This document shows, one piece after another, positions 1-64,000 of a stretch of DNA of 64,000 nucleotides. A model generated the notes under the pieces. That model was not told where the DNA came from and did not search any database. It saw only the letters and a program-made list of their open reading frames with translations. Position 1 is the stretch's first letter, and the number at the start of each line of letters is the position of its first letter. The stretch comes from Pseudomonas graminis (GTDB lineage Bacteria > Pseudomonadota > Gammaproteobacteria > Pseudomonadales > Pseudomonadaceae). Both the position numbers and the translations under genes were made by a program. The DNA lies in contig NZ_MDEN01000061.1 of NCBI RefSeq assembly GCF_001705435.1, positions 248,001-312,000 on the forward strand, given 5' to 3'.

Positions 1-74
1 GCGAGCATGGTGCCGCTGAGGCCACCGCCGACGATGAGGATGTCGGCATCAGGTCCATTGTGTTCAGCGCTCAT
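1..74 (-). CDS. FAD/NAD(P)-dependent oxidoreductase, N-terminal fragment
   Basis: Only the first 24 codons lie in the window; the gene runs off the left edge. The start ATG at 72-74 is preceded on the minus strand by a strong purine-rich ribosome site (AAGGGGGGAAG). The visible peptide contains DILIVGGGLSG, the beta-strand and glycine-rich turn that bind the ADP part of FAD or NAD in Rossmann-fold flavoproteins. The gene follows rlmM in the same direction with a gap of 76 bases, so cotranscription is possible. Substrate and subfamily cannot be judged from this fragment. Confidence 0.7.
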   Translation of the reverse strand, partial: MSAEHNGPDADILIVGGGLSGTML

Positions 75-150
75 TGCTTCCCCCCTTCTCTTCGCCTCGC
101 AGGCGCGCATGGCTGATTATGGACAGCGTGGCACCGGATTCAACCCAACG

Positions 151-1218
151 TCAGCCCTTGCGTTTCATGTCCAGGCGCCGCAGATGGCAGGTCACTTCTT
201 CGCGGTCGTGGTACAGCTGCTTGCAGCCGATGGAAACCTTGACGCCGCGGGCCTTGAAGCCGTCTTCGATGCGCTCCAGCAAGCGTCGCACTTCGGCGTA
301 ACGCTGCTTCATCGGCAACTTGAGATTGACCACCGCCTCGCGGCACAAACCCTCGCCCAGCCAGGTTTCCAGCAGCGCGGCGTTGCGTGCGGGCTTTTCG
401 ACGATGTCGCAGACCATCCAGTCCACCGGCTGACGGGGCTTGAAGGTAAAGCCGTCGGCCATCAGGTGCTGCACCAGCCCGGTGTCCATCAGGCTTTCGG
501 CCATCGGACCGTTATCGATGGCGGTGACCAGCATGCCGCGCCGCACCAGTTGGTAGGTCCAGCCCCCGGGCGCCGCGCCCAGGTCGACGCCGGTCATGTC
601 GCCCGACAGGCGCTCGTCCCACTGATCACGGGGGATGAAGTGATGCCAGGCCTCTTCCAGCTTGAGGGTCGAGCGGCTGGGCGCTTCCCGGGGGAATTTC
701 AGGCGCGGAATGCCCATGGGCCACATCGCCGAGTTGTTCGCGTCGGCCAGCCCAAGGAACACTTCGCGCCCGCTTTTAAAAGTCAGCAGCAAACGCGGCA
801 GGCTCGGGTTGTCGACCAGTTTGCCGGCCTTCTCCAGCGCCTTGCGCAATGGCGCCTCGAACTTGCGGCAGAACGTCGAAAGCTCCTTGCCGTCGTTGGT
901 GTCGACCACTTCCAGCCACAGGCTGCCGCACGGCGCAAAGCCGGCCATGTACTCGAGGATCACACTGATGCGGTCGGTTTCCGGCAGCTGGACAAACACG
1001 CCACGGGCCCACTGCCGGGGGAAAATCAGCTCGCGGAACTTCAGGCTGTTCATCAGCCGCTCTGCACCCTCGGGCTCGGTGCAGATGAATTCCGCAAAGG
1101 CGGCGTCGGTCTTCGCCTTGGCGTAGCCGGACACCTCAAGGCGGGCGGCGTACTCGCTGAGCTCCGAGCAGACCTCGCTTTCGAAGCCGGGGCGGCAATG
1201 CATGAAAAGGGTGTTCAC
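151..1218 (-). CDS. rlmM: 23S rRNA 2'-O-ribose C2498 methyltransferase RlmM
   Basis: RlmM is a cytoplasmic SAM-dependent enzyme that methylates the ribose of C2498 in 23S rRNA. The 355-residue product is close to the roughly 360 residues usual for the family. The second half has the FtsJ-like Rossmann fold: LGAAPGGWTYQL is the SAM-binding loop and DWMVCDIVEKP the acidic motif near the active site. The N-terminal half (NTLFMHCRPGFE onward) is the THUMP-like RNA-binding part typical of RlmM. I chose GTG at 1216-1218 because GGAGA lies about 8 bases upstream and because family members begin with MNTLFMHCRPGFE; the longer in-frame ATG at 1284 lacks such a site. The gene is divergent from acnA, as I recall it in other pseudomonads. 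Confidence 0.93.
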   Translation of the reverse strand: MNTLFMHCRPGFESEVCSELSEYAARLEVSGYAKAKTDAAFAEFICTEPEGAERLMNSLKFRELIFPRQWARGVFVQLPETDRISVILEYMAGFAPCGSLWLEVVDTNDGKELSTFCRKFEAPLRKALEKAGKLVDNPSLPRLLLTFKSGREVFLGLADANNSAMWPMGIPRLKFPREAPSRSTLKLEEAWHHFIPRDQWDERLSGDMTGVDLGAAPGGWTYQLVRRGMLVTAIDNGPMAESLMDTGLVQHLMADGFTFKPRQPVDWMVCDIVEKPARNAALLETWLGEGLCREAVVNLKLPMKQRYAEVRRLLERIEDGFKARGVKVSIGCKQLYHDREEVTCHLRRLDMKRKG

Positions 1219-1453
1219 GGGACGGTCTCCTCGCGCGCCACGAATCGAGTCGCGGCGCAAGCTGTACATGAGGATTAACCTCAATGACTCGAAAGCGGCG
1301 CATGATAGCCGAATCAGGAACCACTGGCTCAGCCGGTGGGTCCAGTACTACTCAACGATCATTTAAAGCCGCCAACCAGAGCGCTGCTGCAAGCCCCGTC
1401 TTACCGTCGATCGCCCGTCCGCGCGTGCTGCGCGGACCGTCAAGGAGTCAGTC

Positions 1454-4195
<2,742 letters not shown>

Positions 4196-4237
4196 GGCGA
4201 TGTCTGGCTAGAAGATGATGGCGCTTGTCCGGGCCTC

Positions 4238-4285
4238 TTCCCGGCTGAAGCCGGTCCTACATGTGGGACCGGCTTTAGCCGGGAA
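4238..4285. repeat. REP doublet (hairpin-forming) after acnA
   Basis: Two copies of the TTCCCGGCT(G/A)AAGCCGGTCC-type REP face each other across a few bases, giving an almost perfect hairpin of about 48 bases. The same unit recurs near 29717, 35323, 35400, 45344, 45540 and 45610. Such REP pairs (REPINs) are typical of intergenic DNA in pseudomonads. Confidence 0.85.
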
Positions 4286-4471
4286 TGCGTCGTCTGCCTC
4301 ACCGCAAGTTGCCAGTGTCCAAACCAAATCCGTCGTTATCAGAAACGCCCTACACAACCTCCGCCCTGCATCCCCGAAATAATCGGACCAACTCCACGTT
4401 TGATCCGACATACACCCGTGTTTAATCAACGTTAAAATCGCCAGCCTATTCCGACACTCAAGGTCGACTCC

Positions 4472-5263
4472 ATGTCGGTGCAACGCTGGACTTCCCTCTT
4501 TCTGCTCTCTCTCGGCTACTGCCTGGCGCTGCTCTACGGCCAGCTCAGCGTGCCCGTGGTTATCACGTTCGGACTGCTGATCATGGCCGGCATCTGCGTC
4601 AGCCATTTCCAGCACCGCGCCGTGCGCCTATTCGGTCACGCCCTGTTCATCGCCATCGCGGCGGGGCTGGCCAGTCACTGGTTGCCCGGTTTCCTCAGCG
4701 CCAGAGCGATTGCCGGCGTGCGCCTCAGCCCCGAGGCCGCGCCGTATTCGATGTACCTGAACCTCGACAATCCTCTCATCGGCTTCTGGATCGCCATCGC
4801 CTGCCCCTGGGTGTTTATCGCGTTGAGTCCCAAACGCTGGCTGGGCGTCACCAGCATCGCGCTGCCCGTCACCGCCGCCGCGTGTTTATCAACCGCAATG
4901 TTGATGGGCCTCGTCGGCTGGTCGCCCAAGTGGCCCGAGCAAACGGGCATCTGGGCGCTGAACAACCTGCTGCTGGTCGCGCTGACCGAGGAACTGCTGT
5001 TTCGCGGTTACCTGCAGGGCAGTTTGAAAAGATGGCTGCAACACTTCCCCTGCCACGACGCCCTCGCAATCGGGGCGGCATCTGCGCTGTTCGGCCTCGC
5101 GCACATCGGTGCCGGGTGGGAATGGGCGCTTGTGGCGGGCATCGCGGGCGTGGGTTATGGCGTTGCCTGTCGCCTGGGCGGTCTGCCCGCTGCCGTGCTC
5201 ACCCACTTCGGCCTGAACCTGCTGCATTTCAGCGTGTTCACCTACCCGATGTTCGACCGGTAA
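4472..5263 (+). CDS. CPBP-family intramembrane metalloprotease
   Basis: This 263-residue, very hydrophobic protein has about eight candidate membrane segments. It carries the full CPBP (Abi, Rce1-like) signature: EELLFRG with E173, E174 and R178, a histidine at 211 in LFGLAHIGAG, and THFGLNLLHF with H245 and N249. In this family the glutamates and histidines form the membrane-embedded metalloprotease site; substrates in Gammaproteobacteria are mostly unknown. It stands alone between REP DNA and aer with its own leader. The assignment to the family is firm; the function is not. Confidence 0.88.
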   Translation: MSVQRWTSLFLLSLGYCLALLYGQLSVPVVITFGLLIMAGICVSHFQHRAVRLFGHALFIAIAAGLASHWLPGFLSARAIAGVRLSPEAAPYSMYLNLDNPLIGFWIAIACPWVFIALSPKRWLGVTSIALPVTAAACLSTAMLMGLVGWSPKWPEQTGIWALNNLLLVALTEELLFRGYLQGSLKRWLQHFPCHDALAIGAASALFGLAHIGAGWEWALVAGIAGVGYGVACRLGGLPAAVLTHFGLNLLHFSVFTYPMFDR

Positions 5264-5364
5264 ACGCCTCCACGACACCCGACCTATGACGCAGTTCACA
5301 AAAGCTTAATATTTTTTCGCATCGGGCCGATAACCCTTCACAGCCTTCCTGGATCGAATAGCTC

Positions 5365-6930
5365 ATGCGAAATAACCAGCCCATCACTCAACGCGAACGG
5401 ACCTTCCCGGCGCAGCAACGGTTGATCTCTACCACCGATGCGCGCGGCGTCATCACCTATTGCAACGACGCCTTCATTGAAATAAGCGGTTTTTCCCAAG
5501 ATGAACTGATCAAGTCGCCCCACAACACCGTGCGTCATCCGGACGTGCCGGCGGCGGTCTTCGAACACATGTGGGCCACGCTCAAGCAGGGCCTGCCGTG
5601 GATGGGGATCGTCAAGAATCGCTGCAAGAACGGCGACCACTATTGGGTCAACGCTTACGTCACGCCGGTCTTCGAGAACAAGCAGGTAGTGGGCTTCGAG
5701 TCCGTGCGCATCAAGCCAACCGCTGAACAGGTGCGCCGCGCCGAAGCACTCTACAAACGCCTTAACAGCGGCAAAAGTGCCGTGCCAAGCCGCGACAAAT
5801 GGCTGCCGATGTTGCAGGACTGGCTGCCGTTCATTCTGGTCAGCCAAGTGAGCTTTTTGATTGGTGTGTGGCTGAATTCCCATTGGGGCTTCCTGCTCGC
5901 CGCCGGGCTGTCGGTCCCCCTTGGCCTGCTGGGGTTGAGCTGGCAACAGCGTGGCCTCAAGCGCCTGCTGCGCCTGGCCGAGCAAACCACGTCCGACCCG
6001 CTGATCGCGCAGATGTACACCGACAGTCGCGGCGCACAGGCGCGGCTGGAAATGTCGATCCTCAGCCAGGAAGCGCGTCTCAAGACGTGCCTCACCCGCC
6101 TGCAGGACACCGCCGAACACCTCAACGCTCAGGCGCGTCAGTCCGACACCCTGGCCCAGGCCAGCTCCTGCGGCCTGGAACGTCAGCGCGTCGAAACCGA
6201 ACAGGTCGCCACCGCCGTCAACCAGATGGCTGCGACCACCCAGGAAGTCGCCAATCACGTGCAGCGCACCGCTGACGCCACACAGCAGGCCAACGAGCTG
6301 ACCCGTCGCGGCCGCGAGATCGCCAGTGACACCCGCGAAGCCATCCAGCGCTTGTCCACGTCGGTGGGCGAAACCGGCCTGACCGTGACTCAGCTGGCCA
6401 AGGACAGCAACGAAATCGGTGGCGTCGTCGATGTCATCAAAGGCATCGCCGACCAGACCAACCTGCTGGCCCTGAACGCCGCCATCGAAGCCGCTCGTGC
6501 GGGCGAAATGGGTCGTGGCTTTGCCGTCGTCGCCGATGAAGTCCGACAACTCGCCCAACGCACCACAGAATCCACCGGCCAGATCCACGCCCTCATCGCC
6601 AAGCTGCAACAGACGGCCACCAACGCGGTGCAGACCATGGACACAGGCCGGCGCCAGGCTGAAGAAGGTGTCGAGCAAGTCATGGAAGCCGACAGGGCGC
6701 TGGTGGGCATCAGCGACGCGGTGGCCAACATCACCGACATGACCACGCAGATCGCCGCTGCCACTGAGGAGCAAAGCTCGGTCGCAGAAGAGGTCAGCCG
6801 CAACATCAGCACCATCGCGCATCTGGCCGACCAGACCTCCGACGAGGCCCGTCGCTCTGCCGCGCTCAGTGCGGAACTGACCCACACAGCCAACACGCAA
6901 TACTCACTGGTGGAACGCTTTAACCGCTGA
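5365..6930 (+). CDS. aer: Aerotaxis-type methyl-accepting chemotaxis receptor (PAS, membrane anchor, MA)
   Basis: This is a signal transducer that passes redox or oxygen information to CheW/CheA. The 521-residue protein starts with a PAS domain (about residues 15-110; [17 protein letters not shown]), followed by a hydrophobic hairpin near 153-193 that anchors it to the inner membrane, then a coiled-coil signalling region. The invariant hairpin tip of the MA domain is seen in [20 protein letters not shown] followed by [15 protein letters not shown]. There is no periplasmic ligand domain, as expected for Aer. From memory, aer adjoins acnA in P. aeruginosa as well. A strong terminator follows. 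No clear Shine-Dalgarno precedes the ATG. Confidence 0.9.
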
Positions 6931-6950
6931 GTGATTGACGGGTTAAACGA

Positions 6951-6985
6951 AGGCCCCGGCAGATCGTCTGCCGGGGCCTTTTTGT
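6951..6985 (+). terminator. Rho-independent terminator of aer
   Basis: A perfect 13-bp stem (AGGCCCCGGCAGA and its complement) with a TCG loop is followed by TTTTTG, 20 bases after the aer stop codon. Confidence 0.93.
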
Positions 6986-7063
6986 TTGTGTCGGGGTTTA
7001 AGTAGGACATTTCTGAAAATCATTTGGGAGTGCGGTTTTTGGTTTGTAGCGGGGGGTTGGGTG

Positions 7064-7092
7064 TTGACAGGATTTGTAGAACTCTATTAGTT
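7064..7092 (+). promoter_or_regulatory. Candidate sigma70 promoter of the 217-aa Ig-like gene
   Basis: TTGACA at 7064-7069 and TATTAG at 7085-7090 are separated by 15 bases in AT-rich DNA about 120 bases before the gene. The same arrangement (TTGACA, 15 bases, TATTAT) occurs before the paralogue at 11704. The short spacer makes this tentative. Confidence 0.35.
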
Positions 7093-7209
7093 GATTATTG
7101 AAAGACGATAGATAGTTACCACCATTAGTGGGGTATTTGTTGATCTGAATAATTAATCATATGCACTTTCTGCAAATAGCGTGTAGAGATGCGTCAAGTG
7201 GAGATACTT

Positions 7210-7863
7210 ATGAAGTCGGCAGGTCTAGCTGCACCTTCTGTACCCGTGGCTGAGAGTGATGGCCTCATAAAGCTCGCGAATATAACCCAGAACCTTTCTG
7301 TAGTTGTGGAGGCATGGGCGTACTCAGATGAGGGGGATGTCTTTCAGCTGATGGTCAACGGCATTACTGTTGGGCAGGCCCAACCAATACCTGTGCCGCT
7401 GCCGCTACCAGGAACGCTCTTGTCACTTACATTGCCCATAGAAGAACTGGAGAAAGGAGGACACTACCGAATCGCTTACAGAGTCACAAACATGCCAGGT
7501 GGCATTACCGTTGAGTCGCCGTCGACCACAATTCGCATAGACCGCACAAAACCCGGCGCCACCCTCCTCGCCCCCCTCATCTTCCCCACCGCCACCCTCG
7601 GTGATCAACTCATTGGCCTCCTGCCAAGCTACGCCGGCATGGCACCTGGCGATGTCATCCAGACATTACTCAACGGCGTTGCAGGCCCGTCCCATCAGGT
7701 CCAGGCGGATGAGCTCACCCTCAGACCCGTCGAAATCGCGTTCAGCCGCGAACACCTGCAAGCCCATGCAGCCGAAACGGTGTCCGTCGAGTACTTCGTC
7801 ACCGACCGGGCGGGCAACGTCTCCATCACCAGCCTCCCGACCCTGGTTTCAATTAAATTGTAA
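7210..7863 (+). CDS. Ig-like repeat protein of unknown function (217 aa, two repeats)
   Basis: I do not recognise a named gene. The product consists of two beta-rich repeats of about 100 residues joined by IRIDRTKPGATLLAPLIFP (residues 108-126), the same linker as in the proteins at 11704 and 13633 (IDRTAPG.PQLA). The second repeat contains SYAGMAPGDVIQTLLNG and ends in VTDRAGNVSITSLPT, as in its paralogues. There is no signal peptide or membrane segment. The start at 7210 has GGAG six bases upstream; an ATG at 7189 has none. The DNA changes at the linker: 51 of 100 bases are G or C in 7441-7540, but 69 of 100 in 7551-7650. A terminator follows. An adhesin-like or protein-binding role is only an inference. 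Confidence 0.75.
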   Translation: MKSAGLAAPSVPVAESDGLIKLANITQNLSVVVEAWAYSDEGDVFQLMVNGITVGQAQPIPVPLPLPGTLLSLTLPIEELEKGGHYRIAYRVTNMPGGITVESPSTTIRIDRTKPGATLLAPLIFPTATLGDQLIGLLPSYAGMAPGDVIQTLLNGVAGPSHQVQADELTLRPVEIAFSREHLQAHAAETVSVEYFVTDRAGNVSITSLPTLVSIKL

Positions 7864-7902
7864 CCGGCGTTCGCGCCATTCATCTGAATACCAAAAGTAA
7901 CC

Positions 7903-7929
7903 ACCTCCACGCTAATGCGTGGAGGTTTT
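7903..7929 (+). terminator. Rho-independent terminator of the 217-aa Ig-like gene
   Basis: A perfect 10-bp stem, ACCTCCACGC with its complement around a TAAT loop, is followed by TTTG, 40 bases after the stop codon. Confidence 0.85.
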
Positions 7930-8168
7930 GTCAACAAATTCGCCTTAAGAAAATAATTTAAATTATTTTTGGGCATCTCGATTCCACAGAACCTACATCT
8001 CCGTAGGAAGTGTCTGATGGACTACCAAAATTTTATAGACTACGCGCGATACATAATTATTTAAATCGCTCAAAAAACCCCTGAAAACGGCCGGACTCAC
8101 ACATTAAAGATCTATTCAACCGCGAATTTTTTTCAAAGAAGCCATGCAATCCCATGCACTTCGCTTGT

Positions 8169-8197
8169 TTGACAGTACTATTTTTCGAATCGATCAT
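8169..8197 (+). promoter_or_regulatory. Candidate sigma70 promoter of the 221-aa Ig-like gene
   Basis: A perfect -35 box TTGACA (8169-8174) lies 17 bases from GATCAT (8192-8197), a four-of-six match to TATAAT. This would give an untranslated leader of about 80 bases before the ATG at 8286. Confidence 0.4.
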
Positions 8198-8285
8198 AGG
8201 CATGTGCAGCGCCGCAGTCCTACAAGCAAGCGCACAACACACAATCCTGTAATCCTCGCACTAGCGATCTGATCAAGGAGTTCCA

Positions 8286-8951
8286 ATGGAAGATGAAACG
8301 GATATCCAGCCGTCACCCCACTCACAACCGATCGAGCCAGATAACAATAAAAAATTAACAGTACCAAACCCGAAAAATACTCGCAGGACCAAACGCAAAC
8401 CACCCGGCAAGAGTTCAATCCCGCTCTACGAAGATCTGCAGGCGGTGCCACCCGTGGCCAAGAGTGCGGCTGAACAGGCGATGGTCTACGCCGGCCAGCT
8501 TCAAAACGCCCCAGGATTTCCCTGGCATCACGAAATGAAGGACCCACCTCCGGCGCCTGTATTCGAAGCGCCTTTCATCACCGGTGCCGACCCCGAAGGC
8601 CCGACCGACGCCCAGTTGAACGTGGGCATCTACATCAACATCCCGCGCTCTCCGAAACTGTGGTTTGGGGATCACCTGAAGCTGCGCTGGGGTCACAACA
8701 CGTTCTACACCACCGTCGGCAAGGTAGAAGGTCGCAAAGGCCCTCGCCTGGTTCAGTACCTCAACAATGAAACTCTCGCGGACTACGAGAGCGGGTGCGT
8801 CGAGGTGCGCTACGAAGTGGTGAGGCGCGCCAGGCTCGTGGGCATTTCGGAAACGCTCACCGTCAACCTGCCCCGCCTGAGGAAGCGACGCGGCAAAGGC
8901 TCGCCCCTTGGCCGTCCACCGCGACGGCGCCGGATGCAGCCCAAACCCTGA
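8286..8951 (+). CDS. Single Ig-like repeat protein with basic tail, unknown function
   Basis: AAGGAG six bases before the ATG supports the start. Residues 1-45 are polar, lysine- and proline-rich and probably disordered. Residues 105-196 form one copy of the Ig-like repeat: FGDHLKLRWGHN matches the strand of the form D.I.LYWG in the 621-aa paralogue, and VRYEVVRRARLVGISETLTV matches its closing strands of the form ITYSVTRQNQPNGTSLPTVV. Residues 197-221 are extremely basic (RLRKRRGKG, PPRRRR). No signal peptide is present. The first 120 bases are AT-rich, the remainder GC-rich, echoing the mosaic structure of the neighbours. The basic tail could bind nucleic acid or an acidic surface; this is inference. 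Confidence 0.75.
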   Translation: MEDETDIQPSPHSQPIEPDNNKKLTVPNPKNTRRTKRKPPGKSSIPLYEDLQAVPPVAKSAAEQAMVYAGQLQNAPGFPWHHEMKDPPPAPVFEAPFITGADPEGPTDAQLNVGIYINIPRSPKLWFGDHLKLRWGHNTFYTTVGKVEGRKGPRLVQYLNNETLADYESGCVEVRYEVVRRARLVGISETLTVNLPRLRKRRGKGSPLGRPPRRRRMQPKP

Positions 8952-8960
8952 GCCCACGTA

Positions 8961-8996
8961 AAAAAGCCCCGACTGCATCGCTGCAGCCGGGGCTTT
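8961..8996. terminator. Bidirectional terminator between convergent genes
   Basis: AAAGCCCCG.CTGCA pairs with TGCAG.CGGGGCTTT around a short loop, with A-rich flank on the left and T-rich flank on the right. It lies between the convergent 221-aa gene and the autotransporter gene and can serve both. Confidence 0.85.
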
Positions 8997-9027
8997 GGAA
9001 CCGCGTTTCAATCAACTGACGCGAATG

Positions 9028-11334
9028 TCAGAACGCCAGACGCACCCCCACGTTCGCACCCCAAGGCTGCTCAACATGCTCACCCTTCATGTAATCGAAA
9101 TCAGCGTGCACCTGGAGTCGCTCGGACAGCGACACCGAAACACCTGCACCCAATTCCGCGCGGGAGCCGAACAAGTCGTTGTCAAAACGCTGACCGTTCA
9201 CGCTGACGTCATTACTGCGGGAGAACTCGTGGGCCATCGCCACTCGCGCGTACGGTTTAACAATGCCGCCGTCTTTCAGCGTGAAGCTGCGCCCCACGGT
9301 AGTGCCGACCTTGCCCAGCATAGACTGCGTCTGGTTGGTCCTGGCCTGCATGCCGTTGTCCAGCGCGTAGCTGCTGCCATCGATCCAGACGCTGGACACC
9401 TGCGCGAACGGCTCGACGAAATACTCATCGCCCAGCTTTATATGCTTGCCGACTTCCAGCGATCCACCCAATGCCTTGCTGCTGTAATCGCCTTTTGCTT
9501 TGGTGCCATCGCTCATCGCCACCTTGGACTGGTTATGGAACTGGTTCAGTTTCACCACGCCGTCCAGGTAATAACCGCCCTCCGACAACCACGTGCCATA
9601 CGCGCCGACGTAGTAGCTGTCGACCTGACCCGACGTGCCTCGACCGATGTCCAGATCCGACTTGCTGTAACCCCCCATCAAGCCGAGCAACAGCTGACCG
9701 TTGCTCACGGGCACGGGCGCATCCGCACCGAACGACAAACCCTGCTGCTTCTGGCTGTAGTCGACACCGGAATCCAGCGCCGCATTGAAACGACTGCCAT
9801 AGGTACGCATCCAGCCGCCGCCCTGCCCTTGGCCGCGCACCTCCCCCATGCGACTGCGCAACGTCGTCAACTCGCTGTTCCATACCGTCGGTGCGGTATT
9901 GAACAACGCCAGCGCACTTTTCGTGGAAGGGCTGATCTCCTTGCCGGAGCCGACGATAAACCAGTCAGAGCCCTGGCGTTCGAGCTCGTAGGAATACACC
10001 CCAAGATCTGCCCGACCGCCCACCAGCCCGAACTCCGCATCCCCGCCTTCGGTGTGAACCACCCGAAGCGGATCGAACTCGGCGGGGACGGCTTCAGTGC
10101 CGGTGTTCTGGATACGCAGTCGATGCCTGCCCGACGCCTCCCCATTCACGCTGAGCAGGTCGCCGGTGCCGTCGTCGAGGTTGATACGCATATCGAACAG
10201 CCCGGAGCCGGACAGCTTGCCCAGCGAAAGCGAATGAAAGCCGTCTCCGGTGAAGCCAACGCTGCCGCCGTCCAGCGCGAGCGAATTAACGCTGTTATCC
10301 GCCGCAAGCTGCCAGCGACCACTGGAATCGATGGTCACGGAATCGCCATTGACGATATTCCCGTTCAACTGCCCGTGATTGCGCAGCACCACGTTGAGGG
10401 TGCTGGTGTCGTCGGCGACGAAATCACCGGAGAGGGTGCTGTTGATCACTTTTACGTTGGCGGTACTTTCTGACTGGACACTAATAAGTACTCCCGAGCC
10501 TGACTCAAGGCTAGATCCCTCGCGAATTATTATGTCCGCTGTCGTCTCTTGAGCCCTGCTGCTAAGCCTATCAACCACTATCGCGGCCCCAGTTCCAGCG
10601 CTTATAGAGGAATTAGCAATATCCAGATGGTTTTCCTGCTCGGTTATGTTAGATGCACCGTTAACTATGTAGATGGCATTCACTTCACCCACGATGCTGC
10701 TGTTATCCGTTACATGAGCGACTCCACCGCTAAGACGCATACCTCCGGCCTTAAGCGCCCCATCAGCACTGATTCCCTTCACTACTGAATTGGCGAGCCA
10801 AATCTCCCCCGTTGCACCGACCCCCAGTCCGTACAGACTTCCAGTGATAGAGCTATTAGTAACATGAGCTTGAGAGCGCGTGATCAGATCGGTTTCAGTA
10901 AGCAGGAGTTGCAATCCCAGCCCTTGCGCATTTTCAACTGTTGTGCCGACTAGTTTCAGGTCTCCAGAGCTTACAGCAATCCCATTCCTCACTAATCCAG
11001 CATGAACATTCACCTCCGAATGACTCATAGCGATGGAGTTAACGACCCCGCCTTCCAAGACATTTAATATGCCACCGTTCGTCACCAAATAACTTTGAGA
11101 GGCCGCTGAAGAATCCACGTTAACAATAGTGTCGTCGACTGGCACGAAGGACTCGTCGGATTTCTTCGGCGTCGGTAGGTTATAACGGTCGACATCCGCG
11201 AACTTGGTAAATTCAAGCGCCGTCGGCACGAAGCTTACCTGTTGAGCCCAAAGCGCTGGCGAAATCACACCCATCGCCAGTGCTAAAACGTTTGGTTTCG
11301 CTCCTAATAGCAAAACTTCCCTGAGTGACGACAC
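9028..11334 (-). CDS. Classical (type Va) autotransporter with pertactin-like passenger
   Basis: This is a predicted outer-membrane protein that exposes its own passenger. From the GTG at 11332-11334, preceded by GGAGG, the product is 768 residues: an N-terminal signal segment ending in SPALWAQ, a Ser/Thr/Gly-rich beta-helical passenger to about residue 480, an autochaperone-like piece (WNSELTTLRSRMGEVRG), and a 12-strand barrel domain from about 505 ending in the typical terminal phenylalanine (VGVRLAF). A longer in-frame ATG at 11427 exists but adds an unlikely N-terminus. No protease triad or RGD was seen. Composition is split: 63 of 100 bases are G or C in 10201-10300 but 49 of 100 in 10561-10660, so the first 285 or so codons differ in origin from the rest. 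It is divergent from the Ig-like gene at 11704. Confidence 0.88.
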   Translation of the reverse strand: MSSLREVLLLGAKPNVLALAMGVISPALWAQQVSFVPTALEFTKFADVDRYNLPTPKKSDESFVPVDDTIVNVDSSAASQSYLVTNGGILNVLEGGVVNSIAMSHSEVNVHAGLVRNGIAVSSGDLKLVGTTVENAQGLGLQLLLTETDLITRSQAHVTNSSITGSLYGLGVGATGEIWLANSVVKGISADGALKAGGMRLSGGVAHVTDNSSIVGEVNAIYIVNGASNITEQENHLDIANSSISAGTGAAIVVDRLSSRAQETTADIIIREGSSLESGSGVLISVQSESTANVKVINSTLSGDFVADDTSTLNVVLRNHGQLNGNIVNGDSVTIDSSGRWQLAADNSVNSLALDGGSVGFTGDGFHSLSLGKLSGSGLFDMRINLDDGTGDLLSVNGEASGRHRLRIQNTGTEAVPAEFDPLRVVHTEGGDAEFGLVGGRADLGVYSYELERQGSDWFIVGSGKEISPSTKSALALFNTAPTVWNSELTTLRSRMGEVRGQGQGGGWMRTYGSRFNAALDSGVDYSQKQQGLSFGADAPVPVSNGQLLLGLMGGYSKSDLDIGRGTSGQVDSYYVGAYGTWLSEGGYYLDGVVKLNQFHNQSKVAMSDGTKAKGDYSSKALGGSLEVGKHIKLGDEYFVEPFAQVSSVWIDGSSYALDNGMQARTNQTQSMLGKVGTTVGRSFTLKDGGIVKPYARVAMAHEFSRSNDVSVNGQRFDNDLFGSRAELGAGVSVSLSERLQVHADFDYMKGEHVEQPWGANVGVRLAF

Positions 11335-11703
11335 ATCGCCTCCGATATCTGTGTATGGAAAGCAACGAGTATGGGCGCGCGATCGGCAACTAGGGAAAGT
11401 GGCCAAAAAATATCGAGTAGGAAACATCCGAAAAATATGAAGTCTGCGGCCTACATCTTTGAGGCTGAAACGCTAGCAAAACCGAGGATTCACGACCTAA
11501 TAAGTGCATGACTGTATTACGACAAGGAAATATTCATCTTACACAGACCTGGCTTTCCTACAAATCCGATCTTACCGCTTCGTTGACACGCCCTAGAAAA
11601 CGCTATTATTTAAATCAGGAAATGGCACTCCACCACTTCACAAAGATCCTGTCGGATGCATACAAATCCGAACAACAAAATAAGCGAACTCAAGGAATCA
11701 AAC
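11335..11703. other. AT-rich divergent promoter region, autotransporter and 621-aa Ig-like gene
   Basis: This 369-base space separates the two divergent starts. It contains a candidate rightward promoter at 11583-11609 and no convincing coding frame; short frames crossing it lack ribosome sites and good codon use. A leftward promoter is required but I could not single one out. Confidence 0.5.
11583..11609 (+). promoter_or_regulatory. Candidate sigma70 promoter of the 621-aa Ig-like gene
   Basis: TTGACA at 11583-11588 and TATTAT at 11604-11609 are 15 bases apart; TATTTA at 11607-11612 would give 18. The layout mirrors that before the paralogue at 7210. Confidence 0.42.
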
Positions 11704-13569
11704 ATGTCCAATATCAAAATAGCACCCACCATTATCCGCTCTCGAAGCAGCCGAGAGCCGCTGCCATTAAAAGCTCCCGACGTTGCAGTCGCATTTCATG
11801 ACGCAGACAATCTCGGTCTGATCCCTGTGGTAAACCTGAGTACCCCTGTAATTGTCGACCTCGAGGTATGGGATGCCGCTGAACCCGGATATACCTATCA
11901 ATTAACATGGAACGGAACTCCGTCCGGACCAGAAAAGGTCATTCAGGCGAATGAGAAACCGGGAGATCCCCTTACTCTCGAGATACCGGTCGACTTTCTC
12001 AAAGAGGGCGTCCATAGACTGACGTACCGAACTTACAGTCCTGCTGCCGACTCAGAAAATTTCTCCGAAGAGTTTCCTGTGGTTATCGACCGCACGGCTC
12101 CTGGCATGCCTCAGCTCGCCGCAATCCAGTTCCCTGTGGAAGTTCAGAATGGCCTGACGTCCGTTGAGCTGGCCCAGCTGGGCAATAAGCTCGAGGTTCA
12201 GGTTGCTGGGTACACTGGCATGGCGAAGCATGACGTCATCCATACGTACTGGGGTGAGGTGGCTGGTCCGATAGCCGTCGTAGACCAAAATGACATGGGC
12301 CTCAACAAAGTGGTGTTCAACTTCGAGCGGGACTTTCTTGAATCAATTACATCTGGAGGCCACGATGTACTCTATCGGGTGGTAGACAGGGCGGGCAACA
12401 TTTCTGAGGAGTCGCTCGCGGTAAACGTGGTGCTGTTGCTTGAGGAGATTCCGGATAACTATCCGGCACCTCTACTTGATCCTGCCATCGGTTCACTGAT
12501 TGACTACATGGAAGCCAAACCCGGAGTACAAGTGGATATTCCACACTACCCAGGGGCGGCAGCGTTTGATCAAATTACACTGTACTGGGGTAAGAATTAT
12601 CCGATGCTCCCAGTCCAAATCCCCCCTGGCAATGAAAACGAAGATATTTTGCTATCCCTGAAGGTTCCTTACGAAACCTTAGCGGTGGCGCCGATCGGTA
12701 ATATTTCGATCACCTACAGTGTTACTCGACAGAACCAGCCAAATGGTACTTCGCTGCCAACTGTAGTAGACGTTTATCTCACCCTACCAGTACCTGAACT
12801 CTCAAAAGCACCCACCATTCAGGGTACCAGCCTTGCAAGCCCAAACAAGGATGATAATTTTATTGATGAGGAAGATTACGAGTACAACAGTAGGGCAATC
12901 ATCAGTTGGAGCGAATCTTTCAAAGTAAATGACGACCTACATCTTTTTTGGGGAGATCAGCAGCGACTGCAATGGTACCAGATTAAAGAAGAGGATCTTA
13001 TTGCTTCATCGGACCTCGTGATTCCGGTCGCTAACTCGATTATGAAAGCGCAAGGCACAGGGGCCGAGATCCCGGTCCGTTACGCAGTGGCTCGGCAGGG
13101 TAACCCTAACCTGACTCTATCCCCAGTTCAGCAGGTTACTGTCCGCTCAAAAGAGAATCTTCCGGGTGGACCGGAAGGAATCGAAGGTCCGGCGTTTAAG
13201 CTGAACCCGGCAGGCTATATCTCTCAGAGCGTAGCGCCTGACGGCACTGATGGGTACGTAGTGCCCTACGCCAATATCACCGAAAATCAAAAATTGTTTT
13301 TTACTTTCAAGGGCTTTGATAGAGAAAACAACCCACTCGATTCTGCCACCTACACCGCGAGTCGCGAGCTTGATGATCAAGACATTGTGAACGGGTACAG
13401 CTTCCGAGTGCCATACAATATTTTGAGAACCATTTGTCGCGGATTTTGTGAAGCATATATCAGAGTTGATCCAGCGCCTGGCAGCAACCAAAGCTCGGTA
13501 ACTTCAAAGGTCACACGCGTGCCTGTTGAGATGCGCGAGTCGAGCGAAGCAGTCTGTTCCATTAACTAA
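11704..13569 (+). CDS. Five-repeat Ig-like protein of unknown function (621 aa)
   Basis: I do not recognise a named gene. About five beta-rich repeats cover residues 40-140, 145-245, 262-360, 385-482 and 500-612. Most repeats have a strand of the form HTYWG, LYWG or LFWG and close with YRVVDRAGNIS-like or YSVTRQN-like strands. The first two repeats are joined by IDRTAPGMPQLA (128-139) and are clearly homologous to the protein encoded at 13633 (AAEP.YTYQL, NGLTS.EL, VVD.NDMGLN.V). No signal peptide or membrane segment is visible. The start at 11704 has AAGGA upstream; an ATG at 11656 does not. The whole gene is AT-rich for this genome. It is followed by a hairpin and then its paralogue. Confidence 0.8.
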   Translation: MSNIKIAPTIIRSRSSREPLPLKAPDVAVAFHDADNLGLIPVVNLSTPVIVDLEVWDAAEPGYTYQLTWNGTPSGPEKVIQANEKPGDPLTLEIPVDFLKEGVHRLTYRTYSPAADSENFSEEFPVVIDRTAPGMPQLAAIQFPVEVQNGLTSVELAQLGNKLEVQVAGYTGMAKHDVIHTYWGEVAGPIAVVDQNDMGLNKVVFNFERDFLESITSGGHDVLYRVVDRAGNISEESLAVNVVLLLEEIPDNYPAPLLDPAIGSLIDYMEAKPGVQVDIPHYPGAAAFDQITLYWGKNYPMLPVQIPPGNENEDILLSLKVPYETLAVAPIGNISITYSVTRQNQPNGTSLPTVVDVYLTLPVPELSKAPTIQGTSLASPNKDDNFIDEEDYEYNSRAIISWSESFKVNDDLHLFWGDQQRLQWYQIKEEDLIASSDLVIPVANSIMKAQGTGAEIPVRYAVARQGNPNLTLSPVQQVTVRSKENLPGGPEGIEGPAFKLNPAGYISQSVAPDGTDGYVVPYANITENQKLFFTFKGFDRENNPLDSATYTASRELDDQDIVNGYSFRVPYNILRTICRGFCEAYIRVDPAPGSNQSSVTSKVTRVPVEMRESSEAVCSIN

Positions 13570-13578
13570 CGAAACTAG

Positions 13579-13617
13579 CGGACAGGACTGATTCAACCGG
13601 GCCTGTCCGTCTATTCT
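13579..13617 (+). terminator. Hairpin terminator between two Ig-like genes
   Basis: CGGACAGG (13579-13586) pairs with CCTGTCCG (13602-13609), followed by TCTATTCTT. The loop is long (15 bases), so read-through into the next gene is quite possible. Confidence 0.6.
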
Positions 13618-13632
13618 TAAGAGGCAATACTA

Positions 13633-15543
13633 ATGACATCGCAGCATGTGACCAGTGCAACCGCTCCAATCCCGTTGGCACTGCCAACTATTCCAGCAGC
13701 ACTCGCCGAAGGATTAATTCCTAACAGCGAGTTGACCACGCCGATTACTGTTAACTTTCCGGTTTGGCAGGCAGCTGAGCCGCAATACACTTACCAGCTA
13801 GTATTTGATGGGGAGCGCGTCTTGCCGGAAAAGGAAATCCAGTCAACGGATAAGCCTGGAGACTTGCTGACCGTTCAGATCCCTGTGTCGCTGCTCTCAG
13901 AGGGCACTCATGCCGTCTCTTACCGTGTCTACAGTCCGTTCAGCGACTCTGAAGTTTTCTCCGGCACAACCCCCATCCAAATCGACCGAACCGCCCCAGG
14001 CGCACCACAACTCGCCCCCATCATCTTCCCCGACGTGATCCAGAACGGCCTGACCTCCTCCGAGCTGGAAGGCCTCAACAATATCCTCCCGGGCAAGATT
14101 GCAGGGTACAGCGGCATGGCCGCTGGCGACGAAATCCGCACCTATTGGGGTCCGCTGGAGGGGCCGATGACCGTCGTTGATGCCAACGACATGGGCCTGA
14201 ACCGGGTGATGGTGGACTTCACGCGTCCGTTCATGGAACAGGCGGACTGCCAGACGTCCGCGGTCACCTATACCGTCACCGACCGCGCGGGCAACGTGTC
14301 GATGGTCTCCGATCCGGTGATGATCCAGCTCGACCTGGGGATGCGCCAACCGCTGCCGGCACCGGTCATCCGCGAAGCCAATAATCAGATCCTGGACCCG
14401 GCCGATGCGGTGAATGGCGCCACATTGGTGATCGATGCCACGGCTGATCTGCGCGAAGGCGAAACGGTCATTGCTCACTGGAATGGTCCGAAGGGCAACG
14501 ATCGCCAGGAGAACATCATTTCGGCCGCTGAAGCCGGGCAGGCCCTGGCGCTGGTGTTCCCTGGCAGCGTAGTCGCGGTCAATGACGGGCAAAACGTCGA
14601 GGTGTCATACACCGTGACGCGCGGCAGCGGCATCGTGCAGGAATCGGCCAAACTTGCGCTGAAGATCATGAGTGCTGCGCTGGAACTGCCCGCGCCAACG
14701 GTCGACACGGTCGGGCCAGACGGCGTTCTGCGTCCTTCACTGATTACCGGCTGGGACGCGATGGTGCGTGTCAGTTATCGCGGGATGGACCCTAGGGATC
14801 TGGTGCGAGTGCGCTGGGTCGGCGCACGCACGTTCGAGACCATGATGATGAATGTCGGCAGCATGACGGAACTGGTCTTTGGCGTGCCCAAAATGTTGAT
14901 CGAGATGAGCATCGGCAGCACCGCGACCCTCAACTACATTGTGACGCGCAATGGCGTCGACATGGAGTCCGAGCCCCTGCAACTTCAGGTGCGCGAGGGC
15001 ATGATGTTTGACACGTCTCCGGTGACCCTGGCCGGTAAGGTCTACCTGCTGCCCGCTTATCCGGATTTGCTGCCGGCATTCCCGAGTGGTACTACGGTCC
15101 ATCGCATCGCCAGCGGCGGTAGCCCTCCTTATACCTATTCGACCAGCGATGCGAAGGTGGCCGTCGTAGCAGCGTCCGGCTGGACATCGGTGCGCGGCAA
15201 CGGCGTGGCAACCATCACCGTCACCGATTCAGCAGGCGAACAGCAGAGTTACGACGTAACCGTCACCGGCGTCATCGAATGCCACGGCATCGGCTCCGGC
15301 AACCTGACTCAAATCTCCAACGCCGCGAACCGCATCGGCGGGCGCATCCCGAGCATCCATGAGCTGATCGAGATCTATAACGCCTATGGAAACCGCTGGC
15401 CGATGGGCAACGGCAACTATTGGTCCTCCACCGTTGCCAAGAACGTGTTCGGTGCGAAGTGGTACTACGTGAAGAACCTCAACACCGGCAAGGATTTCAA
15501 ACTGCTGCACATCAATGGCAGCCTGGGCGTTGCAATTCGCTGA
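13633..15543 (+). CDS. Ig-like repeat protein with BIG2-like and YWSST C-terminal domains (636 aa)
   Basis: Residues 28-125 and 135-232 are homologous to the first two repeats of the upstream gene, joined again by IDRTAPGAPQLAP (117-129). Two further, more diverged repeats follow to about 452. Residues 465-546 resemble a bacterial Ig-like (BIG2) domain (SGGSPPYTYSTSD, GNGVATITVTDSAG). Residues 548-636 form a compact end domain with NGNYWSST and a closing KLLHINGSLGVAIR, reminiscent of the Lcl/DUF1566 or invasin-end domains of surface proteins. No signal peptide is visible. AGAGG precedes the ATG. GC content rises at codon 118 (41 of 80 bases in 13801-13880, 64 of 100 in 13981-14080), exactly at the linker. 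Surface adhesion is an inference from the domains only. Confidence 0.82.
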   Translation: MTSQHVTSATAPIPLALPTIPAALAEGLIPNSELTTPITVNFPVWQAAEPQYTYQLVFDGERVLPEKEIQSTDKPGDLLTVQIPVSLLSEGTHAVSYRVYSPFSDSEVFSGTTPIQIDRTAPGAPQLAPIIFPDVIQNGLTSSELEGLNNILPGKIAGYSGMAAGDEIRTYWGPLEGPMTVVDANDMGLNRVMVDFTRPFMEQADCQTSAVTYTVTDRAGNVSMVSDPVMIQLDLGMRQPLPAPVIREANNQILDPADAVNGATLVIDATADLREGETVIAHWNGPKGNDRQENIISAAEAGQALALVFPGSVVAVNDGQNVEVSYTVTRGSGIVQESAKLALKIMSAALELPAPTVDTVGPDGVLRPSLITGWDAMVRVSYRGMDPRDLVRVRWVGARTFETMMMNVGSMTELVFGVPKMLIEMSIGSTATLNYIVTRNGVDMESEPLQLQVREGMMFDTSPVTLAGKVYLLPAYPDLLPAFPSGTTVHRIASGGSPPYTYSTSDAKVAVVAASGWTSVRGNGVATITVTDSAGEQQSYDVTVTGVIECHGIGSGNLTQISNAANRIGGRIPSIHELIEIYNAYGNRWPMGNGNYWSSTVAKNVFGAKWYYVKNLNTGKDFKLLHINGSLGVAIR

Positions 15544-15627
15544 TTCGCCAGTTCGCTAATCTGTCACTCGCGCGAGCCTGCGAGCTTCACCACCTGGCAT
15601 TAATGAAATAAGCAGCACCCCCTTTCA

Positions 15628-15658
15628 AAGACGTCGTCGCCACCCGACGGCGTCTTAT
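15628..15658 (+). terminator. Hairpin after the 636-aa Ig-like gene
   Basis: AAGACGTCGTCG pairs with CGACGGCGTCTT (one G-T pair) around CCACC. The stem is strong but the following T-tract is poor, so this is a probable terminator only. Confidence 0.55.
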
Positions 15659-15712
15659 AAGTGTGCGGTGCCCACCCAGCCCCTAAAACCCATTCACGGA
15701 AATCTCGGAAAA

Positions 15713-16210
15713 ATGCCGGCAAAACCACCCCTTCGACGACCGCAGGCAGCGGCGGCGCGCGGCACGTTCAGCGCCACTGTCAACGGCCACCCTTTCATCA
15801 CCCATAGCCTGAGTGCCATGGCGTGCCTGCGCCCGGGCCGGTCGGATCCGACCACGTGCCGAATCTGGAAGATCCTCGCCACCGGCACGGTTCGTCGGCA
15901 CCGCACCATGATCGGCCTGTTCATCGACGAAACGGTGCAGCCCGGCAACCACAACCTGCTGCGCAACGATCAGATCACCGTTATCTATCACCTGACCCCC
16001 ACGCGGATGGCGAAGATTTATCACTCGCGTGATCTGCAGCAAGGCAACCTGACGCTGCTGGGCTGCGATGCCGCATCCGGCGCGCTGCACGGCAACTTCG
16101 AGTTTGCGGTCCCGACCAAGGACTTCCACGTGACCGACGGCCGGTTCGACCTGGTCTGTGACCTAAACGCCGAGGAACATCCTGCTATCCGATCAGCCGA
16201 CGCGCCATAA
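15713..16210 (+). CDS. Conserved-looking hypothetical protein (about 165 aa)
   Basis: I do not recognise this gene. The frame is GC-rich with good codon use. The product has a basic Ala/Arg/Pro-rich start, then alternating hydrophobic strands (GLFIDETVQPGNH, QITVIYHLTPTRMAKIYHS, GNFEFAVP, RFDLVCDLN) suggesting an all-beta fold. The start is uncertain: ATG at 15713, or in-frame GTG at 15668 without a ribosome site. No signal peptide is seen. The last 26 bases overlap the convergent hydrolase gene. It may belong functionally with the Ig-like genes upstream, but shows no clear copy of their repeat. Confidence 0.6.
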   Translation: MPAKPPLRRPQAAAARGTFSATVNGHPFITHSLSAMACLRPGRSDPTTCRIWKILATGTVRRHRTMIGLFIDETVQPGNHNLLRNDQITVIYHLTPTRMAKIYHSRDLQQGNLTLLGCDAASGALHGNFEFAVPTKDFHVTDGRFDLVCDLNAEEHPAIRSADAP

Positions 16211-16874
16211 GCTCGGCGATTTCCTGCATGCACGCCTCGACACTGAGGCCGGATGATTTCAACGGCTTGAGGTCATGGTTGGCCGTCGGCACCCAGTGCA
16301 CGTCAATGGCCTTCGACAGCTCGTACGCTTCAACTGCCTCTCGATTGCCCAGCGCATCCCGTTCGCCCTGAATGATCAGCGTCGGCGTCTTAAGTTCCGC
16401 CAGGTGCGCGACCCGCGGCTTCTCGGGTTTACCTGCCGCGTAGAACGGATAGCCCAGACAGAACAACCCATCGGCTTCCACGTCGTCAGCAATGACACTG
16501 GCCATGCGTCCGCCCATGGATTTGCCACCGATCGCCACTCGCCCGCTCACTCCCCCACGCACCGCGGCGTACACCCCGTGCCAGCACTCCAGCAATTTCG
16601 GCTGAGGATTGGGAGGTCGTCTGCGCCCGTCGATTCGGCGCTGGGCCATGTAGGGGAATTCAAAGCGCAGCACGCCAACACCCAAGGCCGCCAGACGCGT
16701 GGCGATGTCGTTCATGAAGTCGCTGTCCATCGGGGCGCCCGCGCCGTGAGCGAGAATCAGCGTCGATGGTGCGTCCGCCGCCGGGCCGGTCGGCGCATTC
16801 CAGACCCAGCCGTGCTCATGCGCCAGTTGCGCGCAATGATCGGCCGTTCGCCTCGCCGCCTGTTGTTTGCTCAT
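16185..16874 (-). CDS. Alpha/beta hydrolase of the KANL3/Tex30-like type
   Basis: The 229-residue predicted cytoplasmic hydrolase has the complete triad layout: LILAHGAGAP (oxyanion loop, about residue 40), nucleophile S119 in GGKSMGGRM, D173 in IQGERDALG and H200 in PTANHDLKP. The GGKSMGG elbow is typical of the bacterial relatives of Tex30/KANL3 rather than of dienelactone hydrolases. Substrate unknown. I chose the ATG at 16874 (AAGAGA upstream) over the ORF's upstream ATG at 17126, whose extension is not hydrolase-like. It reads away from the cco cluster and overlaps the preceding gene tail to tail. Confidence 0.82.
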   Translation of the reverse strand: MSKQQAARRTADHCAQLAHEHGWVWNAPTGPAADAPSTLILAHGAGAPMDSDFMNDIATRLAALGVGVLRFEFPYMAQRRIDGRRRPPNPQPKLLECWHGVYAAVRGGVSGRVAIGGKSMGGRMASVIADDVEADGLFCLGYPFYAAGKPEKPRVAHLAELKTPTLIIQGERDALGNREAVEAYELSKAIDVHWVPTANHDLKPLKSSGLSVEACMQEIAELMARRLIG

Positions 16875-17730
16875 GCCGGTCTCTTCTTTCAAAACATTGA
16901 TCACCCACCGACTGAGGCGGGCACCACGGCCGCCATTATGCAGCAACGTCGGCGTGCCATGACCCTGCGCGCCAATTGCCCCGTGCCGACAGCAAGGGTT
17001 CAGCTCCCAGGCGTTATTCTGGCGCGGCACTTCGGCAACGAGCACCGAATCCTGAGCGCCCCAACCTGCACACAACCGGGCGGTTTCATCGACGGAATAT
17101 GCTTTTTGTCCGCTCCGGACGATCACCCGTGACGATCGCCGGCCTTTCTGCCAGCTCGGGCCAATTATTTTTGGGCAGAACCAAGTGCCAATGTCAGCGG
17201 CTTTTTGTATACAACTTCGTTGTGGAAACGCTCTCTCGACGCGCAGGAACAGCAGGCAGAGAACCGTTTCAGCTATCTCCGGAAATGGTTGATCGCCGCG
17301 TCCCGGCCAAGGCGCGGCAACTTCCCCTCGAGCGCGGCCAAGTGTCGCAGGTGCGGCGCCAAAGCCTTCCCTCCGCGATCATTCGCGTCTAAGCTGTGTC
17401 CGCACAGTGGACCGGCGACAGCTAGCCACAGGCCCAGCGACAAGATTGTGCCCGGCAACGCAACCCTCTTGCAGACAAGCAGCCCCAGCGCTGTTTTCAC
17501 CCGCAGGGTTGTATCCAATCCCTCCCACTCACGCGCGCGATCCAGCTCGACCTGTCTTCCTTCCTCCAGGCCACTCAGCCAGAACCCTCCCACGCCTCGG
17601 CGACCGGGCGTCTGCGTGCACCGCGTCTATCGCTTCCTCGATCCCCAGCCACGCCACTGCGTGACGGGTGACGCGCGATCGAAGGTGCGGCTGTTACCAC
17701 ACTAATAAAATACACACCGTGGAACCTGAC
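16875..17730. other. 856-base stretch without a convincing gene before ccoN
   Basis: Open frames exist on both strands, including one of 106 codons at 17273-17593 on the minus strand and a plus-strand frame from 17205 whose first 35 codons look protein-like before degenerating, but none has a ribosome site together with consistent codon use. A 10-bp palindrome TTGTATACAA sits at 17205-17214. No FNR/Anr box (TTGAT-N4-ATCAA) was found, so the cco operon is probably not Anr-activated from here. It could contain a decayed gene. Confidence 0.4.
17205..17214. promoter_or_regulatory. Palindrome TTGTATACAA, GntR-type operator candidate
   Basis: This perfect 10-bp palindrome has the form of FadR-subfamily GntR operators and matches the core of the longer palindrome at 61375-61386 next to a GntR gene. 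Here it lies in the gap between a divergent hydrolase gene and ccoN with no obvious regulator beside it; it may be chance. Confidence 0.25.
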
Positions 17731-19173
17731 ATGAGCACAGCACCCAGTCCGACTGCTTATAACTACAAGGTCGTCCGCCAGTTCGCCATCATGACGGTGG
17801 TCTGGGGCATCATCGGCATGGGCCTGGGCGTCTTCATCGCCTCCCAGTTGGTGTGGCCTGACCTGAATTTCGGTTTGCCGTGGACCACATTCGGTCGACT
17901 TCGCCCCCTGCACACCAACCTGGTGATCTTCGCGTTCGGCGGCTGTGCACTGTTCGGCACCTCTTATTACGTGGTCCAGCGAACCTGTCAGACGCGGCTG
18001 ATTTCCGACGGACTGGCGGCCTTTCATTTCTGGGGCTGGCAGGCGGTGATCATCGGCGCCATCGTCAGCCTGCCGATGGGTTACACCACCACCAAGGAAT
18101 ACGCCGAGCTCGAATGGCCGATTGCGATCCTGCTGACGGTTGTCTGGATCGCCTACGGCGCGGTGTTTTTCGGCACCATCGTCAAACGCAAAACCAAACA
18201 CATTTATGTCGCCAACTGGTTCTATGGCGCGTTCATTGTGGTCACGGCGATGCTGCACATCGTCAACCACATCTCGCTGCCGGTGAGCCTCTTTAAATCC
18301 TATTCCGCCTATGCCGGCGCCACCGATGCCATGATCCAGTGGTGGTACGGGCACAACGCCGTCGGCTTTTTCCTCACCACCGGCTTTCTCGGGATGATGT
18401 ATTACTTCGTGCCGAAACAGGCCGAACGCCCGATCTATTCCTATCGCCTGTCCATCGTGCATTTCTGGGCGCTGATCACCCTGTACATCTGGGCGGGCCC
18501 GCACCACCTGCACTACACCGCCCTGCCCGACTGGGCGCAATCACTGGGAATGGTGATGTCGATCATCCTGCTAGTGCCGAGCTGGGGCGGCATGATCAAC
18601 GGCATGATGACCCTCTCGGGCGCATGGCATAAGTTGCGCACCGACCCGATTCTGCGCTTCCTCGTGCTGTCGCTGGCGTTCTACGGGATGTCGACGTTCG
18701 AGGGGCCGATGATGGCGATCAAGACCGTCAATGCGCTTTCTCACTACACCGACTGGACCATCGGCCACGTTCACTCGGGCGCGCTGGGCTGGGTGGCGAT
18801 GATCACCATCGGCGCCGTCTACCACATGATCCCGAAACTCTATGGCCGTGCGCAGATGCACAGCGTCGCGCTGATCAACACGCACTTCTGGCTCGCCACT
18901 GTCGGCACCGTCCTCTACATCGCCGCGATGTGGGTCAACGGCATCACCCAGGGGCTGATGTGGCGGGCGATCAACGATGACGGCACCCTGACCTACTCGT
19001 TCGTCGAGGCCCTGCAGGCCAGTCATCCGGGGTATATCGTCCGCGCCTTGGGCGGTGCGATTTTCGCCAGCGGCATGCTGTTCATGGCCTACAACGTGTT
19101 CCGCACCATTCGCGCAGCGAACACGGAAGAAGCCGAAGCCGCCGCGCAGATTGCTGTCGTGGGGGCCCACTGA
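17731..19173 (+). CDS. ccoN: cbb3-type cytochrome c oxidase subunit I
   Basis: CcoN is the catalytic, multi-pass inner-membrane subunit that holds haem b and the haem b3-CuB centre where oxygen is reduced. The 480-residue product has about twelve membrane helices and family motifs such as [38 protein letters not shown] and [14 protein letters not shown] with their histidine ligands. The ATG at 17731 matches the usual N-terminus ([18 protein letters not shown]); in-frame codons from 17668 are probably not used. It starts the ccoNOQP operon, overlapping ccoO by one base. Confidence 0.97.
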
Positions 19174-19784
19174 TGATCAAGCACGAAGCACTGGAAAAGA
19201 ACATCGGCCTGTTGTCGATCTTCATGGTCATCGCGGTGGCGATCGGCGGGCTGACGCAGATCGTCCCGCTGTTCTTTCAGGACGTCACCACCCTGCCCGT
19301 CGAGGGCATGAAGCCGCGCCCGGCGCTGGAGCTCGAAGGCCGCGACGTCTACATCGCCAACGGCTGCGTGGGTTGCCATTCGCAGATGATCCGGCCGTTC
19401 CGCGCCGAAACCGAGCGCTACGGGCATTACTCGGTGGCCGGTGAGAGCGTCTGGGATCACCCGTTTCTGTGGGGCTCCAAACGCACCGGGCCGGACCTGG
19501 CGCGGGTCGGCGGTCGCTACTCGGATGACTGGCACCGCGCCCATTTAAACAACCCGCGGGACCTGGTGCCGGAGTCGATCATGCCGGCCTACCCCTTCCT
19601 GGCGGACACCAAAATCGACGGCCAGCTGACCGGCAAGAAGATGGAAGTGCTGCGCAGCCTGGGCGTGCCGTACACCGATGCCGACATCGCCGGCGCGAGC
19701 GACGCGGTGAAGGGCAAGACCGAAATGGATGCGCTGGTGGCCTATCTCCAAGGCCTGGGCACCCTCATCAAGAGCAAACGGTGA
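19173..19784 (+). CDS. ccoO: cbb3-type cytochrome c oxidase subunit II (monohaem)
   Basis: This membrane-anchored c-type cytochrome passes electrons to CcoN. The 203-residue protein has an N-terminal anchor (about 11-36) and a CVGCH haem site at residues 65-69 within [20 protein letters not shown]. The start ATG shares a base with the ccoN stop codon, indicating translational coupling. Confidence 0.97.
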
Positions 19785-19789
19785 TCGCC

Positions 19790-20011
19790 ATGGACATGGG
19801 AACGATTCGAGGCCTGGGCACCGTTGTGGTGATGGTCGCCTTCATCGGTCTGGCGTTGTGGGTGTACAGCCCGCGGCGCAAGGCGGAATTCGACGATGCA
19901 ACGCTGCTGCCGTTTGCCGATGACCCCGAGGCGATTGCGCAGGTCAGGCAGGCGCAGGACCAGAGCAAAGCGCACACACACTCGAACGCCGAAAGGAGCC
20001 CGAAACCATGA
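19790..20011 (+). CDS. ccoQ: cbb3 oxidase small subunit CcoQ (FixQ)
   Basis: This 73-residue single-span membrane protein stabilises the CcoNO-CcoP complex. It has one helix (about 8-26, followed by YSPRRK) and the conserved acidic [11 protein letters not shown] stretch. The ATG at 19790 gives the usual MD.GT.RGLGT start; a GTG at 19781 overlapping ccoO is less likely. The end overlaps the ccoP start by four bases (ATGA). Confidence 0.93.
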
Positions 20012-20988
20012 GCACCTTCTGGAGCCTTTACGTCACGGTGCTGACCCTGGGCACGATCTTAGCGATGGGCTGGCTGCTGATCGCGACGCGCAAGGGCCAG
20101 CGCACCGACACCACCGATGAAACCGTCGGCCACGCCTTCGACGGCATCGAGGAGTACGACAACCCGCTGCCCAAGTGGTGGTTCTGGCTGTTCATCGGCA
20201 CGATCATCTTCGCCTTGGGTTATCTCGCGTTTTACCCGGGCCTGGGCAACTGGAAGGGCCTGTTGCCGGGCTATGACTACGCCGACAACGACAAGAAAAT
20301 CCCGTTTTCCGACGGTGCCACCGGCTGGACCGGCGTGCACGAATGGGAAAAGGAAATGGTCCGCTCGGAGGCGCGCTACGGGCCGATCTACGCCAGATTC
20401 GCAGCGATGCCCATTGAAGACGTGGCCAAGGACCCGCAGGCACTGAAGATGGGGGGACGCCTGTTCGCGTCGAATTGCTCGGTCTGCCACGGCTCCGACG
20501 CCAAGGGCGCCTACGGCTTCCCCAACCTGACCGACGCCGACTGGCGCTGGGGCGGTGATGCGCAGAGCATCAAAACCTCCATCCTCAACGGCCGTCATGC
20601 GGTGATGCCGGCGTGGGGGGCGGTGATCGGCGATCAAGGCGTGCGCGACGTGTCGGCTTACGTGCTGACCCAACTGAACGGGCGCACACTGCCGGCTGAT
20701 GCGAAAGCCGATCCGGTGGCAGGCGCGAAAATCTATGCCACTACTTGCGTTGCCTGCCACGGGCCGGAGGGCAAAGGCGTTGCCGCACTGGGTGCCCCGG
20801 ACCTGACCCACCCCGGCGCGTTCATCTACGGCGCCAGCTTTGCGCAGCTGCAACAGACCATCCAGTATGGCCGCCAGGGGCAAATGCCAGCCCAGGCGTT
20901 GTTGCAGGGCAACGACCGGGTGCACTTGCTGGCGGCGTACGTTTACAGCCTTTCCCACGGTGAAGAACCGGCGGCAAAGCCCGAGTGA
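20008..20988 (+). CDS. ccoP: cbb3-type cytochrome c oxidase subunit III (dihaem)
   Basis: CcoP is the dihaem c-type subunit that takes electrons from soluble cytochromes. The 326-residue product has two N-terminal membrane helices (about 7-27 and 57-77) and two haem sites, CSVCH (157-161) and CVACH (247-251), each followed by a methionine ligand region (VMPAWG, QMPAQ). It is translationally coupled to ccoQ. Confidence 0.97.
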
Positions 20989-21044
20989 AGGATATCGCCG
21001 TCGCACACGCTGATGATTCGGCCCGAAGGGCGTAGGACGCTGCC

Positions 21045-22460
21045 ATGAGCAATCAGATTCCGCTGCACAACGTCACGCCGCCGACTGAAAAGGACGGCGA
21101 CACCGTTGACCTGTATGCCTCGCGGGAGAAGATCTACACCCGCGCGTTCACCGGGGTGTTCCGCACGCTGCGCATGGGTGGCGGCGCGGTGTTGTTCCTG
21201 CTGTATTTCGGCACGGTCTGGCTCAACTGGGGCGCGCATCAGGCGGTGTGGTGGAACCTGCCGGAGCGCAAGTTCTACATCTTCGGCGCGACGTTCTGGC
21301 CGCAGGATTTCATTCTGCTGTCGGGCATCCTGATCGTCAGCGCGTTCGGGCTGTTCTTCATTACCGTGTTCGCCGGGCGCGTCTGGTGCGGTTACACCTG
21401 CCCGCAAAGCGTGTGGACGTGGGTGTTCATGTGGTGCGAAAAGGTCACCGAAGGCGACCGCCATCAGCGCATCAAACTCGACAAGGCGCCCATGGACGCC
21501 AACAAGTTCGCGCGCAAGTTCGCCAAGCACAGCCTCTGGCTGCTGATCGGGTTGGTCACCGGTCTGACTTTCGTCGGCTACTTCTCGCCCATCCGCGAAC
21601 TGCTGGTGGATTTCTTCACCGGCCAGGCCGATGGCTGGTCGTATTTCTGGGTCGGTTTCTTCACCCTCGCCACCTATGTCAACGCCGGCTGGCTGCGGGA
21701 ACAGGTGTGCATTCATATGTGCCCCTACGCGCGCTTTCAGAGCGTGATGTTCGACAAGGACACACTGATCGTTTCTTACGACCCACGGCGCGGCGAGGCA
21801 CGGGGTGCGCGCAAGAAGGAAACGGATTACAAGGCTGAAGGTCTCGGCGACTGCATCGATTGCACGATGTGCGTGCAGGTCTGCCCCACCGGCATCGACA
21901 TCCGCGACGGCTTGCAGATCGAATGCATCGGTTGCGCGGCGTGCATCGATGCCTGCGATTCGATCATGGACAAGATGGACTACCCGCGCGGCTTGATCAG
22001 TTACACCACCGAACACAACCTTTCCGGTCAGGTAACCCATACACTGCGGCCGCGGTTGATCGGCTATGGCCTGGTGTTGCTGGTGATGATCGGCGGGCTC
22101 ACCGCTGCGTTTCTCACCCGCTCGCTGGTCGGTCTGGACGTCAGCAAGGACCGCATGCTGTACCGGGAAAACGCTGACGGCCGGATCGAAAACGTCTACA
22201 GCCTGAAAATCATGAACAAGGACCAGCTCGACCACACCTATGTGCTCGACGCCACAGGATTGCCGGACCTGAAGCTGCAAGGCCGTCGCGAGATCAAGGT
22301 GCCGGCGGGCGAGATCATCAGCCTGCCGGTGGAGCTGTCGGTCGCGCCCCAGCAACTGCCGTCGAGCAGCAACGAGGTCAGTTTCATCCTCAGGGACGTC
22401 GAGCAGAGCGGCACCGAAGTCCACGCCAAGAGCCGTTTCCTCGGCCCGCCCATTCGCTGA
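21045..22460 (+). CDS. ccoG: cbb3 oxidase assembly ferredoxin-like protein CcoG
   Basis: CcoG is a membrane iron-sulfur protein, shown in other bacteria to reduce copper during oxidase assembly. The 471-residue protein has several membrane helices, cysteine motifs WCGYTCPQ and CIHMCPYAR, and two ferredoxin clusters, C270/C273/C276/C280 and C294/C297/C300/C304. A C-terminal Ig-like extension follows the last membrane helix. GGA precedes the ATG. Fifty-six bases separate it from ccoP, so it may share the structural operon's transcript. Confidence 0.95.
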   Translation: MSNQIPLHNVTPPTEKDGDTVDLYASREKIYTRAFTGVFRTLRMGGGAVLFLLYFGTVWLNWGAHQAVWWNLPERKFYIFGATFWPQDFILLSGILIVSAFGLFFITVFAGRVWCGYTCPQSVWTWVFMWCEKVTEGDRHQRIKLDKAPMDANKFARKFAKHSLWLLIGLVTGLTFVGYFSPIRELLVDFFTGQADGWSYFWVGFFTLATYVNAGWLREQVCIHMCPYARFQSVMFDKDTLIVSYDPRRGEARGARKKETDYKAEGLGDCIDCTMCVQVCPTGIDIRDGLQIECIGCAACIDACDSIMDKMDYPRGLISYTTEHNLSGQVTHTLRPRLIGYGLVLLVMIGGLTAAFLTRSLVGLDVSKDRMLYRENADGRIENVYSLKIMNKDQLDHTYVLDATGLPDLKLQGRREIKVPAGEIISLPVELSVAPQQLPSSSNEVSFILRDVEQSGTEVHAKSRFLGPPIR

Positions 22461-22472
22461 GAGAGGTCGGAA

Positions 22473-23006
22473 ATGACCCCAGTCACCGCAGCACGTCCCT
22501 GGCACCGGCATCTATGGCCGTGGATCATCATCGGCATTCTGGCCTGCTCGGTGGCGTTGACCCTGGCCATGGTCACCATCGCCGTCACCCACCCGGACAA
22601 CCTGGTCACCGACAACTATTACGAGACCGGCAAAGGCATCAATCGCTCACTCGATCGCGAGTTGCTGGGTCAGTCCCTCAACCTGCACGCCCGCGTGGCT
22701 CTCGACGAGCTGACCGGCGAAGTGGATGTGCAACTGAGCGGCACCAGCCAGCCGGAAACCCTGGTCCTGAACCTGATCTCCCCAACCCAGCCGGACAAAG
22801 ACCGCAAAGTGGTGCTGGCGCGCACGCCGTCGCAGCCGGGGCGCTACGTCGGGCAGCTGGCCGACAGGGTCGAAGGCCGGCGTTTCGTCGAATTGCTGGG
22901 AGTGGAGAACGCCCAGACCTGGCGCCTGTTCGAAGAAGAACGGATCGTTCCCGGGCAGCCACTGACCCTGGGCGACGAGCCGCTTCAGGGCGCTGGCGGG
23001 CATTGA
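22473..23006 (+). CDS. ccoH: cbb3 oxidase assembly protein CcoH (FixH)
   Basis: This 177-residue single-span protein (helix about 15-38, then VTHPDNLVTDNYYETGKGIN) is required for stable assembly of the cbb3 complex in other bacteria. The conserved NYYE motif after the helix identifies the FixH family. It lies 12 bases after ccoG and one base before the ccoI start codon. Confidence 0.92.
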   Translation: MTPVTAARPWHRHLWPWIIIGILACSVALTLAMVTIAVTHPDNLVTDNYYETGKGINRSLDRELLGQSLNLHARVALDELTGEVDVQLSGTSQPETLVLNLISPTQPDKDRKVVLARTPSQPGRYVGQLADRVEGRRFVELLGVENAQTWRLFEEERIVPGQPLTLGDEPLQGAGGH

Positions 23007-23007
23007 C

Positions 23008-25491
23008 GTGAAAGCGACTGAGGGAATTACCCTGCGGCCTTGCTACCACTGCACGCTACCGGTCCCGCCGGGCGGGCGCTTCGTCGCTTCGGTGCTGGGT
23101 GAGGCGCGGGAATTCTGCTGCCCCGGCTGTCAGGCCGTGGCCCACGCCATCGTTGCCGGCGACCTGGAAAGCTACTACCTGCATCGCAGCGAAGCGTCGG
23201 TCAATCCGCAGGTGTTGCCCTCGCCGTCAGCCGATGAACAGGCCCTCTTTGATCGTCCCGACGTGCAAGCGCCCTTTGTCCGCCATGACACCCCCTCTGG
23301 CGATGTCGCCGGCGATGTGGCTGAAACGACGCTGATGATCGAAGGCATCACCTGCGCGGCGTGCGGCTGGCTGATCGAGCGGCATCTGCGCATGTTGCCC
23401 GCCGTGGTCGAAGCGCGGCTCAACCTGTCCAATCACCGCTTGCACCTGCGCTGGCATGACCAGCCATTACCCTTGAGCGAGGTCCTGTCCGAGCTGCGCG
23501 GCATCGGTTACGCCGCTCACCCTTATCAGGCGGATGCAGCCACCGAGCGCCTGGCCCTGGAAAACCGTCGCAGCCTGCGTCAACTGGGCGTCGCCGGGCT
23601 GCTGTGGTTTCAGGCGATGATGGCGACCATGGCGACCTGGCCCGAATTCAACATCGACCTCAGCCCGGAAATGCACACAATCCTGCGTTGGGTGGCGATG
23701 TTTCTGACGACGCCCATCGTGTTCTACAGCTGCGCGCCGTTCTTCAAAGGGGCGCTGCGCGACCTGCACGCCCGCCATCTGACCATGGACGTTTCGGTGT
23801 CGCTGGCGATTGGCGCGGCGTACGTTGCGGGCCTCTGGACGGCGGTCACCGGGGTCGGCGAATTGTATTTCGACGCGGTCGGCATGTTCGCGCTGTTCCT
23901 GCTTAGCGGCCGCTACCTCGAACGCCGCGCCCGGGAACGCACCCGCTTAGCGACCGAGCAACTGGTCAATCTGCTGCCGGCCTCCTGCCTGCGACTGGAT
24001 GCGGACGGTCAGACCGAGCGTGTCCTGACTGATCAGTTGCGTGTGCACGATCACGTGCTGGTGCACCCCGGCGCAATGTTGCCGGCGGACGGCCGAATCA
24101 TCGCGGGTCGCTCGAGCATCGACGAATCGCTGCTCACCGGGGAGTACCTGCCTCAGCCGCGCCAGGTGGGAGACGCCGTTACCGCCGGCACCGCCAATAG
24201 TGAAAGCGTGCTCACTGTGGAAGTGCTCGCGTTGGGCGCTGACACCCGGCTCTCCGCCGTCGTCCGACTGCTGGACCGCGCACAATCGGAGAAGCCGCCC
24301 CTGGCGCAGATGGCGGACCGCGCGGCGCAGTGGTTTTTGCTGATTTCGCTGGTGCTGGCGGCGTGTGTCGGTGTGGTCTGGTGGCAGCTCGATGCCGGCC
24401 GCGCATTCTGGATCGTGCTGGCGATGCTGGTCGCCACTTGCCCGTGCGCCTTGTCGCTGGCGACCCCGACCGCGCTGACCGCCGCCACCGGCACGCTGCA
24501 CAGGCTCGGGCTGCTGCTGACCCGAGGCCATGTGCTGGAGGGGCTGAACCGGATCGATACGGTGATCTTCGACAAGACCGGCACGCTGACCGAAGGGCGC
24601 CTGACGTTGAGGGCGGTTCGCAGCCTTGGCGCCCTGAGCAGTGACGACTGTTTGAGCCTGGCAGCGGCGCTGGAAAGTCGGTCTGAACACCCGATTGCCC
24701 GGGCGTTCGGCAAAACGCCGCTGACCGCTGAACGGGTGGTCGCGACGCCGGGCCTGGGCCTGGAAGGCGAGGTCAACGGGCGCCTCTTGCGCATCGGTCA
24801 GCCCGGGTTTGTCTGCGCCTTGAGTGGCGTCGCCGTGCCCTCCATGCCGGAGGAGCCCGGTCAGTGGTTGCTGCTGGGGGATGACACCCAAGCCCTCGCC
24901 TGGCTGGTGCTGGATGATCGGCTGCGGGACGACGCCGCAGGGTTGGTCACCGCGTGCAAACAGCGCGGCTGGCAGACGTTGTTGTTGTCCGGCGACAGTT
25001 CGCCCATGGTGTCCATTGTCGCGACTCAGTTGCAGATCGATGACGCCCGGGGCAGCCTGCGGCCGGATGACAAACTCGCCATTCTGCAAGGGCTGCGCGC
25101 CGAGGGCCGGACCCTTCTGGTGATCGGCGACGGGGTCAATGATGTGCCGATGCTGGCGGCGGCCGACATCAGCATCGCCATGGGCTCGGCCACCGATCTG
25201 GCCAAGACCAGCGCCGATGCGGTGCTGCTGTCGAATCGTCTGCACGTGTTGGTCGATGCGTTTGGCCTCGCTCGGCGCACGCGGCGGATCATTCTGGAAA
25301 ACCTGGCGTGGGCCGGGTTGTACAACGGGCTGGTGCTGCCCTTCGCGGCGCTGGGCTGGGTGACGCCGTTGTGGGCGGCGGCGGGAATGTCGGTGAGTTC
25401 GCTGGTGGTGGTGTTGAATGCGTTACGTCTGACGCGGATGAAGCCGATTTCTGCAGAATCCATGGCTGCCCGTCAGACGGTGACCCCATGA
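23008..25491 (+). CDS. ccoI: Copper-transporting P1B-type ATPase CcoI (FixI)
   Basis: CcoI exports copper across the inner membrane for the CuB site of the oxidase. The 827-residue product has N-terminal cysteines (CYHC, CCPGC), a metal-binding domain with CAAC at 116-119, the intramembrane CPC at 478-480, the phosphorylation motif DKTGT with D522, SEHPIA, and GDGVNDVPML. The start is GTG at 23008, just after the ccoH stop. The YHC/CCPGC N-terminus is typical of the FixI branch, distinct from CopA. Confidence 0.95.
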   Translation: MKATEGITLRPCYHCTLPVPPGGRFVASVLGEAREFCCPGCQAVAHAIVAGDLESYYLHRSEASVNPQVLPSPSADEQALFDRPDVQAPFVRHDTPSGDVAGDVAETTLMIEGITCAACGWLIERHLRMLPAVVEARLNLSNHRLHLRWHDQPLPLSEVLSELRGIGYAAHPYQADAATERLALENRRSLRQLGVAGLLWFQAMMATMATWPEFNIDLSPEMHTILRWVAMFLTTPIVFYSCAPFFKGALRDLHARHLTMDVSVSLAIGAAYVAGLWTAVTGVGELYFDAVGMFALFLLSGRYLERRARERTRLATEQLVNLLPASCLRLDADGQTERVLTDQLRVHDHVLVHPGAMLPADGRIIAGRSSIDESLLTGEYLPQPRQVGDAVTAGTANSESVLTVEVLALGADTRLSAVVRLLDRAQSEKPPLAQMADRAAQWFLLISLVLAACVGVVWWQLDAGRAFWIVLAMLVATCPCALSLATPTALTAATGTLHRLGLLLTRGHVLEGLNRIDTVIFDKTGTLTEGRLTLRAVRSLGALSSDDCLSLAAALESRSEHPIARAFGKTPLTAERVVATPGLGLEGEVNGRLLRIGQPGFVCALSGVAVPSMPEEPGQWLLLGDDTQALAWLVLDDRLRDDAAGLVTACKQRGWQTLLLSGDSSPMVSIVATQLQIDDARGSLRPDDKLAILQGLRAEGRTLLVIGDGVNDVPMLAAADISIAMGSATDLAKTSADAVLLSNRLHVLVDAFGLARRTRRIILENLAWAGLYNGLVLPFAALGWVTPLWAAAGMSVSSLVVVLNALRLTRMKPISAESMAARQTVTP

Positions 25492-25516
25492 ACCCACGCC
25501 CCGATTCGGAGGCCCG

Positions 25517-25732
25517 ATGCCTGCGCTCTACATCATGATTCCGGTGGCGCTGCTGATTGTGGCGGTGGCCATTTATATTTTTTTCTGGGCGGTGGACAGC
25601 GGTCAGTACGACGACCTCGACGGCCCGGCCCACAGCATTCTGTTCGACGATCAGGATCCAGGGCACAAGGCTGGGGTGGATGAAGCGTCGGGGAAAGAGA
25701 CATCGGCCGTCAAGAAGGATTCAGCCACATGA
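25517..25732 (+). CDS. ccoS: cbb3 oxidase maturation protein CcoS
   Basis: This 71-residue protein has one N-terminal membrane helix (about 5-25) followed by AVDSGQYDDLDGPAHSILFD, the CcoS hallmark. The family is needed for cofactor insertion into the oxidase. GGAGG lies upstream of the ATG. It closes the ccoGHIS assembly operon. Confidence 0.93.
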   Translation: MPALYIMIPVALLIVAVAIYIFFWAVDSGQYDDLDGPAHSILFDDQDPGHKAGVDEASGKETSAVKKDSAT

Positions 25733-25814
25733 ACCCGGTCCCTGTGGCAGTGAGCTTACTCACGAAGGCCGACAATCGACCGCTGCATATCCGTCGGATG
25801 TACCGGCCTCTTCG

Positions 25815-25950
25815 CGAGCAAGCTCGCTCCCACAGTCCATGCGTTGGCAGATATATCTGCGATGCCGTCAGGCTTGATGCATTTTCATGTGGGACGACCG
25901 GGGTAACGCTCCACCTTGCTCCCGAAGGCGTATCAACCGTCAACGCGAGA
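25815..25950. repeat. REP pair of the GCGAGCAAGCTCGC class after ccoS
   Basis: CTTCGCGAGCAAGCTCGCTCCCACAG is followed about 90 bases on by a diverged, inverted partner (GGTAACGCTCCACCTTGCTCCCGAAGG). The same element, in opposite orientation, occurs at 58012-58105. The remainder of the 234-base gap between ccoS and the next gene holds nothing else I recognise. Confidence 0.7.
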
Positions 25951-25966
25951 TTCTCGGGTCGAAACC

Positions 25967-26713
25967 ATGCATGACCTCTTCCCCCAACTCCTCTCCGCCC
26001 TCGTGCTGGGCCTGCTCGGCGGCGGTCATTGCCTGGGCATGTGCGGCGGTCTGATGGGCGCGCTCACCTTTGCCATCCCCCCGGAGCAACGCGGAAGACG
26101 CCTGCGCCTGCTGGTGGCCTACAACGTCGGACGTGTTTTCAGCTATGCCTGCGCGGGATTGCTCACAGGCATGCTCGGCTGGGCCGTCGCCAACAGCCCG
26201 GGGGCGATTCTGTTGCGGGTGATCGCGGGGCTGCTGATGATCACGATGGGCCTGTACCTGGCCGGATGGTGGAGCGGCCTGACCCGCATCGAAGGCCTGG
26301 GCCGCTGGATTTGGCGTTACCTGCAACCGCTGGCCCGCCGCCTGATGCCGGTGTCGACGACACCCCGGGCTTTACTGATGGGCGCGGTGTGGGGCTGGCT
26401 GCCATGCGGGCTGGTTTACAGCACGTTGCTGTGGTCGGCCAGCCAGGGCAATGCGCTGCACAGCGCATTGTTGATGCTCGCGTTCGGCGTCGGCACCTGG
26501 CCGGTGCTGCTCGCCACGGGCCTGGCCGCCGAGCGCATCACCGCCCTGCTCCGTCGGCGCAGCGTGCGCGTGGCTGGCGGAGTGCTGGTGATTCTGTTCG
26601 GCCTGTGGACACTCCCCGGCCCCCATCAACAGTGGCTCATGGGTCACACGCATCACACGATGAATCACGACATGCATCCCGCCATGGATCATGCAGGCAT
26701 GGGCCACGAGTAA
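25967..26713 (+). CDS. TauE/SafE-like membrane protein linked to cbb3 oxidase
   Basis: The 248-residue integral membrane protein has about six helices, a GGHCLGMCGGLMGAL signature near the N-terminus and a histidine-rich tail (GHTHHTMNHDMHPAMDH) that could bind metal. GMCGG-type proteins of the sulfite exporter TauE/SafE superfamily commonly sit beside cco genes and a role in copper or cytochrome biogenesis has been suggested for relatives. The start at 25967 gives MHDLFPQLLS; codons further upstream lie within repeat DNA. Substrate not established. Confidence 0.82.
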   Translation: MHDLFPQLLSALVLGLLGGGHCLGMCGGLMGALTFAIPPEQRGRRLRLLVAYNVGRVFSYACAGLLTGMLGWAVANSPGAILLRVIAGLLMITMGLYLAGWWSGLTRIEGLGRWIWRYLQPLARRLMPVSTTPRALLMGAVWGWLPCGLVYSTLLWSASQGNALHSALLMLAFGVGTWPVLLATGLAAERITALLRRRSVRVAGGVLVILFGLWTLPGPHQQWLMGHTHHTMNHDMHPAMDHAGMGHE

Positions 26714-26728
26714 CCCAGCCCCCATCCG

Positions 26729-26742
26729 TTGACCCAGATCAA
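26729..26742 (+). promoter_or_regulatory. Anr/FNR box before hemN
   Basis: TTGACCCAGATCAA differs by one base from the consensus TTGAT-N4-ATCAA. It lies 60 bases before the hemN ATG, a fitting distance for an activated promoter, and the anr gene is the next gene but one. Confidence 0.8.
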
Positions 26743-26802
26743 TGCCCTCACCGGCGGCTTCCCTACACTTCCCGCACCGCCATCCTTATCGGGAACGCCC
26801 CC

Positions 26803-28185
26803 ATGCTCGACGACCTTCGTTGGGATTCTGAACTCATCCGTCGCTACGATCTGGCAGGGCCGCGTTACACGTCCTACCCCACCGCCGTGCAATTTCATAC
26901 GCAGGTTGGCGCCTTCGAGCTGCTCCATGGGCTGCGAGACAGCCGCAAGGCGTCGCGGCCGTTGTCGCTGTACGTGCACATCCCGTTCTGCGCCAACATT
27001 TGCTACTACTGTGCCTGCAACAAAGTCATCACCAAGGACCGCGGTCGCTCCCAGGCCTATCTGCAGCGGCTCGAACGCGAGATCAGCCTGATCGCCGCCC
27101 ACGTCGATGACCGTCAGGTGGTGGAGCAATTGCACTTCGGCGGCGGCACGCCGACCTTTCTTAGTCACCTTGAACTGCGCCAGCTGATGGCCCATTTGCG
27201 CCAGCACTTCACCCTGCTGGATGACCACTCCGGTGACTACGGCATCGAAATCGATCCGCGCGAGGCGGACTGGTCGACCATGGGCCTGTTGCGCGAGCTG
27301 GGCTTCAACCGCGTCAGCCTCGGCGTCCAGGACCTTGATCCGCTGGTGCAGCGGGCAATCAACCGCCTGCAAAGCCTGGAAGAAACCCGCGCCATCGTCG
27401 AAGCCGCGCGCACCCTGCAGTTTCGCTCGGTGAACATCGACCTCATCTATGGCCTGCCGCTGCAGACACCAGAGGGTTTTGCCCACACCGTCGAGCAAGT
27501 CATCGCCCTGCAGCCCGACCGGCTGTCGGTGTTCAACTACGCCCACCTGCCCGAGCGCTTCATGCCCCAACGGCGCATCGACACCGCTCAGTTGCCCAGC
27601 CCGGAACAGAAGCTGGAGATGCTCCAGCGCACCATCGAGCAGCTGACGCGTGCAGGCTATCGCTACATCGGCATGGACCACTTTGCGCTGCCCGATGACG
27701 ACCTCGCCATCGCTCAGGAAGAAGGCACGTTGCAGCGCAATTTTCAGGGCTACACCACCCATGGCCACTGCGACCTGATCGGCCTCGGTGTCTCGGCGAT
27801 CAGCCAGATCGGCGAGCTGTATGCACAGAACACCGTAGACCTCACCGAGTACCAGACCCTGCTGGCCAGCGACCAACTGGCCACCAAACGCGGTCTGCTC
27901 TGCAACGAAGACGATCAGCTGCGGCGCACCATCATCAGCCAGCTGATCTGTCATTTCCGCCTGGATTTCGCCGCCGTCGAAAACGCATTTGCCATTCACT
28001 TTCGGGAATATTTCCGCGAGCAGTGGCCGCAATTGCTGACCATGGCCACGGACGGGCTGATTCATATCGACCCGACAGGCATCACCGTCACCCCGGCAGG
28101 ACGCCTGCTGGTGCGCTCGATCTGCATGGTGTTCGATGCGTATTTGGGCACGCAGAACCGTCAGCGCTATTCCCAGGTGATATAG
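26803..28185 (+). CDS. hemN: Oxygen-independent coproporphyrinogen III oxidase
   Basis: HemN is a radical-SAM enzyme that decarboxylates coproporphyrinogen III to protoporphyrinogen IX without oxygen, in haem synthesis. The 460-residue product has the cluster motif C63-C67-C70 (HIPFCANICYYC) followed by C72, and the HFGGGTPTFL motif. Length and N-terminus (LDDLRWDSELIRRYDLAGPR) fit true HemN rather than the HemW paralogue. The ATG at 26803 lies 60 bases after an Anr box, so induction at low oxygen is expected. The stop codon lies in a 15-base tandem repeat. Confidence 0.96.
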   Translation: MLDDLRWDSELIRRYDLAGPRYTSYPTAVQFHTQVGAFELLHGLRDSRKASRPLSLYVHIPFCANICYYCACNKVITKDRGRSQAYLQRLEREISLIAAHVDDRQVVEQLHFGGGTPTFLSHLELRQLMAHLRQHFTLLDDHSGDYGIEIDPREADWSTMGLLRELGFNRVSLGVQDLDPLVQRAINRLQSLEETRAIVEAARTLQFRSVNIDLIYGLPLQTPEGFAHTVEQVIALQPDRLSVFNYAHLPERFMPQRRIDTAQLPSPEQKLEMLQRTIEQLTRAGYRYIGMDHFALPDDDLAIAQEEGTLQRNFQGYTTHGHCDLIGLGVSAISQIGELYAQNTVDLTEYQTLLASDQLATKRGLLCNEDDQLRRTIISQLICHFRLDFAAVENAFAIHFREYFREQWPQLLTMATDGLIHIDPTGITVTPAGRLLVRSICMVFDAYLGTQNRQRYSQVI

Positions 28186-28216
28186 GCCCGCGTGATATAG
28201 GCCCAGGTGATATAGG
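28177..28216. repeat. 15-base tandem repeat spanning the hemN stop codon
   Basis: GTGATATAGG recurs at 28177, 28192 and 28207, each pair joined by CCCGC or CCCAG, giving a 15-base period. The first unit encodes the last codons and stop of hemN; the next two repeat the same stop in the same frame. Confidence 0.85.
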
Positions 28217-28333
28217 AATGTTCCGCCTGGCGCGGAGGAATGATTTCGGGCCAAGGAAGGCGCGTGGTAGTCGCAGGGCTGACCCTGAGTTACCCTTACG
28301 ACTTATGTGTGTTTCTTCACAAGGAATTACCCG

Positions 28334-29068
28334 ATGTCTGAGCCAGTCAAACTGCGTGCTCACACCCAGGCTCATTGCAAGGATTGCAGCCTGGCCCCGT
28401 TGTGCCTTCCGCTTTCATTGAACATGGAAGACATGGACGCACTGGACGAAATCGTCAAACGCGGCCGCCCCTTGAAGAAAGGCGATGTTCTGTTTCGTCA
28501 GGGCGACACCTTCGCTTCCGTCTACGCCGTCCGTTCCGGCGCGTTGAAAACCTTCAGCCTCAGCGACAGCGGCGAAGAACAACTCACCGGTTTTCACCTG
28601 CCCAGCGAACTGGTCGGGCTGTCGGGCATGGACGCCGAGGCGTATCCCGTCACGGCCCAGGCCCTGGAGACCACATCGGTGTGCGAAATCCCCTTCGAAC
28701 GGCTGGACGAATTGTCGGTGCAACTGCCGCAATTGCGTCGCCAGTTGATGCGGGTGATGAGCCGGGAAATCCGCGATGACCAACAAATGATGCTGCTGCT
28801 CTCGAAGAAAACCGCCGACGAGCGCATCGCCACGTTTCTGGTCAACCTCTCCGCCCGCTTCCGCGCCCGGGGTTTCTCCGCCAACCAGTTTCGCCTGAGC
28901 ATGTCGCGCAACGAGATCGGCAACTACCTGGGCCTGGCGGTGGAAACCGTGTCCCGGGTGTTCACCCGCTTTCAGCAAAACGAGTTGATCGCCGCCGAGG
29001 GCAAGGAAATCCACATCCTTGACCCGATTCAGCTCTGCGCGCTGGCCGGGGGATCGCTGGAAAGCTGA
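28334..29068 (+). CDS. anr: Oxygen-sensing transcriptional regulator Anr (FNR family)
   Basis: Anr is a cytoplasmic regulator that activates anaerobic and microaerobic genes when its [4Fe-4S] cluster is intact. The 244-residue protein has the cluster cysteines C15, C18, C24 and C117, a cyclic-nucleotide-type beta roll (about 35-120), a long dimerisation helix and a helix-turn-helix at about 191-213 ([20 protein letters not shown]). The ATG at 28334 has AAGGA upstream; codons from 28307 are probably untranslated. It lies downstream of its probable target hemN. Confidence 0.95.
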
Positions 29069-29131
29069 TGCATGATGGTCCGGGCGGGCTTAGACTGGCG
29101 TCTTTTGAGTCATGTCCTGCCCGAGATCCTT

Positions 29132-29680
29132 ATGATTTTCGACGAAGTCAGCATCAAATCCCTCATCCGCCCTGTGGTGGACTTCCCCAAACCCGGCGTG
29201 ATTTTCCGTGACATCACCCCGCTGTTCCAGTCACCCAAGGCCCTGCGCCTGGTCATCGACAGCTTCATCCAGCGTTACATCGACGCCGAGTTCACCCACG
29301 TCGGCGCCATGGACGCGCGCGGGTTTCTCATCGGTTCGATCGTCGCCTACGAACTGAACAAACCGCTGGTGCTGTTTCGCAAGCAAGGGAAGTTGCCGGC
29401 CGATGTGCTGGCCGAGGCCTATCAGACCGAATACGGCGAAGCGCTGCTGGAAGTCCACGCCGACAGCTTGTGCGACGGGGATTCAGTGGTGATGTTCGAT
29501 GACCTGATCGCCACCGGCGGTACCCTTGTCGCCGCGGCCAACCTGATCCGCCGCATGGGCGCCAAGGTTCACGAAGCCGCTGCGATTATTGATTTGCCGG
29601 AGCTGGGCGGTTCACAACGCCTGCGCGACATGGAAATCCCGACGTTCTGCCTGACCCAGTTTGCGTTGACGGAGAAGTAA
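29132..29680 (+). CDS. apt: Adenine phosphoribosyltransferase
   Basis: Apt salvages adenine with PRPP to give AMP. The 182-residue product carries the PRPP-binding motif [14 protein letters not shown] and the N-terminal [14 protein letters not shown] typical of Apt. The ATG at 29132 gives the usual [14 protein letters not shown] start; earlier in-frame codons from 29072 lack family similarity. Only 63 bases separate it from anr. A REP pair follows. Confidence 0.95.
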
Positions 29681-29716
29681 GGCCACGATCAAAGTCGATC
29701 GGTTCGCCGGATGTCT

Positions 29717-29810
29717 GTAGGACCGGCTTTAGCCGGGAACAGGCCAGTGAGGGCACCCTGGATTCGGGGTGTGACACCTGCCGCCTTCCCGGCTAAAGCC
29801 GGTCCTGCAC
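29717..29810. repeat. Inverted REP pair between apt and recR
   Basis: GGACCGGCTTTAGCCGGGAA and its reverse complement TTCCCGGCTAAAGCCGGTCC flank about 50 bases. The pair sits between convergent genes and could act as a transcription or RNA-decay barrier. Confidence 0.85.
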
Positions 29811-29859
29811 CCGAGTTCACTCCGACAGGTACTCAGCGCATTGAAGACGGAGAGACTCG

Positions 29860-30462
29860 TTACAACTGAATCGGCTTGCGCCCTGCAAACGAGTGCGCCA
29901 GCGTGCCGCCGTCGACCAGTTCCAGCTCGCCACCGAGCGGCACGCCGTGGGCAATGCGCGAGGTGACCAGGCCTTTGTTGGTCAGCAGTTGGGCGATGTA
30001 GTGCGCCGTCGCTTCGCCTTCGACCGTCGGGTTGGTGGCGAGGATAACTTCGGTGAACGAGCCCTGCTCTTCGATCCGTGCCACCAGCTGCGGAATGCCA
30101 ATGGCTTCAGGCCCCAGACCGTCCAGCGGCGACAGATGCCCCTTGAGCACGAAGTAGCGCCCGCGGTAACCGGTCTGTTCCACCGCATAAACGTCCATCG
30201 GGCCCTCCACCACGCAGAGCAGCGTGTCGTCGCGCCGGACGTCCGAGCATTGCGGGCAGAGTTCTTCTTCGGTGAGGGTGCGGCATTGTTTGCAGTGACC
30301 AACGCCTTCCATCGCCTGACTCAACGCCTGGGACAGACGCGAGCCACCACTGCGATCACGCTCCAGCAGCTGCAACGCCATGCGCTGGGCGGTTTTCTGA
30401 CCGACGCCGGGCAGGATGCGCAGGGAGTCGATCAACTGGCGAATCAGGGGGCTGAAGCTCAT
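29860..30462 (-). CDS. recR: Recombination mediator protein RecR
   Basis: RecR acts with RecFO to load RecA on gapped DNA. The 200-residue protein shows an N-terminal helix-hairpin-helix ([16 protein letters not shown]), a four-cysteine zinc motif ([18 protein letters not shown]) and a Toprim domain starting [16 protein letters not shown]. The ATG at 30462 gives the familiar [15 protein letters not shown] start; GTG at 30486 is an in-frame alternative. It follows curA, ybaB and dnaX in the same direction, and I recall ybaB-recR being near dnaX in many bacteria. Confidence 0.96.
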
Positions 30463-30531
30463 TGGAGAAACGTCCGACAAAAACACGAGACGCGGTTTAT
30501 ACCCGCGCCTCCGATTACCGTCAAATCAGGG

Positions 30532-31560
30532 TCATGAGACCTTGACCACCAGCTTGCCAAAGTTCTTGCCGTCGAGCAGGCCAATGAACGCGTCCGGCGC
30601 GTTCTCCAGGCCTTCAACCACGTCTTCGCGGAATTTCACCTTGCCGTCCTTCACCAGCGGAATCATGGCCTGCATGAATTCGTCCAGGCGATCGTAATAC
30701 TCTTCGTAGACGATGAAGCCCTGAATCTTCGCACGCTTGGTCAGCAGCGTGCGCATCAACAGCGGCAGCCGATTCGGCCCCTCTGGCTCACTCTGGGCGT
30801 TGTAATGGGCGATCAGGCCGCACAACGGCACCCGCGCACGCTCATTGAGCAGCGGTATGACCGATTCCAGCACCTTGCCGCCGACCAGTTCGAAATAGAT
30901 GTCGATGCCGTCCGGAACGGCCGCCTTCAGCTGCTCGGCGAAGTCCTCGCTGCGGTGATCGATGCAAGCGTCAAAACCCAGCTCATCGACCACGTAACGG
31001 CACTTGTCTTCGCCACCGGCAACGCCCACCACCCGCAGGCCATTGAGCTTGGCCACTTGGCCGACCACCGAACCGACTGCCCCCGAAGCCGCCGCGACGA
31101 CCAGGGTTTCGCCCGCTTTCGGCTTGCCGATGTCCATCAAGCCCATGTAACCGGTGATGCCCGGCATACCGAGCACGCCGACCGCCATTGACGGGCTGGG
31201 CAGGTCCTTCGGCGCCATCAATAGATTGCTGCCATCAGAAATGCTGTGGGTCTGCCAGCCGGTCTGACCCACGACCAGATCACCTTCCTTGAATGCAGGA
31301 TTGCGCGACTGCTCGACCACGCTGACCGCGCCGCCCTCCATCACCGCGTCGATTTCCACCGGTGCCGCGTAGGACGGCGCGTCGCTCATGCGACCGCGCA
31401 TGTAGGGATCGAGGGACAGGTAGAGCGTGCGCAGCTGCACCTGACCGTCTTGCAGGTCAGGCAGCGCCTCGCGCTCGAGTCGGAAGTTTTCCGGGGTCGG
31501 CGCGCCCTGGGGGCGGGATGCCAGGACGACACGCTGGTTGAGGATCAATTCTTGGGTCAT
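30532..31560 (-). CDS. curA: NADP-dependent MDR oxidoreductase (CurA/leukotriene B4 dehydrogenase type)
   Basis: This is a zinc-independent medium-chain reductase; E. coli CurA reduces curcumin and related enones with NADPH. The 342-residue protein shows ASRPQGAPTPENFRLE, LRTLYLSLDPYMRGRMSD, the MPGITGYMGL loop, the nucleotide-binding AAASGAVGSVVGQVAKL and ENAPDAFIGLLDGKNFGKLVV, all strongly like CurA. It is inserted between ybaB and recR; a terminator at 31685-31717 separates it from ybaB. The natural substrate is unknown. Confidence 0.88.
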   Translation of the reverse strand: MTQELILNQRVVLASRPQGAPTPENFRLEREALPDLQDGQVQLRTLYLSLDPYMRGRMSDAPSYAAPVEIDAVMEGGAVSVVEQSRNPAFKEGDLVVGQTGWQTHSISDGSNLLMAPKDLPSPSMAVGVLGMPGITGYMGLMDIGKPKAGETLVVAAASGAVGSVVGQVAKLNGLRVVGVAGGEDKCRYVVDELGFDACIDHRSEDFAEQLKAAVPDGIDIYFELVGGKVLESVIPLLNERARVPLCGLIAHYNAQSEPEGPNRLPLLMRTLLTKRAKIQGFIVYEEYYDRLDEFMQAMIPLVKDGKVKFREDVVEGLENAPDAFIGLLDGKNFGKLVVKVS

Positions 31561-31684
31561 CGGAATGGGCTCCATGATGAAGGGTTGCAAGGGTATAGAA
31601 AGCAGACCGTGGGCAGCCGGACGGGTTCGGTCGGATGTGGGCTCCCTATGGCGCGCTTCGTGCTGACGGCTTGCCGCCGTGCCC

Positions 31685-31717
31685 AAACGAAAATGCCAGG
31701 CACGAGGGCCTGGCATC
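31685..31717 (-). terminator. Rho-independent terminator of ybaB
   Basis: On the minus strand ATGCCAGGC and its complement GCCTGGCAT form a 9-bp stem followed by TTTTCGTTT, 24 bases after the ybaB stop codon. Confidence 0.85.
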
Positions 31718-31740
31718 TTGATGTCGCAACCGCCGTCCGA

Positions 31741-32067
31741 TCAGAACGGCATTTTCATGCCCGGCGGCAGCTGCATGCCGGCGGTCATGCTGGCGGTCTT
31801 TTCCTGGCTGGCCGCTTCGATCTTGCGCACAGCGTCGTTGACGGCCGCAGCGATCAGGTCTTCCAGAATTTCCTTCTCTTCCTGCATCAGGCTGTCGTCC
31901 AGGCTGACGCGCTTGACGTCATGACGCCCGGTCATGACCACGCTGACCAGACCGGCGCCAGACTGGCCGGTCACTTCAGCGTTGGCCAGTTCTTCCTGCA
32001 TCTTGGCCATTTTTTCCTGCATCTGCTGAGCCTGCTTCATCAGGCCTGCCATGCCACCTTTCATCAT
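31741..32067 (-). CDS. ybaB: Nucleoid-associated protein, YbaB/EbfC family
   Basis: This small DNA-binding dimer has a methionine-, glutamine- and lysine-rich first helix ([20 protein letters not shown]) and the conserved [19 protein letters not shown] helix. The 108-residue length is typical. GGAGT lies upstream of the ATG at 32067; codons up to 32112 precede that site. It follows dnaX, the standard arrangement in Proteobacteria, though a GC hairpin lies between. Confidence 0.93.
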
Positions 32068-32115
32068 GGGAGTTACTCCTCGGAAGTCATCGGATAGAAA
32101 GTCATTGAACAATTA

Positions 32116-32141
32116 GGGGCGCCCTATCAGCTTAGCGCCCC
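32116..32141 (-). terminator. GC-rich hairpin between dnaX and ybaB
   Basis: GGGGCGC (32116-32122) pairs with GCGCCCC (32135-32141), followed on the minus strand by TAATTGTT. It may attenuate rather than fully terminate, since dnaX and ybaB are usually cotranscribed. Confidence 0.4.
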
Positions 32142-32162
32142 CGGGAATCATCGGGCGTGGAC

Positions 32163-34316
<2,154 letters not shown>

Positions 34317-34526
34317 TGAAAACCGTCGCGACTGGGTTGCGGAAGACCGCCAATGCTAGCGGAGCAGGGGCAAAATTGCATCTGGTGTCCGACGCTTATC
34401 GCTTTATTATGGCTGGCCTGGCTCCGCAAGACGGCTCCGCGAGACGGTTCCCTCACAAGGTCCCACACCTGGATTCCGAAGACACAGCAGGCTTGAAACG
34501 TCGCACTGTTACTTCGAGGGATCCGG

Positions 34527-35303
34527 ATGCGAGTGTGGGTGAGTGGCTTGGGACTTTCGAGTGCCTTGGGGTTATGGAGCGCGTCGGCGCTCGCAGACGG
34601 TCCGCCGTTGCGCTTTGCCGTGGCCGACAGTTGGTCGATGCCGCTGATGCAGGTGGGCCCCGACGGGCCAGAGGCCGGGATTCTGTTCGACATCATGGAA
34701 AGTCTGGCCCGCCAGATCGGCCAGACCGCCCAGTACCGCGTGTACCCGCGGCTGCGTGTGCAGGCGGCCACCGAGCGCGGTGACGTTGACGTGCGGTGTT
34801 ACGCCGCCCAGTCCTGGTTGCCGGACATGTTGGGGGACTTCACCTGGAGCCTGCCGCTGCTGACCCAGCGCAACGTGCTGGTCGGCAGCGCCTACGACAC
34901 CACCCCCTTTGAACTGAGCGCAATTCTCGGCGATCACATCGGTACGGTGCTGGGCTACGCCTACCCGGTGCTGGACCCGCTGTTCGCCACCCGCGATCTG
35001 ATCCGCGAAGACGCGAGGTTGCAGGAGCAGGTTCTGCAAAAGCTCTCGGCCCACCGCTACCGATACGCCGTGGACACCCAGTGGTCGCTGGACTGGTACA
35101 ACCGCGATCAGAAAGCCGACGAGAAACTCAGGGCCGTGTGGGTCATCGATGAGCAGCCGGTGGGCTGCGTCGCCCGCAACGACCCGAGCGTGCCGGCGCA
35201 ACGCATCATGCGCACGCTGCTGAGGATGAAGATGTCCGGGGAGATCGAGCGGATTGTCGAGCGGTATCAGGTGCATTCGGGGAATCCGGCCGATCCCTAT
35301 TGA
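34527..35303 (+). CDS. Periplasmic solute-binding protein, SBP_bac_3 family
   Basis: The 258-residue product has a signal peptide ending in SASALA (cleavage about residue 23) and reads as a periplasmic binding protein of the amino-acid type: GILFDIMESLARQIG early on, RGDVDVRCYAAQSW in the middle, and a C-terminal ARNDPSVPAQRIMRTLLRMKMSGEIERIVERY. No transport permease or ATPase genes are adjacent, so it may be an orphan binding protein or a sensor-type input. Ligand unknown. No strong ribosome site is visible. Confidence 0.8.
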   Translation: MRVWVSGLGLSSALGLWSASALADGPPLRFAVADSWSMPLMQVGPDGPEAGILFDIMESLARQIGQTAQYRVYPRLRVQAATERGDVDVRCYAAQSWLPDMLGDFTWSLPLLTQRNVLVGSAYDTTPFELSAILGDHIGTVLGYAYPVLDPLFATRDLIREDARLQEQVLQKLSAHRYRYAVDTQWSLDWYNRDQKADEKLRAVWVIDEQPVGCVARNDPSVPAQRIMRTLLRMKMSGEIERIVERYQVHSGNPADPY

Positions 35304-35322
35304 GCCTGCGCCGTTTTCCTGA

Positions 35323-35422
35323 TGTGGGACTGGCTTTAGCCGGGAAAGCGTCATGTGACACACCGCAAGACTGATGGCGTTCCCACTGGCCTCTTCCGTG
35401 TAGGACCGGCTTTAGCCGGGAA
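35323..35422. repeat. Two direct REP copies
   Basis: GGGACTGGCTTTAGCCGGGAA at about 35325-35346 and TAGGACCGGCTTTAGCCGGG at 35401-35420 are in the same orientation, each followed by a similar GCGTCATG(T/G)G tail, suggesting duplication of a longer unit. Confidence 0.8.
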
Positions 35423-35539
35423 GGCGTCATGGGGCACACCACAACTTTGATGTCACCCACCGCTGTAGCAATCCCGTCATATTCCCTCGCTAGGCTCCGG
35501 CGACACATGTTGTAACAACTCGACCTGCGAGCGCCCGCC

Positions 35540-37246
35540 ATGAGCAAGAAACCGGAAGATCCAGCACAGGCTTCAGTCCCCCGGCCACAGGTGGATGACA
35601 GCCGCCGACGCTTCCTCGGTGGCGTGGCGGTGCTGGGCGCAGGCGCGACCCTGAGTGGCGTGGTGGGCGCTGCCGAATCAGGCGTTGAAGGCAAGCCTGC
35701 AACGGACGCCCTGCTGACCGGCCCGGCGCTGGACAAAGCGCTGCAGGACAACGTCAAGACCATCGTGGTCATCTACGGCGAGAACCGCAGCTTCAATAAC
35801 CTGTTCGCCAACTTCCCCGGCGTCGAGCACCCGCTTTCCGCCGTGAAAGCCGACCACTACCGCCAGCGCGACCGCGACGGCAAAGTCCTCGACACCCTGC
35901 CGCAGTGCTGGGGCGGTGTCTGCCAGATCGGCCCGCAAAGCGTCGACGGCGTGACCTACGCCACAGGCGTGCAGTACCAGGAAAACCTGCCCAACGCGCC
36001 CTTCCCCCTCAAAGGCCCGAGCGGCGAGGACCTGCCACTCAGCGTCGTCACCCGGGACTTGTGGCACGTGTTTTACCAGAACCAGATGCAGATCAATGGC
36101 GGCAAGAACGACGCCTTCGTCGCTTGGGCGGATTCCGGCGGCCTGACCATGGGCTATTACGCCCAGACCCAATATTCCCTGCGCCTGTGGGACGTCGCCA
36201 AAGAATTCGTGCTCTGCGACAACTTCTTCCAGGGCGCTTTCGGCGGATCGTTCCTCAACCACCAGTACCTGATCTCGGCCCGAGCGCCCTTCTACCCGGA
36301 CGCGGCGAACTCCCCGGCCAAATCGCAGATCGCCGTGCTGGAAAGCAGCGACCCGCTGGACTATCGGCTCAAACCCCTGGAGAAGTCACCGGTCAGCGCC
36401 ATGACCGGCCCGCCACAATTCGGCCCGAGCGCGCTGACGCCGGACGGTTACGGCGTCAACACCATGGCCCCGCCCTACTGGCCGACCTGGCTGCGGGACA
36501 AGGAGAAACCGGACTATTCGCAGCCGGGGCTGGCCAACGTCCTGGTGCCGCAAACCCATGAACACATCGGCGACAAGCTCTCGAAAAAGAACGTCGACTG
36601 GGCCTGGTACGCCGGCGCTTGGCAGGTGACGCCGGACGAGTACAAGGACTCGACGGGCATCCCGAAAATCCCGAACTTCCAGTACCACCACCAGCCGTTC
36701 AACTACTTCAAGCAGCAGGGCCCCGACAATCCGGCAGAGCGCAAGAAGCGCCTGCGCGACGGCGGCCTGGGCGACGAGTCCTCCAGTAATAAATTCCTGG
36801 CCGACGCCGAGGCGGGCAAGCTGCCCGCAGTGACCTTCTACAAACCCCAGGGCAACCTCAACATGCACGCCGGTTACGCCGACGTGGCGGCCGGCGACCG
36901 ACACATCGATCGCGCGATCAAAGTGCTGCGCAACAGCCCGCAGTGGAAGAACATGGTGATTATCATCACGGTCGACGAAAACGGCGGCTGGTGGGACCAC
37001 GTTGCGCCGCCGAAAGGCGATCGCTGGGGACCGGGCACGCGGGTGCCGGCGATCGTGATTTCACCCTTCGCGCGCAAAGGCACGGTCGACCACACGGTGT
37101 ACGACACCGCCTCGATCCTGCGTCTGATTACGCGGGTGCATGGTCTGGAAAAACTGGACGGACTGACCGAGCGCGACAACGCCATGGCCGCACGGGGTCA
37201 GGCACCGATGGGTGACCTGAGCAACGCGCTGCAGTTTCCGGCGTAG
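35540..37246 (+). CDS. Tat-exported phosphoesterase (AcpA/phospholipase C superfamily)
   Basis: The 568-residue protein starts with a twin-arginine signal (SRRRFLGG at 21-28, then an alanine/glycine-rich stretch), so it is exported folded. The body matches the phosphoesterase superfamily of acid phosphatase AcpA and bacterial phospholipases [14 protein letters not shown] with a metal-binding glutamate-asparagine pair, FLNHQYLI, and near the end [20 protein letters not shown]. Length and absence of the PLC C-terminal repeats suggest an acid phosphatase. Substrate is not decided by sequence. Confidence 0.85.
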
Positions 37247-37292
37247 ACAGGCGCGCAACCATCGCGGGCAGGTGAGCTGATCTTATGTGTAA

Positions 37293-38492
37293 TCAAGCCG
37301 CCTGCCGACCGCCGCGCTCGTTCGGCAAGCAGGCGGTCAACACCGCCAGCACAACGGCAACTCCTGCAATCACCCCATACACGGCAACGAACGAGCCGCT
37401 CAGGCTCGCCAGCAGCCCGGCGCAGTAATTGCCGAGCATGCCGCCCACGCCCTGCATTATGTTGGCGATGCCGAAGATGGTCACGGCCAGCGCAGCACGG
37501 GACGCCATCTTCGACACGTACGCCGGTATCAGTCCGAAGATCGGGTAGAACGCCACGGCAAACACGACGCCCGCCACCAGCGGCCAGTAGCCGGTCGGCG
37601 CGACGACCAGAATCACCGCTGCCGTCGCCACGCAGACGTACACCATCAGCATCGCCGCACGCAGGCCGATGCGGTCCGACAACGCGCCGAGCGCCAGGCC
37701 GCTGAACATGCCGACGAAACCGATGCTGGCCCAGATCTGCGCGGTGTATTCGACGCCGAAATGCAACTCCGTGCGCAAGTAGGACGACAGGTAGTTCTGA
37801 AACGGAAAGGTCGAGAAGCCGATCAGAAAATTCATCGACCAGACCTTGTATACCCAGCCCTGCAGCGCCTCACGCAGCACGCCTTTGCCTGGCCCGCCCT
37901 CACTGGTGCTCTCATCGTTGCGCAGAAAGAGCCGCGCGCGTTTGAACACCAGAAACACGCCGGCCACCAGCACGACCGTGATCAGCCCGACGATCCACCA
38001 CACCGTGCGCCACTCGCCCTGGGGCGCATACAACGGCACCAGCAGGCTGTTGATGAACACGCCATAACTGGTGCCGCTCGACACCAGCCCCATGGCCATG
38101 CCGCGGTATTGATAGGGCACGGCGCGCGCGATCACGTCGACCATCGGCACGAACACCGTCGCCGCCGTGCCAGCCAGAACAGTCAGCAGCACACCGATCA
38201 GCACCACGTTCTGCGCCAGGGGCATGAGCAGCAAGGCCAGGGCGCACACGGCGCCCGATCCGAAGATCATCCAGCCGCCGCCAACACGAGGCGTCAGCCA
38301 GGCCGCCAACAGCGCGCTGGCGAGAAACCCCGCCTGCCCCGCTGCGGTGATGGTGCCCACGTAAGCGATATCGAAGCCCAGGCTGGCGCGCATGTCCGGC
38401 ACCAGTTGGGCGAAGAGGTAGATCCCGAAACCGTAGGTGGCCGCCACGAGCCCCGTGAGTAACAGCACAATCAGTGCATTGGCACGCATCAT
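37293..38492 (-). CDS. Major facilitator superfamily transporter
   Basis: The 399-residue protein has twelve predicted membrane helices and the loop 8-9 type motif LALGALSDRIGLRAAM. The start at 38492 has AAGGA five bases upstream; an ATG at 38498 overlaps that site. Substrate cannot be inferred, and neighbours do not suggest one. Confidence 0.82.
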   Translation of the reverse strand: MMRANALIVLLLTGLVAATYGFGIYLFAQLVPDMRASLGFDIAYVGTITAAGQAGFLASALLAAWLTPRVGGGWMIFGSGAVCALALLLMPLAQNVVLIGVLLTVLAGTAATVFVPMVDVIARAVPYQYRGMAMGLVSSGTSYGVFINSLLVPLYAPQGEWRTVWWIVGLITVVLVAGVFLVFKRARLFLRNDESTSEGGPGKGVLREALQGWVYKVWSMNFLIGFSTFPFQNYLSSYLRTELHFGVEYTAQIWASIGFVGMFSGLALGALSDRIGLRAAMLMVYVCVATAAVILVVAPTGYWPLVAGVVFAVAFYPIFGLIPAYVSKMASRAALAVTIFGIANIMQGVGGMLGNYCAGLLASLSGSFVAVYGVIAGVAVVLAVLTACLPNERGGRQAA

Positions 38493-38589
38493 CGGCATCC
38501 TTGCTGAGGTCCGTCGCCGGCGCGGCGGCAGGAGTCGACCCGGATAATCAGTGCTGGATCAACCCACAGGCTAGCGTAAAACCGGCGCA

Positions 38590-38958
38590 TTACTGACAGG
38601 GAAACGCGTTTTTCAACGCCGCGACCACCAACACGGATTCATTCAGGTGCAAGCTCTCGGGATGGGCCTGCAAGGACTGCACAATAATGCGCATCGACTG
38701 GATCATCGGAATGCCACCTTCGGGCACGCACACCAGCCGGGGCAATCCGCCCGCCTCGTGGAACAGATCCAGAGTGTCCATCGTCGCTTGCAGCACCCCG
38801 ACACAATGCCCGACGCCCACGCCGTTCTGCGCCACGCCGCCGCTCATGCTGTTGATCCCGTCCTGGCATTCGAGCAACAACTTGTTGCCGTCCGCCAGAG
38901 CGCCAGCGCTCACACAGAGCGCGAATAACGCCGACACGCCCGCGATTGATTTACCCAT
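38590..38958 (-). CDS. Secreted Rap1a/Tai-like protein
   Basis: The 122-residue product has a signal peptide (cleavage after GALA, about residue 22) and the conserved pattern of the Rap1a/Tai immunity family: LLLECQ, GHCVGVLQ, VCVPEGG, LQAHPESLHL and a terminal ALKNAFPCQ. Family members bind and block type VI amidase effectors in the periplasm, but many genomes carry orphan copies. The start overlaps the coaA stop (TGATG), so it is translated after coaA. No effector or T6SS gene is near; an immunity role here is inference. Confidence 0.75.
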   Translation of the reverse strand: MGKSIAGVSALFALCVSAGALADGNKLLLECQDGINSMSGGVAQNGVGVGHCVGVLQATMDTLDLFHEAGGLPRLVCVPEGGIPMIQSMRIIVQSLQAHPESLHLNESVLVVAALKNAFPCQ

Positions 38959-39884
38959 CAGCGTAGCCACAATTCCTTCACCGAATGGTCCGACGCCTTA
39001 CGCACCACGAGACTGGCGCGCTCACGGGTCGGCAGGATGTTTTCCAGCAGATTGGGCCGGTTGATGTCGTGCCAGATTTTGCGCGCCGCGTCCGGGGATT
39101 TCTCCGGCGGCAGATCGGCCAGTTCGCGGAAGTAGGCGCCTCGCGCGCGAAACGCGGTGCGTTGCAGCATCAGAAAGCGCTCGACGTACCAGCGCTCGAT
39201 GTCACCCTCTTCGGCGTCCAGATAGATTGAAAAGTCAAAGAAGTCCGAGACGATGCTGCCGGGTTTCTGCCCGTCATTGCCCGCGGTCTGCAACACGTTC
39301 AACCCTTCGAAAATCAGGATGTCGGGCTGGCTGACCTTGAAGAACTGGTCCGGGACGATGTCATAGCTGATGTGGGAATAGACCGGGGCGGTGATTTCCG
39401 GCGTGCCGGCCTTCAGGTCAGAGAGAAACTTGACCATGCGCTTGCGATCGTAGCTTTCCGGAAAGCCCTTGCGGTGCATGATGCCGTCGGCGACAAGCCG
39501 GGCATTGGGGTGCAAAAAGCCGTCGGTGGTGATCAGATCGACCCGGGGATGATCCGGCCAGCGCGCCATCAGCGCCTGTAACACCCGGGCGAAGGTGCTC
39601 TTGCCGACCGCGACGCTGCCTGCCACCGCGACCACATAGGTCTGGCGCTTGGCAGGGCGTCCGAGAAAGGTGTCCTTGATGCTGTCGAGATTGCGCGCGG
39701 CGCTGACGTGCAGGTTGATCAGGCGCGACAACGGCAGGTAGATGTTGGCGACATCCTCCAGCGAGATGTCCTCGTTCACGCCCCGCAATGCGGCGAGGTC
39801 CTCTTCGGACAACGTCAATGGCGTACTGGCGCGCAGCCCCGCCCACTCCGCGCTGCTCATTACCAGATAGTCATCAGGGGCCAT
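38958..39884 (-). CDS. coaA: Pantothenate kinase, type I
   Basis: CoaA phosphorylates pantothenate in the first step of coenzyme A synthesis. The 308-residue product has the P-loop GSVAVGKST at 89-97, and further family motifs [30 protein letters not shown] and [10 protein letters not shown]. It belongs to the E. coli-like type I, not the type III (CoaX) enzyme that I recall for P. aeruginosa; this genome may have both. The ATG at 39884 is preferred to the adjacent TTG. It is coupled to the downstream Tai-like gene. Confidence 0.92.
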
Positions 39885-39986
39885 CAATCGCGTTCCAGTC
39901 AGGTGTCCGTATCAACAATGGTGCGAAGACTATCGTATTGGTCCAAATGGAGGGCAGATTTATTTGAATCTGCCGGGGCGACTGGC

Positions 39987-40661
39987 TTACCTCGCTGACG
40001 GCATCTCTGCCAGATCCGCAGCCAGGGTTTCCAGCGTCGGCCGCATGATCATAGGCGCCGGCGCACCTTCGGGCGCAGACAGGCCAAGACGGTTATGCCA
40101 AATCGTCGGCAGTCCCACCTTGGCCGTGCCGAACAGATCGTACGCCGAACCCGCGACGAACACGGCATGGCTGGCATCCACACCCACGGTGTCCAGCGCC
40201 AGACGATAAGGCGCGGGGTCGGGCTTATAAAAGCCGGCTTTCTCCGAGGTAATGACCACGTCGAACGGGATACCCAGCACCTCCGCCGCGATCCGGCCCA
40301 GGCGCTCCGAACAGTTGGTGACGATACCCAGCTTGTAATGAGGCTTGAGGGATTCGAGGACCGACTGGGCTTCCGGCCAGGGCTGCAACTCCCCGAAGCG
40401 CCGATCGAGTTCTGCGGCGGCATGCTTGCCCAGGCCGACTTCCATCGCCGCCTGCTCCACCAGCGTGTCATAGGGGCGATAGCGGCCGCAGCCGTAGGTC
40501 GCCTTCAGGTAGGCCATGCGCCAGGTCCGGCCCAGCTCCTCGGAGCCGGCGACTGAATTCCACAGGGTCCAGGAGTCCAGCAAAGCGGTGAGCAGGTCGA
40601 AAAGTACGAGTTGGATGGGGGGTGTTGGACGGAGGGGTGATGGGGTGTCGGTTGTCATCAT
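39987..40661 (-). CDS. HAD-superfamily hydrolase, haloacid dehalogenase-like
   Basis: The 224-residue product has HAD motif I as LVLFDLLTALLDSW, with the nucleophile aspartate but a threonine at +3, motif II IVTNCSE, motif III lysine region SEKAGFYKPDP and motif IV VAGSAYDLFGTAKVG. The absence of the second motif-I aspartate is as in haloacid dehalogenases rather than phosphatases, so activity on 2-haloacids or a related ester is possible. AGGA precedes the ATG at 40661. It stands alone. Confidence 0.8.
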   Translation of the reverse strand: MMTTDTPSPLRPTPPIQLVLFDLLTALLDSWTLWNSVAGSEELGRTWRMAYLKATYGCGRYRPYDTLVEQAAMEVGLGKHAAAELDRRFGELQPWPEAQSVLESLKPHYKLGIVTNCSERLGRIAAEVLGIPFDVVITSEKAGFYKPDPAPYRLALDTVGVDASHAVFVAGSAYDLFGTAKVGLPTIWHNRLGLSAPEGAPAPMIMRPTLETLAADLAEMPSAR

Positions 40662-40986
40662 TATTATTCCTGAGCGGAGGGGTGGCGTGCGGAGGATGCC
40701 CGGCCAGTCAGCGTGATGGGCCTGTGGGTTTCTTCGCGATGGACTCCATTCTAGGCGGCGCATACGGCGATGAACCGCATGTGGCCTAACACTATGGTTC
40801 AGCGTTGGTTAAGGATCATTCCCTCAAGGTCGGGTTCCGACGAGCCACGCGATCAGAGATAACAACGTTGAGACACGCAGCCATTTGCCAACAAGACAGG
40901 GATGAAAAATTTGAGAGAGTGGAAGGGATCGAGGCCGCCAGGGATGCGGATGATCAATACTCGTCATGGCGACGAGAGTGCGTTAT
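40662..40986. other. Intergenic stretch between the HAD gene and the SRP RNA
   Basis: I see no gene here. The small frame starting at 40805 has no ribosome site and runs into the SRP RNA on the opposite strand. A short hairpin CTCGTC-N5-GACGAG at 40960-40976 lies just beyond the RNA's 3' end and may help termination. Confidence 0.4.
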
Positions 40987-41099
40987 GGAGGCAACCCCAC
41001 CAGCCACACCCCGGCACACAATGTTCCCGCTGTGGCTGCTGCCTTCCGGCTCTGACCAGGTTCACGGGTAATCGTTGCGGGGGGACCGATGGGGTCACC
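40987..41099 (-). ncRNA. ffs: 4.5S signal recognition particle RNA
   Basis: On the minus strand the apical SRP domain is plain: ACCTGGTCAGAGCCGGAAGGC followed by AGCAGCCACAGCGG, with the Ffh-binding GGAAG tetraloop region. The ends pair: GGTGACCCCATC at the 5' end (from 41099) is complementary along its length, with G-U pairs, to GGTGGGGTTGCC near the 3' end. About 113 nucleotides, as for Gammaproteobacterial 4.5S RNA. It binds Ffh to target membrane proteins. Exact ends are estimated from the pairing. Confidence 0.93.
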
Positions 41100-41326
41100 A
41101 TAACGACGCTCGCCAGTGGCGAGCCGCGCCATTGTACCGGTCTCGCGAGAAGTTACAACCTCTTGTTTCAGATTAAGATTTTGAGCGCCGTGAGCCCCTC
41201 GTCGCCTGCCCGATGCAGCGCATGAGGCGCTGAATGCGGCACAATGACGCCTGCCTTTTCACCTCCCACACGCAAGTGGCTGGCCCCTGCCCGGCCCCGC
41301 CAGGGCGCAAGACACAGGAACCACCG

Positions 41327-41821
41327 ATGCAGTTCGCGCTCACCCGCCATGAATCCCTCTCCCCCACCCAACAGCGCCAGTTGCTGGAGATCGAGCTGCT
41401 CCCCGAGCAGATCCGCCACGTCGGCGACATTCATGGCGGTCTGCACACGCTGACCGCACGTCCCGTCGCCGACCGGCAGGGCTTCGTACTGCTGGTGGAC
41501 GACATCCCCCGGGGCTTTTTCGTGCTCAAGCGCAGGTCGCTGTTGCCGGAGTGGGCACGTGAGCACGCGAAGGTGACCACCACGCTGCACGCGTTGATGG
41601 TCGATAAACGCTTTCAAGGCGGTGGTCTCGGCAAGCAATGCCTGCGCGCGCTGCCGGCGTTGGCGCGGGATTTATGGCCAGACACTGCGCAGTTGATGCT
41701 GGCGGTGGAGGCCGGCAATCACCCGGCGCGCCAGTTGTACCTGGCGCTGGGTTGGCAGGCGTTGCCCGAGCGCGATCCGGACCACGTCAGTGTCGAGCGG
41801 CTGATGCTGCTCGCACTGTAA
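41327..41821 (+). CDS. GNAT-family N-acetyltransferase
   Basis: The 164-residue product has the acetyl-CoA-binding motif of the GNAT fold in LMVDKRFQGGGLGKQCLRAL, followed by LMLAVEAGNHPARQLYLALGW, the usual motif B. AGGAA lies upstream of the ATG at 41327. Substrate unknown. It converges on the EAL gene with only four bases between. Confidence 0.85.
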   Translation: MQFALTRHESLSPTQQRQLLEIELLPEQIRHVGDIHGGLHTLTARPVADRQGFVLLVDDIPRGFFVLKRRSLLPEWAREHAKVTTTLHALMVDKRFQGGGLGKQCLRALPALARDLWPDTAQLMLAVEAGNHPARQLYLALGWQALPERDPDHVSVERLMLLAL

Positions 41822-41825
41822 TCAC

Positions 41826-43631
41826 TCAATGGGCCAGTGATCGCAACTGCCAGACTTTGCTGCAGCACTCGACGTTCATCCAGTGCTCGAGCGCGGTGAC
41901 GGTCATGGGCCGCGCGACCAGGAAGCCCTGCACTTCGTGGCAACCCAGCTCGCAGAGGATTTCGTAGACGCCTTCGGTTTCGGCGCCTTCTGCAACGACG
42001 CGATAGCCCAGGCGCATCGCCAGATCAACGATGGCTTCCACCAGGCCGCGATCCTTGTCATTGCTGTCGATGTTTTCCACCAGCGATTTGTCCAGCTTGA
42101 CCGTGGTGGCGGGCAATTGCCGCAGGTAGGTCCAGTTGCTGTAGCCGGTGCCGAAGTCATCGATGGCGATGTCGATGTTCAATGCGCGCAAGCGCTCCAG
42201 CTGCAGCCGGGTGACTTCAGGGTTGTCGCACAGGGCGCTTTCGGTGAATTCGAGCTCGAAGCCACTCGGGTCGAGACCGCTGACCGTCAATTGCTCGAAC
42301 AGCGCATCGCTGAATGACGCGTTGGCCAGATCGATTGCCGACACGTTCATCGCCACTTTGAAGGCATAGCCCTGCGCCTGCCAGAGCGCCGCCTGGGCAA
42401 CGGCCTTTCTCAACACCCAAAGGCTGAGCGAGCGAATCAGGGCGGTCTTTTCCGCCAACGGGATAAATTCCGCCGGGCTGATCGGGCCCAGCACCGGGTG
42501 CTGCCACCGCAACAGCGCTTCGACGGTCACGATGCGGCCGGTGGCCACTTCAAGCCTTGGCTGATACACCAGCGACAGTTGATCCGGGCTGCGCACGGCT
42601 TCGGCCAGCGCCGCCAGCAGCAGAAAGGCCCGTTGCTGGGCGAAGTCCAGGTGCGGCTCGTACCAGCGCCAGCCCGTCGACTTGCCGCGGGCTTCGTCCG
42701 CCGCGCTGACCACCAGCCGAATCCAGTCGTGCTCATCACAGCGGTCCAGGCCCAACGGCAGCACGCCGATGCCGACGTCCATTTGAATGGGGATGTTGCG
42801 ACAGATCAGCGGCCGCCGAAAATGCTCGAGCAACTGCCGAAACAGCAGCTCGGCCTGCTCCGGCCGGGCGTTGCGGGTGATCAGCGCGATGCGCGTGGGG
42901 CTGACCTTGTACAACGCGGTGTCGGCAGGCAACTGGCTGCGGCAGTTTTCGATCATGCAGCGCACCAGTTCCTGGGCGAAGCTGTAGCCCAGCGCTTTGA
43001 CGATGCTGTCGAGAAACGCTGGCGCGACCATGTCCAGCGCAACCAGCGCGTATTTGCGCCGATCCGCCAGGGCGGCGAGGTCTTCTTGCAGGCGCAGACG
43101 GTTGAACAGACCGGTGGGCTGATCGACGTAGCTGGCATGGCGCAGGTTGTTGAGCCGCTTCATGACCAGCTGGCCATACATCTCCAGCATCGCCACGTCG
43201 CGCGGGCCGAGTGGCGGCCGAGGCGTGCTGTCGATGATGCACAGCGTGCCCAGGGCCAGGCCGTCGGCGGTCACCAGCGGCACGCCGGCGTAGAAGCGGA
43301 TGTGAGGCTCGCCAGTCACCAGCGGATTGTCGCTGAAGCGCGGATCGAGCATCGCGTCAGGGACCTGGAAGATTTCGGGGCTGAGGATGGTGTATGCGCA
43401 GAAGGCGATTTCGCGGGGCGTCTCGCGCTCGTCAAGGCCTGCCCGCGCGCGAAACCATTGGCGGTGCTCGCTGACGATGGAAACAAGGGCAATGGGGACC
43501 TCGAAATAGTGGGTCACCATCAAAATGATGTGGTCGAGCACGTCGTCCGCTGTCGCATCGATTAAACCCATGTGGGTGATGCGCGAAATCCGGGAACGCT
43601 CGTTTTGGGGAAATGGAGCACCAGTGGCCAT
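41826..43631 (-). CDS. GAF-degenerate GGDEF-EAL protein, probable c-di-GMP phosphodiesterase
   Basis: The 601-residue cytoplasmic protein starts with a GAF domain (about 20-155; RFYAGVPLVTADGLALGTLC), then a GGDEF-like domain (about 168-325) that keeps TGLFNRL but lacks the GGDEF active site (VSPTRIAL stands there), then an EAL domain (about 345-595). The EAL domain retains EALLRW (from E371), ELEFTES, DDFGTGYSN, KLDKSLV and EGAET, so it should hydrolyse cyclic di-GMP. The GAF signal is unknown. AGGGA precedes the ATG. Confidence 0.9.
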   Translation of the reverse strand: MATGAPFPQNERSRISRITHMGLIDATADDVLDHIILMVTHYFEVPIALVSIVSEHRQWFRARAGLDERETPREIAFCAYTILSPEIFQVPDAMLDPRFSDNPLVTGEPHIRFYAGVPLVTADGLALGTLCIIDSTPRPPLGPRDVAMLEMYGQLVMKRLNNLRHASYVDQPTGLFNRLRLQEDLAALADRRKYALVALDMVAPAFLDSIVKALGYSFAQELVRCMIENCRSQLPADTALYKVSPTRIALITRNARPEQAELLFRQLLEHFRRPLICRNIPIQMDVGIGVLPLGLDRCDEHDWIRLVVSAADEARGKSTGWRWYEPHLDFAQQRAFLLLAALAEAVRSPDQLSLVYQPRLEVATGRIVTVEALLRWQHPVLGPISPAEFIPLAEKTALIRSLSLWVLRKAVAQAALWQAQGYAFKVAMNVSAIDLANASFSDALFEQLTVSGLDPSGFELEFTESALCDNPEVTRLQLERLRALNIDIAIDDFGTGYSNWTYLRQLPATTVKLDKSLVENIDSNDKDRGLVEAIVDLAMRLGYRVVAEGAETEGVYEILCELGCHEVQGFLVARPMTVTALEHWMNVECCSKVWQLRSLAH

Positions 43632-43802
43632 AACTGAAGTCCCTTTTAGACCGCTTTGCCAATCGCCTTGCCAGTAGTGTCAAAACGATATGTACAGGGA
43701 AAATAGCACCCCTTTTTCCCCGTTGCAGGCATCGCGGACAAGCGGCGAAGTCCTTTCACCGCTTCGTACCCGTGCTTTTTAGCCCTCACTCACCTGAGTG
43801 AA

Positions 43803-44969
43803 TCACTGCACCTGCAGCACCTCATCAGCCTTGCCGCCAGCACCCTGTATGACCAGATGGATGAAATGCAGCTTGGTGATGACCGCCGGAGGCAACACGA
43901 ACGGATAGAAATCCGCCTGACCCATGGCGCGGGACAATTCGTTGAGCATGCCCGCCAGCTCGATCCACGCATTGACGAACGAGAGAAACGCCGGACCGCC
44001 CGGATGCTGAGGGTCGTACAGGGTTTCCAGCGGGAACGGCTGGTAGTCGAGGTCCATGTCACGGGCACTCATGCCCAGGCTCAGGGCGGTGTCGACGGCG
44101 TCCATCATGTGCAGGTAATGCGCCCAGGTTTCGGCCCAGTCTTCCCACGGGTGCATGGTCGCGTAGGCGCTGACAAAGCTCTGCTGCCAGTCGGCCGGCG
44201 CGCCATGCTGGTAGTGATGGTCAAGGGCGTCGGCGTAGCTGGCGCGGTCATCGCCGAACAGGTTGCGGAAACCGTCCTGCCAGTAGGTGTCGGCGATCAG
44301 GCGGTCCCAGTAGTAATGCCCCACTTCATGACGGAAATGCCCGAGTAGCGTGCGGTAGGGTTCGTGCATCTGCACGCGAACCTTCTCACGAATGGCGTCG
44401 TCGGCTTCTTCGACGTTGAGGGTGATCAAGCCACTGGCATGGCCGGTGGTGGGCAGGTTGCCTTCCAGGTCGACGCCGAGGAATTCGAAGGCCAGGCCGC
44501 GTTCTTCGTCGACGCTTTTGGGGACGACGTGAAGGCCGAGGGTGATCAACTGTGCAACCAGCCGGCGCTTGGCGGTCTCGATCTTGCCCCAGCGCTCAGG
44601 GTTTTCCGGCACGGACAGGTCGGGGATGGTCTTGTTGAGGCTGCAAGCGATGCAAAAGTCGCCGGCGTTCAGCGCCGGAAACACCCAATTGCAGGCGGCT
44701 GCCGTGTCGAGGTTGGCGCAACGGCGGTAGAGCCCGGCCTGGGGCTCGTCGGTGAGACGCCAGGTCTGCGCCTCCGGGCCCGGTTCCAGCGCGGCAATCT
44801 TGCTCTGCTCGGGGAGATACCCCAACGCTGCGGAGCAGGCCAGGCACTGGCTGTTGCGGAAAAACACCGACTGTCCGCAATGGCATTGCCAGACTTTGCT
44901 GTTGCGTTTGTTCTCACCGGCGAACGGCGCCGCGATCCGTGTGCTGAGTTGCTCGAAGAACTGGAACAT
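43803..44969 (-). CDS. Putative zinc-dependent peptidase with N-terminal zinc ribbon
   Basis: The 388-residue product has a four-cysteine zinc ribbon at 29-45 (CHCG, CLAC) and further cysteine pairs, then a metallopeptidase-like domain with HEVGHYYWDRL (H214, E215, H218). This combination marks a family of uncharacterised bacterial proteins annotated as putative zinc-binding metallopeptidases. No signal peptide is present, so it is cytoplasmic. AGGA lies eight bases before the ATG at 44969. It stands alone beside a repeat-rich region. Confidence 0.85.
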   Translation of the reverse strand: MFQFFEQLSTRIAAPFAGENKRNSKVWQCHCGQSVFFRNSQCLACSAALGYLPEQSKIAALEPGPEAQTWRLTDEPQAGLYRRCANLDTAAACNWVFPALNAGDFCIACSLNKTIPDLSVPENPERWGKIETAKRRLVAQLITLGLHVVPKSVDEERGLAFEFLGVDLEGNLPTTGHASGLITLNVEEADDAIREKVRVQMHEPYRTLLGHFRHEVGHYYWDRLIADTYWQDGFRNLFGDDRASYADALDHHYQHGAPADWQQSFVSAYATMHPWEDWAETWAHYLHMMDAVDTALSLGMSARDMDLDYQPFPLETLYDPQHPGGPAFLSFVNAWIELAGMLNELSRAMGQADFYPFVLPPAVITKLHFIHLVIQGAGGKADEVLQVQ

Positions 44970-45038
44970 GGCGATATCCTGATGGGGCTGCAAGCACTAG
45001 ATCGTCAAGGGTGGCGGGGGTTCCGTGGGATCTGTGCT

Positions 45039-45310
45039 TACTCTAGGTCCCGCCTAACGGCGGGACTGTTTCGCCTTCGGCGAGTTACTTGGAAAAGCAC
45101 CCCAAGTAACCAAGGGTGCCTGCTCCTGGTTTGGCCCTTCGTTCCTCAGGGTTCCCTCACTCCGACGACGCTCCGTGGGCCCGCGCCGAACGGACATCCA
45201 TGTCCTGACGGCGCTCTCGCGGCATCCATGCCGCTCGGCCCACTCCGCGTCGTCTGCGTTCGGCCTGCACCCAAGTCGCGATTGGCGGTGTCTGGGCTGG
45301 CTGTGTATGA
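45039..45310 (-). repeat. Long interspersed element, left arm of inverted repeat
   Basis: Runs from near CGGGACTGTTTCGCCTTCGG to past CCTGCACCCAAGTCGCG. It contains short internal palindromes GGACATCCATGTCC and GCGGCATCCATGCCGC. The right arm at 45655-45925 matches it in reverse over most of its length (for example CGAACGGACATCCATGTCCT and AAGTAACCAAGGG). Confidence 0.8.
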
Positions 45311-45386
45311 AGATCAAGATCAAGATCAAGTGCAGATCAAAGGCTTCCCGGCTGAAGCCGGTCCTACGGGTGCGCGTTGTTTCTGC

Positions 45387-45501
45387 TGATCGTTGATCGC
45401 TCCCACGCTCCGCGTGGTAACGCCACCTCGGACGCTCCGCGTCCCTGCATGACGCGGAGCGTCTTGGGATGCATGCCCACGCGGAGCGTGGGAACGATCA
45501 G
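45387..45501. repeat. Central palindrome with GCGGAGCGT units
   Basis: GATCGCTCCCACGCTCCGCGTGG at the left and CCACGCGGAGCGTGGGAACGATC at the right pair across about 70 bases, which contain a second inner inverted pair (GACGCTCCGCGTC, GACGCGGAGCGTC). The whole unit could fold into one long hairpin. Confidence 0.8.
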
Positions 45502-45654
45502 TTGCCGAACTGAGAAACTGATGGTGACTGAACTGCCCCCTTCCCGGCTAAAGCCGGTCCCACTAACGGCAGCGCGTGCATTCTGCAAGAGTCGCGGCAG
45601 ACCTCGACCGTAGGACCGGCTTTAGCCGGGAAGCCCTTGATCTGCTTTGAAAGC

Positions 45655-45925
45655 GCTTTTGATCTTCCTGCACAAAAAGCCCAAACACCGCAGAACGCGA
45701 CTTGGGTGCAGGCTGAACGCAGGTCTCGCGCAGTGGGCCGAGCCGCAGGGATGCGGCGAGAGCGCCGTCAGGACATGGATGTCCGTTCGGCGCGGGCCCA
45801 CGGAGCGAGACCGGAGTGAAGGAACCCGACGAAGTCGGGCCCAACCAAGAGCACAAGCCCTTGGTTACTTGGGGCTTTATCAAGTAACTCGCCGAAGGCG
45901 AAACAGTCTGCCCCCAGGCAGACGC
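45655..45925 (+). repeat. Long interspersed element, right arm of inverted repeat
   Basis: Inverted partner of 45039-45310, ending in CGCCGAAGGCGAAACAGTCTGC about 15 bases before the ligA stop codon. In the frame 45647-45931 it encodes ESAVRTWMSVRRGPTER, and the left arm encodes the same peptide on the other strand. Confidence 0.8.
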
Positions 45926-45938
45926 TTTTGATCTTGAT

Positions 45939-48338
<2,400 letters not shown>

Positions 48339-48360
48339 TCAATCGTGGTACGTGCATAAC

Positions 48361-48497
48361 CTGTGGGAGCGTGGCTTGTCCCGCGATCGGCTGCGCAGCA
48401 GTCGCAGCTCATCCAACGCGGTGTAGCTGAAATACCTCATCCGTCAGATCTACTGCCGCTTCGCGCCAGATCGCGGGACAAGCCACGCTCCTACAGG
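48361..48497. repeat. Inverted REP pair (GTGGCTTGTCCCGCGATC class)
   Basis: TGTGGGAGCGTGGCTTGTCC followed by CGCGATC, and its inverted partner GATCGCGGGACAAGCCACGC at 48467-48490, enclose about 75 bases. A third REP class in this window, located between zipA and ligA, which are transcribed in the same direction. Confidence 0.85.
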
Positions 48498-48526
48498 ATT
48501 GCATCGTCCAATAAACGTGCAGCCAA

Positions 48527-49375
48527 TCAACGGCGCTGGGTCAGGGCGCGGCGTTCGAACTCGACGATGCGCTGACGGTAATGCTCGATGGTTTGCGCGG
48601 TCATGACGCTGCGCTGGTCATCTTTCAATTCACCGTTGAGCTCGTGGGCCAGCTTGCGAGCGGCGGCGACCATGACATCAAACGCCTGCTTCGGATGACG
48701 CGGCCCTGGCAGACCCAGGAAGAAGCTGACGGCGCGGGTGCTGAAATGGTCGATATCGTCCAGATCGAACACGCCCGGCTTGACCGCATTGGCCATCGAG
48801 AACAGCACCTCGCCGTTGCCGGCCATGCTTTCGTGACGGTGGAAAATGTCCATTTCGCCAAAGCGCAGGCCGCTTTCCAGAATGTTCTGCAACAGCGCCG
48901 GACCTTTGAAGCCGCTTTCGTCCCGGGAGATCACGCTGATCACCAGCACTTCTTCCACCGGTGGCAGGTCCTTGTCTTCGGTGATGCGCTGGTTCGGCTT
49001 GTCGTCCGGGAAGTCGTCGTCGCGGGCACTGAACAGGTCAGGACCGGCGCTCAGGTTAAGGTCGCCCTGATGCGGCTCGTCCTTGCGCTTGCCCCGTCGC
49101 GGTTCACGTTCGGCGCGCTCCCGGGGCGCGGCACTCATCGTTGGCAGGTCATGCTCGTCGAGTTTCGGTTCTTTATGGGTGTCCAGAACGCGCGCAGGGC
49201 CCAGCACTTCGGCGGACGTCGGTTCGTCGTCGTCCGGCAGGTTGGATAAGTTGCGGTCCAGCCTGAATTTCAATTTGCCCTTGCCGCCGCGCATACGGCG
49301 CCAGCCGTCAAACAGAATACCGGCAATGACAATAATGCCGATGACGATCAGCCACTCTCGCAGACCGATTTCCAT
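48527..49375 (-). CDS. zipA: Cell division protein ZipA
   Basis: ZipA anchors FtsZ to the inner membrane at the septum. The 282-residue protein has the typical layout: N-terminal membrane helix (about 8-24, [18 protein letters not shown]), a basic stretch, a long charged linker (about 45-145) and a C-terminal FtsZ-binding domain from about 148 ([20 protein letters not shown]). It lies between smc and ligA in the same orientation, as I recall in P. aeruginosa. Confidence 0.95.
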
Positions 49376-49649
49376 GTAGTCCCGTGCCTCTAATGAAATT
49401 CTGAAAATTAAGGGCGCAAACCCCTTTAAAACGTGGAGCCAACTCTATGTTCTGAATGGCCTTTTACCCACGCGAAATGGAAAAGTGGACATTAAGCTAG
49501 CACGACCAAAGGCAACTTTACACCGTCTGTTACATCTGGCAGGTCACAAGCATCTGTCACGCTGCGGCGGTGGTTCCTGTACTGGACGTCCGTGCGCCAC
49601 TTTTCCCTGCAAATCTGCATGATCGCCACGCGATCAACTGCGCATCCTG

Positions 49650-52600
49650 CTATGACTCCACCAGCGCCATCGCCTCCTCTACGTCCACCGCCACCAGCCT
49701 TGAACAACCCGGTTCGTGCATGGTGACACCCATCAACTGGTCAGCCATTTCCATGGCGATCTTGTTATGAGTGATGTAGATGAACTGCACCGTCTGCGAC
49801 ATCTCTTTGACCAACCGGGCGTAGCGCCCCACGTTGGCGTCGTCCAACGGCGCATCGACTTCGTCGAGCATGCAGAACGGCGCCGGGTTGAGTTTAAAGA
49901 TGGCAAAAACCAGCGCCAGCGCGGTCAGGGCTTTCTCACCCCCGGACAGCAAATGGATCGTGCTGTTTTTCTTGCCGGGAGGACGCGCCATGATCGTCAC
50001 CCCTGTATCGAGTAAATCTTCGCCCGTCAGTTCCAAGTAAGCGCTGCCGCCACCGAAAACTTTTGGAAAAAGTGCCTGAATTCCGCTGTTTATCTGATCA
50101 AAGGTCTCTTTGAAACGGTTGCGGGTTTCCTTGTCGATTTTGCGAATCACGCTTTCCAGCGTGTCCAGCGCTTCGACCAGATCGGCGTCCTGGGCGTCCA
50201 GATAGCGTTTGCGTTCGGACTGCTGCTGATACTCGTCGATGGCGGCAAGGTTGATGGCACCCAGACGCTGAATCCGCGCGGCGATGCGTTCGAGCTCTTC
50301 TTCGGCGGCCTTCTCGTTGGCGTCGGCGGTCAGGGTCGCCAGCACGCCATCCAGGTCGTAGCCGTCTTCGTGCAGTTGCTCCTGAAGCGCCTTGCGCCTC
50401 ACGGTCAGGGTCTGCCATTCCAGGCGCTGTTGCTCCAGTTGCCCACGCAACAGCGCCGATTGCTGCTCGGCCTGGTTGCGACGTTTCTCGGCTTCCCGCA
50501 GTTCGCGGTCGGCGTCTTCCAGGGCGTTCTTGGCGGTTCGCATCTCCTCGTCGACCACCATGCGCTTTTCCAGCAGCTCTTCGAGCTTCATGCGCAGTTC
50601 TTCCAGCGGCGCGGCGCCCTCCTCCAGATTCAGGCTCAGTTGCTCGCGCTTCTCGGTCAGGCGCTCGGACTGCATCTCCAGACGCTCCAGGGCCTGACGG
50701 GTGGAATCATGCTGCGCGCGCAGCGAACCCAGGCGCACAGCCAGCTGGTTGGCGTGATCCTTATGCTGGCGGGCTTCCTGACGCACCCGGTCCAGGCGCT
50801 CGCGCAGGCTGTCGCGCTGGGCCAGCAGCAGCTCGCGCTGTTCGGTGTCCAGCGCCATGCTGTCGAGGGCGTCCTGCAGTTGCAGGCGGGATTCGCCGAG
50901 GGTTTCCTGCTCCATGGCCCGCTGTTCGGCGAGCTCGGTCAATTCTTCATCGAGCCGCGTGCGGCGCAGGGTCAGTTGCTCGACCTTGGCTTTGGCAGCG
51001 GACAACTGCGCCTTGAGCTCGCTCTGCTGACGGGCTTCGTCCTGCAAGCGACGGCGCAATTGCTCGCGGTTGTCTTCCTGGGTGCGTTGCTGCTCGCGCT
51101 GAGTTAGCAACTGTTCTTCCAGCGCAGCCAGGCTCGCCTCACGTTCGTCGCGCTCGGCTTCAAGGCGCTGCAATTCCTGACCCCGCGCCAGCACGCCGCT
51201 TTCGGCTTCGCTGGCGCGGCGCACGCGGAGAAAATCCCGACCGACCCAATAGCCGTCGCGGCTGATCAGGCTCTCGCCGGCGCCCAGTTGCCCGCGAAGC
51301 GCCAAGGCATCGTCGAGGGTTTCCACGGGTTTGACCTGGCCCAGCCAGTGGGTGAGATCGACCTGAGTGTCGACTTTGTCCAGCAAACTGCCAGGGATGC
51401 GCGTGACATCAGCGCCGGGACTCACCAGGCGCAGGTCGCCCTGACTGAATCCGGCCAGATCGAGATCGGCGAAATCATCCACCAGCACCGCATTCAGGTC
51501 GGCGCCCAGCACGGTTTCCACGGCCATTTCCCAGCCCGCCTCGACCCGCAGCCCTTCGGCCAGACGCGGACGCTCACTGAGTTGATGATCGCGCAGCCAT
51601 TCGGCGGTGCCGGTGCCGGGATCGAGCGCCGCCTGTTGCAAGGCTTCCAGCGAAGCGAGGCGACCGTTCAAGCGTTGCAGATCGCCCTGGGCCTGTTGCT
51701 GCGCCTGGGTGGCCTGTTGTAGATCAATGCGCAGTTGCTCAAGGCGCTCGATCAGGTGTTCTTCTTCAGCGGTCAATTCTTCGAAAGCCATTTCCCGCGC
51801 GGCGAGGTCTTCGCTGAGTTCGAGAATCGCGGCGTCTTCGGGGTCAGCCGCGAGCAATTGGCGCTCTTCACCCAAACGCCGCTGACGCTCGGCCAGGCGC
51901 TCCAGGCTGGTTTCCAGCTGCTGAATGCGCGACTGCTGCACTTCCGCCTGCCGCCGGGGTTCGGCGGACGTGAGATTGAAAGCGTCCCACTGCTCCTGCC
52001 AGCCGTGCATGGCGGTCTCGGCGTCTTCCAGCGCGGCGGCGGACTCTTCGGCGGCGGCGAGGGTGATTTCCTGCTCCGGCTCGAGCATTTCCAGCTCTTC
52101 GCTAAGGGTCGCCAGCAGTGTGCGGTCGTGGCCCAGGTGGGATTCGGTTTCCAGGCGCGCGCGCTCGGCTTCGCGCAGGTCGTCCTGCAACTGACGCAAG
52201 CGTTGCTGACCGTGCTGGATGCTCTGCTCGACCCGGGCAATGTCGCCGCCCACGGAATAGAAGCGCCCCTGCACGAGATTGAATCGCTCGGACAGGTCGT
52301 GATGGCCGTCGCGCAGGCGCTCGATGGCCGCGTCGGCGCTGCGCTGGTCGGCGACCAATGACTCGAAGCCGACCTCCTGATTGCCGATCACCGATTCGCG
52401 CTGGGCCACTTGCTCGTTCAGCGCCTGCCAGCGCAACGCCGACAGTTGTGCCTTGAGCTGACGCTCTTCGGCTTTGTATTCCTGATACTTCTCGGCCGCC
52501 TGGGCCTGACGCTGCAGGCGCTCCAGCTGACGACCCAGTTCTTCGCGCAAATCGGTCAGGCGCGCGAGGTTTTCGTGGGTGCGGCGAATGCGGTTTTCGG

Positions 52601-53138
52601 TGTCGCGGCGGCGCTCCTTGTACTTGGAGATGCCGGCGGCTTCCTCGATGAAGTTGCGCAGGTCTTCGGGCTTGGCTTCGATCAGCTTGGAGATCATGCC
52701 CTGCTCGATGATCGAGTAGCTGCGCGGACCCAGGCCGGTGCCGAGGAAGATGTCGGTGATGTCGCGGCGACGGCATTTGGTGCCGTTGAGGTAGTAGCTG
52801 TTCTGGCTGTCGCGGGTGACTTTGCGGCGAATGGAGATTTCCGCGTAGCTGGCGTATTCGCCCACCAGGGTGCCGTCGGAGTTATCGAAAACCAGCTCGA
52901 TGCTCGCTTGGCTCACCGGCTTGCGGCTGGTGGAGCCGTTGAAGATGACATCGGTCATCGACTCGCCGCGCAGGTTCTTGGCCGAGCTTTCGCCCATGAC
53001 CCAGCGCACCGCGTCGATGATGTTGGATTTGCCGCATCCATTGGGACCGACCACGGCCGCCATGTTGCTGGGGAAGTTCACCGTCGTCGGGTCGACGAAC
53101 GATTTGAACCCGGCCAGCCTGATGCACTTGAGGCGCAT
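49650..53138 (-). CDS. smc: Chromosome partition protein Smc
   Basis: Smc is the ATPase of the condensin complex that compacts and segregates the chromosome. The 1162-residue protein starts MRLKCIRLAGFKSF and has Walker A GPNGCGKSN at 31-39, two long coiled coils around a hinge (about 510-680), the signature LLSGGEKALTALAL and Walker B FCMLDEVDAPLDD near the end. It starts four bases from the GntR gene stop, so they are probably cotranscribed. The 274 bases after its stop hold no gene I can see. Confidence 0.97.
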   Translation of the reverse strand: MRLKCIRLAGFKSFVDPTTVNFPSNMAAVVGPNGCGKSNIIDAVRWVMGESSAKNLRGESMTDVIFNGSTSRKPVSQASIELVFDNSDGTLVGEYASYAEISIRRKVTRDSQNSYYLNGTKCRRRDITDIFLGTGLGPRSYSIIEQGMISKLIEAKPEDLRNFIEEAAGISKYKERRRDTENRIRRTHENLARLTDLREELGRQLERLQRQAQAAEKYQEYKAEERQLKAQLSALRWQALNEQVAQRESVIGNQEVGFESLVADQRSADAAIERLRDGHHDLSERFNLVQGRFYSVGGDIARVEQSIQHGQQRLRQLQDDLREAERARLETESHLGHDRTLLATLSEELEMLEPEQEITLAAAEESAAALEDAETAMHGWQEQWDAFNLTSAEPRRQAEVQQSRIQQLETSLERLAERQRRLGEERQLLAADPEDAAILELSEDLAAREMAFEELTAEEEHLIERLEQLRIDLQQATQAQQQAQGDLQRLNGRLASLEALQQAALDPGTGTAEWLRDHQLSERPRLAEGLRVEAGWEMAVETVLGADLNAVLVDDFADLDLAGFSQGDLRLVSPGADVTRIPGSLLDKVDTQVDLTHWLGQVKPVETLDDALALRGQLGAGESLISRDGYWVGRDFLRVRRASEAESGVLARGQELQRLEAERDEREASLAALEEQLLTQREQQRTQEDNREQLRRRLQDEARQQSELKAQLSAAKAKVEQLTLRRTRLDEELTELAEQRAMEQETLGESRLQLQDALDSMALDTEQRELLLAQRDSLRERLDRVRQEARQHKDHANQLAVRLGSLRAQHDSTRQALERLEMQSERLTEKREQLSLNLEEGAAPLEELRMKLEELLEKRMVVDEEMRTAKNALEDADRELREAEKRRNQAEQQSALLRGQLEQQRLEWQTLTVRRKALQEQLHEDGYDLDGVLATLTADANEKAAEEELERIAARIQRLGAINLAAIDEYQQQSERKRYLDAQDADLVEALDTLESVIRKIDKETRNRFKETFDQINSGIQALFPKVFGGGSAYLELTGEDLLDTGVTIMARPPGKKNSTIHLLSGGEKALTALALVFAIFKLNPAPFCMLDEVDAPLDDANVGRYARLVKEMSQTVQFIYITHNKIAMEMADQLMGVTMHEPGCSRLVAVDVEEAMALVES

Positions 53139-53141
53139 GAA

Positions 53142-53801
53142 TCAGCTGGCCGCCAGGGCAGACAAAACCGATTGGCAGCTGCGCTCGGCGTAGCAGGTCA
53201 GCACGTCGCGGATGCGCGCCAGATCCCGCGCTACCACCGCTTCGAGCAACTGGCCGAACAGGGTCAGGTATTCGCTCATTTCCGCCTCGCGTTGATCCAG
53301 GGCGAGGAAATAGAAGCGGCTCATGGAGGGCTGCAGGTTCTCGACGGTCTCTTCCAGGTACGGGTTGTTGGCGAACGGATAGGCCGCGCGCATCACGTTG
53401 AAGCTCTCTTCGACGAAGCCTTTCACGTCCTGGCGCTCGCAACTGGCCATGAGCCGCTGCTGAATCTGCTGGAACGGCGCCAGATCGACCGGCTCCTTCC
53501 AGCTGCGCGCCACGGCCAGACCGAGCAGGATGTACATCTCGCTCATCAAGGCGCAGAGGCTGGTGATGTTGTGCGGGGTCAGGACCGACACCTGCGCGCC
53601 ACGACGGGGCAGGATCACGATCAGGTGGCGGCGCTCGAGGATCAACAACGCCTCGCGCACCGAGCCCCGGCTCACGTTCAGCGCGGCCGTGACCTTCTGC
53701 TCCTGAATCCGCTCCCCTGGCTTGAGCTCGCCGCGGATGATGCGCTCGGCAAGGTGGTGAGCGATCTGCTCGGCGAGGCTGTCAGGTGCCTTGAACGTCA
53801 T
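53142..53801 (-). CDS. GntR-family (FCD) transcriptional regulator beside xdhA
   Basis: The 219-residue product has an N-terminal winged helix-turn-helix (about 10-75; IQEQKVTAALNVSRGSVREALLILERRHLI) and an all-helical FCD effector domain. It is divergent from xdhA, with two matching dyads in the gap, so it probably controls the xanthine dehydrogenase genes; the effector may be a purine intermediate. It is immediately upstream of smc. The direct link to xdh is inferred from position and operators only. Confidence 0.88.
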   Translation of the reverse strand: MTFKAPDSLAEQIAHHLAERIIRGELKPGERIQEQKVTAALNVSRGSVREALLILERRHLIVILPRRGAQVSVLTPHNITSLCALMSEMYILLGLAVARSWKEPVDLAPFQQIQQRLMASCERQDVKGFVEESFNVMRAAYPFANNPYLEETVENLQPSMSRFYFLALDQREAEMSEYLTLFGQLLEAVVARDLARIRDVLTCYAERSCQSVLSALAAS

Positions 53802-53993
53802 TTCTTACCTTCAACTTCTTGGGTCGCAAACAAGCGGCGGAGTGTATCGCACTGCAGGTCTGTGGCGCAGGGCCATACTGTGGAAACTGGCACGAATTAA
53901 GCAGAAACACGGATATGTTCTGCCCACGCGCACCCAGTCTTTAAACATCATGTTCACCTGAGTTATCGGCCATATTTCGAAATAATGAATTTC

Positions 53994-54033
53994 TTGACCT
54001 TTGAGTCAGAATTTAATTGACCCGATAGTCAGA
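53994..54033 (+). promoter_or_regulatory. Two dyad operators overlapping a candidate xdhA promoter
   Basis: TTGACCTTTGAGTCAGA (53994-54010) and TTGACCCGATAGTCAGA (54017-54033) are direct repeats 23 bases apart; each contains the dyad TGAC-N6-GTCA. The second TTGACC followed after 16 bases by TAGATT (54039-54044) could be the -35 and -10 boxes, which would place the operators over the promoter. Confidence 0.6.
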
Positions 54034-54044
54034 GCTGATAGATT

Positions 54045-54061
54045 CATCGACATGTTCGATG
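54045..54061. promoter_or_regulatory. Palindrome upstream of xdhA
   Basis: CATCGA-CATGT-TCGATG is an interrupted palindrome of 17 bases just after the candidate -10 box and 59 bases before the xdhA start codon. It could be a regulator site or a leader hairpin. Confidence 0.35.
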
Positions 54062-54119
54062 ACCCCTCCGCCGGCAGCTGTGACCAGTGCTTTTAAATGA
54101 CAAGAACGAGGCGCGACCC

Positions 54120-55589
54120 GTGATCCAGTTTCTCCTGAACCAAGAGCTGAAAACCGAACAGGCTCTGGACCCCAATGTGACGGTGCTCAACTATCTGCGC
54201 GAGCATCTGCACAAGTCTGGCACCAAAGAAGGCTGCGCCAGCGGCGATTGCGGCGCGTGCACCGTGGTTGTGGGTGAGCTGACCACCGACGCGGCGGGCC
54301 GGGAGCAACTGAGTTATCGCAGCCTCAATTCCTGTCTGACCTTCGTGGCCTCGCTGCACGGCAAGCAACTGATCAGCGTTGAAGACCTCAAGCATCAGGG
54401 CCGCTTGCACAGCGTTCAGCAGGCGATGGTCGACTGCCACGGCTCCCAGTGCGGCTTCTGCACGCCGGGCTTTGTCATGTCGCTGTTCGCGCTGCAAAAG
54501 AACAGCGCCGAATCCGCCTCGCCCGACACCAGGCACGCCCAGGCCCACGAAGCCTTGGCCGGAAACCTATGCCGTTGCACCGGCTATCGACCGATCCTCG
54601 CGGCGGCCGAGCAAAGCTGCAGCCAACCGCAGCCTGACCAGTTCGATGCCCTGAAAGCGCAGACCATCGCCCGCCTCAAGGCCATTGCGCCGGCGCAAAC
54701 CGGCGAGCTGAACAGCGGTGACAAGCGCTGCCTGGTACCGCTGACCGTCGCCGATCTGGCGGATCTCTACAACGCCTATCCTCAGGCGCGATTGCTGGCC
54801 GGCGGCACTGATCTGGCCCTCGAAGTGACGCAATTCCATCGCCCGCTGCCGGTGATGATCTACGTCGGCAACGTCGCCGCGATGAAAAAGATCGAACACT
54901 TCGAAGACCGCATCGAGATCGGCGCGGCCACGGCGCTCACCGATTGCTACGAAGCACTGAGCCGCGAGTACCCGGACTTCGGCGAATTGCTGCACCGTTT
55001 TGCATCGCTGCAGATCCGCAATCAGGGCACCCTCGGCGGCAACATCGGCAACGCTTCGCCGATTGGCGACTCGCCGCCCCTGCTCATCGCCTTGGGCGCG
55101 AAGATCGTGCTGCGCAAAGGCGAGCAGACCCGCACCCTGGCGCTGGAGGATTACTTCATTGATTACCGCGTGACGGTGCGTCAGGAAAGCGAGTTCATCG
55201 AGCGCATCATCGTGCCCCGCGCCAACGCCCGGCAGACGTTTCGCGCGTACAAGGTTTCCAAGCGGCTGGACGACGACATCTCGGCGGTGTGCGCAGCGTT
55301 CCGCGTGCAGGTCGAGAACGGTGCCATCGTCGACGCCCGCGCGGCCTTCGGCGGCATGGCGGCGATCCCCAAACGCGCCGCCCATTGCGAACAGGCGCTG
55401 ATCGGCCAGCCATGGACGTCGGCCACCATCGAGCGTGCCTGCGCCGCACTGGCCGAGGATTTCACGCCGCTGACGGATTTCCGCGCGAGCAAGGAATACC
55501 GCCTGCTCAGCGCACAGAACCTGCTGCGCAAATACTTCATTGAAGTGCAAACGCCCCACATCCAGACGCGGGTGACAGCTTATGTCTAA
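54120..55589 (+). CDS. xdhA: Xanthine dehydrogenase small subunit
   Basis: XdhA carries the two [2Fe-2S] clusters and FAD of xanthine dehydrogenase, which oxidises hypoxanthine and xanthine to urate. The 489-residue product has cluster cysteines C39, C44, C47 and C72, then C111, C114, C151 and C153 (CGFCTPGF, CRCTG), and an FAD domain with LLAGGTDLALE and GTLGGNIGNASPIGDSPP. GTG at 54120, preceded by GAGG, gives the familiar MIQFLLNQEL start; a longer GTG frame from 54087 is unlikely. It overlaps xdhB by eight bases. Confidence 0.95.
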   Translation: MIQFLLNQELKTEQALDPNVTVLNYLREHLHKSGTKEGCASGDCGACTVVVGELTTDAAGREQLSYRSLNSCLTFVASLHGKQLISVEDLKHQGRLHSVQQAMVDCHGSQCGFCTPGFVMSLFALQKNSAESASPDTRHAQAHEALAGNLCRCTGYRPILAAAEQSCSQPQPDQFDALKAQTIARLKAIAPAQTGELNSGDKRCLVPLTVADLADLYNAYPQARLLAGGTDLALEVTQFHRPLPVMIYVGNVAAMKKIEHFEDRIEIGAATALTDCYEALSREYPDFGELLHRFASLQIRNQGTLGGNIGNASPIGDSPPLLIALGAKIVLRKGEQTRTLALEDYFIDYRVTVRQESEFIERIIVPRANARQTFRAYKVSKRLDDDISAVCAAFRVQVENGAIVDARAAFGGMAAIPKRAAHCEQALIGQPWTSATIERACAALAEDFTPLTDFRASKEYRLLSAQNLLRKYFIEVQTPHIQTRVTAYV

Positions 55590-57990
55590 CCATCATTCAG
55601 CCAAGTCCCAGGAAGAAATGGTCGCCCTGTTTCAACAGGACCTGACCACCGGCGTGGGCCGCAGCGTCAAGCACGACAGCGCCGACAAGCACGTCTCCGG
55701 CGAAGCGATCTACATCGACGACCGCCTCGAATTCCCCAATCAGCTGCACGTGTATGCGCGGCTGTCCGACCGTGCCCACGCGCGCATCGTCCGCGTCGAC
55801 GTGTCGCCCTGCTACGCCTTCGACGGCGTGCGCATCGCCATCACCCATGAAGACATTCCCGGCCTCAAGGACATCGGCCCGCTGCTGCCCGGCGACCCGT
55901 TGCTGGCCATCGACACGGTCGAGTTCGTCGGTCAGCCGGTGATTGCCGTGGCCGCCCGGGATCTGGAAACCGCACGCAAGGCGGCCATGGCCGCGATCAT
56001 CGAATACGAAGACTTGGAGCCGGTGCTCGACGTCGTCCAGGCCTACCGCAACAAGCACTTCGTGCTCGACAGCCACACCCACCAGCGCGGTGATTCGTCG
56101 ACGGCGCTGGCGTCCGCCACCCACCGGATTCAGGGCACGCTGCACATCGGCGGTCAGGAGCACTTCTACCTGGAGACGCAGATTTCGTCGGTGATGCCCA
56201 CGGAAGACGGCGGCATGATCGTCTATTGCTCGACGCAGAACCCGACCGAGGTGCAAAAGCTCGTCGCCGAAGTGCTGGACGTGCCGATGAATAAGATCGT
56301 CGTCGACATGCGCCGTATGGGCGGCGGCTTCGGCGGCAAGGAAACCCAGGCCGCGAGCCCCGCGTGCCTGTGCGCGGTGGTTGCGCGTCTGACCGGTCAG
56401 CCGACCAAGATGCGCCTGCCCCGCGTGGAAGACATGATGATGACCGGCAAGCGGCACCCGTTTTACGTCGAGTACGACGTGGGGTTCGACGACGACGGAC
56501 GCTTGCACGGGATTCAGCTTGAACTGGCGGGCAACTGCGGTTATTCGCCGGACCTGTCGGCGTCCATCGTCGACCGCGCGATGTTTCACGCCGACAATTC
56601 GTATTACCTGGGCGACGCCACGATCAATGGCCATCGCTGCAAGACCAACACCGCGTCAAACACGGCCTACCGGGGCTTCGGCGGCCCCCAGGGGATGGTC
56701 GCCATCGAGGAAGTGATGGACGTCATCGCCCGGCATCTGGGCAAGGATCCGCTGGCGGTGCGCAAGTCCAACTATTACGGCAAGACCGAGCGCAACGTCA
56801 CCCATTACTACCAGACGGTCGAGCACAACATGCTCGAGGAAATGACCGCCGACCTGGAAGAAAGCAGTGACTACGTCGAGCGACGCAAAGCGATCACGGC
56901 CTACAACGCCCACAGCCCGATTCTGAAGAAAGGCCTGGCCCTGATTCCGGTGAAGTTCGGCATTTCCTTCACTGCCAGCTTTCTCAACCAGGCCGGCGCG
57001 CTGATCCACATTTACACCGACGGCAGCATTCACCTCAATCACGGCGGCACCGAGATGGGCCAGGGTCTGAACGTCAAGGTGGCGCAGGTGGTGGCCGAGG
57101 TGTTTCAGGTCGACATCGACCGTGTGCAGATCACCGCGACGAATACCGACAAGGTGCCGAACACGTCGCCGACGGCCGCCTCCAGCGGCGCTGACTTGAA
57201 CGGCAAGGCGGCGCAGAACGCTGCGGAAATCCTCAAGCAGCGGCTGGTGGAATTCGCAGCCAGGCATTATCAGTGCGATGAGTCGCGGGTCGAGTTTCGC
57301 AACGGTCATGTGCGCGTCGGCGAGCAGGTCATCAGCTTCGACACGCTGGCCCAGCAGGCGTGGATGGGCCAGGTGTCGCTGTCGAGCACGGGCTATTACA
57401 AGACGCCGAAGATCTTCTACGACCGCAGCCAGGCGCGCGGCCGGCCCTTCTATTACTTTGCCTTCGGCGCGGCCTGCACCGAGGTGCTGGTCGACACCCT
57501 GACCGGCGAATACAAAATGCTGCGCACGGACATTCTTCACGACGTCGGCGCCTCGCTGAACCCGGCCATCGACATCGGCCAGGTCGAGGGCGGCTACATT
57601 CAAGGGATGGGCTGGCTGACCACCGAGGAACTGGTCTGGAACGACAAGGGCAAGCTGATGACCAATGGCCCGGCCGGCTACAAGATTCCGGCCGTGGCCG
57701 ACATGCCGGCGGACCTGCGGGTGAAGCTGGTGGAAAACCGCAAGAACCCCGAAGACACGGTGTTCCATTCCAAAGCCGTGGGCGAGCCGCCATTCATGCT
57801 GGGCATCGCCGCGTGGTGCGCGATCAAGGACGCGGTGGCGAGCCTGGGCGATTACCGGCATCAACCGAAGATCGACGCGCCGGCGACCCCGGAACGGGTG
57901 TTGTGGGGGTGTGAGCAGATGCGGGCGTTGCGGGCTGCGGCGCCGGAAGCGGAAGGTGTCGCCCATGAGCTGGCGGGTTCGCAAGTTTGA
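55582..57990 (+). CDS. xdhB: Xanthine dehydrogenase molybdopterin-binding subunit
   Basis: XdhB holds the molybdenum cofactor and the substrate site. The 802-residue product shows FVGQPVIAVAA, the molybdopterin loop RRMGGGFGGKE, AYRGFGGPQG, HGGTEMGQGLNVK, and the catalytic glutamate region SKAVGEPPFMLG. The reading frame is intact and length is usual. The start overlaps the end of xdhA, so the two are translationally coupled. Confidence 0.96.
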   Translation: MSNHHSAKSQEEMVALFQQDLTTGVGRSVKHDSADKHVSGEAIYIDDRLEFPNQLHVYARLSDRAHARIVRVDVSPCYAFDGVRIAITHEDIPGLKDIGPLLPGDPLLAIDTVEFVGQPVIAVAARDLETARKAAMAAIIEYEDLEPVLDVVQAYRNKHFVLDSHTHQRGDSSTALASATHRIQGTLHIGGQEHFYLETQISSVMPTEDGGMIVYCSTQNPTEVQKLVAEVLDVPMNKIVVDMRRMGGGFGGKETQAASPACLCAVVARLTGQPTKMRLPRVEDMMMTGKRHPFYVEYDVGFDDDGRLHGIQLELAGNCGYSPDLSASIVDRAMFHADNSYYLGDATINGHRCKTNTASNTAYRGFGGPQGMVAIEEVMDVIARHLGKDPLAVRKSNYYGKTERNVTHYYQTVEHNMLEEMTADLEESSDYVERRKAITAYNAHSPILKKGLALIPVKFGISFTASFLNQAGALIHIYTDGSIHLNHGGTEMGQGLNVKVAQVVAEVFQVDIDRVQITATNTDKVPNTSPTAASSGADLNGKAAQNAAEILKQRLVEFAARHYQCDESRVEFRNGHVRVGEQVISFDTLAQQAWMGQVSLSSTGYYKTPKIFYDRSQARGRPFYYFAFGAACTEVLVDTLTGEYKMLRTDILHDVGASLNPAIDIGQVEGGYIQGMGWLTTEELVWNDKGKLMTNGPAGYKIPAVADMPADLRVKLVENRKNPEDTVFHSKAVGEPPFMLGIAAWCAIKDAVASLGDYRHQPKIDAPATPERVLWGCEQMRALRAAAPEAEGVAHELAGSQV

Positions 57991-58011
57991 ACAGTGGTGG
58001 CTTGAGCCAAC

Positions 58012-58105
58012 GCCTTCGCGAGCAAGGTGGAGCGCCACCCCGGTCGTTCCTACAGTCCAAATGCGAGCCTGTAGGAGTGAGCTTGCTCGCGATGAGGCCA
58101 GCACG
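58012..58105. repeat. REP pair of the GCGAGCAAG class between xdhB and xdhC
   Basis: CCTTCGCGAGCAAGGTGGAGCGCCACCCCGG and, inverted, GTAGGAGTGAGCTTGCTCGCGATGAGG. The element matches the one after ccoS in reverse. It splits the xdh operon without disrupting a gene. Confidence 0.75.
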
Positions 58106-58153
58106 GGCAATGACGATGTTTGATCTGCCAACCCGCCGATCAGGAGAAATCAC

Positions 58154-58993
58154 ATGAATAACTGGATCAGCGCCCTCGCCGATTTGCAGCAGCAGGGCGA
58201 GGCCTGCGTGCTGGTGACCATCATCGAGGAGCGGGGCTCGACGCCGCGCAATGCCGGCTCGAAAATGGTCGTCAGCGCCGGGCGGATCTTCGACACCATC
58301 GGCGGCGGTCACCTGGAATACAAGGCCATGGAAATCGCCCGGGAGATGCTCGCCAGCGGTAGCCAGCACACCCGCCTGGAGCGCTTCAGCCTTGGCGCCA
58401 GCCTGGGTCAGTGCTGCGGCGGCGTTAACGTGTTGCTTTTCGAACCCATGGGCCAGCCCCAGGCGCACATTGCCGTTTTCGGCGCCGGCCACGTCGGTCG
58501 GGCGCTGGTGCCGCTGCTGGCCAGCCTGCCCTGCCGCGTGCGCTGGATCGATTCCCGCGAGGCCGAATTTCCCGCGCACCTGCCAGAAGGCGTGACGCAG
58601 ATCCTCTGCGAGGACGTCACCGAAGAAGTGGATAACCTCCCCGCTGGCAGCTATTGCATCGTCATGACCCACAATCATCAGCTGGACCTGGAACTCGCCG
58701 CTGCGATTCTCAAGCGTGGCGACTTCAGCTATTTCGGCCTGATCGGCTCGAAAACCAAGCGCGTGAAGTTCGAGCATCGCCTGCGGGATCGCGGCTTCGA
58801 TGCTGCGGTGCTGCAGCGGATGCGGTGCCCGATGGGCCTGACCGAGGTCAAAGGCAAGCTGCCCATGGAAATCGCCGTGTCCATCGCCGGCGAAGTGATC
58901 GCCACCTACAACGCTCATTTCGGCGAGCAAAGCACCACCGCCGAACCTGTCGCCAAGCTGCTGCCGGTGTCCCGCCGCAGCCAGGCCCAATGA
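58154..58993 (+). CDS. xdhC: Xanthine dehydrogenase accessory protein XdhC
   Basis: XdhC binds the molybdenum cofactor and delivers it in sulfurated form to XdhB. The 279-residue product has the N-terminal CoxI-type domain (GSTPRNAGSKMVVS, DTIGGGHLEYKA, GQCCGGV) and a Rossmann-like half with VFGAGHVGRALVPLL and YFGLIGSKTKRVKFEHRL. AGGAG lies before the ATG. It follows xdhB after a REP pair and precedes guaD by 24 bases. Confidence 0.94.
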   Translation: MNNWISALADLQQQGEACVLVTIIEERGSTPRNAGSKMVVSAGRIFDTIGGGHLEYKAMEIAREMLASGSQHTRLERFSLGASLGQCCGGVNVLLFEPMGQPQAHIAVFGAGHVGRALVPLLASLPCRVRWIDSREAEFPAHLPEGVTQILCEDVTEEVDNLPAGSYCIVMTHNHQLDLELAAAILKRGDFSYFGLIGSKTKRVKFEHRLRDRGFDAAVLQRMRCPMGLTEVKGKLPMEIAVSIAGEVIATYNAHFGEQSTTAEPVAKLLPVSRRSQAQ

Positions 58994-59017
58994 ATCCCGG
59001 AAGAACGATCAACTGAC

Positions 59018-60334
59018 ATGACCCCTGACATCCGCACCGCCCAGAAAGCCTACCGCGCCGCCATCATTCACAGCATCGCCGACCCTGCCGACGTAGCGGT
59101 GGAAGCGTCGTACGAATATTTCGAAGACGGCCTGATGGTGGTCGACAACGGCAAGATCATCGCCCTCGGCAATGCCGAAGACCTGTTGAAGACCTTCGCC
59201 GACGACGTCGAAATCGTCAGCTATCAGGACGCGCTGATCACCGCCGGTTTCATCGACACCCATATCCATTTGCCGCAGACCGGCATGGTCGGGTCCTACG
59301 GCGAGCAGTTACTCGACTGGCTGAACACCTACGTCTTTCCCTGCGAGAAGCAGTTCGAAGACCCTGAGCATTCGGCGCAGGTGGCTGACATCTTTCTCAA
59401 GGAACTGCTGCGCAACGGCACCACCACGGCACTGGTGTTCGGCAGTCGTCACAAGGAGTCGGTGGAGGCGCTGTTCAGTGCCGCCGAGAAGCTCAATCTG
59501 CGCCTGATTGCCGGCAAGGTGATGATGGACCGCAACGCGCCGGATTATCTGGTGGACACCGCTGAATCCAGCTACGTCGACAGCAAGGCGCTGATCGAGC
59601 GCTGGCATGGCAAGGGCCGTCTGCATTACGCCGTCACCCCGCGCTTCGCCCCGACCAGCACGCCCGAGCAATTGACCCTGGCCGGCCAGTTGCTGACCGA
59701 ATACCCCGACCTGTACATGCAGACCCACATCAGTGAAAACCTGAAGGAAGTCGAGTGGGTCAAGGCGCTGTTCCCGGAGCGCAAGAACTACCTGGACGTG
59801 TACGACCATTTCAACCTGCTCGGCGAGCGATCGATGTTCGCCCATGGCGTGCACCTGTGCGACCAAGAGTGTGAGCGCCTGGCAGAAACCGGGTCAGCCA
59901 TTGCCTTCTGCCCGACCTCCAACCTGTTCCTCGGCAGTGGGCTGTTCAACTTGCCGATGGCGGAAAAGCACAAGGTCAATGTAGGACTCGGAACGGATGT
60001 CGGCGCCGGGACGAGTTTCTCGCTGCTGCACACGTTGAACGAGGCGTACAAAGTCATGCAGCTGCAAGGCGCCAAACTGAGCCCGTTCAAATCGCTGTAC
60101 CTGGCGACACTGGGCGGCGCACGGGCACTGCGGCTCGAAGACAAGATCGGCAATCTGCAGCCAGGCAGCGAAGCGGACTTCGTGGTACTGGACTACAACG
60201 CCACACCGCTGCTGGCCTACCGCATGAGTCAGGCGACCAGCATTGAAGAGCGGTTGTTCGTGTTGATGACCCTGGGGGATGACCGGACCGTGAGCGAAAC
60301 GTATTCGGCGGGGGAATTGGTGCATAAGCGTTGA
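59018..60334 (+). CDS. guaD: Guanine deaminase
   Basis: GuaD deaminates guanine to xanthine, feeding xanthine dehydrogenase. The 438-residue amidohydrolase has the metal-binding HIH at 82-84 in GFIDTHIHLPQTGMVGSYG and the family-specific FPCEKQF, plus the further histidine and aspartate ligands in MQTHISEN, FAHGVHL and LGTDVGAGTSFS. Placement after xdhC fits a purine operon. Confidence 0.95.
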   Translation: MTPDIRTAQKAYRAAIIHSIADPADVAVEASYEYFEDGLMVVDNGKIIALGNAEDLLKTFADDVEIVSYQDALITAGFIDTHIHLPQTGMVGSYGEQLLDWLNTYVFPCEKQFEDPEHSAQVADIFLKELLRNGTTTALVFGSRHKESVEALFSAAEKLNLRLIAGKVMMDRNAPDYLVDTAESSYVDSKALIERWHGKGRLHYAVTPRFAPTSTPEQLTLAGQLLTEYPDLYMQTHISENLKEVEWVKALFPERKNYLDVYDHFNLLGERSMFAHGVHLCDQECERLAETGSAIAFCPTSNLFLGSGLFNLPMAEKHKVNVGLGTDVGAGTSFSLLHTLNEAYKVMQLQGAKLSPFKSLYLATLGGARALRLEDKIGNLQPGSEADFVVLDYNATPLLAYRMSQATSIEERLFVLMTLGDDRTVSETYSAGELVHKR

Positions 60335-60354
60335 GGCGCTGCTGCACGCTCTGC

Positions 60355-60379
60355 GTTCGCCGCAAGAGATGCGGCGAAC
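60355..60379. terminator. Hairpin between convergent guaD and GntR genes
   Basis: GTTCGCCGCA and TGCGGCGAAC form a perfect 10-bp stem around AGAGA. It lacks a T-tract on either side, so termination is only probable. Confidence 0.45.
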
Positions 60380-60387
60380 TGGCGGGG

Positions 60388-61152
60388 TTAGACGGCGGTG
60401 CTGCGCCCTGCTTTTTTCTTCGGCAGCATCAGGTGGGAGAACACGGCGTGGAGGTCGTCGGAGGCACTGTCTTCGTCGAGGTTGAGCTTGCTGTCGATGT
60501 GATCCATGTGGTGCATCATCAGGTTCACCGCCAGGGTCGCGTCGCGGGCTTCGATGGCGTCAATCAGTTGGGTGTGTTCATCGTATGAGCAGTGCGAGCG
60601 GTTGCCGCTTTCGTACTGCGCGATGATCAGCGAGGTCTGCGAGACCAGACTGCGCTGGAAGCTGATGAGCGGAGCGTTTTTCGCCGCTTCCGCCAGCTTC
60701 AGATGGAATTCCCCCGACAGACGAATGCCTGCTCCGCGATCCCCTTTGGAAAAACTGTCGCGCTCGTCGCTGACCATCTGGCGCAGCTCGCTGAGCTGTT
60801 CCGCGGTGGCGTGCTCGACCGCCAGTTCCGTGATCGCCTTCTCCACCAGACGCCGGGCAAAGAACACCTGTCGTGCCTCATCGACGCTCGGGCTGGCCAC
60901 CACCGCCCCACGGTTAGGGCGCAACAACACCACCCCCTCGTGGGCCAGACGCGAGAGTGCGCGACGAATGATGGTGCGGCTGACGCCGAAGATTTCACCC
61001 AGGGCTTCTTCACTCAGTTTGGTGCCGGGCGCCAGGCGCTGTTCGAGAATCGCCTCGAAAATGTGCGCGTAGACGATGTCGTCCTGGGTGCCGGTACGGC
61101 CGGATTTGGCCGTGCGTGAGTGTTTCTTGAGGGGTTGCAGCTGATCGTTCAT
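60388..61152 (-). CDS. GntR-family (FCD) transcriptional regulator beside purine permease
   Basis: The 254-residue protein has a basic N-terminal tail, a winged helix-turn-helix (about 25-95; KLSEEALGEIFGVSRTIIRRALSRL) and an FCD domain. It is divergent from the purine permease gene and convergent with guaD, so purine control is likely. The gap to the permease holds a perfect 12-bp palindrome of the GntR/FadR operator type. The ATG at 61152 gives MNDQLQPLKKHS; codons up to 61326 are AT-poor and not regulator-like. Confidence 0.88.
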   Translation of the reverse strand: MNDQLQPLKKHSRTAKSGRTGTQDDIVYAHIFEAILEQRLAPGTKLSEEALGEIFGVSRTIIRRALSRLAHEGVVLLRPNRGAVVASPSVDEARQVFFARRLVEKAITELAVEHATAEQLSELRQMVSDERDSFSKGDRGAGIRLSGEFHLKLAEAAKNAPLISFQRSLVSQTSLIIAQYESGNRSHCSYDEHTQLIDAIEARDATLAVNLMMHHMDHIDSKLNLDEDSASDDLHAVFSHLMLPKKKAGRSTAV

Positions 61153-61510
61153 GGGCACTCGTGGTAACAGAATCCGGCGCGGGGCCTTGCCGTGATCAGG
61201 GCGGGTACGACCACTGTTGGGGCAACCAATAGCAGATATCCCGGCAAAGTCACAGTAGAAGTAATGGCGCATTGTACACAGCCGGCAACGTCTGCACAGG
61301 CCCCGAAACGACGGGGCGTTATGCACACAATCCTCCAGATATCCCGAACAATATCGAAAACATTATTTGCATTATTTGTATACAAAAGCATAATTCTCTC
61401 GTGCACGTTTCTGACCTTTCAGTCAACAAATCGGCCTGACAGGTCCACTCGCCTCCCGGAGCCCGCAACCGGCTTTGTCATAACAACAAAAACGTCCCGA
61501 GGATTTCACT
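61153..61510. other. Divergent control region, GntR gene and purine permease
   Basis: This 358-base space has no convincing gene. It becomes AT-rich from about 61320 and holds the palindrome at 61375-61386. A small frame on the minus strand across it lacks a ribosome site. Confidence 0.5.
61375..61386. promoter_or_regulatory. Palindromic operator TTTGTATACAAA
   Basis: This perfect 12-bp palindrome lies 125 bases before the permease start and 223 bases from the divergent GntR start. It has the NGTATACN core of FadR-subfamily operators and is the best candidate site for the GntR protein encoded next to it. Confidence 0.65.
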
Positions 61511-62857
61511 GTGGAAAGTCGCAAAACCGAAGCCACGCCGCTGGATCTCACGCTGCCGCGCAAAGGCCTGCTTGAACGCCTCTTCAAACTGAGCCTGCAC
61601 GGCACGACCGTCCGGACCGAGCTGCTGGCGGGGCTCACGACCTTCATCACCATGGCCTACATCATCTTCGTCAACCCCAACATCATGGCCGACGCCGGCA
61701 TCGATCATGGCGCGGCGTTCGTCGCGACCTGCATCGCCGCGGCGCTGGGCTGCCTGCTGATGGGGCTGTACGCCAACTGGCCGGTGGGCCTGGCGCCGGG
61801 GATGGGCCTGAACGCGTTCTTCACCTACACCGTGGTCGGCACCATGGGTTACAGCTGGGAAACGGCCTTGGGCGCGGTGTTCGTCTCGGGCGTGATCTTC
61901 ATGTTCCTGACGCTGTCGCGGATCCGCGAATGGCTGCTTAATAGCATCCCGGTCAGCCTGCGTTACGCCATGGGCGCGGGGGTCGGGCTGTTTCTCGGGC
62001 TGATCGGCCTGAAGACCGCCGGCATCGTGGTCGACAGCCCGGCGACGCTGATCAAGCTCGGCTCGTTGCGCGAACCCGGTCCGCTGCTCGCCGCCATCTG
62101 CTTTCTGATGATCGCCGTGCTCAGTTATCACCGGGTCTTCGGCGCGATCCTCATCAGCATCATCACGGTGACGCTGGCCGGCTGGGGCCTGGGGCTGGTG
62201 CATTACAACGGCATCTTCTCCACCCCGCCGAGCCTTGCGCCGACCTGGATGGCCATGGACCTGGCGGGCGTGTTCAACGTCAGCATGATCAGCGTAGTGC
62301 TGGCGTTTCTGTTCGTGCACATGTTCGACACGGCCGGCACGCTCATGGGTGTGGCACAGCGCGCCGGTCTGGTGCGCGAAGACGGTCGCATCGAGAACCT
62401 CTCGCGGGCCTTGAAGGCAGACAGCGCCTCCAGCGTGTTCGGCGCAATGGTCGGTGTGCCGCCAGTGACCAGCTACGTGGAGAGCGCCTCGGGCGTGGCG
62501 GCCGGGGGGCGGACGGGGCTGACCGCCGTGACCGTGGGCGTGCTGTTCGTGGCGGCGATGTTCTTCGCCCCGCTGGCTGGCATGATTCCCGCCTACGCGA
62601 CGGCAGGGGCATTGATTTACGTGGCGATGCTGATGATGGGCGGCATGGCGCACATCGACTGGGACGAAGCCACCAACAGCATCCCCGCGATCGTCACGGC
62701 GATCATGATGCCCCTGACGTTCTCAGTCGCCGACGGCATCGCGCTGGGCTTCATCACTTACGTAGTGCTCAAGGCCGGCACCGGCAAACACAGGGAGATT
62801 TCGGTCAGCCTGTGGGCGCTGTGCGCGATCTTCATCGCCAAGTTTGTGTTTCTGTAA
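61511..62857 (+). CDS. NCS2-family purine (adenine/guanine/hypoxanthine) permease
   Basis: This integral membrane carrier probably imports purine bases with protons. The 448-residue protein shows the AzgA-like signature: LLAGLTTFITMAYIIFVNP near the start, GLAPGMGLNAFFTYTVV, AFLFVHMFDTAGTLMGV and, near the end, DWDEATNSIPAIVTAIMMPL, with about twelve membrane segments. GTG at 61511 has GAGGA upstream. Its position after guaD and beside a GntR gene supports a purine substrate over a pyrimidine one. Confidence 0.9.
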   Translation: MESRKTEATPLDLTLPRKGLLERLFKLSLHGTTVRTELLAGLTTFITMAYIIFVNPNIMADAGIDHGAAFVATCIAAALGCLLMGLYANWPVGLAPGMGLNAFFTYTVVGTMGYSWETALGAVFVSGVIFMFLTLSRIREWLLNSIPVSLRYAMGAGVGLFLGLIGLKTAGIVVDSPATLIKLGSLREPGPLLAAICFLMIAVLSYHRVFGAILISIITVTLAGWGLGLVHYNGIFSTPPSLAPTWMAMDLAGVFNVSMISVVLAFLFVHMFDTAGTLMGVAQRAGLVREDGRIENLSRALKADSASSVFGAMVGVPPVTSYVESASGVAAGGRTGLTAVTVGVLFVAAMFFAPLAGMIPAYATAGALIYVAMLMMGGMAHIDWDEATNSIPAIVTAIMMPLTFSVADGIALGFITYVVLKAGTGKHREISVSLWALCAIFIAKFVFL

Positions 62858-62858
62858 A

Positions 62859-64000
62859 TCAATAGCCGGCGGCGGCGCCATTGCCACGCGGGTCGAAAGC
62901 GCCTTCAAAACTGCCATTGACCAGCCGCACCGCAGCCCCGGCATGCCCCATGGTTTCAGTGAAGGCCGCAAGCAACTCGACCTCGTGGCCACGGCGCTTG
63001 AGTTCATCGACAACGGACGCCGGGAAACGCGACTCCAGTTTCAGGGTGTCCGACGTATCACCCCAGGTCCGCCCCAGTAACCAGCGCGGCGCCGTCACCG
63101 CCTGCTGCAATGGCTGACCAAACACCGCGTAGCGGCTGAACACCGCCGCCTGCGTCTGCGGCTGACCGTCTCCACCCATGGTGCCGTAGACCATGGCGCG
63201 GCCATCCTTCAAGCGGGCCGCCGCAGGGTTGAGCGTGTGGAAAGGCTTCTTGCCCGGCTTCAAGACCAACAGGTGCTCAGGATCGAGACTGAACGAGGCG
63301 CCGCGGTTCTGCCAGTTCAGGCCTGAGCCCTGCAACACCACGCCGCTGCCGAATTCGTGGTAAATGCTCTGAATGAACGAAACCGCCAGCCCGTCGTTGT
63401 CGATCACCCCCATCCAGATCGTGTCGCCCGGCCCCTTGCCTTCACCCCACGGCGCGGCTTGCTGCGGATCAATGCGCGCGGCCAGCGCTTGCAGATTGTC
63501 CGGCGCCAGGCAGCTCTGTGGGTCGATAGTCATGTGCTCGGGGTCCGTTATGTGACCATCGCGCAGCGCGAATGCGAGCTTGGTCGCCTCCACCAGGGTA
63601 TGAATATGGTCTGCCTCGTCCGCGGCATGTGAGGCCAAACCTGCGTGATCGGAAATCCCCAGGATCAGCTGCGAAACCAGCCCCTGGCTAGGGGGCGTCA
63701 GGTTGTAAACCGTGCCTGCGCTGTGGGTCAGCTCAAGGGGGCGCACACGCCTGGCCCGGTAGCCGGCCAGATCGGCGCGGGTCACCGGCGCGCCCAGCGC
63801 TTCCAGATCATGGGCAATGGAATCGGCAAGCGCCCCGCGATAGAAACTGTCGAGACCGTCGTCGGCCAATGATTGCAGCGTGTCCGCCAGACGCGGTTGC
63901 CGGAACAGACTGCCAGCTTGCGGTGCTGCGCCGTTCGGCAAAAATGTCTCTGCAAAACCCGGCACATGCTGCAGCTCAGCCTGCTTGGCAGAAGTGGCGA
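62859..64000 (-). CDS. Gamma-glutamyltransferase family protein, C-terminal part
   Basis: The gene enters from the right edge; about 380 codons of the end are visible. Features include FYRGALADSI, LTPPSQGLVSQLILG, the probable nucleophile threonine in GPGDTIWMGVIDNDG, GSGVVLQGSGLNWQNRGASF and MGGDGQPQTQAAVFSR. These match the gamma-glutamyltransferase Ntn-hydrolase family that cleaves glutathione or acylates amines. The sequence at the nucleophile (DTIW, where classical Ggt has DTTH) points to a subfamily distant from Ggt, perhaps with cephalosporin-acylase-like or peptidase use. The stop is one base from the convergent permease stop. Confidence 0.88.
   Translation of the reverse strand, partial: ATSAKQAELQHVPGFAETFLPNGAAPQAGSLFRQPRLADTLQSLADDGLDSFYRGALADSIAHDLEALGAPVTRADLAGYRARRVRPLELTHSAGTVYNLTPPSQGLVSQLILGISDHAGLASHAADEADHIHTLVEATKLAFALRDGHITDPEHMTIDPQSCLAPDNLQALAARIDPQQAAPWGEGKGPGDTIWMGVIDNDGLAVSFIQSIYHEFGSGVVLQGSGLNWQNRGASFSLDPEHLLVLKPGKKPFHTLNPAAARLKDGRAMVYGTMGGDGQPQTQAAVFSRYAVFGQPLQQAVTAPRWLLGRTWGDTSDTLKLESRFPASVVDELKRRGHEVELLAAFTETMGHAGAAVRLVNGSFEGAFDPRGNGAAAGY

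Follow-up and report, generated by a model that had tools for sequence, protein, structure and literature searches.

The large inverted repeat beside ligA in Pseudomonas graminis consists of two copies of a dispersed element of about 280 bp facing outwards, and each arm is a structured element in its own right that carries two CsrA/RsmA-type hairpins, both points having gone unseen in the preliminary description of this DNA. We hold it to be slightly more probable than its negation that transcripts of this dispersed element would present paired RsmA-family sites at the ends of genes.

The window analysed is a stretch of 64,000 nt from contig NZ_MDEN01000061.1. Two arms in opposite orientation had been described there, enclosing three REP units and a palindrome and ending close to the ligA stop codon, and each part of this layout was recovered (Table 1). 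The arms share an ungapped inverted match of 169 nt (45149-45317 against 45659-45827; 86% complementary) with two more blocks of 38 nt outside it, and about 10-15 bases separate the end of the right arm from the ligA stop. The two hairpins in the 3' part of the right copy were recognised in different ways, the one at 45855..45879 being absent from the output of the terminator scan of 44950-46000. The palindrome belongs to a dispersed repeat family of its own, with 83 match rows in the genome when both strands and halves are counted, and its CACGC-GGA-GCGTG hairpins place GGA in loops there too. Rfam matches to microRNAs and Streptomyces sRNAs on the palindromes were far below cut-off and were taken as chance. 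Elsewhere in the window, a bacterial small SRP RNA was found at 40995-41091 on the minus strand (75.4 bits).

Table 1. Features of the inverted repeat and its neighbours, in window coordinates (element and palindrome limits are approximate; R1, model built from the cores of this genome; RF01731, Rfam family TwoAYGGAY).
Feature	Position	Strand	Remarks
Next gene, same strand as ligA	43803..44993	-	Marker for recognising the empty site
Left copy of element	45043..45322	-	RNA strand is minus; L052:2344-2623:-
Left copy, conserved three-way-junction core	45153..45265	-	R1 134.6 bits; RF01731 37.5 bits at 45177-45241
Left copy, hairpin 2 GGACATGGATGTCC	45192..45205	-	Loop AUGGAU
Left copy, hairpin 1 GCGGCATGGATGCCGC	45219..45234	-	Loop AUGGAU
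REP unit adjoining left copy	45344..45367	-	
Central palindrome	45391..45504	none	Separate dispersed repeat family
Second REP unit	45540..45563	-	
REP unit adjoining right copy	45610..45633	+	
Right copy of element	45654..45928	+	RNA strand is plus; L052:2955-3229:+
Right copy, conserved three-way-junction core	45711..45823	+	R1 136.3 bits; RF01731 32.8 bits at 45735-45799
Right copy, hairpin 1 GCCGCAGGGATGCGGC	45742..45757	+	Loop AGGGAU
Right copy, hairpin 2 GGACATGGATGTCC	45771..45784	+	Loop AUGGAU
Terminator-like hairpin AAGCCC...GGGCTT, then TTA	45855..45879	+	Overlaps alternative helix; read from sequence
Terminator-like 3' end hairpin GTCTGCC...GGCAGAC	45906..45923	+	Terminator scan
ligA	45939..48320	-	Stop faces 3' end of right copy

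The arms are neither single-copy nor absent from relatives, and the outcome that would have spoken against the preliminary description is therefore not the one observed. A search of the 5.96-Mb genome with one arm returned 49 matches, 44 of which extended over at least 217 of 266 bases and five of which were fragments. BLAST over 51 stretches fetched around core matches gave 88 places, 65 of them at least 245 bp long, and the genome-wide count that had been proposed as a check thus stands at no fewer than 65 near-full copies, a lower bound as BLAST covered these 51 stretches. Nine assembly contig ends lie in or beside copies (L032, L043, L044, L057, L058, L060, L065, L070 and L074), and the repeat thus interrupts the assembly, so that more copies may exist than were counted. 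A typical copy has a REP and a short TTTTGATCTGC-like linker on its 5' side, then GCGACTTGGGTGCAGGC and the three-way junction; three more hairpins follow, the middle one being terminator-like and in overlap with an alternative helix. The association with REPs had been part of the original proposal and extends well beyond the window, a REP (up to 4 substitutions) being found at most 100 bp 5' of 60 of the 65 copies, in the same orientation in 47 cases and reversed in 13. An extra base just before hairpin 2 (TTGC in place of the usual TCA) is common to copies at two separate places, L046:4893-5170 and L077:2384-2661.

The peptide encoded by both arms had been called spurious, and so it appears here: variability of alignment columns by codon phase was 0.124, 0.104 and 0.098, which is no codon rhythm, and indels of 1-2 nt among the element copies disrupt the frame. 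A coding role was rejected on these two grounds. Stop-free runs of at least 85 codons are common in the element, occurring on the minus strand of 54/65 copies and on the plus strand of 36/65.

Among the roles that had been put forward for the array, a structured RNA has the strongest evidence, from the predicted fold and from covariation. Structure prediction, also suggested at the outset, gave a conserved three-way junction as the core, with two hairpins bearing CA-N-GGA-N-G loops 28 nt apart, and the right arm (45650-45925) folds beyond chance (z -6.09; 0/200 shuffles reach it). The Rfam model RF01731 matches both arms on opposite strands over its core positions 45-113, each time below the cut-off of 43 bits; this genome has 63 matches at E up to 1, seven of them above cut-off, and none of 14 control genomes has a match. 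The loops are nearly invariant. Loop 1 reads CATGGATG in 57 copies, CAGGGATG in 6, and CACGGATG and CATGGACG in 1 each, and loop 2 reads CATGGATG in 63, and CAGGGATG and CATAGATG in 1 each, with GGA kept in 65/65 and 64/65 copies, respectively; since these copies were recovered by whole-arm BLAST and not by their loops, the conservation is not circular. The stems, on the other hand, switch in step, from CGGC..GCCG to CCGC..GCGG, from GGA..TCC to CGC..GCG, and as a block from GGTCTCGC..GCGAGACC to GACGACGC..GCGTCGTC.

For 30 distinct cores from this genome, pairing was retained in 99.4% of cells, changes on both sides occurred in 13 of the 36 pairs (11.0 after shuffling; 1/500 shuffles reach it), and the covariation score was.331 against.113 shuffled (0/500). 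Four of the five covariation measures exceeded nearly all shuffles, and the fifth, further pair types, did no better than chance (25 against 24.0 shuffled, reached by 146/500). A cross-genome alignment was then limited to 49 of 95 matches by leaving out same-place antisense matches, near-duplicates, some further copies within the family and everything found beyond it. In these 49 cores, which come from 35 family genomes other than this one, 28/36 pairs change on both sides (20.0 shuffled, 0/500) and the covariation score rises to.481, against.176 shuffled and at most.105 for slid structures; two helices pair in only 85.4% of cells. GGA is present in both loops of 48/49 cores, the starts of the two motifs being 28 nt apart in 45 and 27 nt in 3 of these 48. 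Column information is 1.79 bits in the loops, 1.10 where columns pair and 1.24 in the remaining unpaired columns, and 10 of the 17 invariant columns lie within the two loops. There are 99 G·T pairs against 20 A·C mismatches across genomes, and 49 against 8 in the core from this genome, which argues that the strand with GGA is the folded one; this strand also folds better in 64/65 copies, and prediction of the structure on the given strand tilts all of these strand counts in its favour.

Core matches to R1 were found in 38 of the 59 genus genomes sampled and in 89 of 148 family genomes from 14 of 19 genera, this genome included in both counts; high copy numbers are understated in these scans, which scored at most 64 (genus) and 25 (family) candidates per genome. 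Further out, matches occurred in 14 of 115 genomes of the order, four of them from the family of this genome, and in 18 of 274 genomes of the class, two of them from this family. Many of the distant matches have quite different, often longer stems, yet keep two CA-N-GGA-N-G loops, a conservation that is partly circular because the search model contains the loops; 3 of 10 distant loci reach the RF01731 cut-off. Hosts by pattern scan, among the matches listed, include P. kilonensis, P. brassicacearum, P. fragi, P. viridiflava and P. putida ASAD. In six loci from other families of the order and class (L124, L125, L126, L131, L138 and L141), two-loop cores are set within long, near-perfect outer stems; most of the six share a TTCACGGCG-like segment, and as a group they resemble a sister family of repeats. 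Two genomes of one other family hold closely spaced, alternating GGA hairpins, seven in L134 (about 1460-1640, minus) and three in L140 (about 1501-1600), which recall a CsrB-like array; Rfam returned no match on either at E up to 0.01. Carriage of the element as plasmid or phage cargo was rejected: among 72,556 plasmid records, a 4.9-Mb Aeromonas record alone gave a match, weak and partial (76.6% over 30% of the query), a stretch with P. putida copies gave 2 weak matches to plasmid records (10-12% of the query), and 50,697 phage records gave no match.

The arrangement seen beside ligA is the usual one, as neighbouring copies in this genome are outward-facing in 20 of 22 cases, and the same order was found in 15/15 pairs in the close relative G020, 6/6 in G028, 2/4 in G066 and 16/21 at other loci. 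Among 71 elements examined, the gene on the 3' side of the element is convergent in 44/66 cases, and in 24 of the 44 its stop codon lies 21-66 bp from the element, compared with no bias of gene direction on the 5' side (17 to 17), these neighbour-gene calls resting on a simple codon score and not on annotation. The 3' part of ligA has a match in all 40 genus genomes, and 30 of the 40 loci were fetched for comparison. The pair is present in 2/30, namely in this genome and in G020, where 945-963 bp separate ligA from the neighbour gene; in 21 other loci the same neighbour stands beside ligA with a gap of 35-284 bp and no element, and in the remaining 7 the neighbour was not found. This distribution indicates either that the lineage leading to this genome and G020 acquired the pair or that it was lost repeatedly, acquisition being the simpler account. 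In two of the 21 loci (L314 and L321), a palindrome like the central one lies alone beside ligA.

The explanation that we favour would operate as follows. Transcripts would cross the element, either because transcription of a neighbouring gene runs on into it or because they start at an unseen promoter, and the RNA (minus strand for the left copy, plus strand for the right) would fold into the three-way junction holding the two CA-N-GGA-N-G hairpins, so that both loops could be presented to one dimer of the RsmA/CsrA family. The hairpins of the 3' part, close to where the convergent gene stops, would terminate such transcripts, and the elements would have spread next to REPs. Transcription, protein binding, termination, Rsm titration or control at gene ends, and the means of spread are all parts of this scheme that we infer. 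The sequence and size of the loops, and their spacing of 28 nt, agree with reported preferences of CsrA/RsmA: SELEX gave CsrA the consensus RUACARGGAUGU, with loops mostly of six bases and, in most hairpins, stems of four or fewer pairs, and a CsrA dimer can span a distance of 10-63 nt between sites, best at more than 18 nt (PMC7652899). Some stems of the element are longer than those typical of the selected hairpins. When single-stranded DNA hairpins were assayed, those with ATGGA and AGGGA were bound effectively by RsmE (PMC9928087), and these are the two commonest loop types among the element copies. On the basis of its motifs, TwoAYGGAY has itself been suggested to bind CsrA (PMC4333381).

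Transcription is the weakest step of the RsmA-site explanation. A search of 44950-46000 for sigma-70-like promoters found 0 (0.1 expected). The GacA box has the pattern TGTAAG-N6-CTTACA, and with up to 2 mismatches allowed it was found in or at most 200 bp upstream of 0/65 copies. The element is thus not built like the Gac-controlled Rsm RNAs, and read-through from neighbouring genes is assumed for the same reasons. A single read-through RNA across an inverted pair would contain both a sense and an antisense copy, and the two could pair with each other. This genome has four CsrA-family matches, and one such gene, at C49:99416-99571, has two paired copies (C49:96007- and 97060+) at a distance of about 2.3 kb, possibly by chance. 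The presence of CsrA proved uninformative as a discriminator, being found in 43/44 chosen genomes with the element and in 19/20 chosen genomes without it.

Mobilisation by REP-associated transposases had been among the suggestions of the preliminary description. The element might indeed be a purely selfish DNA repeat with no role as RNA, in which a RAYT-like or other transposase would recognise the hairpins in single-stranded form and the GGA loops would be its recognition letters. We consider this possible, if rather unlikely. The dispersed copies, their presence or absence at ligA, the adjacency to REPs in 60/65 copies and the outward pairing would all be expected of such a repeat, and a strand-biased excess of G·T can arise in single-stranded DNA too. 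There is also a described precedent in two transposase ORFs whose inverted ends consist of degenerate REPs and unrelated stem-loops, with hundreds of REP/stem-loop structures in P. putida and P. fluorescens (PMC3733652). Against it, the loops match the letters, loop size and spacing preferred by a known RNA-binding protein, and other families show the same two-loop design on stems that are unrelated, these having been found with a search model that contained the loops. Furthermore, in the 10 flanking ORFs scanned (of 69) at P. putida-group loci, no transposase family was found, two of them matching nothing. The compensatory changes could also be ascribed to hairpin-templated repair or exchange between copies in place of selection on RNA, as entire stem halves swap as blocks (GGTCTCGC/GCGAGACC against GACGACGC/GCGTCGTC); this we regard as very improbable, as the loops and some junction letters stay fixed while the stems change, 28/36 pairs show covariation over 35 genomes, in many pair types, and mixed outer-stem halves occur in 2/65 copies, which indicates that exchange tends to break the pairing.

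A two-way end of transcription between convergent genes, in which the terminator hairpins serve to block read-through in antisense and no importance attaches to the GGA loops, would account well for the placement of the element, with 44/66 convergent genes on the 3' side, 24 of them with a stop 21-66 bp away, and an even split (17 to 17) on the 5' side. A perfect stem of at least 5 pairs followed by TTT in 52/65 copies and the tail-to-tail bias of intergenic repeats in P. fluorescens (PMC2718517) point the same way. Such a role leaves the two nearly invariant GGA loops and the three-way junction unexplained, the terminator scan of 44950-46000 gave 2 sites with 1.1 expected by chance, and tail-to-tail placement may merely be the least harmful site; as a full account it appears quite improbable. 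Stalling of replication forks by a DNA cruciform, another proposal of the preliminary description, is suggested by the long inverted arms with their nested palindromes and is the hardest to credit, given that many of the fetched stretches hold a single copy and that a cruciform has no need of GGA loops.

Going further than paired RsmA-family sites at gene ends, the element may be a self-spreading repeat of Gammaproteobacteria, and above all of this family, whose cargo is a dual RsmA/CsrA-binding RNA, its dozens of copies at gene ends acting as a distributed sponge, a proposal that we put forward as speculative and on balance doubtful. Were it true, read-through transcription across the genome and the copy number of a repeat would set the free level of a global regulator. 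Provided that Rsm proteins bind the loops and that the copies are expressed as RNA, the 65 copies with two sites each would supply up to about 130 sites in this genome, models of the Gac/Rsm network would need to include the repeat family, and the orphan family TwoAYGGAY would gain a setting and a function. In P. putida, the RIP-seq targets of all three Rsm proteins include intergenic sequences beside ISPpu8 copies and a "long palindromic region downstream PP_3547", which the authors left open (PMC7937890). An outward-facing pair is such a palindrome; the intergenic targets may be copies of the element, which might then explain the long palindromic region reported in that data set. A link through ISPpu8 gained no support from 8 loci with PF01609 transposase matches in two P. 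putida-group genomes, whose fetched flanks held no core match, and stays a possible lead. A literature search of limited coverage returned no recognisable description of a dispersed repeat with RsmA/CsrA sites.

Compared with known systems, the core resembles TwoAYGGAY in having two hairpins with AYGGAY- or ANGGA-type loops within a closing stem, and the taxa of that family already include gamma-Proteobacteria (PMC2864571, PMC4333381). In contrast to it, the core here belongs to an element of about 280 bp with further hairpins, and a dispersed repeat of many copies with inverted pairs beside REPs does not figure in the portions of these two sources that describe the family. The element shares with the Rsm/Csr sponge RNAs (RsmX/Y/Z, CsrB/C) several GGA hairpin loops on one RNA at a spacing that one CsrA dimer can bridge, but it has two such sites per copy and dozens of dispersed copies, and it differs from them in lacking a GacA box and in that no promoter was found. 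Two P. fluorescens repeats, R200 (320 bp, 47 copies in SBW25) and R178 (101 bp, internal 11-bp inverted repeats, 18/28/9 copies), resemble it in size, copy number and tail-to-tail placement when compared by description only (Silby 2009, PMC2718517), whereas the relevant part of that report proposes no RNA-binding function for them. With REPs, REPINs and BIMEs the likeness is one of position, as the element adjoins and interleaves with GTAG-type REPs, three of which form an array in the window, and outward-facing pairs lie around them. Unlike a REP of 20-40 bp, each arm is a structured element of about 280 bp with a three-way junction and not a short palindrome, and the element is not simply a REP array; it may be related to the REP/stem-loop structures, with which it was compared by description only (PMC3733652).
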